Both the position numbers and the translations under genes were made by a program. This document shows, piece by piece, positions 1 through 51,774 of a stretch of 51,774 bases of DNA. Location: NCBI GenBank assembly GCA_024256165.1, contig JAKLZG010000025.1, positions 1-51,774 on the forward strand, read 5' to 3'. Positions within the stretch are counted from its first letter, which is position 1. The number at the start of each line of letters is the position of its first letter. The stretch comes from Candidatus Methylarchaceae archaeon HK02M2. Its GTDB lineage: Archaea > Thermoproteota > Nitrososphaeria > Nitrososphaerales > JACAEJ01. The notes beneath the pieces are model-generated. The model ran no database searches, was not told the origin of the DNA, and saw only the letters and a list, made by a program, of their open reading frames with translations.

Positions 1-459
1 TTTACTATTGGGAATATGTTCCTTAATTTGATCTATGATTTTTAGCCTTTCTCTGTCCTTTTCCTTCAATATAATTTGTTTTAGGGGCTTGGTTTCACTC
101 TTACTCTTTATAATTTTATGAGTAAAAGTGTCCATAAACCCAAATTCTAATAACTGGTCAAAAGCATTGCCCGATTCACCTAATCTTTGAACAAATTCAA
201 TGAAACTATCAGGTATTGCGATCTTCTCGTTATTGACTTTGTACGTTATTTTTTTATCAGATCGAGAGATAACTTCAAATTCATTTGGCTGGATTTCTCC
301 CTTAATGAATGATGTGAATAGTTCAATAGGTAAGCTCATAAAATATATTTTCTTCATATCAATCTGTTCAGGATTCATGTATGCTTGGATGTATCCGAGT
401 GAATGACCATCCAAATATAATGGAATTGTTTCATCTGCTATTTTTGTAATTTTATTCAT
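1..459 (-). CDS. Hypothetical protein, cut off by the left window edge
   Basis: An open frame on the minus strand begins at an ATG at 459 and stays open for all 153 codons to the window edge, so the C-terminus is missing. The visible protein begins MNKITKIADETIPLYLDGHS and is mixed hydrophilic with a lysine-rich stretch near the visible end (around residues 127-145). I see no membrane segment, signal peptide or recognisable catalytic motif. An A/T-rich stretch separates it from the tRNA-Arg gene. I do not recognise the family. The uninterrupted frame supports a real gene. Confidence 0.6.
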   Translation of the reverse strand, partial: MNKITKIADETIPLYLDGHSLGYIQAYMNPEQIDMKKIYFMSLPIELFTSFIKGEIQPNEFEVISRSDKKITYKVNNEKIAIPDSFIEFVQRLGESGNAFDQLLEFGFMDTFTHKIIKSKSETKPLKQIILKEKDRERLKIIDQIKEHIPNSK

Positions 460-613
460 AAAATTGCTACTCTATAATAAAAATGCTATAGAGTCTATAG
501 CAATAAAAATAAATCGAAATAAAAATAAATCAAATTTTGTAGCTATATTCCCTTATTTAAATACGATTTAAATTACTTGATATAAAGGTTATAGAAGTTA
601 AATTGCGGCGAGT

Positions 614-687
614 GGGGCTAGTGGGATTTGAACCCACGATCGTCAGCTCCGAAGGCTGACGCCTTATCCATGCTAGGCTATAGCCCC
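614..687 (-). tRNA. tRNA-Arg (anticodon UCG)
   Basis: The minus strand folds into a complete 74-nt cloverleaf. The acceptor arms GGGGCTA and TAGCCCC pair perfectly. The D arm starts GCCT and closes AGGC. The anticodon stem TCAGC/GCTGA carries the loop CTTCGGA, giving anticodon TCG. The T arm is GTGGG-TTCAAAT-CCCAC. There is no intron and no encoded CCA, so CCA must be added after transcription. It is one of two tRNA genes in the window; the other, tRNA-Ser, is interrupted. Confidence 0.96.
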
Positions 688-1022
688 AGTTATTGACTAC
701 AATACTCGATGTTTAATAATGTTCAGAACATGCTTCTTTATTGGTGGATAAGTTAAGGAATTATATAAAAAGAAATGCTTGAGTAAAACAACTATATCTG
801 ATAGTTTATATTGAAGAAACATCACTGAAAAGTCCACGGGCATCTATAGTTGATTAGGTGCAAATATGATAAGAATATTAATTTGGACAATCTCTAATTA
901 TTTAATAGTTGGTCCTGACATAATTAAAAAGTTCAATCATAAATGGCTTTCCCTATTAGATATTCTCTGCGTCTCATCTATAGTAAAATACGAATCCACA
1001 TCCTATTTAACTTCGGTTTAAA
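688..1022. other. Intergenic stretch, no gene seen
   Basis: This gap of about 335 nt lies between the 5' end of tRNA-Arg and the 3' end of mtnA. Apart from the tRNA promoter at its left end it is A/T-rich. I found no T-arm-like sequence, no convincing C/D box pair and no reading frame with a plausible protein. Confidence 0.5.
712..719 (-). promoter_or_regulatory. Candidate TATA box for tRNA-Arg
   Basis: On the minus strand an ATTATTAAA-like element lies about 25-32 nt upstream of the first tRNA nucleotide. That is the usual distance between an archaeal TATA box and its start site. A-T-rich motifs are common in this genome, so this rests on spacing alone. Confidence 0.3.
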
Positions 1023-2107
1023 TTATGATTTTATATTAAAGATACTTTTGATAGATTCTTCATATGGTGGTAGCAATAATCCCTTATCCGTTATTATTCC
1101 AGTAATAAACTCTGGTGGCGTCATATCGAAGGCAGGGTTCAGCACCTTTATACCCTTAGGTGCTATCCTCTTTTCGTTTATCTTAACAACTTCTTCTACT
1201 CTTCTCTCCTCAACGATTACATCTTCATACTCAGTAGTTTGATCAAACGTTGAGATTGGTGCAGCTATATAAAAGGGAACTTTATGAATCTGAGCAAGTG
1301 CCGATATCTGGTATGTCCCTATCTTGTTAAAGGTATAACCAGACTTTGTTATCCTATCAGCACCAACTATTATTTTATCAATTAGTCCTTTTTGCATCAC
1401 ATAACCTACCATAGAGTCAGTTATCAGAGTCACAGGTATGTTATCGTTCTTAAGTTCAAAGCATGTTAGCCTTGCTCCTTGGAATGCAGGTCTCGTCTCT
1501 GTAGCTATAACCTGTACGCATCTTCCTCGCTCCCATGCCGCCCGAATTACCCCCAAAGCTGTACCATAACATACTGTTGCAAGTGAACCCGCACTCTGCT
1601 GACTTATTGAAAACTAAGTCATTTACAGTGGGTTAGCACTACATCTCCTTCTTCAAGGATTGTAATACCGTTTCTACCTATCGCATGGTTTATTTCCACA
1701 TCTTCTTCTGAAATTTGTAGAGCTTCATCTTTCACAGATACTTTCACATCTTCTAGCTCACCTTCGATTGATTTCGCTTTTTCAATGACCCTTTTAACCA
1801 TCCAAAATAAGTTCACTCCTGTTGGACGTGTCGCTTTAAGATTTCTTGCTACAACTTCAAGCTCTTTGATCAAGTCCTCTTTTGTTTTCGCCTTCGATTT
1901 TTGGGCAGCCAATCCAAGTGCCATAGCAGCAGCCACTCCTATAGCAGGCGCTCCTCTCACAGCCATATTTTTAATGGCTTCTACTATCTGAGGATAATCA
2001 TTGCACTCTATAAATTCTAATTTATTAGGCAACTTCCTTTGATCGATTAAGACTATGCTTTCGTCTTTCCAACTTATTGTCCTTTTAGAATATCCACTCC
2101 AGACCAT
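1023..2107 (-). CDS. mtnA: S-methyl-5-thioribose-1-phosphate isomerase, split by a 29-nt BHB intron
   Basis: MtnA of the aIF2B-like isomerase family converts methylthioribose 1-phosphate to methylthioribulose 1-phosphate in methionine salvage. The unspliced gene reads as two frames: 2107 down to a TGA after residue 162, and a second frame ending at 1023. Joining 2107-1623 to 1593-1023 gives 1056 nt, or 351 residues, the usual family length. The joined protein has RGAPAIG near residue 50, TRPTG, the catalytic motif HCNAGSLAT with Cys161, GADR with Asp241, NKIGTY and the C-terminal NPAFDMTPPEFI. The start ATG at 2107 is preceded by GGGAG. Some archaeal relatives act on ribose 1,5-bisphosphate; the motifs here fit MtnA better. 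Without splicing, the product would end right at the catalytic cysteine. Confidence 0.9.
1594..1622 (-). other. Putative archaeal (BHB) intron inside mtnA
   Basis: On the minus strand the 5' exon ends ...CAC TGT AA and the 3' exon begins T GCG GGT. The 29-nt insert starts with A, then a perfect 7-bp stem TGACTTA/TAAGTCA with an 8-nt loop. The flanks form a 4-bp central helix CTGT/GCAG (one G-U pair) between two 3-nt bulges, AAA and AGT. Cutting each bulge after its second nucleotide, the established EndA rule, joins TGT-AAT-GCG-GGT (C-N-A-G), the exact family motif. An outer AACCC/GGGTT pairing is possible across a small internal loop. The insert carries an in-frame TGA and is not a multiple of three, so it must be removed for a full-length protein. 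Confidence 0.85.
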
Positions 2108-2270
2108 TTTTACTCCCTTTGACCTCCCATAATAAATAAAGAAAGATTTAGGGCTTAAAAATGATACCTAAATGACAATATAATAAGCATAACAGTTAGA
2201 TCTGGTAAAATTCTAAATCTGTCTCTCAACACTATTGAGGAGGGGTTGATACATAGGAAGCTTTTAAATT

Positions 2271-2843
2271 TTAGAGCGTACCCTCTTCGGACTTTTGTGC
2301 CGCAGACTCCCCGCCTTCAAGTAGCCTCGCCAGAGTGCCTGCGTCATGCTCGTCCCAGAAGTAGATCGCATAAACTGAGTCTCTGGACTTAACCCCATCA
2401 GGCGCCTCGAATGACACGACGTGATCTTCCGACACTTTGTTGATTTGGGAGACGTATGGCAGGATGACTATCCACAAGCCGTTCCTGGCCCAGCCATGAC
2501 CGATCTTCACACGCTTGACCGCGCTTATTGAGAACGAGGTAATTTTATGACCCCCCATATTAGCTATCTCCCAGAAGGAAGCTGCCCCGATCCCACCAAA
2601 TAAGATATGAGCACCCAGCAAAGCTAGCGTGAGAACTAAGTACCACCAGTCCCAAAGTATTACCGCCGCCAAAAGAGACGGCACTATTAGCCCGAGGAGA
2701 ACCACCTGTATGGCTATGAACAGGCGATATGTAGGAACTCCCACTCGTGGACCAATTACCGAGACCCTCATGTCATTTACTAACACTTTGACGCGGCTAC
2801 CAAAACGGGAGCTGGTCCGGTACGAATACCCCTCCAACGTCAT
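2271..2843 (-). CDS. Hypothetical two-helix membrane protein, GC-rich
   Basis: This 190-residue protein has a polar N-terminus of about 40 residues. Two close hydrophobic helices follow (about 43-65 and 68-92, including the run WDWWYLVLTLALLGAHILFGG). The rest is a soluble, beta-rich tail of about 95 residues that faintly resembles bacterial PH-like domains. The gene is clearly richer in G and C than its neighbours and uses codons such as GCC, CTC and GAC that are rare around it. Its start is the ATG at 2843. It stands alone, with A/T-rich gaps on both sides. The function is unknown; recent acquisition is inferred from composition. Confidence 0.65.
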   Translation of the reverse strand: MTLEGYSYRTSSRFGSRVKVLVNDMRVSVIGPRVGVPTYRLFIAIQVVLLGLIVPSLLAAVILWDWWYLVLTLALLGAHILFGGIGAASFWEIANMGGHKITSFSISAVKRVKIGHGWARNGLWIVILPYVSQINKVSEDHVVSFEAPDGVKSRDSVYAIYFWDEHDAGTLARLLEGGESAAQKSEEGTL

Positions 2844-3116
2844 CTCTTGATCAACTATTGCCCTTCCCCCCAGATCAGCAAAATAAAAATTGTAATTTAT
2901 AAATAAAAATTAGAGAATGATTACAAAACTAGTCATTGATTTCCTAAAATCAAAACAAGAAGTTCTCTAAGGAAGGAATAAAAAGAACCAACTATTAGGC
3001 GTTTACTAAGTTTGTTTAAGTATGAAAAATGGATCCTAAGGAAAGATTTATTTCTAACTAATTTCAAAAGCAGCAAAATTATTCAATTTGTGTTTAATAC
3101 TCAAAGGGGGGTTTAA

Positions 3117-4187
3117 ATATTAAGTAAAATAAAGGTCGCCATCGCTGGTGTAGGAAACTGCGCTTCAGCTCTAGTTCAAGGTGCGCATTACTACAGTAGC
3201 CTAGATAATGATAAAATACCTGGACTATCTTTTCTAACCCTCGGTGGTTACAAGATTAGTGATATTGAATTTGTAGCTGCTTTTGACATAGATGCTACGA
3301 AAGTTGGCAAAGACCTCTCTGAAGCCATATTTTCAGGGATGAATGATACAAGGCATTTTGCAAATGTACCCAAGCTTGATGTGACGGTGTCAAAAGGCCC
3401 AGTTATGGATGGATTTGGTAAATATCTTAAAGAAGTTTCGATCATTGCTGAAAAAGAACCTATTGATGTAGCACAAGTCTTAAAGGATACAAATGCTGAT
3501 ATGTTAATTAATTACTTACCAGTAGGTTCTGAGAAAGCCACACATTGGTACGCTGAACAAACTCTGAAATCGAGTTGTGCTTTCGTTAATTGTATGCCTG
3601 TATTCATAGCTTCAGACCCTGAATGGGCTATTCGATTCGAAGAGAAAGGTGTTCCAGTTGCGGGGGACGATATCCAAAGCCAGCTTGGTGCCACAGTACT
3701 CCATAAAACACTCGTGAATCTCTTAAATGAGAGAGGAGTAGTAATTGATGAATCTTATCAATTGAACGTTGGTGGTGACGCTGATTTCCTCAATATGTTA
3801 GAGCGTGAACGACTCCATTCTAAAGAAATCAGCAAGACTTCTGCAGTCAAAGCTATGGTACCCTATAATTTTCCAGTTAAAATAGGTCCCAGTGATTACA
3901 TACCTTTTCTCCATAATCAAAAGATATGCTATATCTATGTTAAAGGAAGATACTTTGGCGATAGTCCTCTTGCGATCAATCTAAAATTATCTGTGTGGGA
4001 TGCACCGAACTCAGCAGGTGTGGTCATGGATGTAATAAGAGGTGTGAAGCTTGCTTTAGATAGGGGTATTGGTGGTCCTCTGAATAGCATTAGTGCTTGG
4101 GCATTTAAACACCCACCAATTCATGCTCCAGCTTCAGTAGCAAAGCATTGGGTTGAGGAATTCATTAATAGTAAAAGGCTTCGATAA
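3117..4187 (+). CDS. ino1: myo-Inositol-1-phosphate synthase, noncanonical start
   Basis: The enzyme makes inositol 1-phosphate from glucose 6-phosphate using NAD, for inositol phospholipids. The frame encodes the Rossmann start KVAIAGVGNCASALVQG, then DIEFVAAFDIDATKVGKDLSEA, NYLPVGSE, FIASDPEWA, NVGGDADFLNMLERERL and DSPNSAGVV-like and ALDRGIGGPL motifs, matching the archaeal type of about 360 residues. No ATG, GTG or TTG lies in frame between the TAA at 3114-3116 and the Rossmann motif. The first in-frame ATG, at 3339, would delete the NAD-binding loop. I give the maximal frame; real candidates are ATA at 3117 or 3129. A run of six G at 3106-3111 could act as a ribosome binding site. Confidence 0.85.
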   Translation: MLSKIKVAIAGVGNCASALVQGAHYYSSLDNDKIPGLSFLTLGGYKISDIEFVAAFDIDATKVGKDLSEAIFSGMNDTRHFANVPKLDVTVSKGPVMDGFGKYLKEVSIIAEKEPIDVAQVLKDTNADMLINYLPVGSEKATHWYAEQTLKSSCAFVNCMPVFIASDPEWAIRFEEKGVPVAGDDIQSQLGATVLHKTLVNLLNERGVVIDESYQLNVGGDADFLNMLERERLHSKEISKTSAVKAMVPYNFPVKIGPSDYIPFLHNQKICYIYVKGRYFGDSPLAINLKLSVWDAPNSAGVVMDVIRGVKLALDRGIGGPLNSISAWAFKHPPIHAPASVAKHWVEEFINSKRLR

Positions 4188-4243
4188 TTACTATTGAACA
4201 AAGGAATTTCAATTAAATAGAATATATCTATTGTTGATGTATT

Positions 4244-4783
4244 TTGGTAGAAGAATTACCTTGCATATTAACTGGGCACTTATCAAAAAAAGGCGTCATA
4301 ATAGACGATAAGATAGCTATTGAAGAATTAGAAAATAGAGGCTATGGAGAGAGGGTAGATGGAAAATTCGTGTTAAAAGATTATGAAACTATATTTCTGC
4401 TATACAATGATATGATAAAAATATTTGAAGGAAAAAAAGAAATGTCTGTCAATAAGCTGGTGGATTATGCTATATCTAAGGACTCGAGTGCCTGGACCCG
4501 CTTTTTAATTTATAGAGATTTGAGGAGTCGGGGATATGTAGTTCGTGAAGGGTTTGGATTCGGGTTTGATTTTAGAGTTTACGATAGAGGCGAATATGGA
4601 AATAAATCAGCAAAATATGTTGCCTGTGGTTTAAATGAAGGCACAAAAACGCCTATAAAAGAGCTAAATGAGATTGTGAACCAGATAAAAATAATGGGAA
4701 AAGAAGCGGTTATAGCCGTAATAGAAAGACGTGGAGAGGTTATATATTATAAGATTCGGATCTGGAGACCTTACCAAGATTAG
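4244..4783 (+). CDS. endA: tRNA-intron endonuclease, catalytic His replaced
   Basis: EndA cuts BHB motifs in pre-tRNAs and other RNAs. The 179-residue protein has both family domains: an N-terminal part (GHLSKKGVIID...ELENRGYGERV) and a C-terminal nuclease part starting YRDLRSRGYVVREGFGFGFDF. The active-site Tyr (Tyr113, in DFRVYDRG) and Lys (Lys170, in IYYK) are present. The third residue, His in the usual HSKYLV, aligns with Ser122 in SAKYVA. That suggests either a structural subunit of an alpha2-beta2 enzyme with a second catalytic EndA elsewhere, or an altered active site. The start is a TTG at 4244. The gene lies 2 kb from the split mtnA and 1.5 kb from rtcB. Confidence 0.88.
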   Translation: MVEELPCILTGHLSKKGVIIDDKIAIEELENRGYGERVDGKFVLKDYETIFLLYNDMIKIFEGKKEMSVNKLVDYAISKDSSAWTRFLIYRDLRSRGYVVREGFGFGFDFRVYDRGEYGNKSAKYVACGLNEGTKTPIKELNEIVNQIKIMGKEAVIAVIERRGEVIYYKIRIWRPYQD

Positions 4784-4825
4784 TTCTATATTCTGAAAAG
4801 CATCTTTACTTATTACTAAAATATT

Positions 4826-6160
4826 TCAGCATAATTCAGAAAAATATTTTTCGACCTGTTCTTCCATCTCCTTATTCGAAATAGCGGTCATCCTGCCTTT
4901 TGCATACTTCTTTTCGACCCATTCACAGATTTTCTTCACCTTTTGATCATTTTTGTTTATCCTTTTGTTTCCATTTAATTTAAAGTATTGATTAATCCAA
5001 AAAGTTATGCCTGCCGCTCCAGAGTAGGGCGTTATAGCAATTGTTGGTGGTTGGTTCAAAATTTTCTCTGTATTAAAAGGAAGGTATATCTCTGGATCTT
5101 TAAGAATTCCATCAGCATGGATTCCAGCACGTGTTACAGTAAAATTCTTTCCTACAAGAGGGTAATAAGAAGGGATATCGTACCCTATACTTTCATAAAA
5201 ATCTGCTATTTCGCTTATTACTTTTGTATCCATTCCATTATCAGTGCCCTTTAATTGTATATATTCCATCACCATCGCCTCAAGAGGTGTGTTTCCAGCC
5301 CTTTCACCAATCGATAGCAATGTACAGTTAACATATGTACAGCCATACATCCAAGCACTAGTTGCATTCACCACTCCTTTATGGAAATCGTTATGTCCAT
5401 GGAATTCTAATCTTTCATGAGGTAATCCAGCATCGTTAATTAACCCATAGACCATTTTTGGAATACCCCTTGGGAGATCTGCTCCAGGGTAAGGTAGACC
5501 AATACCTAAGGTATCACTGATACGTACTTTGACAGGGAGTTTGTACTTTTCTTCAAGGCGTATAAGTTGCTTTACAAAGGGAACAACTGTACCATAAAAA
5601 TCGGCCCTTGTAGCATCCTCTAAGTGACAACGTACGGAGATACCGGATTTAAGGGCTTCTTTACATATTTCAAGGTACTTCTCTACAACTTGGCTTCGGC
5701 TAAGACCGAACTTGTATAGGATGTGGTAATCAGAGATAGAAGCAAGTACTCCGGTCTCTTCAAAACCCATACTCTTTATCAACTGGAGATCGCTCTTTTT
5801 CGCCCTCATCCAACCTGTAACTTTGGGAAAGTCGTAACCTCTTTCCCTAACCCTCTCAATCGCTTCTCTATCCCTTTTCGTATAAGGAAAAAATTCACTC
5901 CATCGTATGATGCCTTTTGGACCTCCAAGTTTATGTAAAAGGTCGAAAAGATTTACCATCTGATCTACAGTATAGGGCTCTCTAGCTTGTTGACCATCCC
6001 TGAAAGTAGTATCCGTGATATAGATTTCATCGGGTAGGTTCATAGGTACGTTGTTAGAAGACCATGGTATCTTTGGTATGCCACCATTATTAAAGATATT
6101 TTTGTATAGCTCTATCTCATCATCTATAATCAAGTCTGATGGGGATTTCCTTTTATGCAT
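4826..6160 (-). CDS. Re-citrate synthase-like (isopropylmalate/homocitrate synthase superfamily)
   Basis: This 444-residue TIM-barrel aldol-type condensing enzyme begins its core with ITDTTFRDGQQAREPYTVDQ. It continues with LHKLGGPKGIIRWSEFFPYTKRD, ATRADFYGTVVPF, the metal-binding EFHGHNDFHKG, GERAGNTPLEAMV and TRAGIHADGILKDPEIY. This pattern, with 'FFPYTKRD' and 'RADFYG', matches my memory of the Re-face citrate synthase of anaerobes more closely than LeuA or homocitrate synthase. The likely reaction is acetyl-CoA plus oxaloacetate to citrate, in the cytoplasm. Alternatives are citramalate or homocitrate synthase. It stands alone, 89 nt from rtcB on the same strand. Confidence 0.75.
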   Translation of the reverse strand: MHKRKSPSDLIIDDEIELYKNIFNNGGIPKIPWSSNNVPMNLPDEIYITDTTFRDGQQAREPYTVDQMVNLFDLLHKLGGPKGIIRWSEFFPYTKRDREAIERVRERGYDFPKVTGWMRAKKSDLQLIKSMGFEETGVLASISDYHILYKFGLSRSQVVEKYLEICKEALKSGISVRCHLEDATRADFYGTVVPFVKQLIRLEEKYKLPVKVRISDTLGIGLPYPGADLPRGIPKMVYGLINDAGLPHERLEFHGHNDFHKGVVNATSAWMYGCTYVNCTLLSIGERAGNTPLEAMVMEYIQLKGTDNGMDTKVISEIADFYESIGYDIPSYYPLVGKNFTVTRAGIHADGILKDPEIYLPFNTEKILNQPPTIAITPYSGAAGITFWINQYFKLNGNKRINKNDQKVKKICEWVEKKYAKGRMTAISNKEMEEQVEKYFSELC

Positions 6161-6249
6161 AAAATCTATTCAAATTAGAATAGACTAGGTTAAATATTTT
6201 CTCATTAAAAGGTTATGTACGAAGTACTATTTTCTCGATAAAGGTTAAG

Positions 6250-7710
6250 TTACCCTTTTACAACACCCATAGGTATAAGCCTTGCCACTTTGGTCGCTAT
6301 TCCTACTTCATGGGAGACTTCTGCTACTGAGTCTACGTCTTTATAGGCTCCTGGCGCCTCTTCAGCAACACCTTTCCAGCTGGCTGCTTCAACGAGGATT
6401 CCCCTTTTCTTTAGTCTCCTTTTAATCTCATTTGCAGGATATGTCCTTATCGCTTTTGCTCTTGACATCATTCTTCCAGCACCGTGAGCAGTTGAGCCGA
6501 AGCTCACCTCCATAGCTCTGGAAGTGCCAAGGAGAGCCCAGCTAGCTGTACCCATAGATCCTGGTAAGAGTACAGGTTGACCTACATCTCTATAAGCACG
6601 AGGTATAGTAGAACTCCCTGATGGGAAAGCTCTGGTTGCGCCTTTTCTATGTACAACAAATTTCTTCTTCGATCCATCAAAGGAGTGCTCCTCAATCTTG
6701 GCTATATTATGAGCTACATCGTATACAAGCTTCATTCCAATATCTTTCTCTGGCATCTTAAAAACCTTCTCGAAAACATTTCTAGTCCAGTGAGTAATCA
6801 TTTGTCGATTACACCAAGCGTAATTTAACGCTGTTGCCATGGCCTTCATATAATCTTCAGCTTCTTTTGATTTATTTGGAGCGCATGCAAGCTCTCTGTC
6901 AGGAAGGTAGATATTGTACTTACGTACAGCGTTTTCCATAACCTTTAGATGATCGCTACATACTTGGTGACCAAAACCTCTTGAACCTGTATGGACTAAT
7001 ATAACGACTTGCCCAATTTGTAGCAAACCGAATCTTTTTGCAGCATCCTCATTGAATATATTATCCACTAACTGTATTTCGACAAAATGATTACCAGAAC
7101 CTAGACTACCTAATTGGGATAGCCCTCTCGACTTGGCCCTCGATGATACTTTATTTGGATCAGCATTCTCCATCGTACCATTCTCTTCACAGAACTCAGC
7201 ATCCTCGTCCCATCCATAACCATTTGAGATAGCCCACTTCACACCATCAGTGAGTACTTTATCTAATTGACTGACACTCAACCGGATTTGACCACGACTT
7301 CCAAGACCCGAGGGAATGGCTTTGGATAATTCTCTCAATAATTTTCCAAGGTTAGGTCGGACTTCTTTCTCTGTCAGATTTGTCTGGATCAGGCGAACTC
7401 CACAGTTGATATCATAACCAACACCACCAGGTGAAACAACACCTGTTTCAAGATCCGTAGCAGCAACACCCCCTATTGGGAAACCATATCCTTCATGACC
7501 GTCTGGCAAAACTATAACATGCTTATAAATCCCTGGAAGGTAACTCACGTTCACAGCTTGATCGATCGTCCTATCTGTAAGCATTTTGGTTAGAAGAGTC
7601 TCATCTGCAAAGATAGTTACGGGTACTCTCATACCATCTTTTGCATCGGTTCCGATACTATATTCTACGTCATTGATCTTTTTGATTGGATAGCGAAATT
7701 GTAGAGCCAC
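6250..7710 (-). CDS. rtcB: RNA-splicing ligase RtcB
   Basis: RtcB is the GTP- and Mn-dependent ligase that joins exon ends carrying 2',3'-cyclic phosphate and 5'-hydroxyl after EndA cleavage. The 486-residue protein has LPDGHEGYGFPIGG, the metal ligand Cys103 in GVGYDINCGVRLI, GSLGSGNHFVEIQ, HTGSRGFGHQV, LLPGSMGTASW and STAHGAGRMMSR with the guanylated histidine. It is full length and has no intein, although inteins are common in this gene. The start is the ATG at 7710. With EndA it provides the machinery needed for the tRNA-Ser and mtnA introns. Confidence 0.97.
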   Translation of the reverse strand: MALQFRYPIKKINDVEYSIGTDAKDGMRVPVTIFADETLLTKMLTDRTIDQAVNVSYLPGIYKHVIVLPDGHEGYGFPIGGVAATDLETGVVSPGGVGYDINCGVRLIQTNLTEKEVRPNLGKLLRELSKAIPSGLGSRGQIRLSVSQLDKVLTDGVKWAISNGYGWDEDAEFCEENGTMENADPNKVSSRAKSRGLSQLGSLGSGNHFVEIQLVDNIFNEDAAKRFGLLQIGQVVILVHTGSRGFGHQVCSDHLKVMENAVRKYNIYLPDRELACAPNKSKEAEDYMKAMATALNYAWCNRQMITHWTRNVFEKVFKMPEKDIGMKLVYDVAHNIAKIEEHSFDGSKKKFVVHRKGATRAFPSGSSTIPRAYRDVGQPVLLPGSMGTASWALLGTSRAMEVSFGSTAHGAGRMMSRAKAIRTYPANEIKRRLKKRGILVEAASWKGVAEEAPGAYKDVDSVAEVSHEVGIATKVARLIPMGVVKG

Positions 7711-7829
7711 GATATTATTCCACCAGAAAAAATTGTTAATTATTTTAAGTTATTTTTAAAATTATAAGTCTTTCTATATACAAAATTAGTACAATTAACA
7801 ATTAGAATATTTATGCTAAATTTTCTAAT

Positions 7830-7843
7830 AGCTTGATCAAGCT
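7830..7843. repeat. 14-bp perfect palindrome upstream of rtcB
   Basis: The sequence AGCTTGATCAAGCT reads the same on both strands and sits in the gap between the e-MtaB-type gene and rtcB, about 120 nt upstream of the rtcB start. It could be a regulator site or chance. No second copy was seen nearby. Confidence 0.3.
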
Positions 7844-7939
7844 GTAAAAATATAAATTAGAGAAAACATAGGGAGATTGTTCAACTCTATTATGAAAGCT
7901 CACACCTTTGCAACTTTATATGTGATAGGTTTAGATAAT

Positions 7940-9274
7940 TCAGATAATTTTACCCAATAGATAAGTACTCTTCGCCTCGACTATTTCGACATTTAAAAAT
8001 TCACCAAATATGTTTTGCTCACTCTTTACAACTATAGGTTTATAAGCGAAATTTCTTCCTATCCATGTCCCATCCTTTTTTCCCTTCTCATCGATCAAGC
8101 ATTTACCAGACCAGCCCAACCATTTTAAATTTTTTTTGTAAGATATGTCTCTTACTATTTGAACTAATTGTTTACATCTTCTATTAACTAAACTGTAGTT
8201 CAACTGTTTAAATTTTGAAGCTTTTGTTCCAGGACGTGACCCAAACTTTGAGATATTTACTATATCGGGTCTAATCGTCTGAACGAACTTAATTGTTTCA
8301 TCAAAGTCTACAGTATCTTCTGTAGGAAAGCCGACGATTACATCAATTGATAGAGTCAGAGAAGGAAAATATTCCAGGAATTCGTCAATCATCTTGCTTA
8401 CAGTATTCGGGGAGTATCCTCTCTTCATAAGCCCCAATATTCTTAAACTTGCTGATTGTATAGGAATATGCAGAAATTTGTAGATTTTTTTATCAAGATA
8501 AGACTCGATCAAACCCCTCAATATTCCTTTTACATGTATGGGATTCATCATTCCGACTCTGACAAAGAAATCCTTATCAATTTTACATATTCCTCTAAGA
8601 ATATCTGGAAGTTCATACCCCTTAAAATTATAAACACCGTTGTCTTGAGAAGTGATCCATATCTCTTTACATCCTTTATCTATCAAACGATTAACTTCTT
8701 TCACTATCTCATAATCTGGATAACAGTAGACCGAACCTCTCGCTAATCTTGTACAACAATAAGTGCATGCCATAGTGCAGCCCTCAGATATCTGAATGAT
8801 ACCTATTATTGGGTTGATAAGATGTTTTGGTAATGAGGGTTTAATTGGAGGTTCATCTGAGAAGACTACTATATTTCGTTCTTGATCGATTTTTTCCAAT
8901 ATATCAACGATTAGATGAATAGATCTTGGATCCAATATCGCCGAAAAACTTGGAACAGTATTTACGATCCTTTTAAAATTTATTTTTGGCAGGCAACCAG
9001 ATATAATCAACTTTTTATTTAATGAAGCGAGTTGCTTTAAAGTTGAGATAACTCTATCTTCTGTGGGTTGCTTTACCCCACAAGTATTTACTAAGACATA
9101 TTCTGCCTTTTCCATTTCCGTTAAAGAGTAACCTGCTTTTCTAAGAAGCCCAATCATAATTTCTGTATCAGACTTATTCGCAGGGCAACCGAAGGTTTTT
9201 ATAAAGAAATTTTTACTGAATGGAGATGATTCTTTTAATTCTTGGACTGCCTCTTCTGAAATTTCCTCATTCAT
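7940..9274 (-). CDS. tRNA t6A37 methylthiotransferase (e-MtaB/CDKAL1-like radical SAM)
   Basis: The protein adds a methylthio group to t6A37 of ANN-decoding tRNAs. The 444 residues show the three parts of the family. The N-terminal cluster domain has Cys30, Cys65 and Cys94 (KTFGCPANKSDTE, NTCGVK, SGCLPK). The radical SAM core has CxxxCxxC at Cys166, Cys170 and Cys173 (EGCTMACTYC). The C-terminal region of about 60 residues fits a TRAM RNA-binding domain. VGFPTEDTVDFDET and SKFGSRPGTKA are typical family sequences. The archaeal form is usually of the CDKAL1 type rather than MiaB. The start is the ATG at 9274. Confidence 0.92.
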   Translation of the reverse strand: MNEEISEEAVQELKESSPFSKNFFIKTFGCPANKSDTEIMIGLLRKAGYSLTEMEKAEYVLVNTCGVKQPTEDRVISTLKQLASLNKKLIISGCLPKINFKRIVNTVPSFSAILDPRSIHLIVDILEKIDQERNIVVFSDEPPIKPSLPKHLINPIIGIIQISEGCTMACTYCCTRLARGSVYCYPDYEIVKEVNRLIDKGCKEIWITSQDNGVYNFKGYELPDILRGICKIDKDFFVRVGMMNPIHVKGILRGLIESYLDKKIYKFLHIPIQSASLRILGLMKRGYSPNTVSKMIDEFLEYFPSLTLSIDVIVGFPTEDTVDFDETIKFVQTIRPDIVNISKFGSRPGTKASKFKQLNYSLVNRRCKQLVQIVRDISYKKNLKWLGWSGKCLIDEKGKKDGTWIGRNFAYKPIVVKSEQNIFGEFLNVEIVEAKSTYLLGKII

Positions 9275-9409
9275 CTAGAATAAATCTCATTAAAAGATAT
9301 TGAAAAGCCTTTTAAATATTTTTAAGAGTATCCATTAACTTATAGTAACTTAATAGACTGGGAGAACATTTTAACCTTTCAATTTTAAATGGTTAAGACA
9401 ATTTGTCTG

Positions 9410-9430
9410 ATGGTTTAATATTTTAACCAT
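9410..9430. repeat. Inverted repeat upstream of the FtsZ-like gene
   Basis: ATGGTT and AACCAT face each other across 9 A/T bases, 20-40 nt before the FtsZ-like start. A further ATGGTTAA at 9389 and a GACA-ATT-TGTC hairpin at 9397-9407 lie just upstream. The cluster could be an operator overlapping the promoter; this is inferred from position only. Confidence 0.3.
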
Positions 9431-9449
9431 ACTAAAATTAATTTGAAAG

Positions 9450-10547
9450 TTGACTAAGGGATGGTGTGCGATCAATTTGAAATTTACTCGCTCTTATTCG
9501 TTATTAAAATCGGTAAAAGGTTGTTCAAATGGGTCAGGGATAGTTGCTTTAGGAATAGGAAGCGCTGGCTGCTGCATTCTTTCCCATCTTCATCGTTCTA
9601 CCATCCCCTTTGAAAAATTTGTATACGTAAGCTCAGATGAACAAGACTTATGCTATTCTCCCATAGGAGAGAAAATGCTAATTTCAAAAGATTCTAACTC
9701 AATAAGATTGCCTTTAGCGATCAGAGGCATGGCAATGGATTATATCGAACAAATAAAAAACATATTAGTTGGCTTCAAGTATGTATTCATCATATCAGGC
9801 TTAGGTGGTAATGTAGGATCAGGGTTATCCCCTTTTTTTGCAAAAATAGCCAAAGATATAGAGGCAACAGTGGTTAGTATAGTAGCCATGCCATTTAAGT
9901 TTGAGAAGCATAAGCACTTCTACGCGGGGTTAGCTCTGAGACAAATGAGGAAATTATCGGATGCAGTGATAATCATCGACAATGAATCTTTACGAGAAAA
10001 AGTTCCAAAAAAGTCTATGTTAGATGTGTTTACGTTCATTAATAAAAAGATTTCAACTGCCTTCAATAAACTCATAAATCCTCCAAAAGTGGGAGAGGTA
10101 GGCATTGGTTTGAATAAGTTCATAAATATTATCAAAGAAGAAGGTTATGCTATTTTAAGTGTTTATGAATCGTTCGTAGAAACAGGAGAGTGTGTTTCAA
10201 GAGCAGCTCAATCGGTAAGTCAGATTGCTGAACCAAACCAATCAAGCAGGGCTATTCTATATCTTATGGGCGACAAAAAAATATCCACAGAAGAGACATC
10301 TACTTCGATAAGTTCTTTGGGATCGTTCTTCGGAAATGATTCTATTGAGATACAATATGGAATAAGCGAGAGTAGTGGACATGGGTCAACAGCGATCTTA
10401 TTAGCTTCAGGTTTAAGAAATACAAAGTTCGATGATTACGATCCCATCGCTAATATTCTTTATAATCTAGAAAGAGACGATGATTTAGATACCAGTATAA
10501 ATGTCAAATTACCAAACATATATAATCTAAATGAATGCCCTACTTAG
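9450..10547 (+). CDS. Divergent FtsZ/tubulin-family protein
   Basis: The 365-residue protein has a tubulin/FtsZ-type N-terminal nucleotide fold. A phosphate-loop-like start, GIVALGIGSAGCCIL, begins near residue 30. The segment ISGLGGNVGSGLSPFFAKIAK follows, where FtsZ has GGGTGTG, and then VAMPFKFEKHKHFYAG, which matches FtsZ's PF.FEG region. The signature loop is altered and the C-terminal half is weakly conserved, so GTPase activity and polymerisation are uncertain. Thaumarchaeal FtsZ-like proteins are also known to be divergent. It could be a division-related or shape-related paralogue. The start used is TTG at 9450; a TTG at 9477 is possible. It is a lone gene. Confidence 0.75.
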   Translation: MTKGWCAINLKFTRSYSLLKSVKGCSNGSGIVALGIGSAGCCILSHLHRSTIPFEKFVYVSSDEQDLCYSPIGEKMLISKDSNSIRLPLAIRGMAMDYIEQIKNILVGFKYVFIISGLGGNVGSGLSPFFAKIAKDIEATVVSIVAMPFKFEKHKHFYAGLALRQMRKLSDAVIIIDNESLREKVPKKSMLDVFTFINKKISTAFNKLINPPKVGEVGIGLNKFINIIKEEGYAILSVYESFVETGECVSRAAQSVSQIAEPNQSSRAILYLMGDKKISTEETSTSISSLGSFFGNDSIEIQYGISESSGHGSTAILLASGLRNTKFDDYDPIANILYNLERDDDLDTSINVKLPNIYNLNECPT

Positions 10548-10603
10548 TTCACAAATTAACTTAACTAGCAATATCGTTTACTTAATCGAATTTAACTCAG
10601 AAT

Positions 10604-11233
10604 TCACAATTTAGATTTTGTTAAACGTAATAGATTTAATTTCACTTTATTCATGATAGAAGTAGGTTTACCGTAAACCCTTCCTTTACCTTTAATTATA
10701 GATCTTATCGCATCATTAAAGTCAGAACCTTCAACTTCTACAAAAGCATCTCCAACTGTTAATGGCATATGTGAATCACTGCCTGCTGTCACAGGAAGAC
10801 CTAGCATCTTTGCATAAGCCCTTGACTGCCTATAGTTGAATTTGAACAGTAGAACTGAAGCATTTAAAACTTCAATTGCATCAATTTTCATCGATCTCCT
10901 TGGTATTTTTCCATGATGTATATCGAAGGGATGGGCAAGTACACTTATGCCCCCAGTTTCATGTATGGCATCGATTGGGTTTTCTCTCATAAATTTTATG
11001 TTCAGGGTATCTTGAATATCAATTCCTAAGACATGTCCATAAATGGTATTAATTTCGATTCCAGGGATGAACTTTACAGAATTGATAACTTCAGGTCTAC
11101 TAAGGGTAACCCTCCCATGATCTGTGACAACAACTACATCTATACCTTTGAACCTTGCCCATTTACTAATTTCAAACAAATTACCAAATGCATCATGGGA
11201 CCATTCTGTGTGAACATGGAAATCTATTTTCAT
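10604..11233 (-). CDS. PHP-domain metal-dependent hydrolase
   Basis: The 209-residue protein has the PHP motifs: MKIDFHVHTEWSHDAFG at the N-terminus (HxH plus His/Asp), VVVVTDHGRV, FIPGIEINTIYGHVLG, VLAHPFDIHHG and the C-terminal AGSDSHMPLTVG. These provide the ligands for a trinuclear metal site. Stand-alone archaeal PHP proteins are phosphoesterases of mostly unknown substrate, some related to RNase P protein Rpp30 or histidinol phosphatase. Length and motifs fit a small phosphoesterase. The start is ATG at 11233. Substrate unknown. Confidence 0.88.
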   Translation of the reverse strand: MKIDFHVHTEWSHDAFGNLFEISKWARFKGIDVVVVTDHGRVTLSRPEVINSVKFIPGIEINTIYGHVLGIDIQDTLNIKFMRENPIDAIHETGGISVLAHPFDIHHGKIPRRSMKIDAIEVLNASVLLFKFNYRQSRAYAKMLGLPVTAGSDSHMPLTVGDAFVEVEGSDFNDAIRSIIKGKGRVYGKPTSIMNKVKLNLLRLTKSKL

Positions 11234-11379
11234 TTAGATCACTAATATTATAAATGAGCCATTTCAATCAAATAAGTAAGATTATTTTGCAAGTTTAATT
11301 TATATACATATTCAAAAATTTTTTATGATATCCATTTATATTAAGTTAATTAAATCTATCTTGGAGATAGCAAAACCGA

Positions 11380-12621
11380 ATGAAGGGCATATTATATATA
11401 TGTGAAGTCGGGTCGATAGTTTTAGATGAGAATCTTGAGATCGTTTCGACCTGGAAATATCCAAAAAGCGCTCAAATAGATAGTTATGAGAAGCTAAAAA
11501 GAGGGGAGTTGCCCTCGGGACTAATGGACTTATTGAATTCTATAAAAAATATCGATGCTCTAATTGTAGTAGAAAGCGAATTAGGAAGATCATTGAGTAA
11601 AGAAGGTTTTCAAATAGAAGATGCATCTAACGAACTTATAGATGAACTCATGTTCAAGAAGATTAGTTTAATGGTAAAATCGGGATTAGCTAGCTCTAAA
11701 GATGATGCAAAGGATAAAATCAGGAATTTTGCGATTGCATTATCTGAATTTAAATTACGAAAAGTTTCAGCAAAGCCCGATCTCCACATAATAGAAGCTA
11801 TACAAGCATTAGATGAGATAGATAAAACAAAGAACACATTATTCTCTAGAGTAAAGGAGTGGTATGGTTTACACTTCCCCGAGCTTATTTCATTTTTTGA
11901 AAACTCCACGGCATATGTAAAAGTAATCAGTAAATTTGGTGGTAGGGAGAATATTAAAAAAGAAGAGCTTGTAAAGTTGGGATTTTCTATAGAGAAAGCA
12001 GAGTCCATATCGATCTCAGCTGAAATTTCTAAGGGAGGAGAAATCCGTAAAGAGGAATTGAAGAGGATTTCAGATGTAGCTAAGGAAGTGATAAGACTAG
12101 ATTCGCTAAAGGATAAGTTTACAAGTTATATTGAAAAAAACATGGGTAATGTAGCACCTAACATAACAGCTGTAGTAGGTGCAAATATAGGTGCTAGACT
12201 GATAGCAAAAATCGGAGGTTTAAAGAAATTAGCCATGCTTCCTGCTAGCACAATACAAGTGCTTGGTGCTGAGAAGGCGCTCTTTAGGGCTTTGCGCACT
12301 AATACAAGACCTCCAAAACATGGTATCATATTTCAACATAAAGCTATTCATTCAGCTCCAAAATGGCAGAGAGGCAAGATTGCCCGCTCAATAGCAACAA
12401 AGATAGCTATCGCAGCAAGAATAGATGCTTTCAGAGGCAGAGTAGACAAGGGTATAGAAGAAAGACTGCAGATCAGGTTAGATGAGATAGAAAGGAAATA
12501 TCGTGAGCCGCCAAAAAAGAAAGTGAGAGAGATTCCCGAACAATTAAAGAAAAAAACGAGAAGGAAGAAGACTAGAAAAGAAAAGAAAAGAAGAGGGAAG
12601 AAAGGTGGAAAGAGAGAATAG
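11380..12621 (+). CDS. nop5: C/D box RNP core protein Nop5 (Nop56/58)
   Basis: Nop5 is the scaffold of archaeal C/D box RNPs, linking L7Ae and guide RNA to fibrillarin. The 413 residues comprise an N-terminal fibrillarin-binding domain, a long helical coiled-coil region (about 130-250), the Nop domain with GANIGARLIAKIGGLKKLA and LGAEKALFRAL, then PKHGIIFQHKAIHSAP and KIARSIATKIAIAARIDAF, and a highly basic tail of about 30 residues rich in K and R. Its last 17 nt overlap the fibrillarin gene, a conserved archaeal pair. The start is the ATG at 11380. Confidence 0.97.
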   Translation: MKGILYICEVGSIVLDENLEIVSTWKYPKSAQIDSYEKLKRGELPSGLMDLLNSIKNIDALIVVESELGRSLSKEGFQIEDASNELIDELMFKKISLMVKSGLASSKDDAKDKIRNFAIALSEFKLRKVSAKPDLHIIEAIQALDEIDKTKNTLFSRVKEWYGLHFPELISFFENSTAYVKVISKFGGRENIKKEELVKLGFSIEKAESISISAEISKGGEIRKEELKRISDVAKEVIRLDSLKDKFTSYIEKNMGNVAPNITAVVGANIGARLIAKIGGLKKLAMLPASTIQVLGAEKALFRALRTNTRPPKHGIIFQHKAIHSAPKWQRGKIARSIATKIAIAARIDAFRGRVDKGIEERLQIRLDEIERKYREPPKKKVREIPEQLKKKTRRKKTRKEKKRRGKKGGKRE

Positions 12622-13285
12622 AATAGATAGTGTTCATTGGTTGATAATAAATGGTGAAAAGAGAATAGCCACGGTCAATCTATTTCCAGGGGTGCAAGTT
12701 TATAATGAAAAGCTCATAGTTAAAGAGGATATTGAATATAGATTATGGGACCCATTTAGGAGTAAACTAGCAGCTTCGATAATAAAAGGACTCAAGACTC
12801 TACCCTTTCAAGAAGGTAGCAAAGTTCTTTACCTAGGTGCATCAACGGGAACTACTGCTAGCCATATCTCCGATATATTAGGAGAGAATGGTGTTATTTT
12901 TTGTGTAGAGATCTCTCCAAGGGTGGCAAGGGATTTATTAGACAAATGTGTGAAATATCGTAAAAATATGATACCTATAATCGAAGATGCGAGAAAATAT
13001 GGTAACTATTATTCGTTATTTGGAAATATTGATGTGGTATATTGTGATATCGCCCAGCCAGATCAGACAGACATAGCCATATCAAATTGTAAGCATTTTT
13101 TAAAGAAAGGAGGTGACCTTCTTTTAGTAATCAAATCAAGAAGCATAAATGTGATTAAAAAGCCTTCTCAAGTTTTCAAAGAAGAGGAAAAAAAGTTGAG
13201 AAGAGCAGGATTTAAAGTAAAACAAATTATTCCTTTAGATCCCTTCGATAAAGACCACATACTCATACATACTATGTTTGTATGA
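12605..13285 (+). CDS. flpA: Fibrillarin-like rRNA/tRNA 2'-O-methyltransferase
   Basis: FlpA transfers methyl groups to the ribose 2'-OH at sites chosen by C/D guide RNAs. The 226-residue protein has the N-terminal sheet ending EDIEYRLWDPFRSKLAA, the SAM site VLYLGASTGTTASHISD, VFCVE-type EISPRVARDL, DVVYCDIAQPDQ and LLLVIKSRSI. These are the expected positions of the K-D-K-H catalytic set, ending DKDHILIH. It starts with GTG at 12605 inside the end of nop5, indicating translational coupling. Confidence 0.97.
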   Translation: MERENRIDSVHWLIINGEKRIATVNLFPGVQVYNEKLIVKEDIEYRLWDPFRSKLAASIIKGLKTLPFQEGSKVLYLGASTGTTASHISDILGENGVIFCVEISPRVARDLLDKCVKYRKNMIPIIEDARKYGNYYSLFGNIDVVYCDIAQPDQTDIAISNCKHFLKKGGDLLLVIKSRSINVIKKPSQVFKEEEKKLRRAGFKVKQIIPLDPFDKDHILIHTMFV

Positions 13286-13366
13286 ATCATCAAATTACTA
13301 TTTAATTCAAATTATTAAACTATATTAGATGCATTTTAATTTACGATTTCTGTCATCTTCCGCCTT

Positions 13367-13477
13367 CTATTCCGTCGGTTGTGGTGCCTCTTCTCTTGCT
13401 CCAAAGACTAATCGTTGTATGAAAATTATTACATAACCAGTAATTGTTATGCGATAGGTGAGCATGAGGAACTGCAT
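13367..13477 (-). CDS. Possible 36-residue single-span membrane protein
   Basis: The frame starts at an ATG at 13477 and ends with TAG at 13367. It encodes MQFLMLTYRITITGYVIIFI, then QRLVFGAREEAPQPTE. This has one hydrophobic helix followed by a charged, proline-containing tail, as in genuine small membrane proteins. It fills part of the gap between fibrillarin and the GYD gene, and this stretch is less A/T-rich than other gaps nearby. No ribosome binding site is evident. I do not recognise the family; chance is possible. Confidence 0.35.
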   Translation of the reverse strand: MQFLMLTYRITITGYVIIFIQRLVFGAREEAPQPTE

Positions 13478-13536
13478 TTTTCTAGTTTCATAATCATTAT
13501 AAGTTAGATCATTTACAATAGATTCTGGAGATAGAT

Positions 13537-13800
13537 ATGTTCTTTATTGCTCTCATGAAGATGAAGACTAAGATAACGCCGGCTTTCATAGAAGCTACAC
13601 AGAAGTCTTGTAAAAGCCCTCCTCCAGGTATAAAGTATCATAGTGTGTTCAGCACTCTAGGTCAATATGACTTCGTCATAACCTTTGAAGCACCCAACGA
13701 AAAGGAAGCCATGAAATGGGCTGTACCCTGGGCTGAGTTCTGTGAAACTCAAACCATGGCTGCGGTGCCATATGAAGAGACACTGAAACTCCTAAAATAA
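13537..13800 (+). CDS. GYD-domain small protein
   Basis: The 87-residue protein MFFIALMKMKTKITPAFIEA... has the ferredoxin-like alpha-beta pattern of the GYD family, with LGQYDFVITFEAPNEKEAMKWA in its middle matching the family core. Such proteins are widespread, small and cytoplasmic, with no assigned reaction. The start is the ATG at 13537, and a T-run just after the stop (13809-13815) could end transcription. It is not clearly in an operon. Family membership is likely, function unknown. Confidence 0.75.
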   Translation: MFFIALMKMKTKITPAFIEATQKSCKSPPPGIKYHSVFSTLGQYDFVITFEAPNEKEAMKWAVPWAEFCETQTMAAVPYEETLKLLK

Positions 13801-13808
13801 ACTCTCCC

Positions 13809-13815
13809 TTTTTTT
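13809..13815 (+). terminator. T-run after the GYD gene
   Basis: Seven or more consecutive T bases begin about 9 nt after the GYD stop codon. Archaeal RNA polymerase commonly terminates at such U-rich tracts without a hairpin. The site also separates this gene from the convergent rnhB gene. Confidence 0.4.
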
Positions 13816-13918
13816 ATGTTTAAAGTTATTAGAGTAAAATAAAAAAATCTAAAGAATCAATCATAGTTATATGTCATCTCAATATCTTTGTTAATTAGTG
13901 GATTATTGGTTAACTTAA

Positions 13919-14578
13919 CTATCTATTAAGAAGCTTCCTTATAGTTTTCCATGATCTTCTGGCAAATGGAGGTGGATCTCTATACTCTTTTAACCAATTT
14001 TTTAAAAAATCCTGAGTTTGATGATCAGATGGATAGCCGCTACCAATGGATCCAAACTTTTCAGCCAATTCGGATATATCATGATCTCGGTTCACTTTTG
14101 CTATAATAGAGGCAGCAGATACTATAGGGAAAATTCTATCAGCATTATGAACTGAAACTAAATCTATCTTCTTTTTTAAATATTTTAAAATATTTTGCTT
14201 AAATCTCTCAACATTTACATCGGATGCATCAACATATGCGATATCAGCATCTAATGATTGTATTACCTTTGCCATAGAGATAGCCTCAAGATAATTTAAC
14301 TTCTTATACTTCTTACCTTTCAAAACATACATATCTATTTGCTCAGGAGTAAGTTTGATTAAAGAAACATCATCAACTACATCTATGATCTGATAGTAGA
14401 GTTTGGCTCTTTTATATGAGGATAACAACTTGGAGTCTTTTACGCCTATCTCGATCAATTGTTTCAAGTCATTCTTGTCTATGCACACCCCCGCAATAAC
14501 TAAAGGGCCTAAGACAGAGCCCCTACCTGAATCATCTACACCAGCTATCTTACATGTTTTTATTTGCATTGAATTCAC
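13919..14578 (-). CDS. rnhB: Ribonuclease HII
   Basis: RNase HII removes RNA from RNA/DNA hybrids and ribonucleotides from DNA. The 219 residues start their core with AGVDDSGRGSVLGPLVIAGV, then KDSKLL, IAYVDASDVN, VSAASIIAKVNRDHDI, GSGYPSDHQT and the aromatic tail. The usual first motif is DEAGRG; here residues 15-16 are Asp-Asp, so the second catalytic acid is Asp instead of Glu. The GRG and SAASI/AKV motifs needed for ribonucleotide recognition are intact. Its first 29 nt overlap the end of the upstream THEP1 gene, so the two are probably co-transcribed. Confidence 0.94.
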   Translation of the reverse strand: MNSMQIKTCKIAGVDDSGRGSVLGPLVIAGVCIDKNDLKQLIEIGVKDSKLLSSYKRAKLYYQIIDVVDDVSLIKLTPEQIDMYVLKGKKYKKLNYLEAISMAKVIQSLDADIAYVDASDVNVERFKQNILKYLKKKIDLVSVHNADRIFPIVSAASIIAKVNRDHDISELAEKFGSIGSGYPSDHQTQDFLKNWLKEYRDPPPFARRSWKTIRKLLNR

Positions 14579-15134
14579 TTCTGATCATTGATAATATTCT
14601 TTCAGCCAATATTTCAGGTAGTTTCGCTCTATTCTCTAATGTAACTTCTATCACTTCAACAAAAGGTTCTGACTTTAATTCTTGGATAAATGGCTCATTA
14701 AAACGCTTATGTATTACACCAAAAATGGGTTTTCCACTTTGTATTATAGTTTTAACGGCACGTCTGAAGTCAGGGCTAAAAAGCTCCATAGGTCCTATCT
14801 CGTCGCATACAATTACATCACAGAAATCGATAGCATTTAACAGCCCTTCAACTCCTATTTCAACCAAATCTATAAGATTCACTCGGTATTTACCAAGCTT
14901 AGGTCCTGTTTTGGACTTTATAGAAGCCAATAATCCTTTTCTTCCTGATGCAACATCGATTATTTCGAAGCCTGTTCTTTCTCCTTTAATTCTAACCTCT
15001 CTACTCAACATGCCACCTATCGCATATCCATTCACCCTTATGATATGGATTGTCTTCATAAGAACTGTTGTTTTGCCAATTCCTGGCTTACCTGTTATGA
15101 GCCAAACTTTTGTGTTTTGTTTCGAATTTTTCAT
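14550..15134 (-). CDS. THEP1-family nucleoside-triphosphatase
   Basis: The 194-residue P-loop protein carries Walker A in WLITGKPGIGKTTVLMKTI and Walker B in DVIVCDEIGPMELFS. Further THEP1 features are GGMLSREVRIKGERTGFEIIDV and the C-terminal GVIHKR. Archaeal and human members hydrolyse NTPs in vitro; the cellular role is unclear. The start is ATG at 15134. It is followed by rnhB with a 29-nt overlap, which suggests a link with nucleic acid or nucleotide clean-up, though this is only context. Confidence 0.9.
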   Translation of the reverse strand: MKNSKQNTKVWLITGKPGIGKTTVLMKTIHIIRVNGYAIGGMLSREVRIKGERTGFEIIDVASGRKGLLASIKSKTGPKLGKYRVNLIDLVEIGVEGLLNAIDFCDVIVCDEIGPMELFSPDFRRAVKTIIQSGKPIFGVIHKRFNEPFIQELKSEPFVEVIEVTLENRAKLPEILAERILSMIRSEFNANKNM

Positions 15135-15452
15135 ATAGAAATTACTATATTTTTAAATATAATTTAAGTTAATATGTTAAGTAACTCTAAAGAATGAACC
15201 AATACCTTTATTTTCTTAGGACTATTGTAAAATGCCTCAGCAATCAGATAATTAGTAAAAGATACAGAGCATAAAATTTCTAAACTATTTCGATGAGAAT
15301 AAAGGACTCAAAGAAGACCCTATCGAATAATGAATCATATATAAAGAATGTTTTCAAAGCATATTATAAAAATAAAAAATATTTCTCTTTGAGAAGTATT
15401 TAACATAAACATAGGTATAAATTATACTCTGGATTCTATTAAGTTAAAATAA
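15135..15452. other. Divergent intergenic stretch, no gene seen
   Basis: About 318 nt separate the THEP1 gene (minus) from trm1 (plus), so both promoters should lie here. It is strongly A/T-rich, with TATA-like runs near both ends. I searched both strands for C/D boxes, tRNA arms and short coding frames and found none convincing. Confidence 0.5.
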
Positions 15453-16652
15453 GTGTTTTATTATGGTTTTTCTTCTGGAGTGAAGTTTTTGTGTATTTTC
15501 GATCAATCAGTTAAGATATTAGAAGGCAAGACTCTCCTTTTAGTGCCAAAAGTTAATGTCGAATCTAAGTTCTTACATAAGATGCCTGCATTTTATAACA
15601 CTCATGCAAAGTTAAATAGAGATTTATCAGTGATCATCTACAGAGGCTTAACAAGAAAGTTTTCAAAGTATATTAAAATGGCAGATTCGTTGGCAAGTTT
15701 AGGAGCTAGGGGAATCAGAGTAGCTTTTGAAGCCCCTGAAGTTGATAAAGTTTTCATAAACGATCTCAACCCCATAGCTATAGAATATGCAAAAGCATCT
15801 GCCAAGATTAATGGTATATATGACAAATGTTCATTTTCTGTATTGGATGCATGCCATTTTTTAATAAAACACTCCGCTCCTAAAGAAAGATTCGAAATAG
15901 TAGATATCGATCCCTTCGGTTCTCCTGCTCCCTTTTTAGATTGTTCTATAAGGGCAGTTCGAGATGGAGGTATGGTTTCCATAACCGCAACAGATACAGC
16001 TGTATTATGTGGCATGTACCCAAAAGTTGCTGCTAGAAAGTACTTCGGCTATTCACTTAGAACAGAGTATTGCCATGAGATAGGAATCAGGCTATTATTA
16101 GGTGCATTAGCACATTCAGCCATGAGGTTGAATATAGGTATCCATCCTGTTTTTTCGCATAGCACAAGGCATTATCTTCGCATCTATGTTCTCTTATCTT
16201 CAGGTGCAAGTTATGCCGATAAATCAATGGAAAGTCTAGGATACATACTTCATTGTTTTAATTGTGGGAATAGAAGGGCAGACTTAACTTTTCGTGATAA
16301 CTGTGAAGAATGTGGAAAGAAAATAAAAATTGCTGGACCACTCTGGTTAAAAGATATTCATGATCATAAGTTCTTATCGGATTTATTAAATTTGGGCCTT
16401 GATCTAAATACAAGGTATACAAACATGATTAAGATGGCCATAGATGAGACAAAAATGCCTCCTACATATTATATATCTGATAAAATATCTGATACTCTAC
16501 AAGTTATCACACCAAGCTTAAATAAAATAATTGACTCAATAAAAGCTAGGGGTTTCAAAGCAACAAGAACTGTTATCAATCCTAAAGGTATTAAGACAGA
16601 TGCACCATCGTCATTAGTTGTAGAAGAAATTAGAAAGTTATCAGGTAGATAG
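15453..16652 (+). CDS. trm1: tRNA (guanine26-N2)-dimethyltransferase Trm1
   Basis: Trm1 makes m2,2G26 in tRNAs using SAM. The 399-residue protein shows MADSLASLGARGIRVAFEAP, NDLNPIAIEYAKASAKIN and DIDPFGSPAPFLDCSIRAVR, followed by GGMVSITATDTAVLCG and ARKYFGYSLRTEYCHEIGIRLLLG. A four-cysteine zinc motif, CFNCGNRR...NCEECGKK, lies near residues 268-290. The C-terminal winged-helix region ends TRTVINPKGIKTDAPSSLV. Length is typical. The first codons FYYGFSSGVKFL are not strongly conserved, so the exact start is uncertain. Confidence 0.95.
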   Translation: MFYYGFSSGVKFLCIFDQSVKILEGKTLLLVPKVNVESKFLHKMPAFYNTHAKLNRDLSVIIYRGLTRKFSKYIKMADSLASLGARGIRVAFEAPEVDKVFINDLNPIAIEYAKASAKINGIYDKCSFSVLDACHFLIKHSAPKERFEIVDIDPFGSPAPFLDCSIRAVRDGGMVSITATDTAVLCGMYPKVAARKYFGYSLRTEYCHEIGIRLLLGALAHSAMRLNIGIHPVFSHSTRHYLRIYVLLSSGASYADKSMESLGYILHCFNCGNRRADLTFRDNCEECGKKIKIAGPLWLKDIHDHKFLSDLLNLGLDLNTRYTNMIKMAIDETKMPPTYYISDKISDTLQVITPSLNKIIDSIKARGFKATRTVINPKGIKTDAPSSLVVEEIRKLSGR

Positions 16653-16752
16653 TAACTTATTTAACATAAAAGAAACTACGAACGATTAAAGTTTAATAAT
16701 GATACATAATAGGGTTGAACACAAAGTCAAGTTCTTTGTAGTTATAGACCTA

Positions 16753-17349
16753 TCAAGTATAACCTCTACACAATAAATACACTTCACTACTTTGAGACCT
16801 GCTGGCTGGAGGCTTCACGATAATCACTGATTGAAAATCCTTCTTGAGCTGATTCAATAAAATATCAGATTGTCCTCCTTGAAAGATTTTTAGAATGGCA
16901 GTTCCCCTTTTCTCAATTATTGACGGAAAGAGTTCAACAACCCTTGAAGTCAAATCAATCTGCCTTGTAACATCGAGCTCCCATATTCCAGATAAACTCT
17001 GTGATAAATCGGATGTGACTACATCTGCCTTCTTTGGTAATCTACTTACAATTTTATTTTCAATATCTGAATCTCTTACATCGGCAATTAAAGTTATTAC
17101 GTTTTTCGCGATAGACTTTACTTGTTTCAAATCTATTCCAAGAGCGAAGCCTTTAGTTCCAATGACTTCAGATATGTATTGTAACCATCCACCTGGTGCA
17201 CAACCGAAATCTACGACTACGTTATTACTTTTAAGGATCTTATATTTTGTGTCTAGTTGAATAAGCTTGAAGGCTGACCTACTTCGATAGCCTTCTCTTT
17301 TCGCCATTCTTCTATAAATATCTCTTTTAGCTTGATCTAGCTTCATCAA
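16753..17349 (-). CDS. rlmE: RlmE/FtsJ-type rRNA 2'-O-methyltransferase
   Basis: The 198-residue methyltransferase has the K-D-K-E catalytic set expected of RrmJ/RlmE: Lys in GYRSRSAFKLIQLD, Asp in VVTSDLSQSLSG, Lys in AILKIFQGG and Glu in SQSSEVYLLCRG. The SAM site is VVVDFGCAPGGWLQYISE. The target is probably the 2'-O of a uridine in 23S rRNA. The gene follows the TFE-beta gene by 23 nt on the same strand, the end of a run Gar1-TFB-TFE-beta-RlmE. Confidence 0.93.
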   Translation of the reverse strand: MMKLDQAKRDIYRRMAKREGYRSRSAFKLIQLDTKYKILKSNNVVVDFGCAPGGWLQYISEVIGTKGFALGIDLKQVKSIAKNVITLIADVRDSDIENKIVSRLPKKADVVTSDLSQSLSGIWELDVTRQIDLTSRVVELFPSIIEKRGTAILKIFQGGQSDILLNQLKKDFQSVIIVKPPASRSQSSEVYLLCRGYT

Positions 17350-17372
17350 TAATCTTTCTTAATATTATTATA

Positions 17373-17753
17373 CTAAGCATCTTCTGCGCTATTCTGCTTT
17401 TCATCATACTCTTGTAATATCCAGTTCTCAAGCTTTCGACATTTGTAAGGACTCAATGTACCATCTAGAGAACATTTTTCTTCATCGGGGCAGACAATGC
17501 AAGGAGATTGCTCTATAGATTTTATCTGAACTGGTAACCTTATTGGGATTAAAAGATATGTCCATCTTCCATCATCCAAGACTTTCTCTCTTTTTATTAT
17601 ACTCCTCTTTTCGAGTCTTATAGCCAGCCTTGATCCATCCCTACTCGTAAGCCCAAGTTCCTTCCAGAGAGTACTTTGTAATATACCCTCCTTTCCATGT
17701 TCAATTATTAGCTTATAGACTTTCGTTGTTAGGTCGAGGTGCTCTTCTTCCAT
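17373..17753 (-). CDS. Transcription factor E beta-like (RPC34/hRPC39 homologue) with Fe-S cluster
   Basis: The 126-residue protein begins with a winged-helix domain (about 8-70: LTTKVYKLIIEHGKEGILQS, LEKRSIIKREKV). Four cysteines follow, Cys85, Cys88, Cys94 and Cys105 (CIVCPDEEKC...PYKC), in the spacing of the 4Fe-4S motif known from human RPC39 and archaeal TFE-beta. TFE-beta pairs with TFE-alpha and helps open the promoter. Its place directly after the TFB gene, 29 nt away, supports a role in transcription initiation. Confidence 0.82.
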   Translation of the reverse strand: MEEEHLDLTTKVYKLIIEHGKEGILQSTLWKELGLTSRDGSRLAIRLEKRSIIKREKVLDDGRWTYLLIPIRLPVQIKSIEQSPCIVCPDEEKCSLDGTLSPYKCRKLENWILQEYDEKQNSAEDA

Positions 17754-17782
17754 TATTTAATATACCCCATTATAATATAATA

Positions 17783-18763
17783 TTAACCAAAATTTAAACT
17801 CTCATGGTAACTATGAGCAAACATACTCTTTGGGATAACTTTAAGGTGTTGTTTTATTATAAAGTTGTTGAGGATCTCTCGGCTTCTATTCCTAATTGTA
17901 ACCTCTGTCACTTCTGCTGCCTCAGCTATCTCCCTCTGAGGAACATGAGCCCCCGATAGTACAGAAGAGATATATACAAAAGATGCAGCTAGACCTGCAG
18001 GCGCTTTACCATCAAAAATTTTTGAGTTGGATGTATCCGACATAAGTTTGATAGCTAACCTCTCCACTTTTGGATCTATCTTTATGATGTTCACAAGTTT
18101 AGAGATATATTTCCCAATAGATAAAGGGGGAACATAATTTTTTTCAGTTTCTTTAAGTACAAGTCTATAGTATTTCGCGATAGTCCTCTTATCTGCACCT
18201 GTGGCCCTCCCAACTTCCTTTAATGAACGACTAACTTTACATTTTCTGCAAGCTAAATATATAGATGCTCCTGCCATACCCATTACGGATCTGCTCTTCG
18301 CGACCTTTTTCTTTGCTAAGATCCTATAGGTATGTGCCGCTGTCTCGATAACTGTTTTAGGCAAGTTGAGATTTTTTGAGATTTCGTTTATCTTAGAAAG
18401 AACGATGGATAGACTTCTCTCCTCTGAAGAGGCGGTTCTTATCCTTCTCTGCCATTTCTTCATCTTCTTAACACTCACGCGCATATAAGGGCTTAAGGAT
18501 GTTCCATGTGAATCTTTAAAACCAGTTCCTATTACGGTTGTTAGTCCATCATCATGAAGTGAGAGAGTTCTAGGTGATCCAACTCTGACCTTTCTTTCTT
18601 TTTCCTCTGGATCAATCGCTTTCCATTCTGGTCCTTGATACTCATTACGATCTTCTACTACGAACCCGCAAGCTGAACAGATAAGCTCACCCCTATCATA
18701 ATCCCCAATGAGTGATTTACTACAAATAGGGCATTTTCTTCGAGAATCACTACTTTCCTGCAA
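17783..18763 (-). CDS. tfb: Transcription initiation factor B (TFIIB homologue)
   Basis: TFB bridges TBP-bound TATA boxes and RNA polymerase. The 326 residues contain an N-terminal zinc ribbon with Cys11, Cys14, Cys29 and Cys32. A B-reader region follows (EYQGPEWKAIDPEEKERKVR, then VGSPRTL and DDGLTTVIG). Two cyclin repeats come next, with ASIYLACRKCKVSRSLKEVG and AGLAASFVYISSVLSG, and the recognition helix REIAEAAEVTEVTIRNR. The full domain set is present. Its start lies 14 nt inside the end of gar1, so the two are likely coupled. Confidence 0.97.
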   Translation of the reverse strand: MQESSDSRRKCPICSKSLIGDYDRGELICSACGFVVEDRNEYQGPEWKAIDPEEKERKVRVGSPRTLSLHDDGLTTVIGTGFKDSHGTSLSPYMRVSVKKMKKWQRRIRTASSEERSLSIVLSKINEISKNLNLPKTVIETAAHTYRILAKKKVAKSRSVMGMAGASIYLACRKCKVSRSLKEVGRATGADKRTIAKYYRLVLKETEKNYVPPLSIGKYISKLVNIIKIDPKVERLAIKLMSDTSNSKIFDGKAPAGLAASFVYISSVLSGAHVPQREIAEAAEVTEVTIRNRSREILNNFIIKQHLKVIPKSMFAHSYHESLNFG

Positions 18764-19001
18764 TTCTCATGCCTCGTTTCATATTGATCATAACTTTATT
18801 ACCAGCTATTCTCTTTACATTTTTAGTTAGAGGAATTGCAGTTACATAAGGAGATTTTACCGGTCCAATAAGTTCCGTTACCTTCGCTAATTTTTTTCCA
18901 CTAGAATCGAATAAAACTGTTCCCGGTTTTATCCATCGATCTACTTTAATAATCACACGACCACTTTTTGCCAGAAGGATAACATTGCCAACTTCTTCCA
19001 A
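18750..19001 (-). CDS. gar1: H/ACA RNP component Gar1
   Basis: Gar1 helps pseudouridylation by the Cbf5-guide RNA complex. The 83-residue beta-barrel protein has MEEVGNVILLAKSGRVIIKV, then PGTVLFDSSGKKLAKVTELIGPVKSPYVTAIPL, which is the hallmark of Gar1, ending with GNKVMINMKRGMRIAGK. Gar1-TFB adjacency with a 14-nt overlap is common in archaea. The start is the ATG at 19001. Confidence 0.94.
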   Translation of the reverse strand: MEEVGNVILLAKSGRVIIKVDRWIKPGTVLFDSSGKKLAKVTELIGPVKSPYVTAIPLTKNVKRIAGNKVMINMKRGMRIAGK

Positions 19002-19133
19002 TTTATAAATCTAATGACTTCCTTGCTTTTAAACTAATTGATGAGCATAATTAATCATTTTTCTACCTTTTTTTACAAATATTAAATCAGATAAATGGAT
19101 CATCATAATTATGCTTATTTAGCCTAAGATAAT

Positions 19134-19430
19134 TTATCTTTTATATTCTTCACCTCTAACTTTGGTCAAAGCCTTAGAGATTGCTTTTAAAGCGATAGAT
19201 TTTGGCTTAACCTTCTTGATAGATATATAACCAGAAGGGGTCAAACTTCTTTTTGGGTAAGATGCTACAAAGGGCTCAGGTTCATATCCCGTGATTTTCG
19301 CAGCTTTTACAAGTTCATCTAAAGTTGGGTTCTTGATCGAAATATTCAGGGGAACTTTTCTTCCTTCCGATCTTTTTAAGCTTGAGTTGAAATAATCTAG
19401 CCACATCACAAGCAAGTCATGATCCTTCAA
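19134..19430 (-). CDS. srp19: Signal recognition particle protein SRP19
   Basis: SRP19 binds 7S RNA and promotes SRP54 assembly. The 98-residue protein has VMWLDYFNSSLKRSEGRKVPL near the N-terminus, the LDELVKAAKITGYEPE helix, then YPKRSLTPSGYISIKK and the basic tail. The first residues of the family usually read as a short strand before WLDYFNS-type sequence, as here. It follows rps8e by about 77 nt on the same strand. The SRP RNA itself is not in this window. Confidence 0.93.
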   Translation of the reverse strand: MKDHDLLVMWLDYFNSSLKRSEGRKVPLNISIKNPTLDELVKAAKITGYEPEPFVASYPKRSLTPSGYISIKKVKPKSIALKAISKALTKVRGEEYKR

Positions 19431-19507
19431 TTGAGTTCACACAAATTTAGAAATACGCCCAGAAAAAGTTTATGTAACTCTTAAAACGAGAATTAGAAAT
19501 ATTAAGA

Positions 19508-19894
19508 TCATTTTATCAAAATGGCGTTGACTATACTTTCTTGCCCAGGTCTTGAAATAACTTTTGCCTTACCAAACTCTGTTTCAATTACGGCGCCCTT
19601 AGTAATTACGCCACGTCGGTCATAGTCTCTATTAGCCAAGTTCTCGACTACTTTGATGATCTTCATCTTCTTAACCTTTTTTGTAGAAGGATCGAGTACA
19701 TTTGCATATGAGGTTCTCCTAAGAAATAATTTTATATTGTTTCCTCGTACTCTTTTTTTAACTACTTGATCATCTCCTAAAGTAGTTTCAGCTGGGTATC
19801 TCTTAATCTCATATGTTCTCCTCCCCCTATAGGCAGTTCTTTTACCACCTGTTGGCTTGCGCTTAGCTAAGTTTTCGATTGGTCTAATTGGCAA
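19508..19894 (-). CDS. rps8e: Ribosomal protein S8e
   Basis: The 128-residue protein has the S8e core KRKPTGGKRTAYRGRRTYEI, then AETTLGDDQVVKKRVRGNN, ANVLDPSTKKVKK and the C-terminal TKGAVIETEFGKAKVISRPGQ. It is a small-subunit protein shared by archaea and eukaryotes. It follows scpB by 33 nt, in a run with smc and scpA upstream and srp19 downstream. Confidence 0.97.
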   Translation of the reverse strand: MPIRPIENLAKRKPTGGKRTAYRGRRTYEIKRYPAETTLGDDQVVKKRVRGNNIKLFLRRTSYANVLDPSTKKVKKMKIIKVVENLANRDYDRRGVITKGAVIETEFGKAKVISRPGQESIVNAILIK

Positions 19895-19927
19895 TATCTC
19901 ACCACGTTTTAGGCTTAAAACTTATAC

Positions 19928-20539
19928 TTAAATCTTAAGTCTCTTTTGTTTTTTCATACGAGATTGACCTTTAGAGGCTCTCTCTTTCCTTTGGAGATCA
20001 ATCTGTAAGAGTTGTTTCTTCATAGTTTCAAGATTGTTACTTAGCCCAAAATATTCAGAAAAAGCTGAAGTTGTTCTATAAATTTTTGTTCTGCCTGATG
20101 GTTCTCCTGAGATAAAACCTAGTTTTTCCAATGTCTTGAAGTGTGGGTAAGCATGTTTTCCCCTTTGCTCAACTAGTTCCAAACGAGATATAGGTTGAAA
20201 GTAGGCAATGTAAGAGAGAGTCTTAAGCGTTGAGTGGGGTAGAAGAGGCTTTATCGAGAACTTTTTAGCGATGGGGTTATACTTTTTTCTTAGTTGCATA
20301 ACAAATTTTTGATTTTGGAGCTCCACGACCTCAATAGCCTTCAAAGTCGAGTTTAAAATATTCGCTATATTCCTAGTAATTTTTACTGCTTTTCTTTCAG
20401 ATGTTATGCATGCAGCAGACGCTAGTTCTTTTGGAGTAAGAGGACGGCCAGCTGCGTAAAGTGCAGATTCTATTTTGGCCTGAATTTCATTATCATTGAG
20501 TAATGAATTGGACTTCTCTTTTAACTTTGATATCTTCAC
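19928..20539 (-). CDS. scpB: Condensin subunit ScpB
   Basis: ScpB dimers bind ScpA in the SMC complex. The 203-residue protein has two winged-helix domains: residues about 18-90 (IQAKIESALYAAGRPLTPKELA) and about 95-175 (LPHSTLKTLSYIAYFQPISRLELVEQRG, FKTLEKLGFISGEPSGRTKIYRTT), and a basic tail. Its first 47 nt overlap scpA, implying coupled translation. It completes the smc-scpA-scpB set. Confidence 0.93.
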   Translation of the reverse strand: MKISKLKEKSNSLLNDNEIQAKIESALYAAGRPLTPKELASAACITSERKAVKITRNIANILNSTLKAIEVVELQNQKFVMQLRKKYNPIAKKFSIKPLLPHSTLKTLSYIAYFQPISRLELVEQRGKHAYPHFKTLEKLGFISGEPSGRTKIYRTTSAFSEYFGLSNNLETMKKQLLQIDLQRKERASKGQSRMKKQKRLKI

Positions 20540-21149
20540 CCACCTGCTCTAAAGTTATGATGCCTTCTGTTGCAACAAATAGTAACATGATAAAAGATCG
20601 AATTGCATCTATGAGATGCATCCCACGAATATATTCGCTGAAGAAAAGCTCCTCTTTCTTTTTCAATACACTTAAAAGGTTAGATCTAAATGAAGAGATT
20701 AACTCTTTAATTTTAACTGAGAATGGGTCTACCTCTGAAAAGGGCTCATGTTCTACAAGTTGTTTTGGTTTTTCTTTCTTAGGTTCTGCAACCGCTTTCT
20801 TAATAATTCGTTCAAGAATAGTTATTAACTCATCTAAAGATGTTGAGTAAAGCTCATGTCTAAAGGGCATCTCAAAAGAAGGGGGTTCAGTGTATTCGAT
20901 GGGTTTCCTCTTTGCCTTAAGTTTTTCAAATAAGAAGAGCGTTTCAACCTTTAACCTATAGATCAATGCTGACGATATTACAGCTGAACCACAAAGACGA
21001 AGGTCTAGTACCTCCGAGCTTTCAATCATTGAAGATAAAATCTCCAAAAGATCAATGATGTCTAACTCCCAAGGCTTTTGCCTTTTTATAGCTTCAGGAT
21101 TAACTAAGAGATTAAGTGGAGGTTTTGAAAGTGAATGACGGTCAACCAC
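20493..21149 (-). CDS. scpA: Condensin kleisin subunit ScpA
   Basis: ScpA bridges the SMC heads. The 218-residue protein opens with WELDIIDLLEILSSMIE, continues with DLRLCGSAVISSALIYRLKVETLF (a typical kleisin helix), has a charged linker of about 45 residues, and ends with a winged-helix-like domain of about 60 residues (RSNLLSVLKKKEELFF...VATEGIITLEQVGEDIKVKR). The start overlaps the end of smc by 8 nt. Length is typical for archaea. Confidence 0.92.
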   Translation of the reverse strand: MVDRHSLSKPPLNLLVNPEAIKRQKPWELDIIDLLEILSSMIESSEVLDLRLCGSAVISSALIYRLKVETLFLFEKLKAKRKPIEYTEPPSFEMPFRHELYSTSLDELITILERIIKKAVAEPKKEKPKQLVEHEPFSEVDPFSVKIKELISSFRSNLLSVLKKKEELFFSEYIRGMHLIDAIRSFIMLLFVATEGIITLEQVGEDIKVKREVQFITQ

Positions 21150-24100
21150 TTCTAACCATCACCTCAACTTTAGGCTTATATCTGACAACTCGAGATAATC
21201 CATTTTTATTGTAAACTCCATATGTGGCAGATGATCGAGCTATCATAGATGGTTTCAAAGTAATCAAGATAATCTGAGAATTCATTGATCTTTTCTTTAA
21301 AAGATCTGCAAGCTTCTCAAGATTTATGGCATCAAGATGCGCATCTATCTCATCAAACAGATAAAAAAGAGATGGATATACAGATTGAATGGATAGTATA
21401 AATGCCAATGCAGTGACCGTCTTCTCCCCACCACTGATAGATGTCGACTCTCTTGGAGTTTTTCCTGGAAATTGAGTCATAAGGAATATGCCGCTCGAAA
21501 AGATGTCACTCGAATCTTCTATTTCAAGCCATGCAGATCCACCTGTTAAATCATTAAATATAGATCTTAGCTCTCTATCGATTTTCTCGAAAGAACTGAT
21601 AAAAACATGCTTCTTTTCTGCTTCAACTCTTTCTATAAAACGAACTATTGCGTTTCTCTCGCTCTCCAATTGGTTCTTTCTTACAGATATATTCTTATAA
21701 CTAGTTATTATCTCCTGATAGTTACGATTTGCTAATAGATTTACGCTATTTTTAAGTCGAGAATATTCAAGACTTATTTGTGAGAGTATCTTTTCGGCGC
21801 TATCAAAGGTTTCTGATGGCTCACAGTAACCTAAAGAAGATAACTCGTTTAAGATTCTTTGTTCTGTTTCAGATGATGATTCTAAATTTTTTTTAGCAAA
21901 GAATATCTCCTTTTCTATTCGGTTTATCGAGCGTAAGCAACCATCTCTAGCATTATGAATTTCTTTTAGCCTATTTTCGTAATCTTCTAAGATAGGTTTT
22001 GATTTTCTATTCGCTTCTATTAAGTATGATTCCTTGGACTTTAATTCTTCAAAATTCTCAGAGATTTTTTTAAGGTTTAAACGATCTTCCTTTAGAGAAA
22101 TTACTTTCTCTTCTCTTTCTTTCTCTAATTGTGATATCTGTTTGATCAAACGCTCACAATTAGGCCGCAAGATATTTTCTAAATTTGCTTTATCTTTTGT
22201 TAAAAGAGTAATCAATTCACAGATTTGGGAGGAAAAATTCTCTAACAGATCATTAAAAGATTTTTTCTTCTCATCAATATGTATGATTTCTTCGTTCAAA
22301 GACTGAATATTAAGTTCAGAAATCTTTTTCTCATATTCCTCTATTTTCCTAAAACCATCTGTGCGAGTAGACAAAAACCTGTTGATCTTTTTCTCTTGTC
22401 TCTTTAATTTATTTTCAAGCTTTTGTATTTTTTTACAGATCGTGAGTTGAAGTCTTCGATACTTCTTTAAGAAATTTTTAATATTGGTGAGTTGAGTTGT
22501 TAAACGTTCAAGCATCAAAGATTTCTTAATTTTTTTCTTATTCAGTTTCGTAGATTGCTTATTAAGTTTTTTCAGATGTGATTTTCTTTTTGCGATAATA
22601 TTTTTTAATGAATTTGATGCCTTCTTTACTTCTGAAAATGAAGTCTCATCACGAATTAAATCAAATAAATTATCTAATTTTACAATGTAACCAGTTTCAA
22701 AGGCAGATCCCTTTGGTTCAAAAATGTCACCATTCAAAGTAACTGCCCTATACCCCTTTGAGGAGGCGAAAAATGCAGCTTTATTTGAGCTTACCAAAAT
22801 TGTACCGCCGAAGATAAAGTTCACAGCATCATCTAGATCCTTGGTTGTGGATATGAAGTCCGAGATAGTTCCTAATGATCCTTCTATCGGAGGGGGGGTT
22901 ATTGGGTCGATGTTTGAAACTTCTGAAAGAGGAATAATCAATAATCTGCTCATCTTTAGCCTTTTTGCTGTTTCAGCAATTTTTAGCATTACATTAAGAT
23001 TCTTTAATATTATTGCTTTCATCCATTTTCCTGCACTTGCTAAGATTGCTTGCTCGTATCTTTTTTCGTAATTAATCAGATCCTCAAGCTTGCCTATAAA
23101 ACCTCCAATAGCCCCAGCCTCTGCCAATTCTTTCAATTTTCTAAAATTCGATTCGTATGAGGCTACAGTCTCCACAATGGAGCTTTGCGCTTCATATTTG
23201 AGGACAGCCCCACTTGCCTTATCTAGAGTTGACATTGCTTTTGTAATCTCTCTCACAAGTCTGATTCTCTGATCTGATAATAAGGTAAGAGATGCGTTAA
23301 CTTTATGTAAAGATTCTTGTTCAATTTCTTTTAGATGTTGGAGTTCTGAGAGGTTCTTTTTTAATTGACTTAAAGTATCGAGGAAGGATTTGGACTTTCC
23401 TTTTAATGTATCAAGCTTTTCAGATGTCTCTGATTTTTGTATCTCCAATTCAGCGATTCTAGTGGATAGTATCTCGACAGTCTCCTTTTTCTTCATTATC
23501 CTTTGTTTTAATCTTTCATATCTTGGATTTACTTTCGATAAGAATGTGTCCAGCCTTTTCTTTCTATCCTGAATTTTTACAAGTTCTTTAATAGTATCGT
23601 CTTTATCCTTATTCAGTTCGCTCAAGTTTTCTGCTAACTGTCCGACTTCCTTCTCTGCAACTCCTAACTCCTTTAACTTTTCATCATGCATTTTATATAG
23701 AATAGGTAACGTATCATCAATTCTATTCACTGTAATTTCATTCTCTTCTATTTCTGTCCTTAACCTATCGATCTCATTTGATAATTTTGCAATAGCAAAC
23801 TGTAACTCTAGATGTTCTGAACCTGATTCGTCAAGAACGCTAGAAAGGAAATCGCTACGCTCTTGCTCTAAAGATTTAATCTGGTTTTCTATTTTTTCTC
23901 GTTTAGATTTTAACTCATTTAATTTATTAGAACATTTTTCAACTAAATCATTTTGATCGAATATCTTATCTTTCACTGATTCAAGATTTTTTGATAGTAT
24001 TACAGATTTTAACCAATTCATCTCTTTTTCTAAATGCTTTAACCTCAATTGATCATTCCTTTCACCCTCCAAGGAGTCAACTCTATCCTTGATTTCACCT

Positions 24101-24702
24101 ATTCTGGCTAAAGCAACTTGCAACCTAAGATCTGCTTCCTTAAGTTGATTTTCAGCTTCAGACTTCTTTTCATCAAATTGTGAGACGCCTATTACATTTT
24201 CGATCAATCTACGCTTTTCATCGGGCGATAATTCCGAGATTCTAGTGATCATTCCTTGGGGTATAATATTTAGACCTGTTGACGATATAGTGGCAACATC
24301 GAGAAGCTTTAATATCGTATCCCTTCGAACACGTCTTCCATTTAAAAAATATGAACTCTCTCCACTTTCCTTAAGTTCCCTTGATACAGTAACTGTATCA
24401 GAGTCTACAGATATTAATCTATTGACATTATCGATCGTTATCAGTACTCTTGTTCTTTTGTTCGAGCTTTCTGGGATATCAGACTTGAGAAATTTTTGTT
24501 TGTTGACTCTTAAAGATTTAGGGCTATTCTCTCCCATACAGAACCTTATAGCATCGAGGATATTGCTCTTACCAGAGCCGTTTGGTCCTGTTATTATGTT
24601 AAGACCTTCTTCAAGTTTTAAAGAAGTTTTTAACCCAAAAGACTTGAAGTTGGATATCTCTAATTTTGTTATATATGTGCTTTTTTTAACATTAGAGTTC
24701 AT
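21142..24702 (-). CDS. smc: Chromosome segregation ATPase SMC
   Basis: SMC is the ATPase of the chromosome-organising condensin. The 1186 residues have Walker A GPNGSGKS at 39-46 and the start LEISNFKSFG. Two long coiled-coil arms flank a hinge near 510-650 (AGAIGGFIGKLEDLI...). The C-terminal head carries the signature SISGGEKTVTALAFILSIQ and Walker B SLFYLFDEIDAHLD. The first strand also has the FCMGENSPKSLR and INRLISVDSD features of archaeal SMCs. It heads a minus-strand operon with scpA and scpB. Its promoter must lie in 24703-24903. Confidence 0.98.
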   Translation of the reverse strand: MNSNVKKSTYITKLEISNFKSFGLKTSLKLEEGLNIITGPNGSGKSNILDAIRFCMGENSPKSLRVNKQKFLKSDIPESSNKRTRVLITIDNVNRLISVDSDTVTVSRELKESGESSYFLNGRRVRRDTILKLLDVATISSTGLNIIPQGMITRISELSPDEKRRLIENVIGVSQFDEKKSEAENQLKEADLRLQVALARIGEIKDRVDSLEGERNDQLRLKHLEKEMNWLKSVILSKNLESVKDKIFDQNDLVEKCSNKLNELKSKREKIENQIKSLEQERSDFLSSVLDESGSEHLELQFAIAKLSNEIDRLRTEIEENEITVNRIDDTLPILYKMHDEKLKELGVAEKEVGQLAENLSELNKDKDDTIKELVKIQDRKKRLDTFLSKVNPRYERLKQRIMKKKETVEILSTRIAELEIQKSETSEKLDTLKGKSKSFLDTLSQLKKNLSELQHLKEIEQESLHKVNASLTLLSDQRIRLVREITKAMSTLDKASGAVLKYEAQSSIVETVASYESNFRKLKELAEAGAIGGFIGKLEDLINYEKRYEQAILASAGKWMKAIILKNLNVMLKIAETAKRLKMSRLLIIPLSEVSNIDPITPPPIEGSLGTISDFISTTKDLDDAVNFIFGGTILVSSNKAAFFASSKGYRAVTLNGDIFEPKGSAFETGYIVKLDNLFDLIRDETSFSEVKKASNSLKNIIAKRKSHLKKLNKQSTKLNKKKIKKSLMLERLTTQLTNIKNFLKKYRRLQLTICKKIQKLENKLKRQEKKINRFLSTRTDGFRKIEEYEKKISELNIQSLNEEIIHIDEKKKSFNDLLENFSSQICELITLLTKDKANLENILRPNCERLIKQISQLEKEREEKVISLKEDRLNLKKISENFEELKSKESYLIEANRKSKPILEDYENRLKEIHNARDGCLRSINRIEKEIFFAKKNLESSSETEQRILNELSSLGYCEPSETFDSAEKILSQISLEYSRLKNSVNLLANRNYQEIITSYKNISVRKNQLESERNAIVRFIERVEAEKKHVFISSFEKIDRELRSIFNDLTGGSAWLEIEDSSDIFSSGIFLMTQFPGKTPRESTSISGGEKTVTALAFILSIQSVYPSLFYLFDEIDAHLDAINLEKLADLLKKRSMNSQIILITLKPSMIARSSATYGVYNKNGLSRVVRYKPKVEVMVRSG

Positions 24703-24773
24703 CTTTCCACCAGACCTTCGATAAAGATTGAGAATAATTGAAAATAAATCCGATTAAGTACATTTTAATTTTC

Positions 24774-24804
24774 TTGAGCATTCATCACTCATATAGATGC
24801 TCAA
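24774..24804. repeat. Inverted repeat between smc and the M24 peptidase gene
   Basis: TTGAGCAT and ATGCTCAA form a perfect 8-bp inverted repeat separated by 15 nt. It lies in the divergent gap, about 70 nt before the smc start and 100 nt before the peptidase start. It may be an operator or a transcript hairpin; only the symmetry supports this. Confidence 0.35.
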
Positions 24805-24903
24805 CTGTAGCAATTTATAAGTATAGATTTACAAATTTTTGACCTTTATGTGTAATTAATGACATTTTTAATTTGTTGATGTATAAGAATAATAATAAGT
24901 CGA

Positions 24904-25995
24904 GTGTATTTCCTTCAAAGCATGTTCATAAAAAGAAGAAGAGCGTTAATAAAGAGTGCAATGGAAAGTGGTTGTAATGTAGTTTGTGCTGCAACACCTC
25001 AAAATCTCTTCTATGTCACTGGTTTTTGGGGAGATGGTACTGCGGTCATAGATCAAGATGAGACAACCTTGTTTACAAACTCATTAGAAGGAGAGAGAGC
25101 GAAACTTTTTGCGAGGAATTGTGATGTTATTGTCAGTGAAATCGGAAAGAGTTTAAGAAAAATGGTTTTAGATAATATCTCCACCAAGGGGAAAGTATGC
25201 TTTGATGGTGTGCAGTTACCTTTACAGATTGCTATTAAGAAGGTTTTAAAAAAAGATGTTATCTTTAATCCAGATATCTTCTATTCCATAAGAAGGATAA
25301 AAGATGAGACGGAGATATCTGCTCTAGCTCGAGCCGGTCAGATAATGGATGGATTGTTAAGCTACGCCCTAAGTTTGATTAGACCTAAAGTAAGCGAGAG
25401 GGAGTTGGCTGCCGAACTCTTATCTAAAGCTATTTCACGTGGCTGCGATCTACCATCCTCCCCTACTACTCAGAATCCAATAATAGTTGCCTCAGGACCC
25501 AACTCATCTTTCCCTCATGGGAATTTGACAGATAGAAAGTTTTCAGAGGGTGATATTGTTATTATCGATATAGTAATTAGGTTCGAAGGTTACATAGTTG
25601 ATACTACGAGAACTTTTGCGGTAGGAAAGGTTAAAGATGAAATTAAAGATGCATATGAAGCTGTCAAATCTGCTCAAAATAAAGGTATTAAAGTAATAAA
25701 GCCAAGTGTCCTCACTGGATACGTTGATGAAAAAGTAAGAGGGATCATTGATGAAAAAGGATATAGTCAGTTCTTCATTCATAGTACGGGACACGGAGTA
25801 GGATTAGATGTTCATGAATCTCCATCTCTCAAGATTGGTGGAAAAGAAGTCCTTCAAAAGAAGGAAGTAGTAACTGTGGAGCCGGGTATTTATATACCAA
25901 ATAAGTTTGGCATAAGAATAGAGGACACAGTTCTTGTATCAGATAAGACTGTGCCTTTTACAAAGTTTTCGAAGGAGTTTTTAACCTTGGGATAA
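24904..25995 (+). CDS. M24-family Xaa-Pro aminopeptidase-like
   Basis: The 363-residue protein has a creatinase N-like first domain (AATPQNLFYVTGFWGDGTAVID) and a pita-bread catalytic domain. Metal ligands appear in IVIDIVIRFEGYIVDTTRTFAVG (two Asp), STGHGVGLDVHESP (His) and VVTVEPGIYIPNKFGIRIEDTVLV (two Glu), so it should be an active dimetal peptidase. It removes N-terminal residues before proline, or acts as a related dipeptidase. The GTG at 24904 is a possible start; the ATG at 24922 (MFIKRRRALIK) is more like relatives. Confidence 0.9.
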   Translation: MYFLQSMFIKRRRALIKSAMESGCNVVCAATPQNLFYVTGFWGDGTAVIDQDETTLFTNSLEGERAKLFARNCDVIVSEIGKSLRKMVLDNISTKGKVCFDGVQLPLQIAIKKVLKKDVIFNPDIFYSIRRIKDETEISALARAGQIMDGLLSYALSLIRPKVSERELAAELLSKAISRGCDLPSSPTTQNPIIVASGPNSSFPHGNLTDRKFSEGDIVIIDIVIRFEGYIVDTTRTFAVGKVKDEIKDAYEAVKSAQNKGIKVIKPSVLTGYVDEKVRGIIDEKGYSQFFIHSTGHGVGLDVHESPSLKIGGKEVLQKKEVVTVEPGIYIPNKFGIRIEDTVLVSDKTVPFTKFSKEFLTLG

Positions 25996-26064
25996 GTAAA
26001 AGATAGAGATCTTGTCATATCCATACTTAGATAAGATTGTAGATTTCTATAAGTGTTTAAAAAT

Positions 26065-27309
26065 TTAATTAAATTTTTTACGTTCCTTTAATATCATATC
26101 AAGTATTTTTTTTGCTATGATATCTTTTGGTAAAAGTGGAACATGAACAATATCATGGTTTATATTTATTATGAAAACCTCATTTGTGTCAGTTCCAAAA
26201 CCGACTCCCTTCTTGCTTACATCGTTTGCTATGACGAGATTCGCCTTTGATGCCTTTAAAAGCTCATAAGCTTTATCGACAAGTTCTTCTTCTGGTAGTC
26301 CATATTCTGCTTTAAATGCTACTAAAAATATTTTTGGATGTAACTCTCTTGCCTTATCAATTAATTTTGGCAAAGGTTTGAGCGTGATATTTGATTCAAC
26401 TTTGCTCATAAGTTTGCGATCGTATTTTATTGTGGGGGCGAAATCTGCAACGGCACTAGCAGAGATTAGCACATCGTATACTTGAACTTTAAGCTCATAT
26501 AATACTGAGTTATATAACTCTTCAGTAGTTTCTATATTTATGACTTTTATACATTGAAGAGGAGATACTGTCCCACGACCATAAATCAAGGTAACTTCAG
26601 CGCCTCTTCTAAAAGCTTCTTTGGCTATTGAAACTCCCATCTTTCCAGAGCTTTTATTCGTTATAATTCTAATTGGGTCAATATACTCTAAAGTTGGACC
26701 TGCCGTTACTAAGATTCTAATACCACCCATATCCTTATTTGATAATCTTCTGATAACTGCCTCTACAATATCATCAACACTCGCTATCTTCGCTTTTCCT
26801 TCTTCTATTTTTGGACTTACGAAATCAACGTCTTTAGAAACAAGTTGCTTGATATTTTCTCTTACTAGTGGATTTGCGAATAGGGGTTCATGCATAGCCG
26901 GAACTAAGATGACAGGTATCTTAGAACCAAGTGCTGTCAAAACAATACTAGTGACGGCTGTATCACAAATACCACAAGATATCTTGCTTATCGTATTTGC
27001 AGTAGCTGGGGAGACTAGTACTAAATCGACTTTATTTTTATGTAAACCAGCCAAGGCTACATGCTCAATCTTACCAGTTAATTTTGTTATTGGGGGGTTT
27101 CCAGTAGCCCATTCCATTAAGTTCGGATGTATAATTTCTTGGGCTTTTTGAGAAAATATAGCTATGACTTCAGCACCATACCTCATGAGTTCTCTAGCTA
27201 TTTTAGGACATTCAGATGCAGAAACACTCCCAGTTATACATAAAGCGATTTTTCTACCCTTAAGCTCTTGTCCTTTTGTACTGATGATTTCTTTAGAAGG
27301 ATGATTCAT
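26065..27309 (-). CDS. coaBC: CoaBC, phosphopantothenoylcysteine synthetase/decarboxylase
   Basis: CoaBC joins cysteine to phosphopantothenate and decarboxylates it to phosphopantetheine. The 414 residues include the flavin-binding CoaC part (ALCITGSVSASECPKIARELM, EHVALAG with the catalytic His, VLVSPATANTISKI, and PAMHEPL). The CoaB part follows from about residue 195 (ILVTAGPTLEYIDPIRIITNKSSGKMG), ending with KANLVIANDVSKKGVGFGTD. It is the last gene of the CoA run and overlaps panB by 17 nt. Confidence 0.96.
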   Translation of the reverse strand: MNHPSKEIISTKGQELKGRKIALCITGSVSASECPKIARELMRYGAEVIAIFSQKAQEIIHPNLMEWATGNPPITKLTGKIEHVALAGLHKNKVDLVLVSPATANTISKISCGICDTAVTSIVLTALGSKIPVILVPAMHEPLFANPLVRENIKQLVSKDVDFVSPKIEEGKAKIASVDDIVEAVIRRLSNKDMGGIRILVTAGPTLEYIDPIRIITNKSSGKMGVSIAKEAFRRGAEVTLIYGRGTVSPLQCIKVINIETTEELYNSVLYELKVQVYDVLISASAVADFAPTIKYDRKLMSKVESNITLKPLPKLIDKARELHPKIFLVAFKAEYGLPEEELVDKAYELLKASKANLVIANDVSKKGVGFGTDTNEVFIININHDIVHVPLLPKDIIAKKILDMILKERKKFN

Positions 27310-28177
27310 CTAAATCACTTTTTTTTATCAATTCTTTAAGCTTCTTGAACTCGGATTTGTCCATATTATAGCAGTGTTGGTCGGCTGGAAATATACCTTT
27401 ATGGATTTCGGCTTTATATGTCTCTAAAGCCTTAAGAATCTCTTTATTCAGATTCGCATACTTTTTTATAAACCTAGGTTCGAATTTATCGAATAAACCG
27501 AGAATATCATATAAAACTAGTACTTGACCATCACAATCTGGACCAGCGCCTATACCTATAAGAGGAATCTTTATCTTCTCAGCTATTATCTTTGTAACTT
27601 CGGTTGGTATTGATTCAAGGACTATAGAGAAGACACCAGCATCTTCTAGAATTTTAGCATCTTGAATTATCATAATGGCTTCTAATGCCTCTTTTCCTTT
27701 TACTTTATAACCACTCGACAAGGTGTCTGTCTGCGGGGTCAATCCTATATGTCCCATCACGGGTATTCCTGATTCAACTATAGCTTTGACGATGTCTTTA
27801 ATTATAATTCCACCTTCAAGTTTTATTACATCACAACCTCCTTCTTTTATGAATCGACCCGCATTTCTGATCGCATCATCTTTTCCCACATTGTATGACA
27901 TGAAAGGCATATCGCCTACGATAATAGAACGTTTTACTCCTCTTTTTACAGCTTTACAATGGTGAATCATCTCATCCATCGTGACAGGTAAAGTAGAATC
28001 ATATCCTAATACAACCATACTCAGAGTGTCACCAACAAGTACGATGTCTATTCCAGCTTTATCTACTAGAAGAGCAGTGGGATAGTCATAGGCAGTAATA
28101 GCTGTGATCTTCTTCTTCTCTTCTTTCATTCTAAATAATTCTGCGATCGTCAATTTTTCCTTTTTCATTCTCACCAT
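27293..28177 (-). CDS. panB: Ketopantoate hydroxymethyltransferase
   Basis: PanB makes ketopantoate from alpha-ketoisovalerate with a folate-type one-carbon donor. The 294-residue TIM barrel has ITAYDYPTALLVDKAGIDIVLVGDTLSMVVLG, TMDEMIHHCKAVKRG, VGDMPFMSYN, GGCDVIKLEGG, VMGHIGLTPQ and IGIGAGPDCDGQVLVLYD. It sits 3 nt from the decarboxylase gene upstream, in the CoA gene run. Confidence 0.97.
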   Translation of the reverse strand: MVRMKKEKLTIAELFRMKEEKKKITAITAYDYPTALLVDKAGIDIVLVGDTLSMVVLGYDSTLPVTMDEMIHHCKAVKRGVKRSIIVGDMPFMSYNVGKDDAIRNAGRFIKEGGCDVIKLEGGIIIKDIVKAIVESGIPVMGHIGLTPQTDTLSSGYKVKGKEALEAIMIIQDAKILEDAGVFSIVLESIPTEVTKIIAEKIKIPLIGIGAGPDCDGQVLVLYDILGLFDKFEPRFIKKYANLNKEILKALETYKAEIHKGIFPADQHCYNMDKSEFKKLKELIKKSDLDESSF

Positions 28178-28179
28178 CT

Positions 28180-29328
28180 TTATGCCAATTCTTCTAAATC
28201 AGATAAAAATTGTATAATATGTTTCTTCTTCAGATGGGGCATCACAACCAATCGTATATATTTCTGAGTGAAGGAGATAGCCCATCCCCTTTGCTTTAAT
28301 TTGTCTGCCAATCTTTTAGGTTCTATAGATTTCGAAGCCAACCCAAGGACATTCATGGTTGGATTTATAACCAAATATACCTTCTTTGATCTCTCAACTT
28401 CCTTGACTACAAGATGAGTTAGATCCATACATCTTTTAACTACCTTCTGATATCCCTTTTTCCCCATATGTTTAAGAAGAGCCCAAACAGCCACAGCCGA
28501 TGCTCCAGATCTTGTGCCTGAAATTGTATATTGAGTCCCTCCTCCTAGTGATAAGTAAGGGGCCATTACACTTACAGTCCTTATTGCATCTGAATCCCTA
28601 AATAGTATCCCGCCTGCTGGAATGGGAGCGAGCCCCATCTTATGGGGATCGACTGTTATAGAGCAGACACCTTTCAACTTAAAGTCGAATTCTGGAGAAT
28701 TGTAGCCAATATCCTTCAAAAATGGAAGAACAAAACCTCCAAAAGATGCATCTACATGGAGATATATACCATGTTTTAGGGCTATATCTGAGAGAATAGA
28801 TATTGGATCTACAACTCCTAATTCAGTCGATCCTGCTACACCTACGATAGCTACAGTATCCTTGGTAATGACGCCCTTTACAGCTTTTATATCTATTTGG
28901 TAGTGTTTGTTAAGACCAACCTTTATCAATTTAAGTCCAAGTAAATCTGCAGCTTTATCAAATGAAAAATGAGCTGATTTTGGAACTATTACTTCGGGTC
29001 TATCTTTTTTTAATAAATTTCTTGCAACACGCATAGCTGTCAAGTTCGCTTCTGTCCCACCTGAAACTATATACCCCAATGCATCTGGTTTTGATAGTAA
29101 CGATCCTATCATGCTTATAGCTTCTTGCTCAAGTTTTGCAGTTCCAGGAAAGAGGCGTAGATCGCCTAGGTTCTTTTCCATAGATTTAACATAGACCATC
29201 TTCGCAAAGGGGTGAGGCGATGTACACATTGAGCCAAGAATTCTTCCAGAATTGTATGTCATATCTTCATGTAAATATTCGTTAAGTAATTTTAGAACAA
29301 CTTCTTTCGACATTCCTTTAAAATCCAA
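28180..29328 (-). CDS. mfnA: MfnA-family PLP decarboxylase, probable aspartate 1-decarboxylase
   Basis: Family members decarboxylate tyrosine (methanofuran route) or aspartate (beta-alanine for CoA). The 382-residue PLP enzyme has RLFPGTAKLEQEAI, SGGTEANLTAMRVARN, VPKSAHFSFDKAADLLG, HVDASFGGFVLPF and the PLP lysine in ITVDPHKMGLAP, then GTRSGASAVAVWAL. Its position between phosphopantothenate synthetase and panB argues that it supplies beta-alanine. No methanofuran genes are seen nearby, although tyrosine decarboxylation cannot be excluded. Confidence 0.92.
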   Translation of the reverse strand: MDFKGMSKEVVLKLLNEYLHEDMTYNSGRILGSMCTSPHPFAKMVYVKSMEKNLGDLRLFPGTAKLEQEAISMIGSLLSKPDALGYIVSGGTEANLTAMRVARNLLKKDRPEVIVPKSAHFSFDKAADLLGLKLIKVGLNKHYQIDIKAVKGVITKDTVAIVGVAGSTELGVVDPISILSDIALKHGIYLHVDASFGGFVLPFLKDIGYNSPEFDFKLKGVCSITVDPHKMGLAPIPAGGILFRDSDAIRTVSVMAPYLSLGGGTQYTISGTRSGASAVAVWALLKHMGKKGYQKVVKRCMDLTHLVVKEVERSKKVYLVINPTMNVLGLASKSIEPKRLADKLKQRGWAISFTQKYIRLVVMPHLKKKHIIQFLSDLEELA

Positions 29329-29387
29329 TTGATTTCACCTAATCAATCGATCTCATTTAACTTAAGGTGTACGACATTATCTAAGAC

Positions 29388-30173
29388 TTATGGATAGAGT
29401 TCACCTCTTCCTTTAATCTCCGTTAACCTCTTAGCTATATATTCATAGTATTCTAATAAGTTCTTCTCATTATCAAACCTTCTGATTATATTCCATAGCT
29501 CTCTTTTACCCTTGATCTTTAGTTTTTGTACTTCTTTTTTAATAAGAGGGATTGCGCGAATTATATTTTCAACAATAGTAATAGAAGCGTAACGAGCTGT
29601 ACGTGAAAGTGGGTTAAGGTCAATCGCTATAACACTCTTACCCATCTTACGAAGAGCTTCTGTTCTATCACCATCTTCTAGTGGAACCAATACTACATCA
29701 GCAGAGTATATACCATTTACATCTACGTTTCTTCGCTCACTACTGAGCTCTGCTATCCTAGCCGACGCTTTCTCTCCAACCCCTAAAACTTCCTCTGCTC
29801 CAAAATTCATTAGAACGTTCTTTATGGCTATTTCTCTCTCATAAGAACGGTAAAATAGGTTTACTTCGATCTTACTCCTAGTAAGTTTAGCTAGCTCTAC
29901 CAACTCTCTAGCTGCCAGAGCTGTCGAATTTCCATTTACAGAGATGACTGGATGCTTAGCTAGAAGTAAAGCTACTCCAGCAACTTTTATAGCTCTATAG
30001 GTTGGCTCTATGGTTTTTTCGTCTAAAAGGTAGTCAAAGGCTTCACCCCTTCCATGAGCGATTAATCCTTCAGGGACAACGATCCCAAGCCGATAGAATT
30101 TAACGAGTATCTCTCGAATCCTTAGAGATTCAGCCCTTGGATGATCTGGGGGGACGTCAATTTTCCCCTTCAT
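29388..30173 (-). CDS. 4-Phosphopantoate-beta-alanine ligase (archaeal phosphopantothenate synthetase)
   Basis: This archaeal-only enzyme condenses 4-phosphopantoate and beta-alanine, replacing bacterial PanC. The 261 residues have the family start IDVPPDHPRAESLRIREILV, then LIAHGRGEAFDYL, ISVNGNSTALAA, VLVPLEDGDRTEAL, KSVIAIDLNPLSRTAR and the C-terminal helix. Its start overlaps the kinase gene by 4 nt, so kinase and ligase are translated together, matching consecutive steps. Confidence 0.95.
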   Translation of the reverse strand: MKGKIDVPPDHPRAESLRIREILVKFYRLGIVVPEGLIAHGRGEAFDYLLDEKTIEPTYRAIKVAGVALLLAKHPVISVNGNSTALAARELVELAKLTRSKIEVNLFYRSYEREIAIKNVLMNFGAEEVLGVGEKASARIAELSSERRNVDVNGIYSADVVLVPLEDGDRTEALRKMGKSVIAIDLNPLSRTARYASITIVENIIRAIPLIKKEVQKLKIKGKRELWNIIRRFDNEKNLLEYYEYIAKRLTEIKGRGELYP

Positions 30174-31072
30174 AAAAGTCTAGCTCCCTTCCTGTCGATA
30201 GAGCTAAAGATCAAATCTTTTTCAGATCTTGCATACTTGTAAAATATTCTAGCTAGCTTTTTTGCCTCATTAGTCTTCGTAAAAGAGAAGATCGACTCTC
30301 CTATCATAGCCATACTACAAGTAAAACCATATAAATCAACTTCATTTAAAACATTCTTGATTCCATTTGTAAAAATATTGATCGAATTAGCAAATATCCT
30401 TGACAATTTCATAAAATTTTCAGGACTGCGCTTCTCCATCAAACTATTAATTAGACCTTTGCTAGATTCATTTATGCACTTACATAAATTTCTGTCATCC
30501 AGGACTTTTTTAGTAGAAATTGGGCTTAAGTTTAAACATACAACTGAATAATCATTGCCTACAGGGATTTGCTCTATTTTACCTATACCTGGAGCTCCGG
30601 CTTTAATCCTGACTTCAAATCCCCCATATGTTTCAGCTAAAACTGTTCCTAATCCAGTTTTATACTCTATCTCTGCAAGGTGAGCAAATTGTGCAGCCTT
30701 AATCTTAGATAGACCTATACCTAATGCTTCATTGATGGCTAATGCTAAGCTAAGATTGCATGCTCCGCTAGACCCGAATCCTGATCCTATAGGTACTTCT
30801 ATCTCATGATTTACTAAGATTGAGTATTTTCTATCTCCTTGAAGTAACTTATCTATCACATATCTTGTGAGTTGAGTTGAGAATAAGATTTTATCATTTA
30901 TAATGACTTCTAACCTAGGACTGAGAGATTCTTTGATCTTCACATGAGTCTTTACTCCTTTACTCAAGGAGACACCCGCTCCCAGTGATCCTTTTAAGAG
31001 GGGTTCCGATTCTTCATCAACTATTTTGAAAAACCCAGTTATATGCGATGGAGAGAAAGCTGATGCTTCCAT
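30170..31072 (-). CDS. Pantoate kinase (GHMP superfamily)
   Basis: Pantoate kinase phosphorylates pantoate as the first archaea-specific step of CoA synthesis. The 300-residue GHMP protein starts MEASAFSPSHITGFF and has the ATP loop IEVPIGSGFGSSGACNLSLALAIN. The segments LAETYGGFEVRIKAGAPG and CSMAMIGESIFSFT match this family. It is the first gene of the run kinase-ligase-decarboxylase-PanB-CoaBC and is transcribed away from the PhoU-like gene. Confidence 0.94.
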   Translation of the reverse strand: MEASAFSPSHITGFFKIVDEESEPLLKGSLGAGVSLSKGVKTHVKIKESLSPRLEVIINDKILFSTQLTRYVIDKLLQGDRKYSILVNHEIEVPIGSGFGSSGACNLSLALAINEALGIGLSKIKAAQFAHLAEIEYKTGLGTVLAETYGGFEVRIKAGAPGIGKIEQIPVGNDYSVVCLNLSPISTKKVLDDRNLCKCINESSKGLINSLMEKRSPENFMKLSRIFANSINIFTNGIKNVLNEVDLYGFTCSMAMIGESIFSFTKTNEAKKLARIFYKYARSEKDLIFSSIDRKGARLL

Positions 31073-31158
31073 GACTTATAAAAAAAGGAGTTCTTTTTTA
31101 TATAATTAATCTATAGATTGACTAAATCTCTATAAATAACTATTGAGTAAAATCTTGA

Positions 31159-32169
31159 TTGGTGATAATGGAGCTTCGTAAAGTTCAGGAGATGGGTGGC
31201 GGAACATATCTCATTTCCCTTCCAAAAGAATGGGCAAGGAAGAATATGGTAAAAAAAGGTAGTTTCTTGACAGTTGATATGACGAAGAACGGTTACCTCA
31301 TCATATATCCTTTCCAGAAAGAGGAGAGGTCTATTAATGAAATTGTTACAAGATATCCTGCAGAAAAAATAGAATATATGATTAATGAGATTACTGGTGG
31401 TTATCTTTTGGGATATGATGTAATCAAAGTCCAAGGTAAAGATCAAATAACCTACGAGGATAGAGGGAAGATTAAGAAAGCTGTAGAACAGTTAATTGGT
31501 CTTGAGATTGTTGAGGAGGATGCACAATCGATAACTACACAATTTTTACTTGAGCCGACATCCTTTACTCCAGATAAGGTCTTCCGGAGAATGCACACGA
31601 TATCAAGGGATATGTGTAACGATGCAATAATTTCTTTAGTTAAAAGGGATAAATATTTAGTCAAAGTTGTAACGGAGAGAGATGATGAGGTGGATAGACT
31701 CCACTTTTTTCTTGTCAGGCTTATCAGAAGCGCGCTTTTAGACCCTAAGCTACTAAGTAATTTTAAACTGAATCCTATAGATTGTTTAGATTATCGTGTG
31801 GCCTCTAGTCTTTTGGAGACTATTGGAGATTCCTCTATTAAGATAGTAAAAAATGTTTCGAAGCTACCAAGATTCGATTTTAGCGATGAACTCAATAATA
31901 TGTTTAAAGAAGTCAAGGAGACATTAAAGAAGATGCAAGACTTAGCAGTAAAAGCTTTTCTAACAAAAAGTATAAACGATGCTAGACAAGTAATGGAACT
32001 CTATAATACATTATCGAGAAGATTAGATGATTATGAAAAAGTTATACCAAGTAAACCTTTATCAATTTTCATGGGGCTCTCGGTAATATTTTTATCGATA
32101 ATTGAGATATGCCGTTGCAATGCAGACATAGCAGATCTCGCAGTACCCATATACTCTAATATAAGATGA
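31159..32169 (+). CDS. PhoU-like regulator with N-terminal AbrB/SpoVT domain
   Basis: The 336-residue protein starts with an AbrB-type DNA-binding fold (ELRKVQEMGGGTYLISLPKEWARKNMVKKGSFLTVDM, about 4-45). PhoU helical repeats follow, each with the acidic metal-binding pattern (RDDEVDRLHFFLVRLI near 172, and a second half with YEKVIPSKPL...). Such archaeal fusions are annotated as phosphate uptake regulators. No phosphate transporter genes are close, so the target is unknown. Start candidates are TTG 31159 and ATG 31168. Confidence 0.9.
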   Translation: MVIMELRKVQEMGGGTYLISLPKEWARKNMVKKGSFLTVDMTKNGYLIIYPFQKEERSINEIVTRYPAEKIEYMINEITGGYLLGYDVIKVQGKDQITYEDRGKIKKAVEQLIGLEIVEEDAQSITTQFLLEPTSFTPDKVFRRMHTISRDMCNDAIISLVKRDKYLVKVVTERDDEVDRLHFFLVRLIRSALLDPKLLSNFKLNPIDCLDYRVASSLLETIGDSSIKIVKNVSKLPRFDFSDELNNMFKEVKETLKKMQDLAVKAFLTKSINDARQVMELYNTLSRRLDDYEKVIPSKPLSIFMGLSVIFLSIIEICRCNADIADLAVPIYSNIR

Positions 32170-32239
32170 ATGACATTACTTAATAGATAACCAATTTAAA
32201 TGGTTGTTCTTCACAATTTCTTCATTAAAGATGAAGAAG

Positions 32240-33856
32240 TCAATTACGGATTTCATGACTTCTTTTCAAGGCTGATTCTAAAAAACCTGCGAATACAGGT
32301 TCTGCCTTGCCAGGCCTACTTATGAGCTCGGCATGGTACTGAGTAGCCAGATAGAAAGGATGGCCAGGGATCTCCATAATCTCGACTCTTTTTCCATCAC
32401 CACTAAATCCTGAGAATACCATGCCTTTTCTAATAAAGATCTCTTTATAGTTCTGATTGAACTCATATCTATGCCGATGTCTACCTCTCACAACTTTCTG
32501 TTGGTATATTCGAGAGGCCAACGTACCTTCAACTAAATATATGTCACATCCACCTAACCTCATGGTAGCTCCTAGATCTTTTATTTCTCTCTGCTCTGGC
32601 AATAAATTTATGACAGGATATGGAGTACTAGGATCTAATTCTATGGAGTTGGCATTCTTCAAACCACATACATACCTCGCGAAGGATACAATAGCTAACT
32701 GAAAGCCAAAGCATAAGCCGAGGTATGGTATTAAATTATCTCTACAATAATTTGCTACAATAATCTTACCTTCACTTCCTCTTTGTCCAAACCCCCCTGG
32801 CACTAGTACACCATGATACTCTAACAATTCATCTAAAGACTCTTTCCGATTCTCGAATTCTTCAACATCAACCCATCTTACTTTTACCTCTAAGTTTTGG
32901 TGAGCTCCTGCATGAGCCAATGCGTGGTTTATGCTGACATAACTATCTGATAGTGAAGTATACTTGCCGACCATAGCGATTCGAACTTCTTTTTTATGCC
33001 CAATGAAAGATTTTGAGATTTTTTTCCACTCTTCCCAATGTATTTCCTTTTGACCCAATTGGAGTTTTTCACATATGGTAGATATAATCCCCTCCGAAGC
33101 AAGATTTTCTGGAACACTATATACTGATTCAGTGTCAGGATTCGAAATCACGCTTTTAAGGTCTACACTCGTAAAAAGAGCGATCTTATTCTTAGCTTCT
33201 TTTGTCAACGGTTTTTCACTTCTGGCAACGATAATATCCGGCTGAATACCAATCCTTCTAAGCTCTTGAACACTATGTTGAGTAGGCTTCGTTTTTTGCT
33301 CACCTACTACATCAAGAATCGGAACCAATGTCACATGAATGAAAGAAGTGTCAGAAGGTTTTTCTTCAAGCCTTATCTGCCTTAAAGCCTCCAAGAATGG
33401 GAGGCTCTCTATATCGCCTACAGTCCCACCACATTCTATAACAACGCAATCAGCGTCATCAATCTCGGCAACGAATCTTATACGACGCTTTATTTCATTA
33501 GTTAAATGAGGGATCATTTGGACACATTGACCCAGATAGTTGCCCTTTCTTTCATCTTTTATAACATGTTGGTAAACTTGACCACTCGTGATATTATGGT
33601 AGCGTGTTAAACTTTTATCAAGAAATCTCTCATAATTACCTATATCCATATCACACTCAGAACCATCATCGCATACAAATACCTCTCCATGAGCAATAGG
33701 ATTTAAAGTGCCAGCATCCACGTTTAAATAAGGATCGATTTTAACAGCTGAAACATTTAACCCTGTCATCATGAGAAGCCTCGCTATTGAGGCAGTAACA
33801 ATACCTTTACCTAAGCCTGACATTACGCCTCCAGTAATAAAGATCCACTTTGGCAT
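32240..33856 (-). CDS. pyrG: CTP synthase
   Basis: PyrG aminates UTP to CTP using glutamine and ATP. The 538 residues begin with PKWIFITGGVMSGLGKGIVTASIARLL. The synthetase domain continues with KIDPYLNVDAGTLNPIAHGEVFVCDDG, GTVGDIESLPFLEALRQIR and QKTKPTQHSVQELRRIGIQPDI. A class I glutaminase domain follows with GVLVPGGFGQRG, LGLCFGFQLAIV (nucleophile Cys) and QYHAELISRP (His-Glu). The usual GTMSPFQHGE reads GTLNPIAHGE here, a mild deviation. The start is the ATG at 33856. Confidence 0.98.
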   Translation of the reverse strand: MPKWIFITGGVMSGLGKGIVTASIARLLMMTGLNVSAVKIDPYLNVDAGTLNPIAHGEVFVCDDGSECDMDIGNYERFLDKSLTRYHNITSGQVYQHVIKDERKGNYLGQCVQMIPHLTNEIKRRIRFVAEIDDADCVVIECGGTVGDIESLPFLEALRQIRLEEKPSDTSFIHVTLVPILDVVGEQKTKPTQHSVQELRRIGIQPDIIVARSEKPLTKEAKNKIALFTSVDLKSVISNPDTESVYSVPENLASEGIISTICEKLQLGQKEIHWEEWKKISKSFIGHKKEVRIAMVGKYTSLSDSYVSINHALAHAGAHQNLEVKVRWVDVEEFENRKESLDELLEYHGVLVPGGFGQRGSEGKIIVANYCRDNLIPYLGLCFGFQLAIVSFARYVCGLKNANSIELDPSTPYPVINLLPEQREIKDLGATMRLGGCDIYLVEGTLASRIYQQKVVRGRHRHRYEFNQNYKEIFIRKGMVFSGFSGDGKRVEIMEIPGHPFYLATQYHAELISRPGKAEPVFAGFLESALKRSHEIRN

Positions 33857-33969
33857 ATTGTTTTAAGTTAAGTATAATGAAATAAAGTTTTCTTTAGAAA
33901 TTTTAAAGTTCTGTAATCAAATATAAAATGTTTTATCAATGAAGTTTCAAACTATCTTAGTCGATTTAA

Positions 33970-35322
33970 ATGGTTTCCAAAGTTCTTAGTATAGCTGGAT
34001 CTGACCCTGATTGTGGAGCGGGTATACAAGCAGATCTTATGACTTTCACAGCCTTAGGCGTTTACGGCATGACAGTAATAACGACAGTTACTGCACAAAA
34101 TACAGTCAAACTCACAGCTATCCATGATGTACCAGTAGATGTGATTAAAGTACAGATAGAAGCTCTCTTCAGCGATATAGGCGTAGACGTAGTAAAAACA
34201 GGTATGCTTCATACAAAGGAGATAATTGAAGTCGTATCTGAAAAGATAAGAAAATATAATGTTCCAACAGTAGTAGACCCTGTTATGATGTCGAAAAGTG
34301 GGGTACATCTTATTGAACGAGATGCCAAGAACACTTTGATTAAAACCCTTTTCCCATTGGCAACTATTGTGACGCCTAACTCTATCGAAGCAGAAAGAAT
34401 ATCAGATATTAAGATCAAGATGATTGAAGATGCAAAAGAGGCTGCAAAAAAGATTGCAGAACTAGGACCTAAGGCGGTAGTGATAAAGGGAGGACATGCA
34501 TTCTCTGATGAGAAGGCTTACGACCTTCTTTATTTCGAAGGAGATTTTAAGATATTTGAGACAAATAGATTAAAAACTAAGACGACACATGGCGCGGGTT
34601 GTACTTTTGCCTCAGCTATCACAGCAGAATTAGCAAAAGGAAAGAACGTAATAGAAGCAGTAAGGGTTGCAAAGGAGTTTACAAACATGGCTATAAAGTT
34701 TGGACATGCAATAGGTCACGGTTTTGGGCCTGTCAATCCTATGGCTCATTTGTATAATGAAGCTGAGAAATATAATGTTATAAAGAATATTAAAGAAGCT
34801 GTGACGATCTTGGAATCTCATCCAGAATTTTCGTATCTTATTCCGGAGTCTCAAACAAATTTAGTAATGGCTCTGCCTATGGCAGATGACATAACGGATG
34901 TAGCAGCTATACCAGGTCGTTTCGTTAAAATTTGGAGAAGGGTGAAAGCATCGTCGTGTCCCGAGTTTGGCGCTTCATCACATGTTGCAAGAACAATCTT
35001 GACTGTAATGAGGTATAATAGAATGATAAGATCCGGCTTAAATATTAAATACTCAAAGGAAATCATCGAAGTTTGTAAAGATCTCAGATTGAAAGTATCT
35101 TCCTATGACAGAAAAAATGAACCTCTTAATGTAAAGAGAAAGGAGGGTATGAGCATAATTTGGGGTGTAGAACAAGCTTTAAAGAAAGTAGTTACAGTAC
35201 CGGATGTAATTTACCACAAAGGAGACTGGGGTAAGGAGCCAATGATAACATTGCTTGAAAAGACAGCAATTGAAGTCGCAAATTTGGCGGTTAGGATAGC
35301 TGATCAAATAAAAAATAAATAA
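33970..35322 (+). CDS. thiDN: ThiDN fusion: HMP-P kinase plus ThiN thiamine-phosphate synthase
   Basis: The first 260 residues are ThiD, the HMP/HMP-P kinase (SIAGSDPDCGAGIQADLMTF, VVDPVMMSKSG, VVIKGGH, and the C-terminal THGAGCTFASAITAELA). Residues about 275-450 are ThiN (VTILESHPEFSYLIPESQTN, GRFVKIWRRVKASSCPEFGASSH). ThiN replaces ThiE in joining HMP-PP to the thiazole phosphate in archaea. Fusion is common in archaea. The gene stands alone and no riboswitch structure is evident before its start. Confidence 0.95.
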   Translation: MVSKVLSIAGSDPDCGAGIQADLMTFTALGVYGMTVITTVTAQNTVKLTAIHDVPVDVIKVQIEALFSDIGVDVVKTGMLHTKEIIEVVSEKIRKYNVPTVVDPVMMSKSGVHLIERDAKNTLIKTLFPLATIVTPNSIEAERISDIKIKMIEDAKEAAKKIAELGPKAVVIKGGHAFSDEKAYDLLYFEGDFKIFETNRLKTKTTHGAGCTFASAITAELAKGKNVIEAVRVAKEFTNMAIKFGHAIGHGFGPVNPMAHLYNEAEKYNVIKNIKEAVTILESHPEFSYLIPESQTNLVMALPMADDITDVAAIPGRFVKIWRRVKASSCPEFGASSHVARTILTVMRYNRMIRSGLNIKYSKEIIEVCKDLRLKVSSYDRKNEPLNVKRKEGMSIIWGVEQALKKVVTVPDVIYHKGDWGKEPMITLLEKTAIEVANLAVRIADQIKNK

Positions 35323-35376
35323 AAACAAAAAGTGTGGGTGGCACGATTATTCGAATTTGGCGTGCCTATTTGAATT

Positions 35377-37344
35377 TTACTCTGGGTAGATGAATTTTCC
35401 ATTTTCGTCTATACGGCCAAGTCTTAGTAGTAGGTCTTTTGTGAGAGGATACTTGTCAAGATTCTTGTATGGGAAATAGTTTGCCAATGCGTATTCACTT
35501 TGGAATTGTTCATCGGTAGCTAGCTCATAATACACAACTGTTTTGGATATCTTTTCAACATATTCCCTCTCTTCTTGTGATATTAATGACATTCTTGCAC
35601 CGGTTCCAGCAGCGTTTCCTACGAATACATATTTTTCAGTAGGTAGCTCTGGATACATTCCTATGGTCCTAGCGTTTTCAGGGTTGATATAGTTACCAAA
35701 TGCACCAGCTAGCCATAATTTTGTTATATCCTTCTCGGTCATGCCCATCCTTCTCAACATGAGTTCAGCTCCAGTATGCATAGCTGCCTTTGCCTTCTGT
35801 AATTCTCTTACATCCCCTTGTGTTATCACTATGTCATGCTCAGTAGCAGATTCTTCTTTCGAAGCTATCATATATTCCCACCCTTCTGGTCCTTTCCTTA
35901 ATCTTTCGGTCTGCTTAGCCATCTTAGAGACGAACTTACCTTTAAGATCTATTAACCCAGATTTTAATAGTTCTGCTGGAATATCGATAAGTGCAGATCC
36001 ACAGATCCCGACTGCAGGCTGATCTTCAATGGTCCTTATTATAAGCTCTAAGCCAGACGGGTTAATGGATACTGCCTCTATAGCACCAGTTGCAGCCCTC
36101 ATGCCGAACTTGATCTCCATCCCCTCAAAGGCTGGACCTGATGCACAAGAATCAGACATCACTAAGTCTTTGTTTCCAAGTGCGATTTCAGTATTGGTGC
36201 CTATATCTACATCCATAGTGATTTCGTCTCGCTCTAACATCCGAGTAGCTTGTATGACAGCTATTTGGTCTGCACCCACGAAGCCTCCTATAACTGGCAC
36301 AAAGTAACAGTTCCCATGTGGATTAGATTTCAGATCTATTTTAGGTGCAGGTACGTTGACCCCACGCCTTAGCACAGGCGGGTATGGAGAGAAAGCAGTG
36401 TATTGAGGCCATAGTCTAAGGAAGAGCATTTGCATAGCTGTATTACCGACGAAGCAAAGTTCGTAGATTTCATTGGTGCTTACCTTGGCCTTTTCGCAAC
36501 ACTCTTCAATAATCTCGTTGATTCCGCCTACAACAAGATTGTGGATTCTATCTTGAGCTTCCTTACCACCCATCATAACGGAGGTTATCCTTGAAAGTAC
36601 GTCTTCGCCCATAGGTGTCTGAGGGTTCATCCTTGAACCTACCGATTGAACTTTGCCTGTGTTCAAGTCAATTAGGAAGCCTGCAAGTTTTGTACTTCCT
36701 ATATCGCAGGCAAAACCGAAGCACCTGTTAGAAGTATCTCCGGGTTCGATTGCAATAATTTTGTAATTGGCATTATTTTCTTTCAATACTGTAGCTGTTA
36801 TCTGCCATTCTGCTTCTCTCGCAATGTTAGGGAAATCATTTGCTATATCGAATTCCATTACTAGAGTATTCGGATCAAGGTTATGTTGCTCCTTTAGTGT
36901 ATCTAAAAGTCGATCTTCGTCTGCCCTTATATCATGCAAGCTAGGTACTGGTATCTTTACGAAATATTTTCTAACGAAAGGATTAGCAGTTACAGGTACC
37001 TCAAGTCCCTCGGTCTGTAGCCTCTGCTTTCCTACTCTGCTTATTTCAGGGACATATACTTTCAAAGGTGCCCGTATCTTGGCCAAGCAAGCTAATCTGT
37101 AGCCTTTATCGATCATGTCTTTTGTCAAGTGTTTTTCCTCTGAAGGTTTGATCTTACCAAGCGAGTCATAACCTTCATCGATTCTGACTTTACATTTACC
37201 ACATGTACCCTTTCCTCCACAGTCTGAAGCAAGGTCAATCGCCAATGCTTGGGATGCGTCTAATAATCTGGTTCCGGATTTGAATGTATCACGTCTTCCA
37301 TGTGGAAGGAAAATTACTTCAAATTTTTCTGTATCTGAAGTCAA
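35377..37344 (-). CDS. Corrinoid protein reactivator (RamA/RACE type, DUF4445, 2Fe-2S)
   Basis: Such proteins use ATP and a low-potential cluster to reduce inactive Co(II) in corrinoid methyl carriers. The 655 residues have an N-terminal 2Fe-2S domain (LASDCGGKGTCGKCKVRIDEG and, near residue 85, ACLAK). A linker is followed by an ASKHA ATPase-like domain (FACDIGSTKLAGFLIDLNTG, NPQTPMGEDVLSRI, MDVDIGTNTEIALG, CASGPAFEGMEI, KLWLAGAFGNYINPENARTIG). It stands next to a corrinoid protein and UroD-type methyltransferases, as expected. Confidence 0.93.
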   Translation of the reverse strand: MTSDTEKFEVIFLPHGRRDTFKSGTRLLDASQALAIDLASDCGGKGTCGKCKVRIDEGYDSLGKIKPSEEKHLTKDMIDKGYRLACLAKIRAPLKVYVPEISRVGKQRLQTEGLEVPVTANPFVRKYFVKIPVPSLHDIRADEDRLLDTLKEQHNLDPNTLVMEFDIANDFPNIAREAEWQITATVLKENNANYKIIAIEPGDTSNRCFGFACDIGSTKLAGFLIDLNTGKVQSVGSRMNPQTPMGEDVLSRITSVMMGGKEAQDRIHNLVVGGINEIIEECCEKAKVSTNEIYELCFVGNTAMQMLFLRLWPQYTAFSPYPPVLRRGVNVPAPKIDLKSNPHGNCYFVPVIGGFVGADQIAVIQATRMLERDEITMDVDIGTNTEIALGNKDLVMSDSCASGPAFEGMEIKFGMRAATGAIEAVSINPSGLELIIRTIEDQPAVGICGSALIDIPAELLKSGLIDLKGKFVSKMAKQTERLRKGPEGWEYMIASKEESATEHDIVITQGDVRELQKAKAAMHTGAELMLRRMGMTEKDITKLWLAGAFGNYINPENARTIGMYPELPTEKYVFVGNAAGTGARMSLISQEEREYVEKISKTVVYYELATDEQFQSEYALANYFPYKNLDKYPLTKDLLLRLGRIDENGKFIYPE

Positions 37345-37545
37345 TTCGAATCAAAAAAGCTTCCAGTTGTACCTTAGATAAAGGTTTCGCTAAACTTTTT
37401 ATATAATTTGTAAAAGATGTTTAATAATTATAAATAAAATTTTCATTAATTATATAAAAACATGACCATATTAAAAGTAAGGATAAAAAAAAGAGTGCCT
37501 TAGTAGTACTAAGGTAATTATTACTTTTATTGCTTCTTATTGTTT

Positions 37546-38628
37546 TTACTTTTTCCAATAAGGTGGAGTCCCGAATTCTATGGTTGCATCTACGAACGCC
37601 TTTATATGCTCTGACGGAGTTTCTAGCCAATAGTCACATCCAGGCATCACCATATCTACATGCTTTTCAATAACTTGTTTTACAGAGTCTCTTATCTTCT
37701 CAATGGGCCCTTCAAATATAACTGTAAATGCGTTTATATTACCACCTATCGGAAGATCTGGCTTGATTTTATCTCTTATCTCTATAGCTATCTCTAATGG
37801 AGTTCTCTCCTCAATACTAAGAGCGTTGCCTCCACATTCTAACAATCCACTCATAGTTTCTATGTCAGGTTTTTCTCTACTGATTAGCTGTCCACAAGTA
37901 TGAAGGATTATAGGTGGCTCTATAAGCCCAATCAGTTTCGAAAGGTACGGCTTGATAATCCTGTCGAACGCTTTCGGGGAAATATTATCAAGAGAGACAC
38001 CCTCTTCAGTGATAACTATCACATCAGCACCCGCATCCTTAAAAGCATTTGCAAAACCAGCATAAGTATCTGTAGCAGCATCTACGAACTCTTTGACTTT
38101 CTCAGGTTTTGTTCGAATCCACTTTAAGAACTGGGTAGGTTCTACTATATAGCTACTTATACTTGTAAAAGGAGCATTTAGGATACCCATTACTGGAACT
38201 TTTCCTTCAAATTCTTTCTTTAATATTCTTATTGCCTCACATAAAACTGGGATTCTTCCGGCTTTTGAAGGATCTTCAGGCAATTTCATATCGGATACTT
38301 CTTCGGCAATGAAATCCTTGACATTAACCCACTTGACTTCTTTTCCTCTGCCTTCAAAGAAATCTATAGGAGCACCTATAGCTTCAGCTTCTAAGGTCAT
38401 CTCAAAAGGAACGGATATGTTCTCATTACCTGTAAGTCGATATACTCCTGCAGCCAATTTAGCCATTTTATCAGGATCTTTATGAGATTCTGGCCAATAT
38501 GCATCGTATTTCTCCATGGCATCCTTTATATATGTTCGAGCAGCGCATAAAGCAGGTATTCGGTCGACCTCTTGTCTCCTTCCCTCGAGGAGAGCCATTA
38601 TTCGCTCATATGAGTTCAATTCTATCAA
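37546..38628 (-). CDS. UroD/MtaA-family corrinoid methyltransferase, paralogue 1
   Basis: The 360-residue protein has the uroporphyrinogen decarboxylase fold used by MtaA, MtbA and CmuA to move methyl groups between a corrinoid protein and a thiol or other acceptor. The zinc ligands of the MtaA pattern are present: His243 and Cys245 in ILHTCGQ and Cys331 in MPGCDYWLETP. It starts with TTG (IELNSYERIMALLEG). Substrate unknown: methanol-, methylamine- and methoxy-arene-type systems all use relatives. It is one of two close paralogues flanking the corrinoid gene. Confidence 0.88.
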   Translation of the reverse strand: MIELNSYERIMALLEGRRQEVDRIPALCAARTYIKDAMEKYDAYWPESHKDPDKMAKLAAGVYRLTGNENISVPFEMTLEAEAIGAPIDFFEGRGKEVKWVNVKDFIAEEVSDMKLPEDPSKAGRIPVLCEAIRILKKEFEGKVPVMGILNAPFTSISSYIVEPTQFLKWIRTKPEKVKEFVDAATDTYAGFANAFKDAGADVIVITEEGVSLDNISPKAFDRIIKPYLSKLIGLIEPPIILHTCGQLISREKPDIETMSGLLECGGNALSIEERTPLEIAIEIRDKIKPDLPIGGNINAFTVIFEGPIEKIRDSVKQVIEKHVDMVMPGCDYWLETPSEHIKAFVDATIEFGTPPYWKK

Positions 38629-38865
38629 TGTGAGTTAAAATATATATCTTAAAAACCTTTTCGGATGAGTTACGAGCTTATAATGGCGGGCTTTTTCAAA
38701 TCCTAGAAGATAAGTACAAATGGTTTCATCCTTTTATTATTTGATTTATGGTCAATTTCTAATTAAAAATCATAATGTTAAATAGAGTAAAAAAAAATAA
38801 GTAGTCAATTCTCCATTAGAATTGGTATCTTTTCTAAACTTCTGGGTTCATTGCTTCCGAATTTA

Positions 38866-39663
38866 CTATTGTTCTTTTGTCTCTTTCATCTTTCTGACAG
38901 CGACCATGATCTGATCGATCAGCATCTTTACTTTGTCAACTGCTTCCATTGCATCTTTTCCGTAAGCATCTGATCCTATCTTTGCTCTCCACTCATCAGT
39001 AACTGAACCACCACCAATGATTGTCTTGACTTCATCCTTCATTCCCTCTTTGGTCAATTTATCTTCAACAGACTTCATAGACATTAATGTAGGTGTCATC
39101 AGAGTAGACATAGCGATCACCTGCGCGCCTTCTGCCTTAGCTTTGTCGATGAATTCATCTGTTGGAACATCTCTTCCCAAGTCTACAAGTTCATACCCTG
39201 TAGCTGTTAGCATCGCCTTGACTATATTCTTGCCTATATCATGGACATCTCCTTCGACTACGCCCATAATTATCTTTCCTTTAGATCCCTTTTCTTCCTT
39301 AGGAATAAGTGGAAGTAAATAATCCAGTCCTTTATACATTGCATCAGCCGACATAAGTACTTCAGGTAGGAAGTACTCCTTACATTCATATTTATCCCCG
39401 ACTATCTCCATCCCTTTAGCCAAACCATCTATTATAGCTAAGTAAGGTTCCATGCCTGCTTCTACTGCCTCTTTTGCTGCCTCTTCACACATCTCTTCGT
39501 CTCCAATATCAACGCCTCTAATGAGTTTTATATGGGCGATTAGTTGAGCATCTCCTAGTTCTTTTGCTTCATTCATTGCCTCTTCGATCTTATCTTCGTC
39601 GCTTTCAGTGGAAGCTTCAGTAAATTTATTCAGAATTTCCTCTTTTTTGCTCATTGCCATCAT
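38866..39663 (-). CDS. Corrinoid methyl-carrier protein (MtaC/MtbC-like)
   Basis: The 265-residue protein has an N-terminal helical cap domain (about 55-120: EPYLAIIDGLAKGMEIVGDKY, YFLPEVLMSADAM). A Rossmann-like B12 domain follows with the base-off motif GVVEGDVHDIGKNIVKAML (His141) and later GGGSVTDEW. It also has an unusually acidic extension of about 50 residues before the cap domain. It is the only methyl-carrier in the window and would serve both flanking methyltransferases. The start is one of the clustered ATGs; ATG 39654 is likely. Confidence 0.93.
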   Translation of the reverse strand: MMAMSKKEEILNKFTEASTESDEDKIEEAMNEAKELGDAQLIAHIKLIRGVDIGDEEMCEEAAKEAVEAGMEPYLAIIDGLAKGMEIVGDKYECKEYFLPEVLMSADAMYKGLDYLLPLIPKEEKGSKGKIIMGVVEGDVHDIGKNIVKAMLTATGYELVDLGRDVPTDEFIDKAKAEGAQVIAMSTLMTPTLMSMKSVEDKLTKEGMKDEVKTIIGGGSVTDEWRAKIGSDAYGKDAMEAVDKVKMLIDQIMVAVRKMKETKEQ

Positions 39664-39854
39664 CTTTGGGGGGATGTAAAGTTATATATTAGGTTTACTA
39701 TTTAAAATAGGATATAATTAGAAATATTATTTTAAATTTCTTCAAATATTTGAAGAGAAACATTAGTTAAAAACTCGTCAAACAATACTTTACAAAACAA
39801 TTTTTAACCGCTATAAAACCCTCCAATTCAAATATGTATATATATATCATCACC

Positions 39855-39874
39855 ATATTATATTAATATAATAT
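39855..39874. promoter_or_regulatory. 20-bp perfect palindrome in the corrinoid/UroD2 divergent gap
   Basis: The 20 bases at 39855-39874 are a perfect inverted repeat made only of A and T. They lie in the gap between the divergently transcribed corrinoid gene (start 39663) and the second methyltransferase gene (start 39957), about 80 nt before the latter. It may be a TATA region or a dimer-binding operator for substrate induction. With such low GC, chance symmetry is possible. Confidence 0.35.
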
Positions 39875-39956
39875 AAACTGAATCTTCAAATTATCAAACC
39901 TTCCGCTAATCACTATTTCTGGGATACCTTAAAATAGTACAGCTAAAAAACGTCCT

Positions 39957-40991
39957 ATGATGGAAATGAATTCATATGATAGATTTATAGAAGTACTAAA
40001 TGGAAACAAAGATGTTGATAGAATCCCTTGTGTAAACTCCGTAAGTGTAGCTACAATAGATTTCATGAAGTCATATGATGCAACCTGGCCTCAAGCTCAT
40101 AAAGATCCTGAAAAGATGGCCAAACTCGGCTCTGCAGCGCATAGACAATGTGGTCTTGATAATGTATCAGTGCCATTCGATATGACGGTTGAAGCGGAGC
40201 TGATGGGAGCTACTATAAATTACCATGAAGATACAATAAAGTGGCCATCTATAAGGGAGTTTCATGCTAAGGATGTTTCAGACATTAAAATACCTAAAGA
40301 TATCTCAGCGACAGGTAGAGTACCCGCAATTACTGGAGCCATCAAAATCTTAAAGGAAGAATTTGAGGGAAAAGTTCCAGTAAATGCCTACATAGTTCCT
40401 CCATTTACAAGTATAAGTAGTTACGTAGTAGATAGCATCGTTTTCTTAAAGTCAATTAGAAAAGCGCCAGATAAAGTTCATGAATTTTTAAAAGTGTCGA
40501 TGGGATTTTATAAAGAGCTTGTTGGACTTTATGCAGATGCTGGTGCCGATGTTATAACATTTCATGAGATGGGCGGTTCGACAGATAATTTATCACCAAA
40601 ACAATTTGATGTGTTTATCAAGCCTTACCTAAAGGAGATAATCAAATCTGTAAAAATACCTATTATACTCAATATATGCGGATCTGCTGAAATGATTGCC
40701 GATAAAATGGTTGAAAGTGGAGCCAAAGCGATTGCTGTAGACGAAAGAACGCCTATCAAAGAAGCAAAGGAGAAAGTGGGGGAGGTAAACCCTAAAGCAG
40801 CATTATTAGGTAACATTCCAGCTCATGGAGTGGTACACTTTGGACCTGTGGAAAGGATTAAGGAATTCGTGAAGAAGGCAATTGACGATGGTGTTGACAT
40901 GGTTGCCCCAGGATGTGACTTTTGGCTAGAAACACCTACAGATCATATAAAGGCGTTCGTAGATGCAACAATAGAATTTGGTAGTCTATAA
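39957..40991 (+). CDS. UroD/MtaA-family corrinoid methyltransferase, paralogue 2, altered metal site
   Basis: The 344-residue protein matches paralogue 1 along its length (MEMNSYDRFIEVLNG, SVPFDMTVEAELMGA, PGCDFWLETP-DHIKAFVDATIEFG). The zinc-binding pair HxC is changed: residue 239 is Asn (LNICGS, with Cys241) where paralogue 1 has His243; Cys320 is kept. So the metal may be bound differently, or this protein may act on the substrate side while paralogue 1 acts on the acceptor side. It is divergent from the corrinoid gene. Confidence 0.87.
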   Translation: MMEMNSYDRFIEVLNGNKDVDRIPCVNSVSVATIDFMKSYDATWPQAHKDPEKMAKLGSAAHRQCGLDNVSVPFDMTVEAELMGATINYHEDTIKWPSIREFHAKDVSDIKIPKDISATGRVPAITGAIKILKEEFEGKVPVNAYIVPPFTSISSYVVDSIVFLKSIRKAPDKVHEFLKVSMGFYKELVGLYADAGADVITFHEMGGSTDNLSPKQFDVFIKPYLKEIIKSVKIPIILNICGSAEMIADKMVESGAKAIAVDERTPIKEAKEKVGEVNPKAALLGNIPAHGVVHFGPVERIKEFVKKAIDDGVDMVAPGCDFWLETPTDHIKAFVDATIEFGSL

Positions 40992-41164
40992 AAGAAGGAC
41001 TGTTCATCATTCATAAGTCAATACTAAGAGAGTAGATAAGCAGTATCTTCCTCTCAATCACTATTTATTTAATATTATACTCATTTAGAAATATTGATAA
41101 GATATTTACTTACACAAATAATCCCTATGAGTTATATATGTGGTAATCTCGTCTTAGTATTGGT

Positions 41165-41731
41165 GTGATGGTTATGCCTATCTTTGAAGATGCTGAAGGT
41201 GAAACAGAAGGCATACTAATCGCTTCGAAGCTCATGGCTATCGCAGCGAGAACAGCTCCTAAAACCAAAGGAGCAGATGATATCATTACTGCGATAGTCT
41301 TAGAAGGTGAAAAAAATGCTTTGGCAGATGATATGAATAAGATAGCCGATGAGAGAAATATATCTGGCTTTAAACGTGATGCGCAAAATGTTAGGGATTC
41401 GGTTGCTGTATTTCTTATAGGAGTTTGGTCAAACAAGACTTCTGGGTTTGATTGTGGTGCATGTGGCTACAACAACTGTGAAGAGTTTAAGAGTGCTCGG
41501 AGGAGATTTGGACAAGACTTCGATGGGCCATCATGTATATTTAAAATCCTCGATCTAGGAATAGCATTAGGATCTGCAGCTAAAACTGCAAGCATTCTAA
41601 ATATAGATAACAGGATTATGTATCGTGTCGGTGTAGCAGCTAGAAGGCTAAAGATGCTGAAAGGAGCTAACGTAATCATTGGTATTCCGATATCAGCTAG
41701 AGGAAAAAATATATATTTTGATAGAAAATAG
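41165..41731 (+). CDS. DUF2148 ferredoxin-like protein
   Basis: The 188-residue protein has the DUF2148 pattern: ARTAPKTKGADDI near the N-terminus, then FDCGACGYNNCEEF with a CxxCxxxxC cluster near residues 97-105 and a further Cys in SCIFKILDLG, suggesting an Fe-S site. The C-terminus ends ANVIIGIPISARGKNIYFDRK. Such proteins often occur near corrinoid or CO-metabolism genes. It may supply electrons to the reactivator, which is inference from position. Confidence 0.85.
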   Translation: MMVMPIFEDAEGETEGILIASKLMAIAARTAPKTKGADDIITAIVLEGEKNALADDMNKIADERNISGFKRDAQNVRDSVAVFLIGVWSNKTSGFDCGACGYNNCEEFKSARRRFGQDFDGPSCIFKILDLGIALGSAAKTASILNIDNRIMYRVGVAARRLKMLKGANVIIGIPISARGKNIYFDRK

Positions 41732-41848
41732 ATCTTGTTCCCCTAATCAACAACATGTAGACTAAAAAATATTTCTTGATCTTAACCAAATTGTTGAAAT
41801 TTATTGAGCTTTATAGATTAGAAGTAACCCAGAGATATCATCTTCAAG

Positions 41849-43519
41849 TTGCTTCAACTTGAGCATATGATCATTGAATATCCATACGGACTTAATATTA
41901 ATCCATTTTCTCATGTACCGACTCCAAGCCTAAAGGCTGCCAAAGTTCTAGGTGGTAGAAGGTGGAAGGAAGTAAAGAAAGGAATTATTACTTGTATTGA
42001 TGAATTAAAAGAAACATTGATTAGGGAGGGGCAAGGTTTTAGTATCGTAAACGTCGTTGGGCCTCTAGGAACAGGAAAGACACATATAGCTCTACACATG
42101 GAAACATTGAAAGATGAGTACAAATGCATCTATTTGGATCTTACGAGAATCGAACCAAAAGATCTTCAGCATGTTTATTTAGCTATTGTGAAAAGTTTGG
42201 ACATTACTTTCTTTGAAAAGTTACGAAGCACTCTAATTTTAAAACTAGCTGATAGGGCTGAAGAAGGTAACAAAGATGCCATAAAAACATTAAAAATTGG
42301 CATACTTGATAAGATATTCAGAAGAAAACCAAAAGGAATAGCAATAGATATCATTGACAAAAGACGGGGCGCCAACTTTTCTTTTCTAAAAAAAGCCTTG
42401 CCTGAACTCGTGAATAATGTAGTCTATAACTCAGCTTATAACATATTAACTGAAAGAATGGATTGGTTTTTAGAAGTAAATGATTTTAATGAAGCCTTAA
42501 ATAAATTAAAAGGGCTTACAAACATATCTTGTATTGCTAGAAGAGTTTTGTTGATTGAGATAGATGAAATCTCAGCTTCCAAACCTTTATTGGATGGATT
42601 AAAAGCCATCATAAACGAGAAGCTTCCAGGGGTGATCTTAATGACTATATTAAGGTCAGAAGCAGATATAGAGATAGGAGAAATTGACCCCTCACTTGCC
42701 GATCGTCTTCGAAAAGCAACATTTACGTACTCTTTATCACAACCAAACGATCCAGAAGAAATTTGGGACATAATCAAAGCATATCTGAAGTACTATAACG
42801 CTGCCATTACAGAAGAAGATGATAAATCACTCAAGTACTTAATAAAGTACGTTTACAGGGAGTTAGGCATAAATGAAATTCGAGACATTCTAGCTTTGAT
42901 GAGAGAAGCTCTAGAGCTTGCTAAGGGGAGTGGAAAACTGAGCGAAGAGCATTTTGTTGAAGCGATAAGTAGAATTCGGCCTGCGACAGTACTAAGAGAC
43001 AGTATAATGCACATTCCTATCCCTGATTATCTAAGAATTCTAAGGACAAAAATGAAAAATAATGAGGATATATCGGAGTATCTAACTAGAGCAATTCGAG
43101 ACTTAGGGCATTACTTATTCATGGAAGATATCATATTCTATGCTCATAGAGCTTCGAAAAGGATTGATACTCCGGATGGATCGAAGAGCTACCGCTTAGC
43201 AGATATTTATCTGGAGGAAAACAATGGCAAGAGGATTATAGTAAGTGTGAAGTTAACTAAAAAAGACCACCTTACGAAGCAAGATATTGAAGATACTATA
43301 GAAGTTATAGAATATGGTAAAATTGATCGGGCAATTATTTTGACGAATGTAGCTCATAGCAAGGATCTTGAACATTCAAAGTTGATATTTTCAACGGTAG
43401 GAGATAGACGCTATATAGCAGATTATCTGTACTTTGGAGAGAAATTTCAGGATGGGAAATTGACAGAAAATGATAATGAGAATGCAATAAGACTTGCAAA
43501 ATATTTAGGAATTGGATAA
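41849..43519 (+). CDS. AAA+ ATPase with a possible PD-(D/E)xK-like C-terminal domain
   Basis: The 556-residue protein has Walker A GPLGTGKT at 71-78 and Walker B VLLIEIDE at 233-240. A sensor-like TILRSEAD follows near 267, with a helical lid and winged-helix-like region to about 385. From about 420 the tail has FMEDIIFYAHRASKRID, ADIYLEENNGKRIIVSVKLTKK and AIILTNVAH. Asp452 and Lys468 lie where a nuclease fold has its Asp and Lys, with Ser in the usual Glu position. The start is TTG 41849 or ATG 41867. It is not a known Orc1/Cdc6 as far as I can see. Function unknown. Confidence 0.7.
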   Translation: MLQLEHMIIEYPYGLNINPFSHVPTPSLKAAKVLGGRRWKEVKKGIITCIDELKETLIREGQGFSIVNVVGPLGTGKTHIALHMETLKDEYKCIYLDLTRIEPKDLQHVYLAIVKSLDITFFEKLRSTLILKLADRAEEGNKDAIKTLKIGILDKIFRRKPKGIAIDIIDKRRGANFSFLKKALPELVNNVVYNSAYNILTERMDWFLEVNDFNEALNKLKGLTNISCIARRVLLIEIDEISASKPLLDGLKAIINEKLPGVILMTILRSEADIEIGEIDPSLADRLRKATFTYSLSQPNDPEEIWDIIKAYLKYYNAAITEEDDKSLKYLIKYVYRELGINEIRDILALMREALELAKGSGKLSEEHFVEAISRIRPATVLRDSIMHIPIPDYLRILRTKMKNNEDISEYLTRAIRDLGHYLFMEDIIFYAHRASKRIDTPDGSKSYRLADIYLEENNGKRIIVSVKLTKKDHLTKQDIEDTIEVIEYGKIDRAIILTNVAHSKDLEHSKLIFSTVGDRRYIADYLYFGEKFQDGKLTENDNENAIRLAKYLGIG

Positions 43520-43616
43520 TTATTATAATACTTAATCATAAAAATTATTTACATAAATCTTTTCTAAAGAAAAAAATTAATAGTTATTTAATTTATATTA
43601 TTATTAGGTTGATTAG

Positions 43617-43862
43617 ATGGAGGAAGTAGGTAAGGTTATTCATTATTACCCTAAGATAGGAGTCACTGTTATTGAATTAAAAGCACCCATAAAAATTGGG
43701 GATAAAATTTTGATAACAGGGAGTACAACAAATATTGAACAAATCGTGGAATCTATGCAGATAGAACATGAAAATATTTCTTTTGCAGAGGCTGGAAAGC
43801 TTATCGGTCTAAAAGTTGAGGATAGAGTTCGGCCTAATGATGTCGTTTATAAAGTAGATTAA
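43617..43862 (+). CDS. Translation elongation factor-like small protein (EF-Tu domain II fold)
   Basis: The 81-residue protein MEEVGKVIHYYPKIGVTVIE... fits a beta-barrel like EF-Tu domain II, with APIKIGDKILITGSTTNIEQIVESMQIEH and GLKVEDRVRPNDVVYKV. In archaea and bacteria such small proteins are annotated as elongation factor-like and often occur near U32 peptidases; none is in this window. It resembles Gar1 in its first residues only. It lies upstream of the oppositely oriented tRNA-Ser. Confidence 0.8.
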   Translation: MEEVGKVIHYYPKIGVTVIELKAPIKIGDKILITGSTTNIEQIVESMQIEHENISFAEAGKLIGLKVEDRVRPNDVVYKVD

Positions 43863-44034
43863 ATACATTATTTTTGGCTTGAAGGGTAAAAACGTCTTTA
43901 GATAGTTGACCACTCATCTCGGCACTATCATAGCTAATTTCCTGTTTTTTTATATATCTTTCCTATTATAACAAATAGAGTTCAAGCGCCGGGAGTGGGA
44001 TTCGAACCCACGAGACCCCGAAGGGTCACAGACT

Positions 44035-44047
44035 TTCGTTCGATAGT
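44035..44047 (-). other. tRNA-Ser intron 2, 13-nt insertion in the anticodon loop
   Basis: The anticodon stem CAGGC/GTCTG encloses 20 nt instead of 7, so 13 nt must leave. Placing the cuts at the usual 37/38 site gives loop CTTGAGA and anticodon TGA. Because of repeated A bases the exact cut could shift by one without changing the product. A cut two bases after the stem would give anticodon CGA, also serine. I could not build a strict 3-4-3 motif here, so the boundaries are less certain than for intron 1. Confidence 0.7.
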
Positions 44048-44077
44048 CTCAAGGCCTGCGCATTCGTCCACTCTGCC

Positions 44078-44112
44078 TGCGAGGTGTGAGAATTATGATT
44101 TTCTCAATCACG
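44078..44112 (-). other. tRNA-Ser intron 1, BHB type, between positions 8 and 9
   Basis: The pre-tRNA has the canonical 3-4-3 motif: central helix CGGG/CTCG (one G-U), bulges ATC and CAG, and an inner helix GTG/CAC plus TGAGAA/TTCTCA with loop AATCATAA. The outer pairs are GC/GC. Cutting both bulges after the second nucleotide leaves GCCGGGAT joined to GGCAGAG, giving the conserved U8 and a normal G9 before the D arm. The removed piece is 35 nt. Noncanonical tRNA intron positions are known in crenarchaea and other TACK lineages. Confidence 0.87.
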
Positions 44113-44231
44113 ATCCCGGCAAATTTAACCCGGCAATTTAAAATTCTTCTATCTCCTTAAAATCCTTTCCAATTGTAATTAGACAAAACCTTAAGTTAAA
44201 AGTATTAATTTGATTTTTTTAAGTGTGATCT

Positions 44232-45149
44232 ATGCAAGTGCCAGATTTATCCATAGAGATATCGGGTTTTAAGATGAAAAGCCCATTAATGCTAGCATCA
44301 GGTATTTTCGGGACTTCTATAAAACTTCTGAGGCGTATATTTGAAACTGGGGCAGGAGCTGTGGTTACAAAATCCATTGGTTATGTGAAACGCATGGGAT
44401 ATAATAATCCAACTTTAGTAGAAGTCTATGGTGGGTACTTGAATGCAATAGGACTTTCGAACCCAGGTATAAAGGAAGTCTATAAAGAGTTATCTCGGTC
44501 AAAAATAAATGATCTACCATTAATTGTAAGCCTTTTCGGGGCTGAAACTTACGAATTTACAGAAATGATATCTCTTCTTGAAGATTTAAAGGTAAAAGCT
44601 TATGAGCTGAACATATCTTGTCCTCATGTTGAAGGTTTTGGTGCTGAAGTCTGTCAAAATTCGGATCTAGTCAAACAGTTAATAATGGCAGTAAAAGCAA
44701 AAACTCGTAAGCCTTTATTCGTAAAGCTCTCTCAAAATACGACTGATATAGTTCAAATAGCGAAATTAGCTGAAAATGCTGGAGCAGACGCCCTTACAGT
44801 CGTCAACACTCTTAAGGCTATGGCTATAGATATAGAGACTGGCAGACCAATTCTGGCAAATAAGATAGGGGGGTTATCAGGACCTGCTATCAAGCCTATA
44901 GCTTTAAGATGTGTTTATGAAATTTATCAGAATGTAGAAATCCCGATAGTAGGTTGTGGAGGTATAATCAATTGGCAAGATGCTATCGAGTTCTTTCTAG
45001 CTGGTGCTACAGCCATACAGATAGGTACAGGGATTGCTTACGAGGGATTGAGTGTGTTCGAGAAGATAAAACAAGGTATAAAGGATTATTTAATTTTGAA
45101 AGGGAAAAGAAGTGTGAAAGAAATAGTTGGTTTTGCCCATAGCTTCTAA
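44232..45149 (+). CDS. pyrD: Dihydroorotate dehydrogenase catalytic subunit (class 1B)
   Basis: PyrD oxidises dihydroorotate to orotate with FMN. The 305-residue barrel has SPLMLASGIFGTS, the substrate loop NAIGLSNPGIKEV, catalytic Cys in LNISCPHVEGFG, VKLSQNTTDI, KIGGLSGPAIKPIALR and GCGGIINWQDAIEFFLAGATAIQIGTG. Class 1B is supported by the PyrK gene overlapping its end by 23 nt, the subunit that passes electrons to NAD. The start is the ATG at 44232. Confidence 0.97.
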   Translation: MQVPDLSIEISGFKMKSPLMLASGIFGTSIKLLRRIFETGAGAVVTKSIGYVKRMGYNNPTLVEVYGGYLNAIGLSNPGIKEVYKELSRSKINDLPLIVSLFGAETYEFTEMISLLEDLKVKAYELNISCPHVEGFGAEVCQNSDLVKQLIMAVKAKTRKPLFVKLSQNTTDIVQIAKLAENAGADALTVVNTLKAMAIDIETGRPILANKIGGLSGPAIKPIALRCVYEIYQNVEIPIVGCGGIINWQDAIEFFLAGATAIQIGTGIAYEGLSVFEKIKQGIKDYLILKGKRSVKEIVGFAHSF

Positions 45150-45954
45150 TAAACCTAGGATTGTGCAAGTATTAGATATAAAAGAAGAGTCTGAGACTGT
45201 ACGATCCCTAATATTTAGGGATGATTTATGCTCCAAGGCGAAGCCTGGTCAATTCGTTATGGTATGGATACCAGGGGTGGATGAAATCCCCATGAGTATC
45301 TCTATGATGGGAGATCAAAGTTTAGCTGGTTTTACTGTAAGGAAGGTAGGAGAAGCCTCCAAAGCTCTATTTGATATGAAAGTTAAGAACATTCTGGGTA
45401 TAAGAGGACCTTATGGGATGCCTTTTACACCTATTTTTGGAGATGTGATGATCGTAGGTGCTGGGACGGGACTTGCTCCTTTACTGCCACTCGCTGAAAT
45501 TCTAACGCAAAAATTTGCTTCAATCAACATAATAATTGGAGGTAAGACTTTATCCGAGTTTGTTCTTGTAGATAGAGCGAGGAAAACCCTTCTCAAGAAT
45601 AATAGTGAGATTATAATAACTTCTGAGGATGGGAGTTATGGGATCAAAGGCTTGGCAACCGATGTAATGGAGTCAATTTTAAAGAAAAAGTACATAGACA
45701 TAATCTATACGTGTGGTCCAGAATTGATGATAAAGAAGGTCTTTGAGATTGCCCAAAAATTTAGTGTACCAATTCAAGCTAGCCTCGAAAGGATAATGAA
45801 GTGTGGTATTGGTATTTGTGGCAGTTGTTGTATTGGTAGATATCGCGTATGTAAAGATGGCCCGATATTTGATTCTAAAAAACTCGAAGAAATTATTGAT
45901 GAATTGGGTTTATTCAGAAGGGATCATTCTGGAATGGTTACCATGATAGAGTAA
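45127..45954 (+). CDS. pyrK: Dihydroorotate dehydrogenase electron transfer subunit
   Basis: PyrK carries FAD and a 2Fe-2S cluster that accept electrons from PyrD. The 275-residue protein has the FAD motif KPGQFVMVWIPGVDEIPMSI, the NAD region VGAGTGLAPLLPLAE, TCGPELMIKKVF and the Cys cluster MKCGIGICGSCCIGRYRVCKDGP. It starts with TTG inside the end of pyrD; a GTG at 45163 is an alternative. Confidence 0.95.
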   Translation: MVLPIASNKPRIVQVLDIKEESETVRSLIFRDDLCSKAKPGQFVMVWIPGVDEIPMSISMMGDQSLAGFTVRKVGEASKALFDMKVKNILGIRGPYGMPFTPIFGDVMIVGAGTGLAPLLPLAEILTQKFASINIIIGGKTLSEFVLVDRARKTLLKNNSEIIITSEDGSYGIKGLATDVMESILKKKYIDIIYTCGPELMIKKVFEIAQKFSVPIQASLERIMKCGIGICGSCCIGRYRVCKDGPIFDSKKLEEIIDELGLFRRDHSGMVTMIE

Positions 45955-45997
45955 AAGAATATATTAGAGCCTTTTCATATTATTAAAAGGTGTATAT

Positions 45998-46162
45998 ATG
46001 CCTACTCACGGATCACTGACAAAGGCAGGTAAAGTTAGGAGTGCGACTCCGAAGTTAGAGGCCAGAAAAAAAATTGCTCCTATACCAAAAAGTGGGAATA
46101 GAAAGAAATTTATAAAAAGATTCTTTTTGGAAAGAAGACCAGGGCAGAACTGGTTAAGTTAA
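45998..46162 (+). CDS. rps30e: Ribosomal protein S30e
   Basis: The 54-residue basic protein MPTHGSLTKAGKVRSATPKL... includes GSLTKAGKVR and the end RFFLERRPGQNW, which are characteristic of S30e. It is a small-subunit protein found in eukaryotes and in TACK-type archaea but not generally in Euryarchaeota, so it bears on classification. The ATG is at 45998, with AAAAGG about 9 nt upstream. It is 43 nt after pyrK. Confidence 0.95.
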   Translation: MPTHGSLTKAGKVRSATPKLEARKKIAPIPKSGNRKKFIKRFFLERRPGQNWLS

Positions 46163-46284
46163 TAATTCGAATCTTAACATCTTTAAATTCTAGATATTAT
46201 TGTAGATCAGGATCATTTTTTATAACCTCCTTACGTTATATATCATAACTCTTTTAAACAATGATCCATTTTTGATGGCATAAT

Positions 46285-47502
46285 ATGTACAATATTGCTC
46301 TCACCCATAGCTCCTTTTCCGAATTTGGGGGTGCTGAGCGGGTAATCATTAATCAAGTAAAGGGGTTAAAGGGGTTGGGGCACAACGTCACGTGCTTCAC
46401 GTCTACCTCTTCTAATGAGAAGTTTTCTGATACAAATGTTCAATGTTATGGGATGGAAATTCCATCACCTTTTTGTCGTTTACTACTTAATATATCATCT
46501 AACGTGATAGGGATATCTAAGATTGCTAAGAAATTGCGAGGCTACAATTATATTCTTTCTCACCATCATCCTGGACCCTTGGTAGCATATGAGGTAAAAA
46601 AGAAGTTTGGGATACCTTATATCGTTTATGTTCACCATCTACCTTTATTCCTTTATCCATTGGAAGTAGATAAAAAGCCCTTGAAATGGGCCCATAATGG
46701 GAGTAGGTTTACTATCGAAATATTATCAAAAAGTCCAGGGATCAACCAATGGCTCAAAGGGGCTGACAGAAGGGCAATCATGTATGCCGATGCTCTACTT
46801 ACAAATAGTCAATATGTAGCGCGACAGATTCGATCTATATATAATCGCGAGGCCCAGATATGTCGGCCAGGTGTTGACACATCCTCTTTTCAAAATCTAG
46901 TTGATGATCCGAGTCTTGATAATTTTAAAAAGCTACATGGATTAGGTGATAATGCAATAATTTTGGTAGCTCGAATGACACCTCAGAAAAAGTTTGATTG
47001 GGCCATTCAAATTTTAAAATTAGTAAAAAAGAAAATTAAAAATGTCCAATTGGTGATAAAAACTGAAATCCCCCATTATAATAAATGGACGCAAGTATTG
47101 TTTCAAAAAATGAATGTTGCCAATAGTGACGACAAATCAGTTAGATGGATAACGAACCTTGATAGGAAAGATTTACCATTACTTTATAAATCAACGAAAG
47201 TATACATATCAACTTCTGTTAAGGAGGCTTTTGGTATCAGCCCTATTGAAGCAATGGCATGTGGCTTACCAGTAGTCGCATGGGACGATGATTCTGGCAC
47301 AACTGAATATATCGAAAATAGTCGGAATGGTTATCTATGTCGTCCTTACGATCTTAAGGATTTTGTTGAAAAAATTATCTACCTATTAACTAACGAAGAT
47401 GAGAGAAAAAGATTAGGGAAACAAGCTATGCAAAATGTAATGAAAAACTTCGATTGGAAAGTTCATTTAGATATATTAAACTCGGTTTTATCTAAAATTT
47501 AG
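46285..47502 (+). CDS. GT4-family glycosyltransferase
   Basis: The 405-residue cytoplasmic enzyme has two Rossmann domains. The first begins IALTHSSFSEFGGAERVIINQVKGLKGLGH. The second has ILVARMTPQKKFDWAI and the donor site STSVKEAFGISPIEAMACGLPVVAWDD, with EX7E-type glutamates at EAFGISPIE. It probably transfers a sugar to a lipid- or protein-linked glycan for the envelope. The acceptor is unknown. It is convergent with the large membrane protein, 8 nt away. Confidence 0.92.
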   Translation: MYNIALTHSSFSEFGGAERVIINQVKGLKGLGHNVTCFTSTSSNEKFSDTNVQCYGMEIPSPFCRLLLNISSNVIGISKIAKKLRGYNYILSHHHPGPLVAYEVKKKFGIPYIVYVHHLPLFLYPLEVDKKPLKWAHNGSRFTIEILSKSPGINQWLKGADRRAIMYADALLTNSQYVARQIRSIYNREAQICRPGVDTSSFQNLVDDPSLDNFKKLHGLGDNAIILVARMTPQKKFDWAIQILKLVKKKIKNVQLVIKTEIPHYNKWTQVLFQKMNVANSDDKSVRWITNLDRKDLPLLYKSTKVYISTSVKEAFGISPIEAMACGLPVVAWDDDSGTTEYIENSRNGYLCRPYDLKDFVEKIIYLLTNEDERKRLGKQAMQNVMKNFDWKVHLDILNSVLSKI

Positions 47503-47510
47503 TGAATTCT

Positions 47511-50500
47511 TTAATTTACAATCTTAATTGAAGATTGATCATCAACTTTTTGTCGTTTCAACTTAGATTGAAAAGTTATAAAGAGTAAATAACCGATTCC
47601 AACGATTATTGTAAATAAAGAAATCGCATAGTTTACATACATAATTTTTTGAGGGGTGAACTCTACATTTATTTGGTAAGTTCCATTGTGAGATATATAA
47701 AAGCTATTAATAAATGAATAGCCGATAACACTCTTTATTTCTTCCTCTCCTCCAGTTAGAGTCCAAAAGGGATTATATGATTCGCTAAAAATTAGAAAAA
47801 ATGGTTCTTCGTTTGTAGAATTAATTATGTAACATGCCGGGTTTATCATTTTAAAAGTAACATTAGGAAGGGAATCTACCGATAAGATAGAGTATAAGTT
47901 TTGTTCTTCATCATCAGGCAATCTGTATAGAACAAGTTGATCCAATATTACTTCTCCGAACCCTTTAATTATAAGTTCATGTTCACCTTTTGCAAGATTC
48001 CTTAAATCAACGTCAATTAAAGTAAAATTTTTAGGAATAGAAGAGAGGTTAAAAATCAACTCATCATCAAGATGTAGTCTAATATAACTATCTATCTCCC
48101 GTTCCCCTCCACAAACTCTTAAAGAAAGGGCGTAATCTCCATCATTTGGAATATAAAGCTTTTTGCTAACTGATAGTGGTCTATTACATAGACAGTCTTC
48201 CAATCGAGGGTCATAAGTCATGATAACTCCACCCATGCTTGCCTCTGGAGTATAGTAGGGATACACATTCCATTCATCCTCAATAGATGAGAATGTCTTT
48301 TCTGCTTCAATAAGGTAAATGAACTCTTTCTCTTTAAAAAGATCAGTTACGGTTTCAAAGGCCTTCTCAATCTCGCTAGGAGGTGCAACTACGATATCAT
48401 CTATAGCACTTAAACCATTTTCGTTTATTATTTTTAAATTATGGGAGCCTTTCCCTAAGAAAATTGGTTGGGTTGTCAATTTAATCCATTTGAAGCCCGA
48501 GTAGCTACCATAAATTCCTTCTTGAGTTTTAGGTTCAATAGTTGCGGGTCCTTGCGAAGTCATGTTCAAATCATCTATCAAAACTGTAAGTGAGCCAGCA
48601 TCGTTCCTATAAAAAACCCGTATCCATATATCAAAGATTCCGCTTACATCGGTTGAAAAAGGAATTGATAATGTAGCGTTAGCTCTAGTAAAAACGAAAT
48701 CTCCTTCTAAACTAAACTCAGATAGGTAGAACCTTAGATCGTCTATAAGAAAGACATTATACCCAATGGAATCAGGTACCCAACTCCAGCCACTTCTTAC
48801 CCATGTAGAGTTCACCGATATACTTTGTGCAGCGTATGGATTTGTATCAATTCGGTATTTTTTAGGAAGAAGTATTAGGGAAAGATCGGATATTTCACTG
48901 TCTTTGAAAACAATTAGGCTCGATAAATCGATCTGATGCTGTAACTCTTCAATGTCCATTTGATAACCAAAAATCACAAGCCAATCTCGGAGTACTGTGT
49001 CAGAAAGGTAACTAAGAGATACTAAGGAATCCATTCCACCAACTACAAACATACTCTTTGAAGTAGCAAAAAAATTAGCTCCTACATTCTGATTCTCATA
49101 TATAGAAATTGGGGCATCGTCTCTTAAGTAAGAAATATCACTCTGATTTTGTAGAGATTCAAGGAAGTAGGTCCAATCATCTGTTTTTTGATCCATCCTA
49201 ACTAATGTATATCGGACATTTGCTAAGGATAATATCTGACCCAACCGATTGGTACTCCCCTTCACCATCACATTATAAAGAAAATTTTGGAAAGAGTTTG
49301 AGGGCATTATCTTATCAGAATGGCTCAAGATAGGGCGCCCAGAAGTATAAAAAAGGATTGGGTCGATCGCATAAGCATTCGTCCAGTTGTACGATACGAC
49401 TGGGAACCAGGGTGGAATCCAGAGAACTCGAAAGTCATCTGACTGATCTGAAAGCCAAGTATTGACGGAATCATAATATTCTGGAGTTTGTATTGTTCGG
49501 AGACCCCCAAAGTTACCATAAGAAATCGGCATCATCGGGGTCACTAAAATTAATATTATTACCGTTACAATTACAAACATTTTAGATTGTTTTCCAAGAT
49601 TTTTTGGCAATCGTTCTTTTATAATTGGAATCAACGACTTTAAACCAAATCCAATAAGAATTGAATAGGAAAAAGAAGTGATCGCTAAGAACTTCGTCGG
49701 GTCTCTAAAAGCAAGGAAACCAGGAACATTATAATAGAGCCAAAATGAAAAGCTTTCAAAAGATCCATGAGTCCCTTGTGCAAAGATCAACGATACTAAG
49801 GCAACCAAAGCCCAAAATATTGTCTCCTTATCCCTTCTCAAAAAGATAGGTGTAATGAATGATATGAGAGCTATCAGATATCCGGAGGTAAGCCATAAAA
49901 TCGTGGGGTTCATAATCTGTGAAAGTAAGGGGTAGTTCAAAGCCGCATCTTCTGCAAAGCCAAGTCCATACCCAGATAATCTTGTTACGTTTAAAAAGGA
50001 GGAGTAGCGGCTAAAGTAATTTATCTCTTCTATTGAGAAATCAAGACGAGTAGTACCAAAGGTAAATTCTCCGATTGTAACGAGTAGAAATGGTAAAATC
50101 ATTATTAGTATAATCACCAATACTCTAAAATTCTTTAATGTTGAAATGAGTCGACCACGTTTCCATGGAGAAGAGTGATATAAAGTATAAGCAATCATAA
50201 GAATAAGAAGAAGTAACGCTTGGTGAGGATAGCCTATCAATGACATAAGAAGAGAAAACACAAGCCCCGTTAGGATAGCTCTTTGGATGCTAAATCTTTC
50301 CATAGCAAAAAGAAATAATGTAAAGATCAAAGGAGTTAAAGAGTACCCCAAAAGTAAGTTTAGATGACCCGATAGAATTCTGTCAACAACAAAGGGATTA
50401 TATGTATAGATTAATGCTGAGATGAGACCTACTAGTCTTCCACATTTGCACACCTTTCTCGTTAAATAGTACATTGAACATGATGATAGTAAAGGGATAG

Positions 50501-50792
50501 AGATGAGCCAAATTTTTTCTATTAATTCAGGACTAAACACAATAGCCATAATGGCAGAGATAACCCAAAAACCAGCTAGTTGCAGAGAGATTATATTATC
50601 ACGACCAAGCGTTGGGTAGGCGTCCCAGACGTATGAGTACCTATAAACTTGATCAAAGATCTGTTGCTGTGAAGTAGGAAAAACTAGGTCACCATGGAAG
50701 ACCATCCCAGAAGAGAATAGAATGTTTTGAAGAGAGAGTATCGATATAAAAGCAAGTATCAATAAATCTATTAGAATGATCTTTCTATTCAA
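47511..50792 (-). CDS. Large multi-span membrane protein, GT-C-like with extracellular carbohydrate-binding-like regions
   Basis: The 1093-residue protein has about 11-12 hydrophobic helices in its first 420 residues (starting with IILIDLLILAFISILSLQNI). The first loop, FHGDLVFPTSQQQIFDQVYRY, holds an acidic residue as in GT-C transferases. A long soluble part (about 430-1060) contains several beta-rich, jelly-roll-like segments (YGSYSGFKWIKLTTQP, GDYALSLRVCGGE, LRNLAKGEHELIIKGFG). One more helix (about 1058-1080) and a basic tail close it. It may be a YfhO- or arabinofuranosyltransferase-like glycosyltransferase. Function inferred only from topology and neighbours. Confidence 0.7.
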   Translation of the reverse strand: MNRKIILIDLLILAFISILSLQNILFSSGMVFHGDLVFPTSQQQIFDQVYRYSYVWDAYPTLGRDNIISLQLAGFWVISAIMAIVFSPELIEKIWLISIPLLSSCSMYYLTRKVCKCGRLVGLISALIYTYNPFVVDRILSGHLNLLLGYSLTPLIFTLFLFAMERFSIQRAILTGLVFSLLMSLIGYPHQALLLLILMIAYTLYHSSPWKRGRLISTLKNFRVLVIILIMILPFLLVTIGEFTFGTTRLDFSIEEINYFSRYSSFLNVTRLSGYGLGFAEDAALNYPLLSQIMNPTILWLTSGYLIALISFITPIFLRRDKETIFWALVALVSLIFAQGTHGSFESFSFWLYYNVPGFLAFRDPTKFLAITSFSYSILIGFGLKSLIPIIKERLPKNLGKQSKMFVIVTVIILILVTPMMPISYGNFGGLRTIQTPEYYDSVNTWLSDQSDDFRVLWIPPWFPVVSYNWTNAYAIDPILFYTSGRPILSHSDKIMPSNSFQNFLYNVMVKGSTNRLGQILSLANVRYTLVRMDQKTDDWTYFLESLQNQSDISYLRDDAPISIYENQNVGANFFATSKSMFVVGGMDSLVSLSYLSDTVLRDWLVIFGYQMDIEELQHQIDLSSLIVFKDSEISDLSLILLPKKYRIDTNPYAAQSISVNSTWVRSGWSWVPDSIGYNVFLIDDLRFYLSEFSLEGDFVFTRANATLSIPFSTDVSGIFDIWIRVFYRNDAGSLTVLIDDLNMTSQGPATIEPKTQEGIYGSYSGFKWIKLTTQPIFLGKGSHNLKIINENGLSAIDDIVVAPPSEIEKAFETVTDLFKEKEFIYLIEAEKTFSSIEDEWNVYPYYTPEASMGGVIMTYDPRLEDCLCNRPLSVSKKLYIPNDGDYALSLRVCGGEREIDSYIRLHLDDELIFNLSSIPKNFTLIDVDLRNLAKGEHELIIKGFGEVILDQLVLYRLPDDEEQNLYSILSVDSLPNVTFKMINPACYIINSTNEEPFFLIFSESYNPFWTLTGGEEEIKSVIGYSFINSFYISHNGTYQINVEFTPQKIMYVNYAISLFTIIVGIGYLLFITFQSKLKRQKVDDQSSIKIVN

Positions 50793-50876
50793 ATGCCAAT
50801 CACCTTAAATTATCATGGCTATTAATTTTATACCATTAAAAGAATATATTTAGGTTCCAGTAGATGAGATCGAAAT

Positions 50877-51774
50877 ATGAATAGGAAGATGAAGTATTCT
50901 GTTATAATCGTATTGATGCTTATATTTCTAGCCTCCTTTTTCGTCTTTTTACCTCAGCAACCTACATCTAAACTTTTCATCTCTGATCCTGACTTTGTAT
51001 TGAAACTAGAACAAAGAGTCATAGAGATCGAGATTGAGAATAGAGGTGATAAAGATATCGAGTTTCAGCAACTTTGTATAAATGATACACCAATTCTCAC
51101 ATGGTCGCCTGAAAAGATCATATTAAAAAAGGGTGAGGATACAAATGTCTCTATAAGCTACCATTGGCTTCCTGAGGAGGAATACATCATTGATGTTTAC
51201 GCTTACCCTGATGTCCATGGTTACATTCAAGCTAAATCACCAGTGATAGAACCAAAAATCATAATTGAAATTGGAAACGGTACACTTCAAGAAATAGGTG
51301 ATCTGAAGTTCATCAGCTTTCCCTATAAAATAGAGTCTATTGCGACTGACTGGATTCATATAATCCTATTTACATACAAATCATTTTATGCATGGAATAG
51401 ACCGATATATGTCTTATACGATACAGTATTTATGGCACCATCAAGCATAGATAGGGCATCTGCGTTTACTGAATTGGCGTTGAAGTATGGCATCCCTATA
51501 CAAAAGATTAACTGTTCCGATCTCGGAAGTATTGCGAGGGATCAAGTATCATCAATAGTAATATTCTTCGATCCATTAATGGACTGGCTAGAGAAAGAAG
51601 TTCATGATGCTTTGCCAGCAGTAGTTCTAGATCCAGATAAAGATGGTCATGTAAGGGATAACTCTTCTCATGATAAGTCATTACTATATGATTGGATGTT
51701 TGACAATGGTTTAATCTTAGTTACGATTGGTTCGACTCAACCCCATAAATACATTTTGAATTCCGATGGTCGTG
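50877..51774 (+). CDS. Membrane-anchored extracellular protein, cut off by the right edge
   Basis: The frame begins MNRKMKYSVIIVLMLIFLAS, so it has a signal anchor of about 18 hydrophobic residues, and stays open for 299 codons to the window end. Residues about 40-110 look like an immunoglobulin-type beta domain (EQRVIEIEIENRGDKDIEF, ILKKGEDTNVSISYHW). A globular region follows, with a possible second domain (PIYVLYDTVFMAPSSIDRASA...). I do not recognise the family. It faces away from the large membrane protein. Confidence 0.75.
   Translation, partial: MNRKMKYSVIIVLMLIFLASFFVFLPQQPTSKLFISDPDFVLKLEQRVIEIEIENRGDKDIEFQQLCINDTPILTWSPEKIILKKGEDTNVSISYHWLPEEEYIIDVYAYPDVHGYIQAKSPVIEPKIIIEIGNGTLQEIGDLKFISFPYKIESIATDWIHIILFTYKSFYAWNRPIYVLYDTVFMAPSSIDRASAFTELALKYGIPIQKINCSDLGSIARDQVSSIVIFFDPLMDWLEKEVHDALPAVVLDPDKDGHVRDNSSHDKSLLYDWMFDNGLILVTIGSTQPHKYILNSDGR

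Follow-up and report, generated by a model that had tools for sequence, protein, structure and literature searches.

The gene mtnA of Candidatus Methylarchaceae archaeon HK02M2 carries, at the codon following that of its catalytic cysteine, 29 nt that break the reading frame and add a stop codon, which raises the question of how a complete S-methyl-5-thioribose-1-phosphate isomerase (MtnA) could be made from it. The gene is located in a stretch of 51,774 nt (the window; GCA_024256165.1, contig JAKLZG010000025.1), part of a genome assembly (G000) of 1.34 Mb in 91 contigs that is 96% complete. At a probability of roughly 0.93, the insert is an archaeal tRNA-type pre-mRNA intron, cut by EndA and joined by RtcB. 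This reading is based on the position of the insert, its conservation, the covariation of its stem, the restoration of the frame and the presence of the enzyme genes, and from these we infer the cutting and the ligation themselves. The parts of the gene and its two junction forms are as follows.

1623..2107, minus strand: mtnA exon 1, the N-terminal half of the isomerase to ...VLTHC plus the nucleotides AA (open reading frames, ncbifam)
1594..1622, minus strand: mtnA intron, 29 nt, ATGACTTAGTTTTCAATAAGTCAGCAGAG (exon joining, same-site relatives, consensus structure)
1023..1593, minus strand: mtnA exon 2, TGCGGGTTC..., the C-terminal half to the stop codon (open reading frames, ncbifam)
Predicted spliced junction, minus strand: ...CACTGTAA joined to TGCGGG...
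Unspliced junction, minus strand: ...CACTGTAAATGA...
Expected junction-spanning MtnA peptide: ...THCNAGSLATVCYGTALGVIR

Read without splicing, the frame of exon 1 stops at TGA 1621-1619 (minus strand), right after HC-K, and mtnA appears as two listed ORFs of 162 and 177 aa. Joining of the exons gives 351 aa, with ...VLTHC-NAGSLATVCYGTALG... across the junction; the product reads ...VLTHC-NAGSLATV..., restoring the active-site motif HCNAG. This placement of the gap is unique, as other shifts never give the same product. The spliced protein carries HCNAG and scores 398.9 bits against TIGR00512 (cut-off 279), placing it within MtnA, and its alignment with the best PDB match, 1t9k, runs through the junction unbroken. 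The original prediction had placed a frame-breaking, stop-adding insert of 29 nt at 1594-1622 on the minus strand, and its coordinates, length and frame proved exact; its claim that cutting both bulges after the second nucleotide yields HCNAGS and a protein of 351 residues was confirmed by the exon joining. A second intact mtnA, which it had named among the findings that would speak against an intron, was not found among the superfamily members of this genome. Two further members were identified, both scoring below the MtnA cut-offs and having no catalytic Cys; they possess THSYS or THSCS at the position of THCNAG in MtnA and are therefore not a second mtnA.

Interruptions at the same site are widespread among related archaea. 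A protein search of 61 related genomes identified a break in mtnA at the same residue in all seven genomes of the window's family and in other families, while in the remaining families the gene is intact and the insert precisely absent, which is the alternative of present or exactly missing that had been proposed for relatives. Scanning 85,462 species genomes (one per species) with a pattern gave 31 matches, of which 25 are in mtnA and archaeal by title or sequence; the other six are bacterial, outside mtnA and attributable to chance. The 25 include records titled 'Thaumarchaeota' or Nitrososphaerales, several 'Bathyarchaeota', HR01, and Ca. Methylarchaceae HK01M of the same genus as the window, and some intron-bearing records are titled merely 'archaeon' or 'uncultured archaeon'. 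Matches were present in 20 of 400 genomes in a scan of the class and in 6 of 398 in a scan of the phylum (reversed control pattern, 0), and an 80-genome protein search, covering about 70 families, brought in families f41, f56, f60 and f69 as well as further loci of f37. Altogether the tally of interrupted mtnA stands at 41 loci in at least 12 archaeal families, belonging to Nitrososphaeria, Bathyarchaeota, HR01 and other lineages of the phylum; nearly all genomes compared are metagenome assemblies. One intron-bearing record (L061, DAIDAB010000003.1) is labelled 'bacterium', and its protein falls among Nitrososphaerales MtnA; it is probably a mislabelled archaeal assembly.

The lengths of the inserts range from 19 to 43 nt (35 loci) and fall into all three classes modulo 3 (16, 15 and 4), so no single frameshift explains expression; only removal does. 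Removal at the predicted cuts, after residue 2 of each bulge, restored Cys-Asn-Ala-Gly at 35/35 loci and at 6/6 held-out loci, and left the frame open across the junction in every copy (in L187 and in L257, a held-out locus, a single stop occurs at another place in the alignment). With same-site inserts at 41 loci, a covarying stem and a frame that is always restored, the interpretation of the insert as an intron, put forward from the window alone, is strongly supported.

The elements at the junction of the window, all on the minus strand and given in transcript order, are as follows.

1625..1628, minus strand: central 4-bp helix, 5' strand CUGU (exon), pairing with 1596-1599
1622..1624, minus strand: 5' bulge AAA, 3 nt, predicted cut after the second nucleotide (1623/1622)
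1615..1621, minus strand: inner stem, 5' strand UGACUUA, including the in-frame stop UGA 1621-1619
1600..1606, minus strand: inner stem, 3' strand UAAGUCA, completing a perfect 7-bp inner stem
1596..1599, minus strand: central 4-bp helix, 3' strand GCAG (intron; consensus structure)
1593..1595, minus strand: 3' bulge AGU, predicted cut after the second nucleotide (1594/1593)

Judged alone, this hairpin is ordinary. Folding of the minus strand, which had been suggested as a check, returns the inner stem, but the junction has a z-score of only -1.41 (18/200 shuffles equally good), and its fold of lowest energy is a competing one built around that stem. Mechanical helix-bulge-stem motifs number about 110 per strand in the window and are as frequent in shuffles, and the significance of the single-sequence fold was discarded as an unconvincing argument. 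What exceeds chance is the exact frame-restoring position together with conservation and covariation in relatives. Among 34 distinct introns the central helix (exon CUGY, intron GCRG) is paired in 34/34 (100% of cells) and the first three pairs of the inner stem likewise in 34/34, with compensatory changes U-A/C-G, G-C/A-U and A-U/G-C; in every copy the 5' bulge has precisely 3 nt. All six inner-stem pairs show two-sided, compensatory changes, and RNAalifold recovers the 4-bp helix, the 3-nt bulge and the inner stem unaided. Taking ten pairs together, pairing reaches 95.0% of cells (84.0% when shuffled), two-sided changes number 48 (14.9 in shuffles) and covariation is 0.437 (0.218 shuffled; 0/500 shuffles as high), while slid controls pair in only 23-48% of cells.

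The helix outside the 3' bulge behaves differently. In the window it is imperfect, with an A.C mismatch followed by 5 bp, and in the aligned relatives 61.2% of its cells are paired (62.0% shuffled), without covariation. A strict (canonical) BHB would have a paired outer helix beside the 3' bulge; because this helix is unconserved in relatives, the mtnA element does not qualify as one and is classed as the relaxed HBh' form. Of the BHB motif originally described, the 4-bp helix, the 3-nt bulges and the perfect 7-bp stem are retained and the strict form is replaced by HBh'.

A covariance model trained on the 34 distinct mtnA introns found matches in 18 of 398 genomes, one per genome. Six of these loci were outside the training set and all passed the splice test: the central helix is paired at 4/4 positions, the inner stem has 5-9 bp, and removal gives back NAG and a full-length match. 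The held-out intron of G511 is identical to that of G491 in the training set, leaving five independent sequences.

Other explanations of the split gene have to be weighed against these data. In a genome of 91 contigs, an indel and a stop codon seen once would look just like a frameshifted pseudogene arising from sequencing, assembly or recent mutational error; the same-site interruption of 41 loci in independent assemblies from at least 12 families refutes this, the two exons have remained conserved and covariation is seen in the stem, and error is now hardly credible. Translational bypassing, known from phage T4 gene 60, would let the ribosome hop over the insert of an unspliced RNA, and would tolerate any insert length; a hairpin downstream of the stop codon is indeed present. 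Bypassing requires matched take-off and landing codons, however, and while the codon before the gap is TGY, the GCN on the 3' side is never preceded by TGY in any copy; the conserved geometry is moreover that of a splicing endonuclease substrate. We regard hopping as highly improbable. The two callable ORFs (162 and 177 aa) would also be expected if the halves were separate genes with assembling products and no need of splicing, but the earliest start of the second half in the window is TTG 1556, past the conserved AGSLATV, and the break falls inside the HCNAG motif itself. Separate genes would leave the precise frame-restoring boundary in all copies unexplained, and there is very little chance that they account for the arrangement.

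Splicing as an intron would require an endonuclease and a ligase, for which two candidate genes are located in the window.

4244..4783, plus strand: EndA-family gene without the active-site His motif (PF01974; TIGR00324, 68.1 bits, cut-off 59.6; PDB relatives)
6250..7710, minus strand: RtcB-family RNA ligase, candidate exon ligase (ncbifam RtcB families, scores below cut-off)

The former is likely the beta (structural) subunit of the splicing endonuclease; the scores of the latter lie under the family cut-offs, the models being of intein or bacterial type. A second EndA gene of the genome is catalytic, with the motif GIDHAPYLV, is closest to 2cv8 and shares HAPYLV with the S. tokodaii enzyme. 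One EndA with and one without the His motif fits an (alpha-beta)2 enzyme, a type reported in Thaumarchaeota (PMC4090602) and one of two reported to remove relaxed motifs efficiently (PMC6379350). Two EndA-family genes occur in most genomes checked, and none of the 25 genomes in the first scan is without one. Judging from its gene content, the host appears to encode both RtcB and an endonuclease capable of cleaving relaxed motifs. Matches of 100-117 nt to tRNA models in G000 (those of 105-117 nt at C73:22463-22579, C43:10721-10837, C15:22881-22990, C8:25015-25122 and C69:17644-17748) suggest that the host has tRNA introns; ARAGORN did not model non-canonical tRNA introns at these long loci, and the evidence for them is therefore match length only.

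In the proposed mechanism, the mtnA transcript would fold at the junction into the 4-bp helix of exon CUGY and intron GCRG, a 5' bulge of 3 nt and a stem internal to the intron. The (alpha-beta)2 tRNA-splicing endonuclease would cut each bulge after its second nucleotide, and RtcB would ligate the exons to TGY-AAY-GCN, restoring HCNAG; the excised intron is probably circularised. The unspliced message would keep an in-frame stop a few codons from the catalytic Cys, apparently maintained by selection.

In this reading the intron is of old origin in Thermoproteota-type archaea or entered the same site there more than once; many lineages would have lost it, or never gained it. On the best tree of 90 MtnA proteins it needs at least 10 changes, six of them forced by well-supported branches. 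A single clade of intron-bearing proteins was rejected (AU p ~1e-101); the tree appears compatible with one gain followed by many losses, with several gains and with gene transfer, and does not separate them. The base before TGY is C in 41/41 intron-bearing copies and in 25/47 intronless ones (Fisher 9e-8); a tree-aware test of this gave 2:0 pairs (p 0.5, too few pairs).

A stop in the frame of exon 1 was found in 37 of 39 distinct introns, compared with 8 and 13 in the other frames. Most of these stops are the UGA, UAG or UAA opening the inner stem, and such stem-opening stops alone could reflect chance plus common descent. Twelve introns do not have one, and ten of these possess an interior in-frame stop (1 and 1 in the other frames), where 3.2 are expected on loop shuffling (P < 5e-5, relatedness ignored); by family the count is 5/6, with a binomial probability of ~0.007 at the shuffled rate, in a test devised after the data were seen. 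We infer that these stops keep the unspliced message from being translated past the intron, the excess suggesting selection against its translation.

It could be added to the intron reading that splicing efficiency sets the level of MtnA and methionine salvage, the intron acting as a conserved post-transcriptional control element with a selected stop that couples salvage to the tRNA-splicing machinery. Both counts of in-frame stops (37/39, and 10 of 12 with 3.2 expected) favour this, as does the endonuclease-subunit gene near mtnA in most intron-bearing genomes. The conserved stop is equally compatible with simple quality control, however, endA and mtnA are also widely found as neighbours in intronless genomes, and many relatives manage without the intron; both the regulatory switch and the control element are unlikely. 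If true, making the enzyme would require that EndA cut the message and RtcB rejoin it, with one EndA subunit encoded beside mtnA.

Many genomes of the phylum, with or without the intron, have the EndA-family beta gene beside mtnA or close to it, frequently in divergent orientation (in the window, 4244-4783 on the plus strand and 1023-2107 on the minus strand; also G006:C17, G437:C26, G016:C1, G654:C24 and others). Among intron-bearing genomes the adjacency was seen in nearly all Nitrososphaeria and in the two Bathyarchaeota checked. A linkage between intron and endA beta was rejected, since the adjacency also occurs in intronless families (f6, f11, f13, f15, f36 and others) and is missing from some that bear the intron (f37, G491 and G022); it looks like an old shared gene order. 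Also in this region (~3117-4187, plus strand), an inositol-1-phosphate synthase-like gene has a reading frame that stays open ahead of its first ATG (3339), running through ...ILSKIKVAIAGVGNCAS as far as a stop immediately before 3117. No ATG, GTG or TTG was found before ...ILSKIKVAIAGVGNCAS in this frame of the window, and the gene likely uses a non-standard start codon.

No link between mtnA and an intron was found in the searchable full-text literature (subscription papers and preprints lie outside it), where cbf5 is the only archaeal protein gene found described with a conserved EndA-type intron; within that literature, the suggestion that the intron may be undescribed holds. The tRNA machinery probably splices mRNA more widely than has been assumed, and gene callers will split or discard intron-bearing genes in metagenomes. 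With its many gains or losses, mtnA offers a natural comparative set for how archaeal mRNA introns arise and persist, and for whether unspliced messages are guarded by in-frame stops.

Several known systems resemble the mtnA intron in part. The HAC1/XBP1 mRNAs contain a short intron removed without the spliceosome and joined by tRNA ligase, the unspliced product being different or shorter. The mtnA intron shares with them its short length, its non-spliceosomal nature and, as predicted, tRNA-ligase-type joining, but theirs is cut by the stress-activated Ire1 and not by EndA, a regulated cut for which mtnA offers no evidence. Archaeal rRNA BHB sites and introns use the same endonuclease and ligase chemistry as is predicted for mtnA; there, rRNAs are excised and circularised, whereas the mtnA exons would join into a coding frame. 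Closer still are tRNA introns of the relaxed HBh' form, which have the 4-bp helix, one well-formed 3-nt bulge and an inner helix, and are cut by (alpha-beta)2 EndA (PMC6379350), as proposed for mtnA. Unlike these, the mtnA intron lies in an mRNA, without a tRNA body aiding recognition, and both of its exon strands are also constrained as protein code.

The pre-mRNA intron of cbf5 in Sulfolobales and Desulfurococcales, with a cut predicted between bulge residues 2 and 3 and splicing shown by cDNA in several species (PMC2738675), is likewise small, located in a conserved protein gene and mostly of unconventional BHB structure. Hetero-oligomeric endonucleases, conserved borders with a variable interior and patchy losses are common to both, and the predicted cut between the second and third bulge residues of mtnA agrees (PMC2738675). 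In the 14 mtnA-intron genomes tested cbf5 is uninterrupted and the cbf5 intron was not found. The two differ in gene and insertion site, and the mtnA intron has a much wider family range, occurring in Nitrososphaeria, Bathyarchaeota, HR01 and others rather than in Sulfolobales or Desulfurococcales; splicing of cbf5 was seen in cDNA, while that of mtnA is predicted from DNA. The mtnA intron would accordingly be filed within the known class of EndA-spliced archaeal pre-mRNA introns, as a second such gene, interrupted at the active site of a metabolic enzyme in at least 12 families outside the cbf5 lineages.

What the first reader, a model, noticed from the sequence alone, without database searches (positions are those of the whole stretch)
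43987..44120. tRNA-Ser gene with two introns, one between positions 8 and 9
Seen: the 5' acceptor GCCGGGA is separated from the D arm by 35 nt that form a strict BHB structure; a second 13-nt insertion lies in the anticodon loop. Excision yields an 86-nt class II tRNA with U8 and G73. Known: multi-intron tRNAs occur in Thermoproteales and some TACK archaea. The acceptor/D-arm position is uncommon.
Basis: partly seen in the sequence, partly recalled or inferred. Interest (0 to 1): 0.72.

Follow-up and report, generated by a model that had tools for sequence, protein, structure and literature searches.

The report
tRNA precursor with spare acceptor strand
This archaeal serine tRNA gene really is interrupted by two introns, and the one between positions 8 and 9 always travels with a second copy of the tRNA's 5' end in the leader RNA, which probably holds the precursor together while the real 5' end folds into the splice signal.

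Summary
On the minus strand (44120..43987) lies a tRNA-Ser(UGA) gene with a 35-nt intron between positions 8 and 9 and a 13-nt insertion at 37/38. Removing both gives an 86-nt class II tRNA nearly identical to intronless orthologues. The assembly matches MAG HK02M2 ("Ca. Methanoporticola haikouensis", Nitrososphaeria).

The 8/9 intron has a conserved bulge-helix-bulge (BHB) in 24 genes from five families of the order plus a family of another class. The inner helix covaries.

The BHB pairs the 5' acceptor strand (CGGG) with the intron and G1-C2 with the D stem, so the acceptor stem cannot form before splicing. All 24 genes carry a second 5' acceptor strand (GCCGGG and variants) 8-33 nt upstream in the leader. 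It offers 7-10 contiguous pairs to the 3' acceptor strand. Only 5 of 34 genes without the intron have such a copy, two of them probable relics. A second tRNA, Ser(GGA), shows the same link: 4 of 4 with a 5/6 acceptor-stem intron have the copy; 2 of 2 without lack it.

Best model: the leader copy is a surrogate acceptor strand, displaced after splicing. This is inferred; there are no RNA data.

The parts
44113..44120 (-). tRNA-Ser(UGA) exon 1, positions 1-8 (GCCGGGAT)
   Evidence: Pairs with 3' acceptor TCCCGGC; identical in intronless orthologues
44078..44112 (-). 35-nt intron between positions 8 and 9, strict BHB
   Evidence: BHB recurs in 24 genes; inner helix covaries; removal restores the orthologous sequence
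44048..44077 (-). exon 2, positions 9-37: D arm, 5' anticodon stem, anticodon UGA at 44051..44049
   Evidence: BLAST of the mature sequence
44035..44047 (-). 13-nt insertion in the anticodon loop (canonical site 37/38); weak, non-strict splice motif
   Evidence: Present in G000, G001, G002; absent in G004, G005, G006; folding
43987..44034 (-). exon 3, positions 38-73: 3' anticodon stem, long variable arm, T arm, acceptor 3' strand, G73; CCA not encoded
44128..44134 (-). leader copy of the acceptor 5' strand (GCCGGG + U); 7 contiguous pairs (GCCGGG plus a U-G73 wobble from the base before it) possible with the 3' acceptor strand
   Evidence: Present in 24/24 genes with the 8/9 intron; pairing probability 1.00 in the precursor
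44157..44162 (-). TATA-like TTTTAA, centre about 25 nt before the leader copy, so the copy should lie at the start of the transcript
   Evidence: Read from sequence; same box sits about 26 nt before the mature 5' end in intronless G005. Start site not measured
4244..4783 (+). tRNA-splicing endonuclease structural (beta-like) subunit, no catalytic His
   Evidence: PF01974; solved EndA relatives; alignment with the alpha subunit
6253..7560 (-). RtcB RNA ligase (joins tRNA exons)
   Evidence: PF01139, E 1.2e-177
44232..45149 (+). pyrD (dihydroorotate dehydrogenase, named from its sequence), conserved divergent neighbour
   Evidence: ORF; same neighbourhood in L066 and L067

Best explanation
A working tRNA-Ser(UGA) gene whose precursor carries a surrogate acceptor strand. 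Steps: (1) the transcript starts at or just before the leader copy (inferred from the TATA box); (2) the leader copy pairs with the 3' acceptor strand and takes the place of the 5' acceptor strand (predicted); (3) the true 5' strand is thus free, and its CGGG pairs with CYCG/CCYG in the intron while G1-C2 pair with G10-C11 of the D stem, making a BHB (conserved); (4) the heterotetrameric splicing endonuclease cuts AU^N and NN^G and the intron leaves (inferred from the motif and the enzyme genes); (5) RtcB joins U8 to G9, the full 7-bp acceptor stem of the mature tRNA displaces the leader strand, and RNase P removes the leader (inferred). The 13-nt insertion at 37/38 is removed separately. The model implies that splicing at 8/9 precedes removal of the leader.
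For: Leader copy in 24/24 genes with the 8/9 intron, in families f1, f2, f9, f14, f17 and in f47 of another class, against 5/34 genes without it (Fisher 1.9e-11 on 23 vs 34, phylogeny not corrected). Contrasts inside genera agree: G004 and G006 have both, G005 neither; G032 has both, G019 neither. Longest leader:acceptor pairing, intron+ versus intron-: Mann-Whitney p 8e-8. Pairing probability leader:acceptor 0.94-1.00 in 17/17 precursors at 37 and 60 C, mature strand:acceptor at most 0.05; shuffling the leader mostly returns the mature strand to the acceptor. The leader:acceptor + strict BHB state beats the mature-acceptor state in 22/23. Copy position 7 follows the acceptor within family f9 (A:U versus G:C) and a C-to-U change in L143 keeps a G-U pair. 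In f2 the leader GGCGCCGG also matches G73 and CC of CCA. A second tRNA, Ser(GGA) with a 5/6 acceptor-stem intron and BHB, has a leader copy in 4/4 (pairing 0.95-0.99) while two intronless orthologues lack it. None of 29 other tRNAs in the MAG repeats its 5' end in the leader. EndA alpha and beta subunits, RtcB and RNase P RNA are present.
Against: No RNA data: transcript start, splicing and processing order are untested. Free folding often does not choose the central BHB helix, and the model state lies 0.9-11.3 kcal/mol above the computed minimum; L088 favours the mature acceptor. Most leader pairs never vary, so covariation rests on position 7 (unpaired in 10 of 22) and single wobbles. Intron+ genes may share one origin. 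G017 and G035 keep a copy without the intron. In Methanopyrus ends are trimmed before introns are removed (PMC3695527).
Confidence: 0.63

Rival explanations
1. The leader copy is a relic of how the intron arose: a partial tandem duplication of the tRNA 5' end (copy 1, spacer, copy 2, intron) kept by descent, with no role.
For: Copy 1 sits at the TATA distance where the mature 5' end sits in intronless G005. G035 and G017 keep a copy without the intron and G009 shows a decayed one.
Against: Spacer length and sequence differ widely while the copy stays complementary; position 7 follows the acceptor in f9; f2 shortened the copy on one side but extended the match into G73-CC on the other. The copy is absent in most intronless relatives, and a second tRNA shows the same association.
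Confidence: 0.2
2. The leader copy pairs with the 3' acceptor strand mainly as a checkpoint: it blocks RNase P, 3' trimming or CCA addition until the intron is gone, not to free the BHB.
For: Same pairing evidence; in f2 the pairing covers G73 and CC of CCA.
Against: Shuffling the leader in silico also removes the outer BHB helix in most f1 and f2 genes, suggesting a direct folding role. It needs the same structure and may hold in addition.
Confidence: 0.12
3. Copy 1 is the real mature 5' strand and the intron is longer, swallowing copy 2.
For: Copy 1 lies at the expected transcript start.
Against: Copy 1 mismatches the acceptor in f1 genus 1 (U7:U66), f14 (A7:C66) and f2 (only 5 acceptor pairs), while copy 2 gives 7 pairs everywhere and the BHB cuts next to copy 2.
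Confidence: 0.03
4. Pseudogene or assembly error.
For: MAG data; standard tRNA finders miss the gene.
Against: It is the only tRNA-Ser(UGA) found, all stems are intact, and the same structure occurs in 24 genomes.
Confidence: 0.02

Closest known systems
Archaeal BHB tRNA introns at noncanonical positions (Thermoproteales, Thaumarchaeota; reviewed in PMC4090602)
   Same: BHB with 3-nt bulges, cut between 2nd and 3rd bulge bases, removable by EndA, several introns in one tRNA
   Different: Position 8/9 is not among the sites named in that review (20/21, 22/23, 25/26, 29/30, 30/31, 45/46, 53/54, 56/57, 59/60 'etc.'); the BHB uses the 5' acceptor strand and leader bases, and the leader carries a duplicate acceptor strand
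Split (trans-spliced) tRNAs of Nanoarchaeum, Caldivirga, Desulfurococcales
   Same: Leader-encoded complementary RNA helps to place tRNA parts for BHB cutting
   Different: Here one transcript; the leader pairs with the 3' acceptor strand of the tRNA itself and mimics its 5' strand
Canonical 37/38 archaeal introns
   Same: The 13-nt insertion is at this site
   Different: Its BHB is very weak, so a lenient enzyme is needed
End-trimming-first tRNA maturation in Methanopyrus kandleri (PMC3695527)
   Same: Archaeal pre-tRNA with leader and introns
   Different: The model here needs the opposite order for the 8/9 intron

Membership tests
tRNA-Ser(UGA), class II | 7-bp acceptor, U8, UGA anticodon, long variable arm, T arm, G73 | tested here: met
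   match to intronless orthologues
Archaeal BHB tRNA intron (8/9) | 4-bp central helix flanked by two 3-nt bulges on opposite strands | tested here: met
   Met in the window gene; 18 of 23 genes have all four central pairs, 5 have three; inner helix covaries
Archaeal BHB tRNA intron (8/9) | Excision between 2nd and 3rd bulge bases gives a functional tRNA | tested here: inconclusive
   The predicted product matches intronless orthologues; no RNA reads available
Archaeal BHB tRNA intron (8/9) | Splicing endonuclease of the lenient heterotetrameric type, and a ligase | tested here: met
   Catalytic subunit on C44 with Tyr, His, Lys; second subunit in the window without His; RtcB. Quaternary structure inferred
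Archaeal BHB tRNA intron (37/38, 13 nt) | Strict BHB | tested here: not met
   No stable BHB in folding; candidate pairs not kept in congeners
Split tRNA | Halves transcribed from separate loci | tested here: not met
   All exons lie in order within 134 nt
Permuted tRNA | 3' half precedes 5' half | tested here: not met
   Normal exon order
Surrogate-acceptor pre-tRNA (proposed here) | Leader copy pairs with the 3' acceptor strand in the precursor in vivo | not testable with these tools
   Predicted only

The most novel reading that the evidence does not exclude
Introns that engage the 5' acceptor strand can exist only with a leader-encoded surrogate strand, so these pre-tRNAs are strand-exchange switches that force splicing before 5' end removal; the rule holds for at least two tRNAs and across two archaeal classes.
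Probability: 0.45. Interest if true: 0.8.

Novelty: new variant of a known kind. Interest (0 to 1): 0.67.

Why it matters
It gives a reason why introns are rare next to the acceptor stem: their BHB competes with the acceptor itself. It also shows a conserved way around this. It predicts an order of processing opposite to that reported for Methanopyrus, gives tRNA finders a new flag (a repeated 5' end in the leader), and shows how an intron and its helper could be gained and lost together.

Tried and rejected
Copy 1 as the mature strand: rejected, mismatches in three groups. Split or permuted tRNA: rejected by exon order. Pseudogene: rejected by 24 genomes and the absence of a second UGA gene. 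Strict BHB for the 13-nt insertion: sought in folds and suboptimal folds, not found; a competing AGACT/AGTCT hairpin is favoured. Pattern hits L072, L073, L087, L146, L150 and L151 were discarded because no tRNA follows. Leader-copy explanation for the own tRNA-Ser(GCU) insertion (L141): no convincing BHB, left open. The first folding script timed out. Literature searches for a leader duplicate of the acceptor strand or an intron at position 8 found no report; the library holds open papers only.

Full report
What is there. On the minus strand of the window, 44120..43987, the sequence reads GCCGGGAT + 35 nt + GGCAGAGTGGACGAATGCGCAGGCCTTGAG + 13 nt + AGTCTG...TCCCGGCG. Without the two insertions it is an 86-nt class II tRNA-Ser(UGA). 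ARAGORN and Rfam at its gathering score do not report it. The genome searched as G000 has 1,339,036 bases in 91 contigs, with a contig of 76,115 bases. These figures match MAG HK02M2, "Ca. Methanoporticola haikouensis", from mangrove sediment at Haikou (PMC9478090: 1.34 Mbp, 91 contigs, longest 76.12 kb). The nearest pyrD relatives are HK01M and H03B2. The mature sequence finds no second tRNA-Ser(UGA) in the MAG; other hits cover only the 3' part of other isoacceptors.

The 8/9 intron is real. In HK01M and H03B2 the same gene lies at a similar distance from pyrD with a 30-nt intron at the same site. A pattern search (400 genomes of the class) found the interrupted gene in families f1, f2, f9, f14 and f17. 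Three more were read from fetched loci (L128, L129, L143), and four came from family f47 of another class. The total is 24. In G005, G003 and many others the gene runs straight through GCCGGGAT|GGCAGAGTGG. Intron length runs from 13 to 37 nt.

Its splice motif. In every one of the 23 genes laid out the two bulges are 3 nt long: (A/G)U^N on the 5' side and NN^G on the 3' side. The central helix is C3-G6 with the intron's CCCG, CTCG, CCTG, TCCG or ACCG. Eighteen genes have all four pairs and five have three. The outer helix is the last two leader bases plus G1-C2 with G10-G13. Inner-helix pairs change on both sides (CG, AU, UA, GC), and the whole structure has 31 cells with double changes against 11.6 in shuffles and 0-14 when slid. 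Cutting by the known rule, between the second and third bulge bases (PMC4307357), gives exactly the intronless arrangement.

The conflict. This BHB consumes the 5' acceptor strand (C3-G6 with the intron, G1-C2 with the D stem). The 3' acceptor strand is then left without a partner before splicing.

The leader copy. In all 24 genes the leader holds another copy of the 5' acceptor strand: GCCGGG(U) in f1 genus 1; GCCGGGA in f1 genus 3, f17, f14, f47 and part of f9; GCCGGGG in the rest of f9; GGCGCCGG in f2; GCUGGGA in G049. In the 23 genes measured, the copy starts 8-33 nt before the mature 5' end and offers 7-10 contiguous pairs to the 3' strand. Of 34 genes without the 8/9 intron, 5 have GCCGG in the leader. 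Three are f11 genes with GC-rich leaders. G035 looks like a relic with a decayed sister in G009, and G017 looks like a relic. Fisher p is 1.9e-11 for 23 versus 34, not corrected for shared ancestry. Contrasts within genera agree: G004 and G006 versus G005 in one genus, and G032 versus G019 in another. No other of 29 tRNAs in the MAG has such a leader repeat.

A second case. The MAG's tRNA-Ser(GGA) has an intron of 23 nt inside the acceptor stem, between positions 5 and 6, with a strict BHB (central UGCC/GGCA using leader base -1, inner helix of 6 bp). It has a leader copy GCCGGGG. G001, G002 and G006 have both features with a 24-nt intron (in G001 one of the four central pairs is lost). G003 and G004 have neither. 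In these four precursors the leader copy pairs with the 3' acceptor with probability 0.95-0.99.

Folding. In 17 of 17 Ser(UGA) precursors the leader copy pairs with the 3' strand at 0.94-1.00 at both 37 and 60 C, and the mature 5' strand at most 0.05. With the leader shuffled, the mature strand takes the 3' strand back in most genes. The state with leader:acceptor and BHB is more stable than the mature-acceptor state in 22 of 23. Free folding does not always choose the central BHB helix, because two bulges around four pairs are costly in the energy model; real recognition by the enzyme is not modelled.

Mechanism. I read the leader copy as a surrogate acceptor strand. It closes the acceptor/T-arm side of the precursor, lets the true 5' strand build the splice motif, and may keep the exons together after cutting. 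After ligation the true strand, with its full 7-bp acceptor and the restored tRNA core, displaces it, and RNase P trims the leader. Shown: the sequences, the association, the motif, and the presence of the EndA catalytic subunit (Tyr, His, Lys), a second subunit lacking His (in this window), RtcB (in this window) and RNase P RNA. Inferred: transcription start, pairing in the cell, order of steps.

Relation to known systems. It is a BHB intron in a tRNA, so a known kind. The site 8/9 is not among those named in the review read here, though its list ends with 'etc.' (PMC4090602). tRNAscan-SE 2.0 found 107 noncanonical introns in Thaumarchaeota (PMC8450103) and may include some of these. The leader copy and its link to acceptor-engaging introns were not found in the papers searched. 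In Methanopyrus ends mature before introns leave (PMC3695527); the model predicts the reverse here, which makes it directly testable.

The 13-nt insertion. It is present only in G000, G001 and G002 among the f1 genomes examined, and absent in G004-G006. Mini-introns of similar size sit at this site in other families (for example L015, L016, L021). It lacks a strict BHB.

Noticed in passing
G000:C57:872-921 (L140, L152): tRNA-Ser(GGA) with a 23-nt intron inside the acceptor stem (5/6), strict BHB and a leader copy GCCGGGG; same in three relatives (24-nt intron), intron and copy both absent in two.
   Followed up: yes
G000:C59:23118 region (L141): tRNA-Ser(GCU) with a 58-nt insertion near the D arm that contains GCCGGG and is flanked by CCTAG repeats; congeners lack it; no clear BHB found.
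   Followed up: partly
L111, L112 (G035, G009), L133 (G017): Intronless tRNA-Ser(UGA) genes with an intact or decayed leader copy, probably relics of a lost 8/9 intron.
   Followed up: partly
L109, L114, L117, L133, L106-L108: tRNA-Ser(UGA) of other families have other introns, in the D loop and anticodon arm, so the position of introns in this one tRNA is very labile in the order.
   Followed up: no
window 4244-4783 and 6253-7560: A tRNA-splicing endonuclease subunit and the RtcB ligase lie about 1.5 kb apart in the same window as the intron-rich tRNA gene.
   Followed up: partly
G000:C91:37179 and G000:C85:2655: Further MAG tRNAs interrupted in the D arm that Rfam matches only in part.
   Followed up: no
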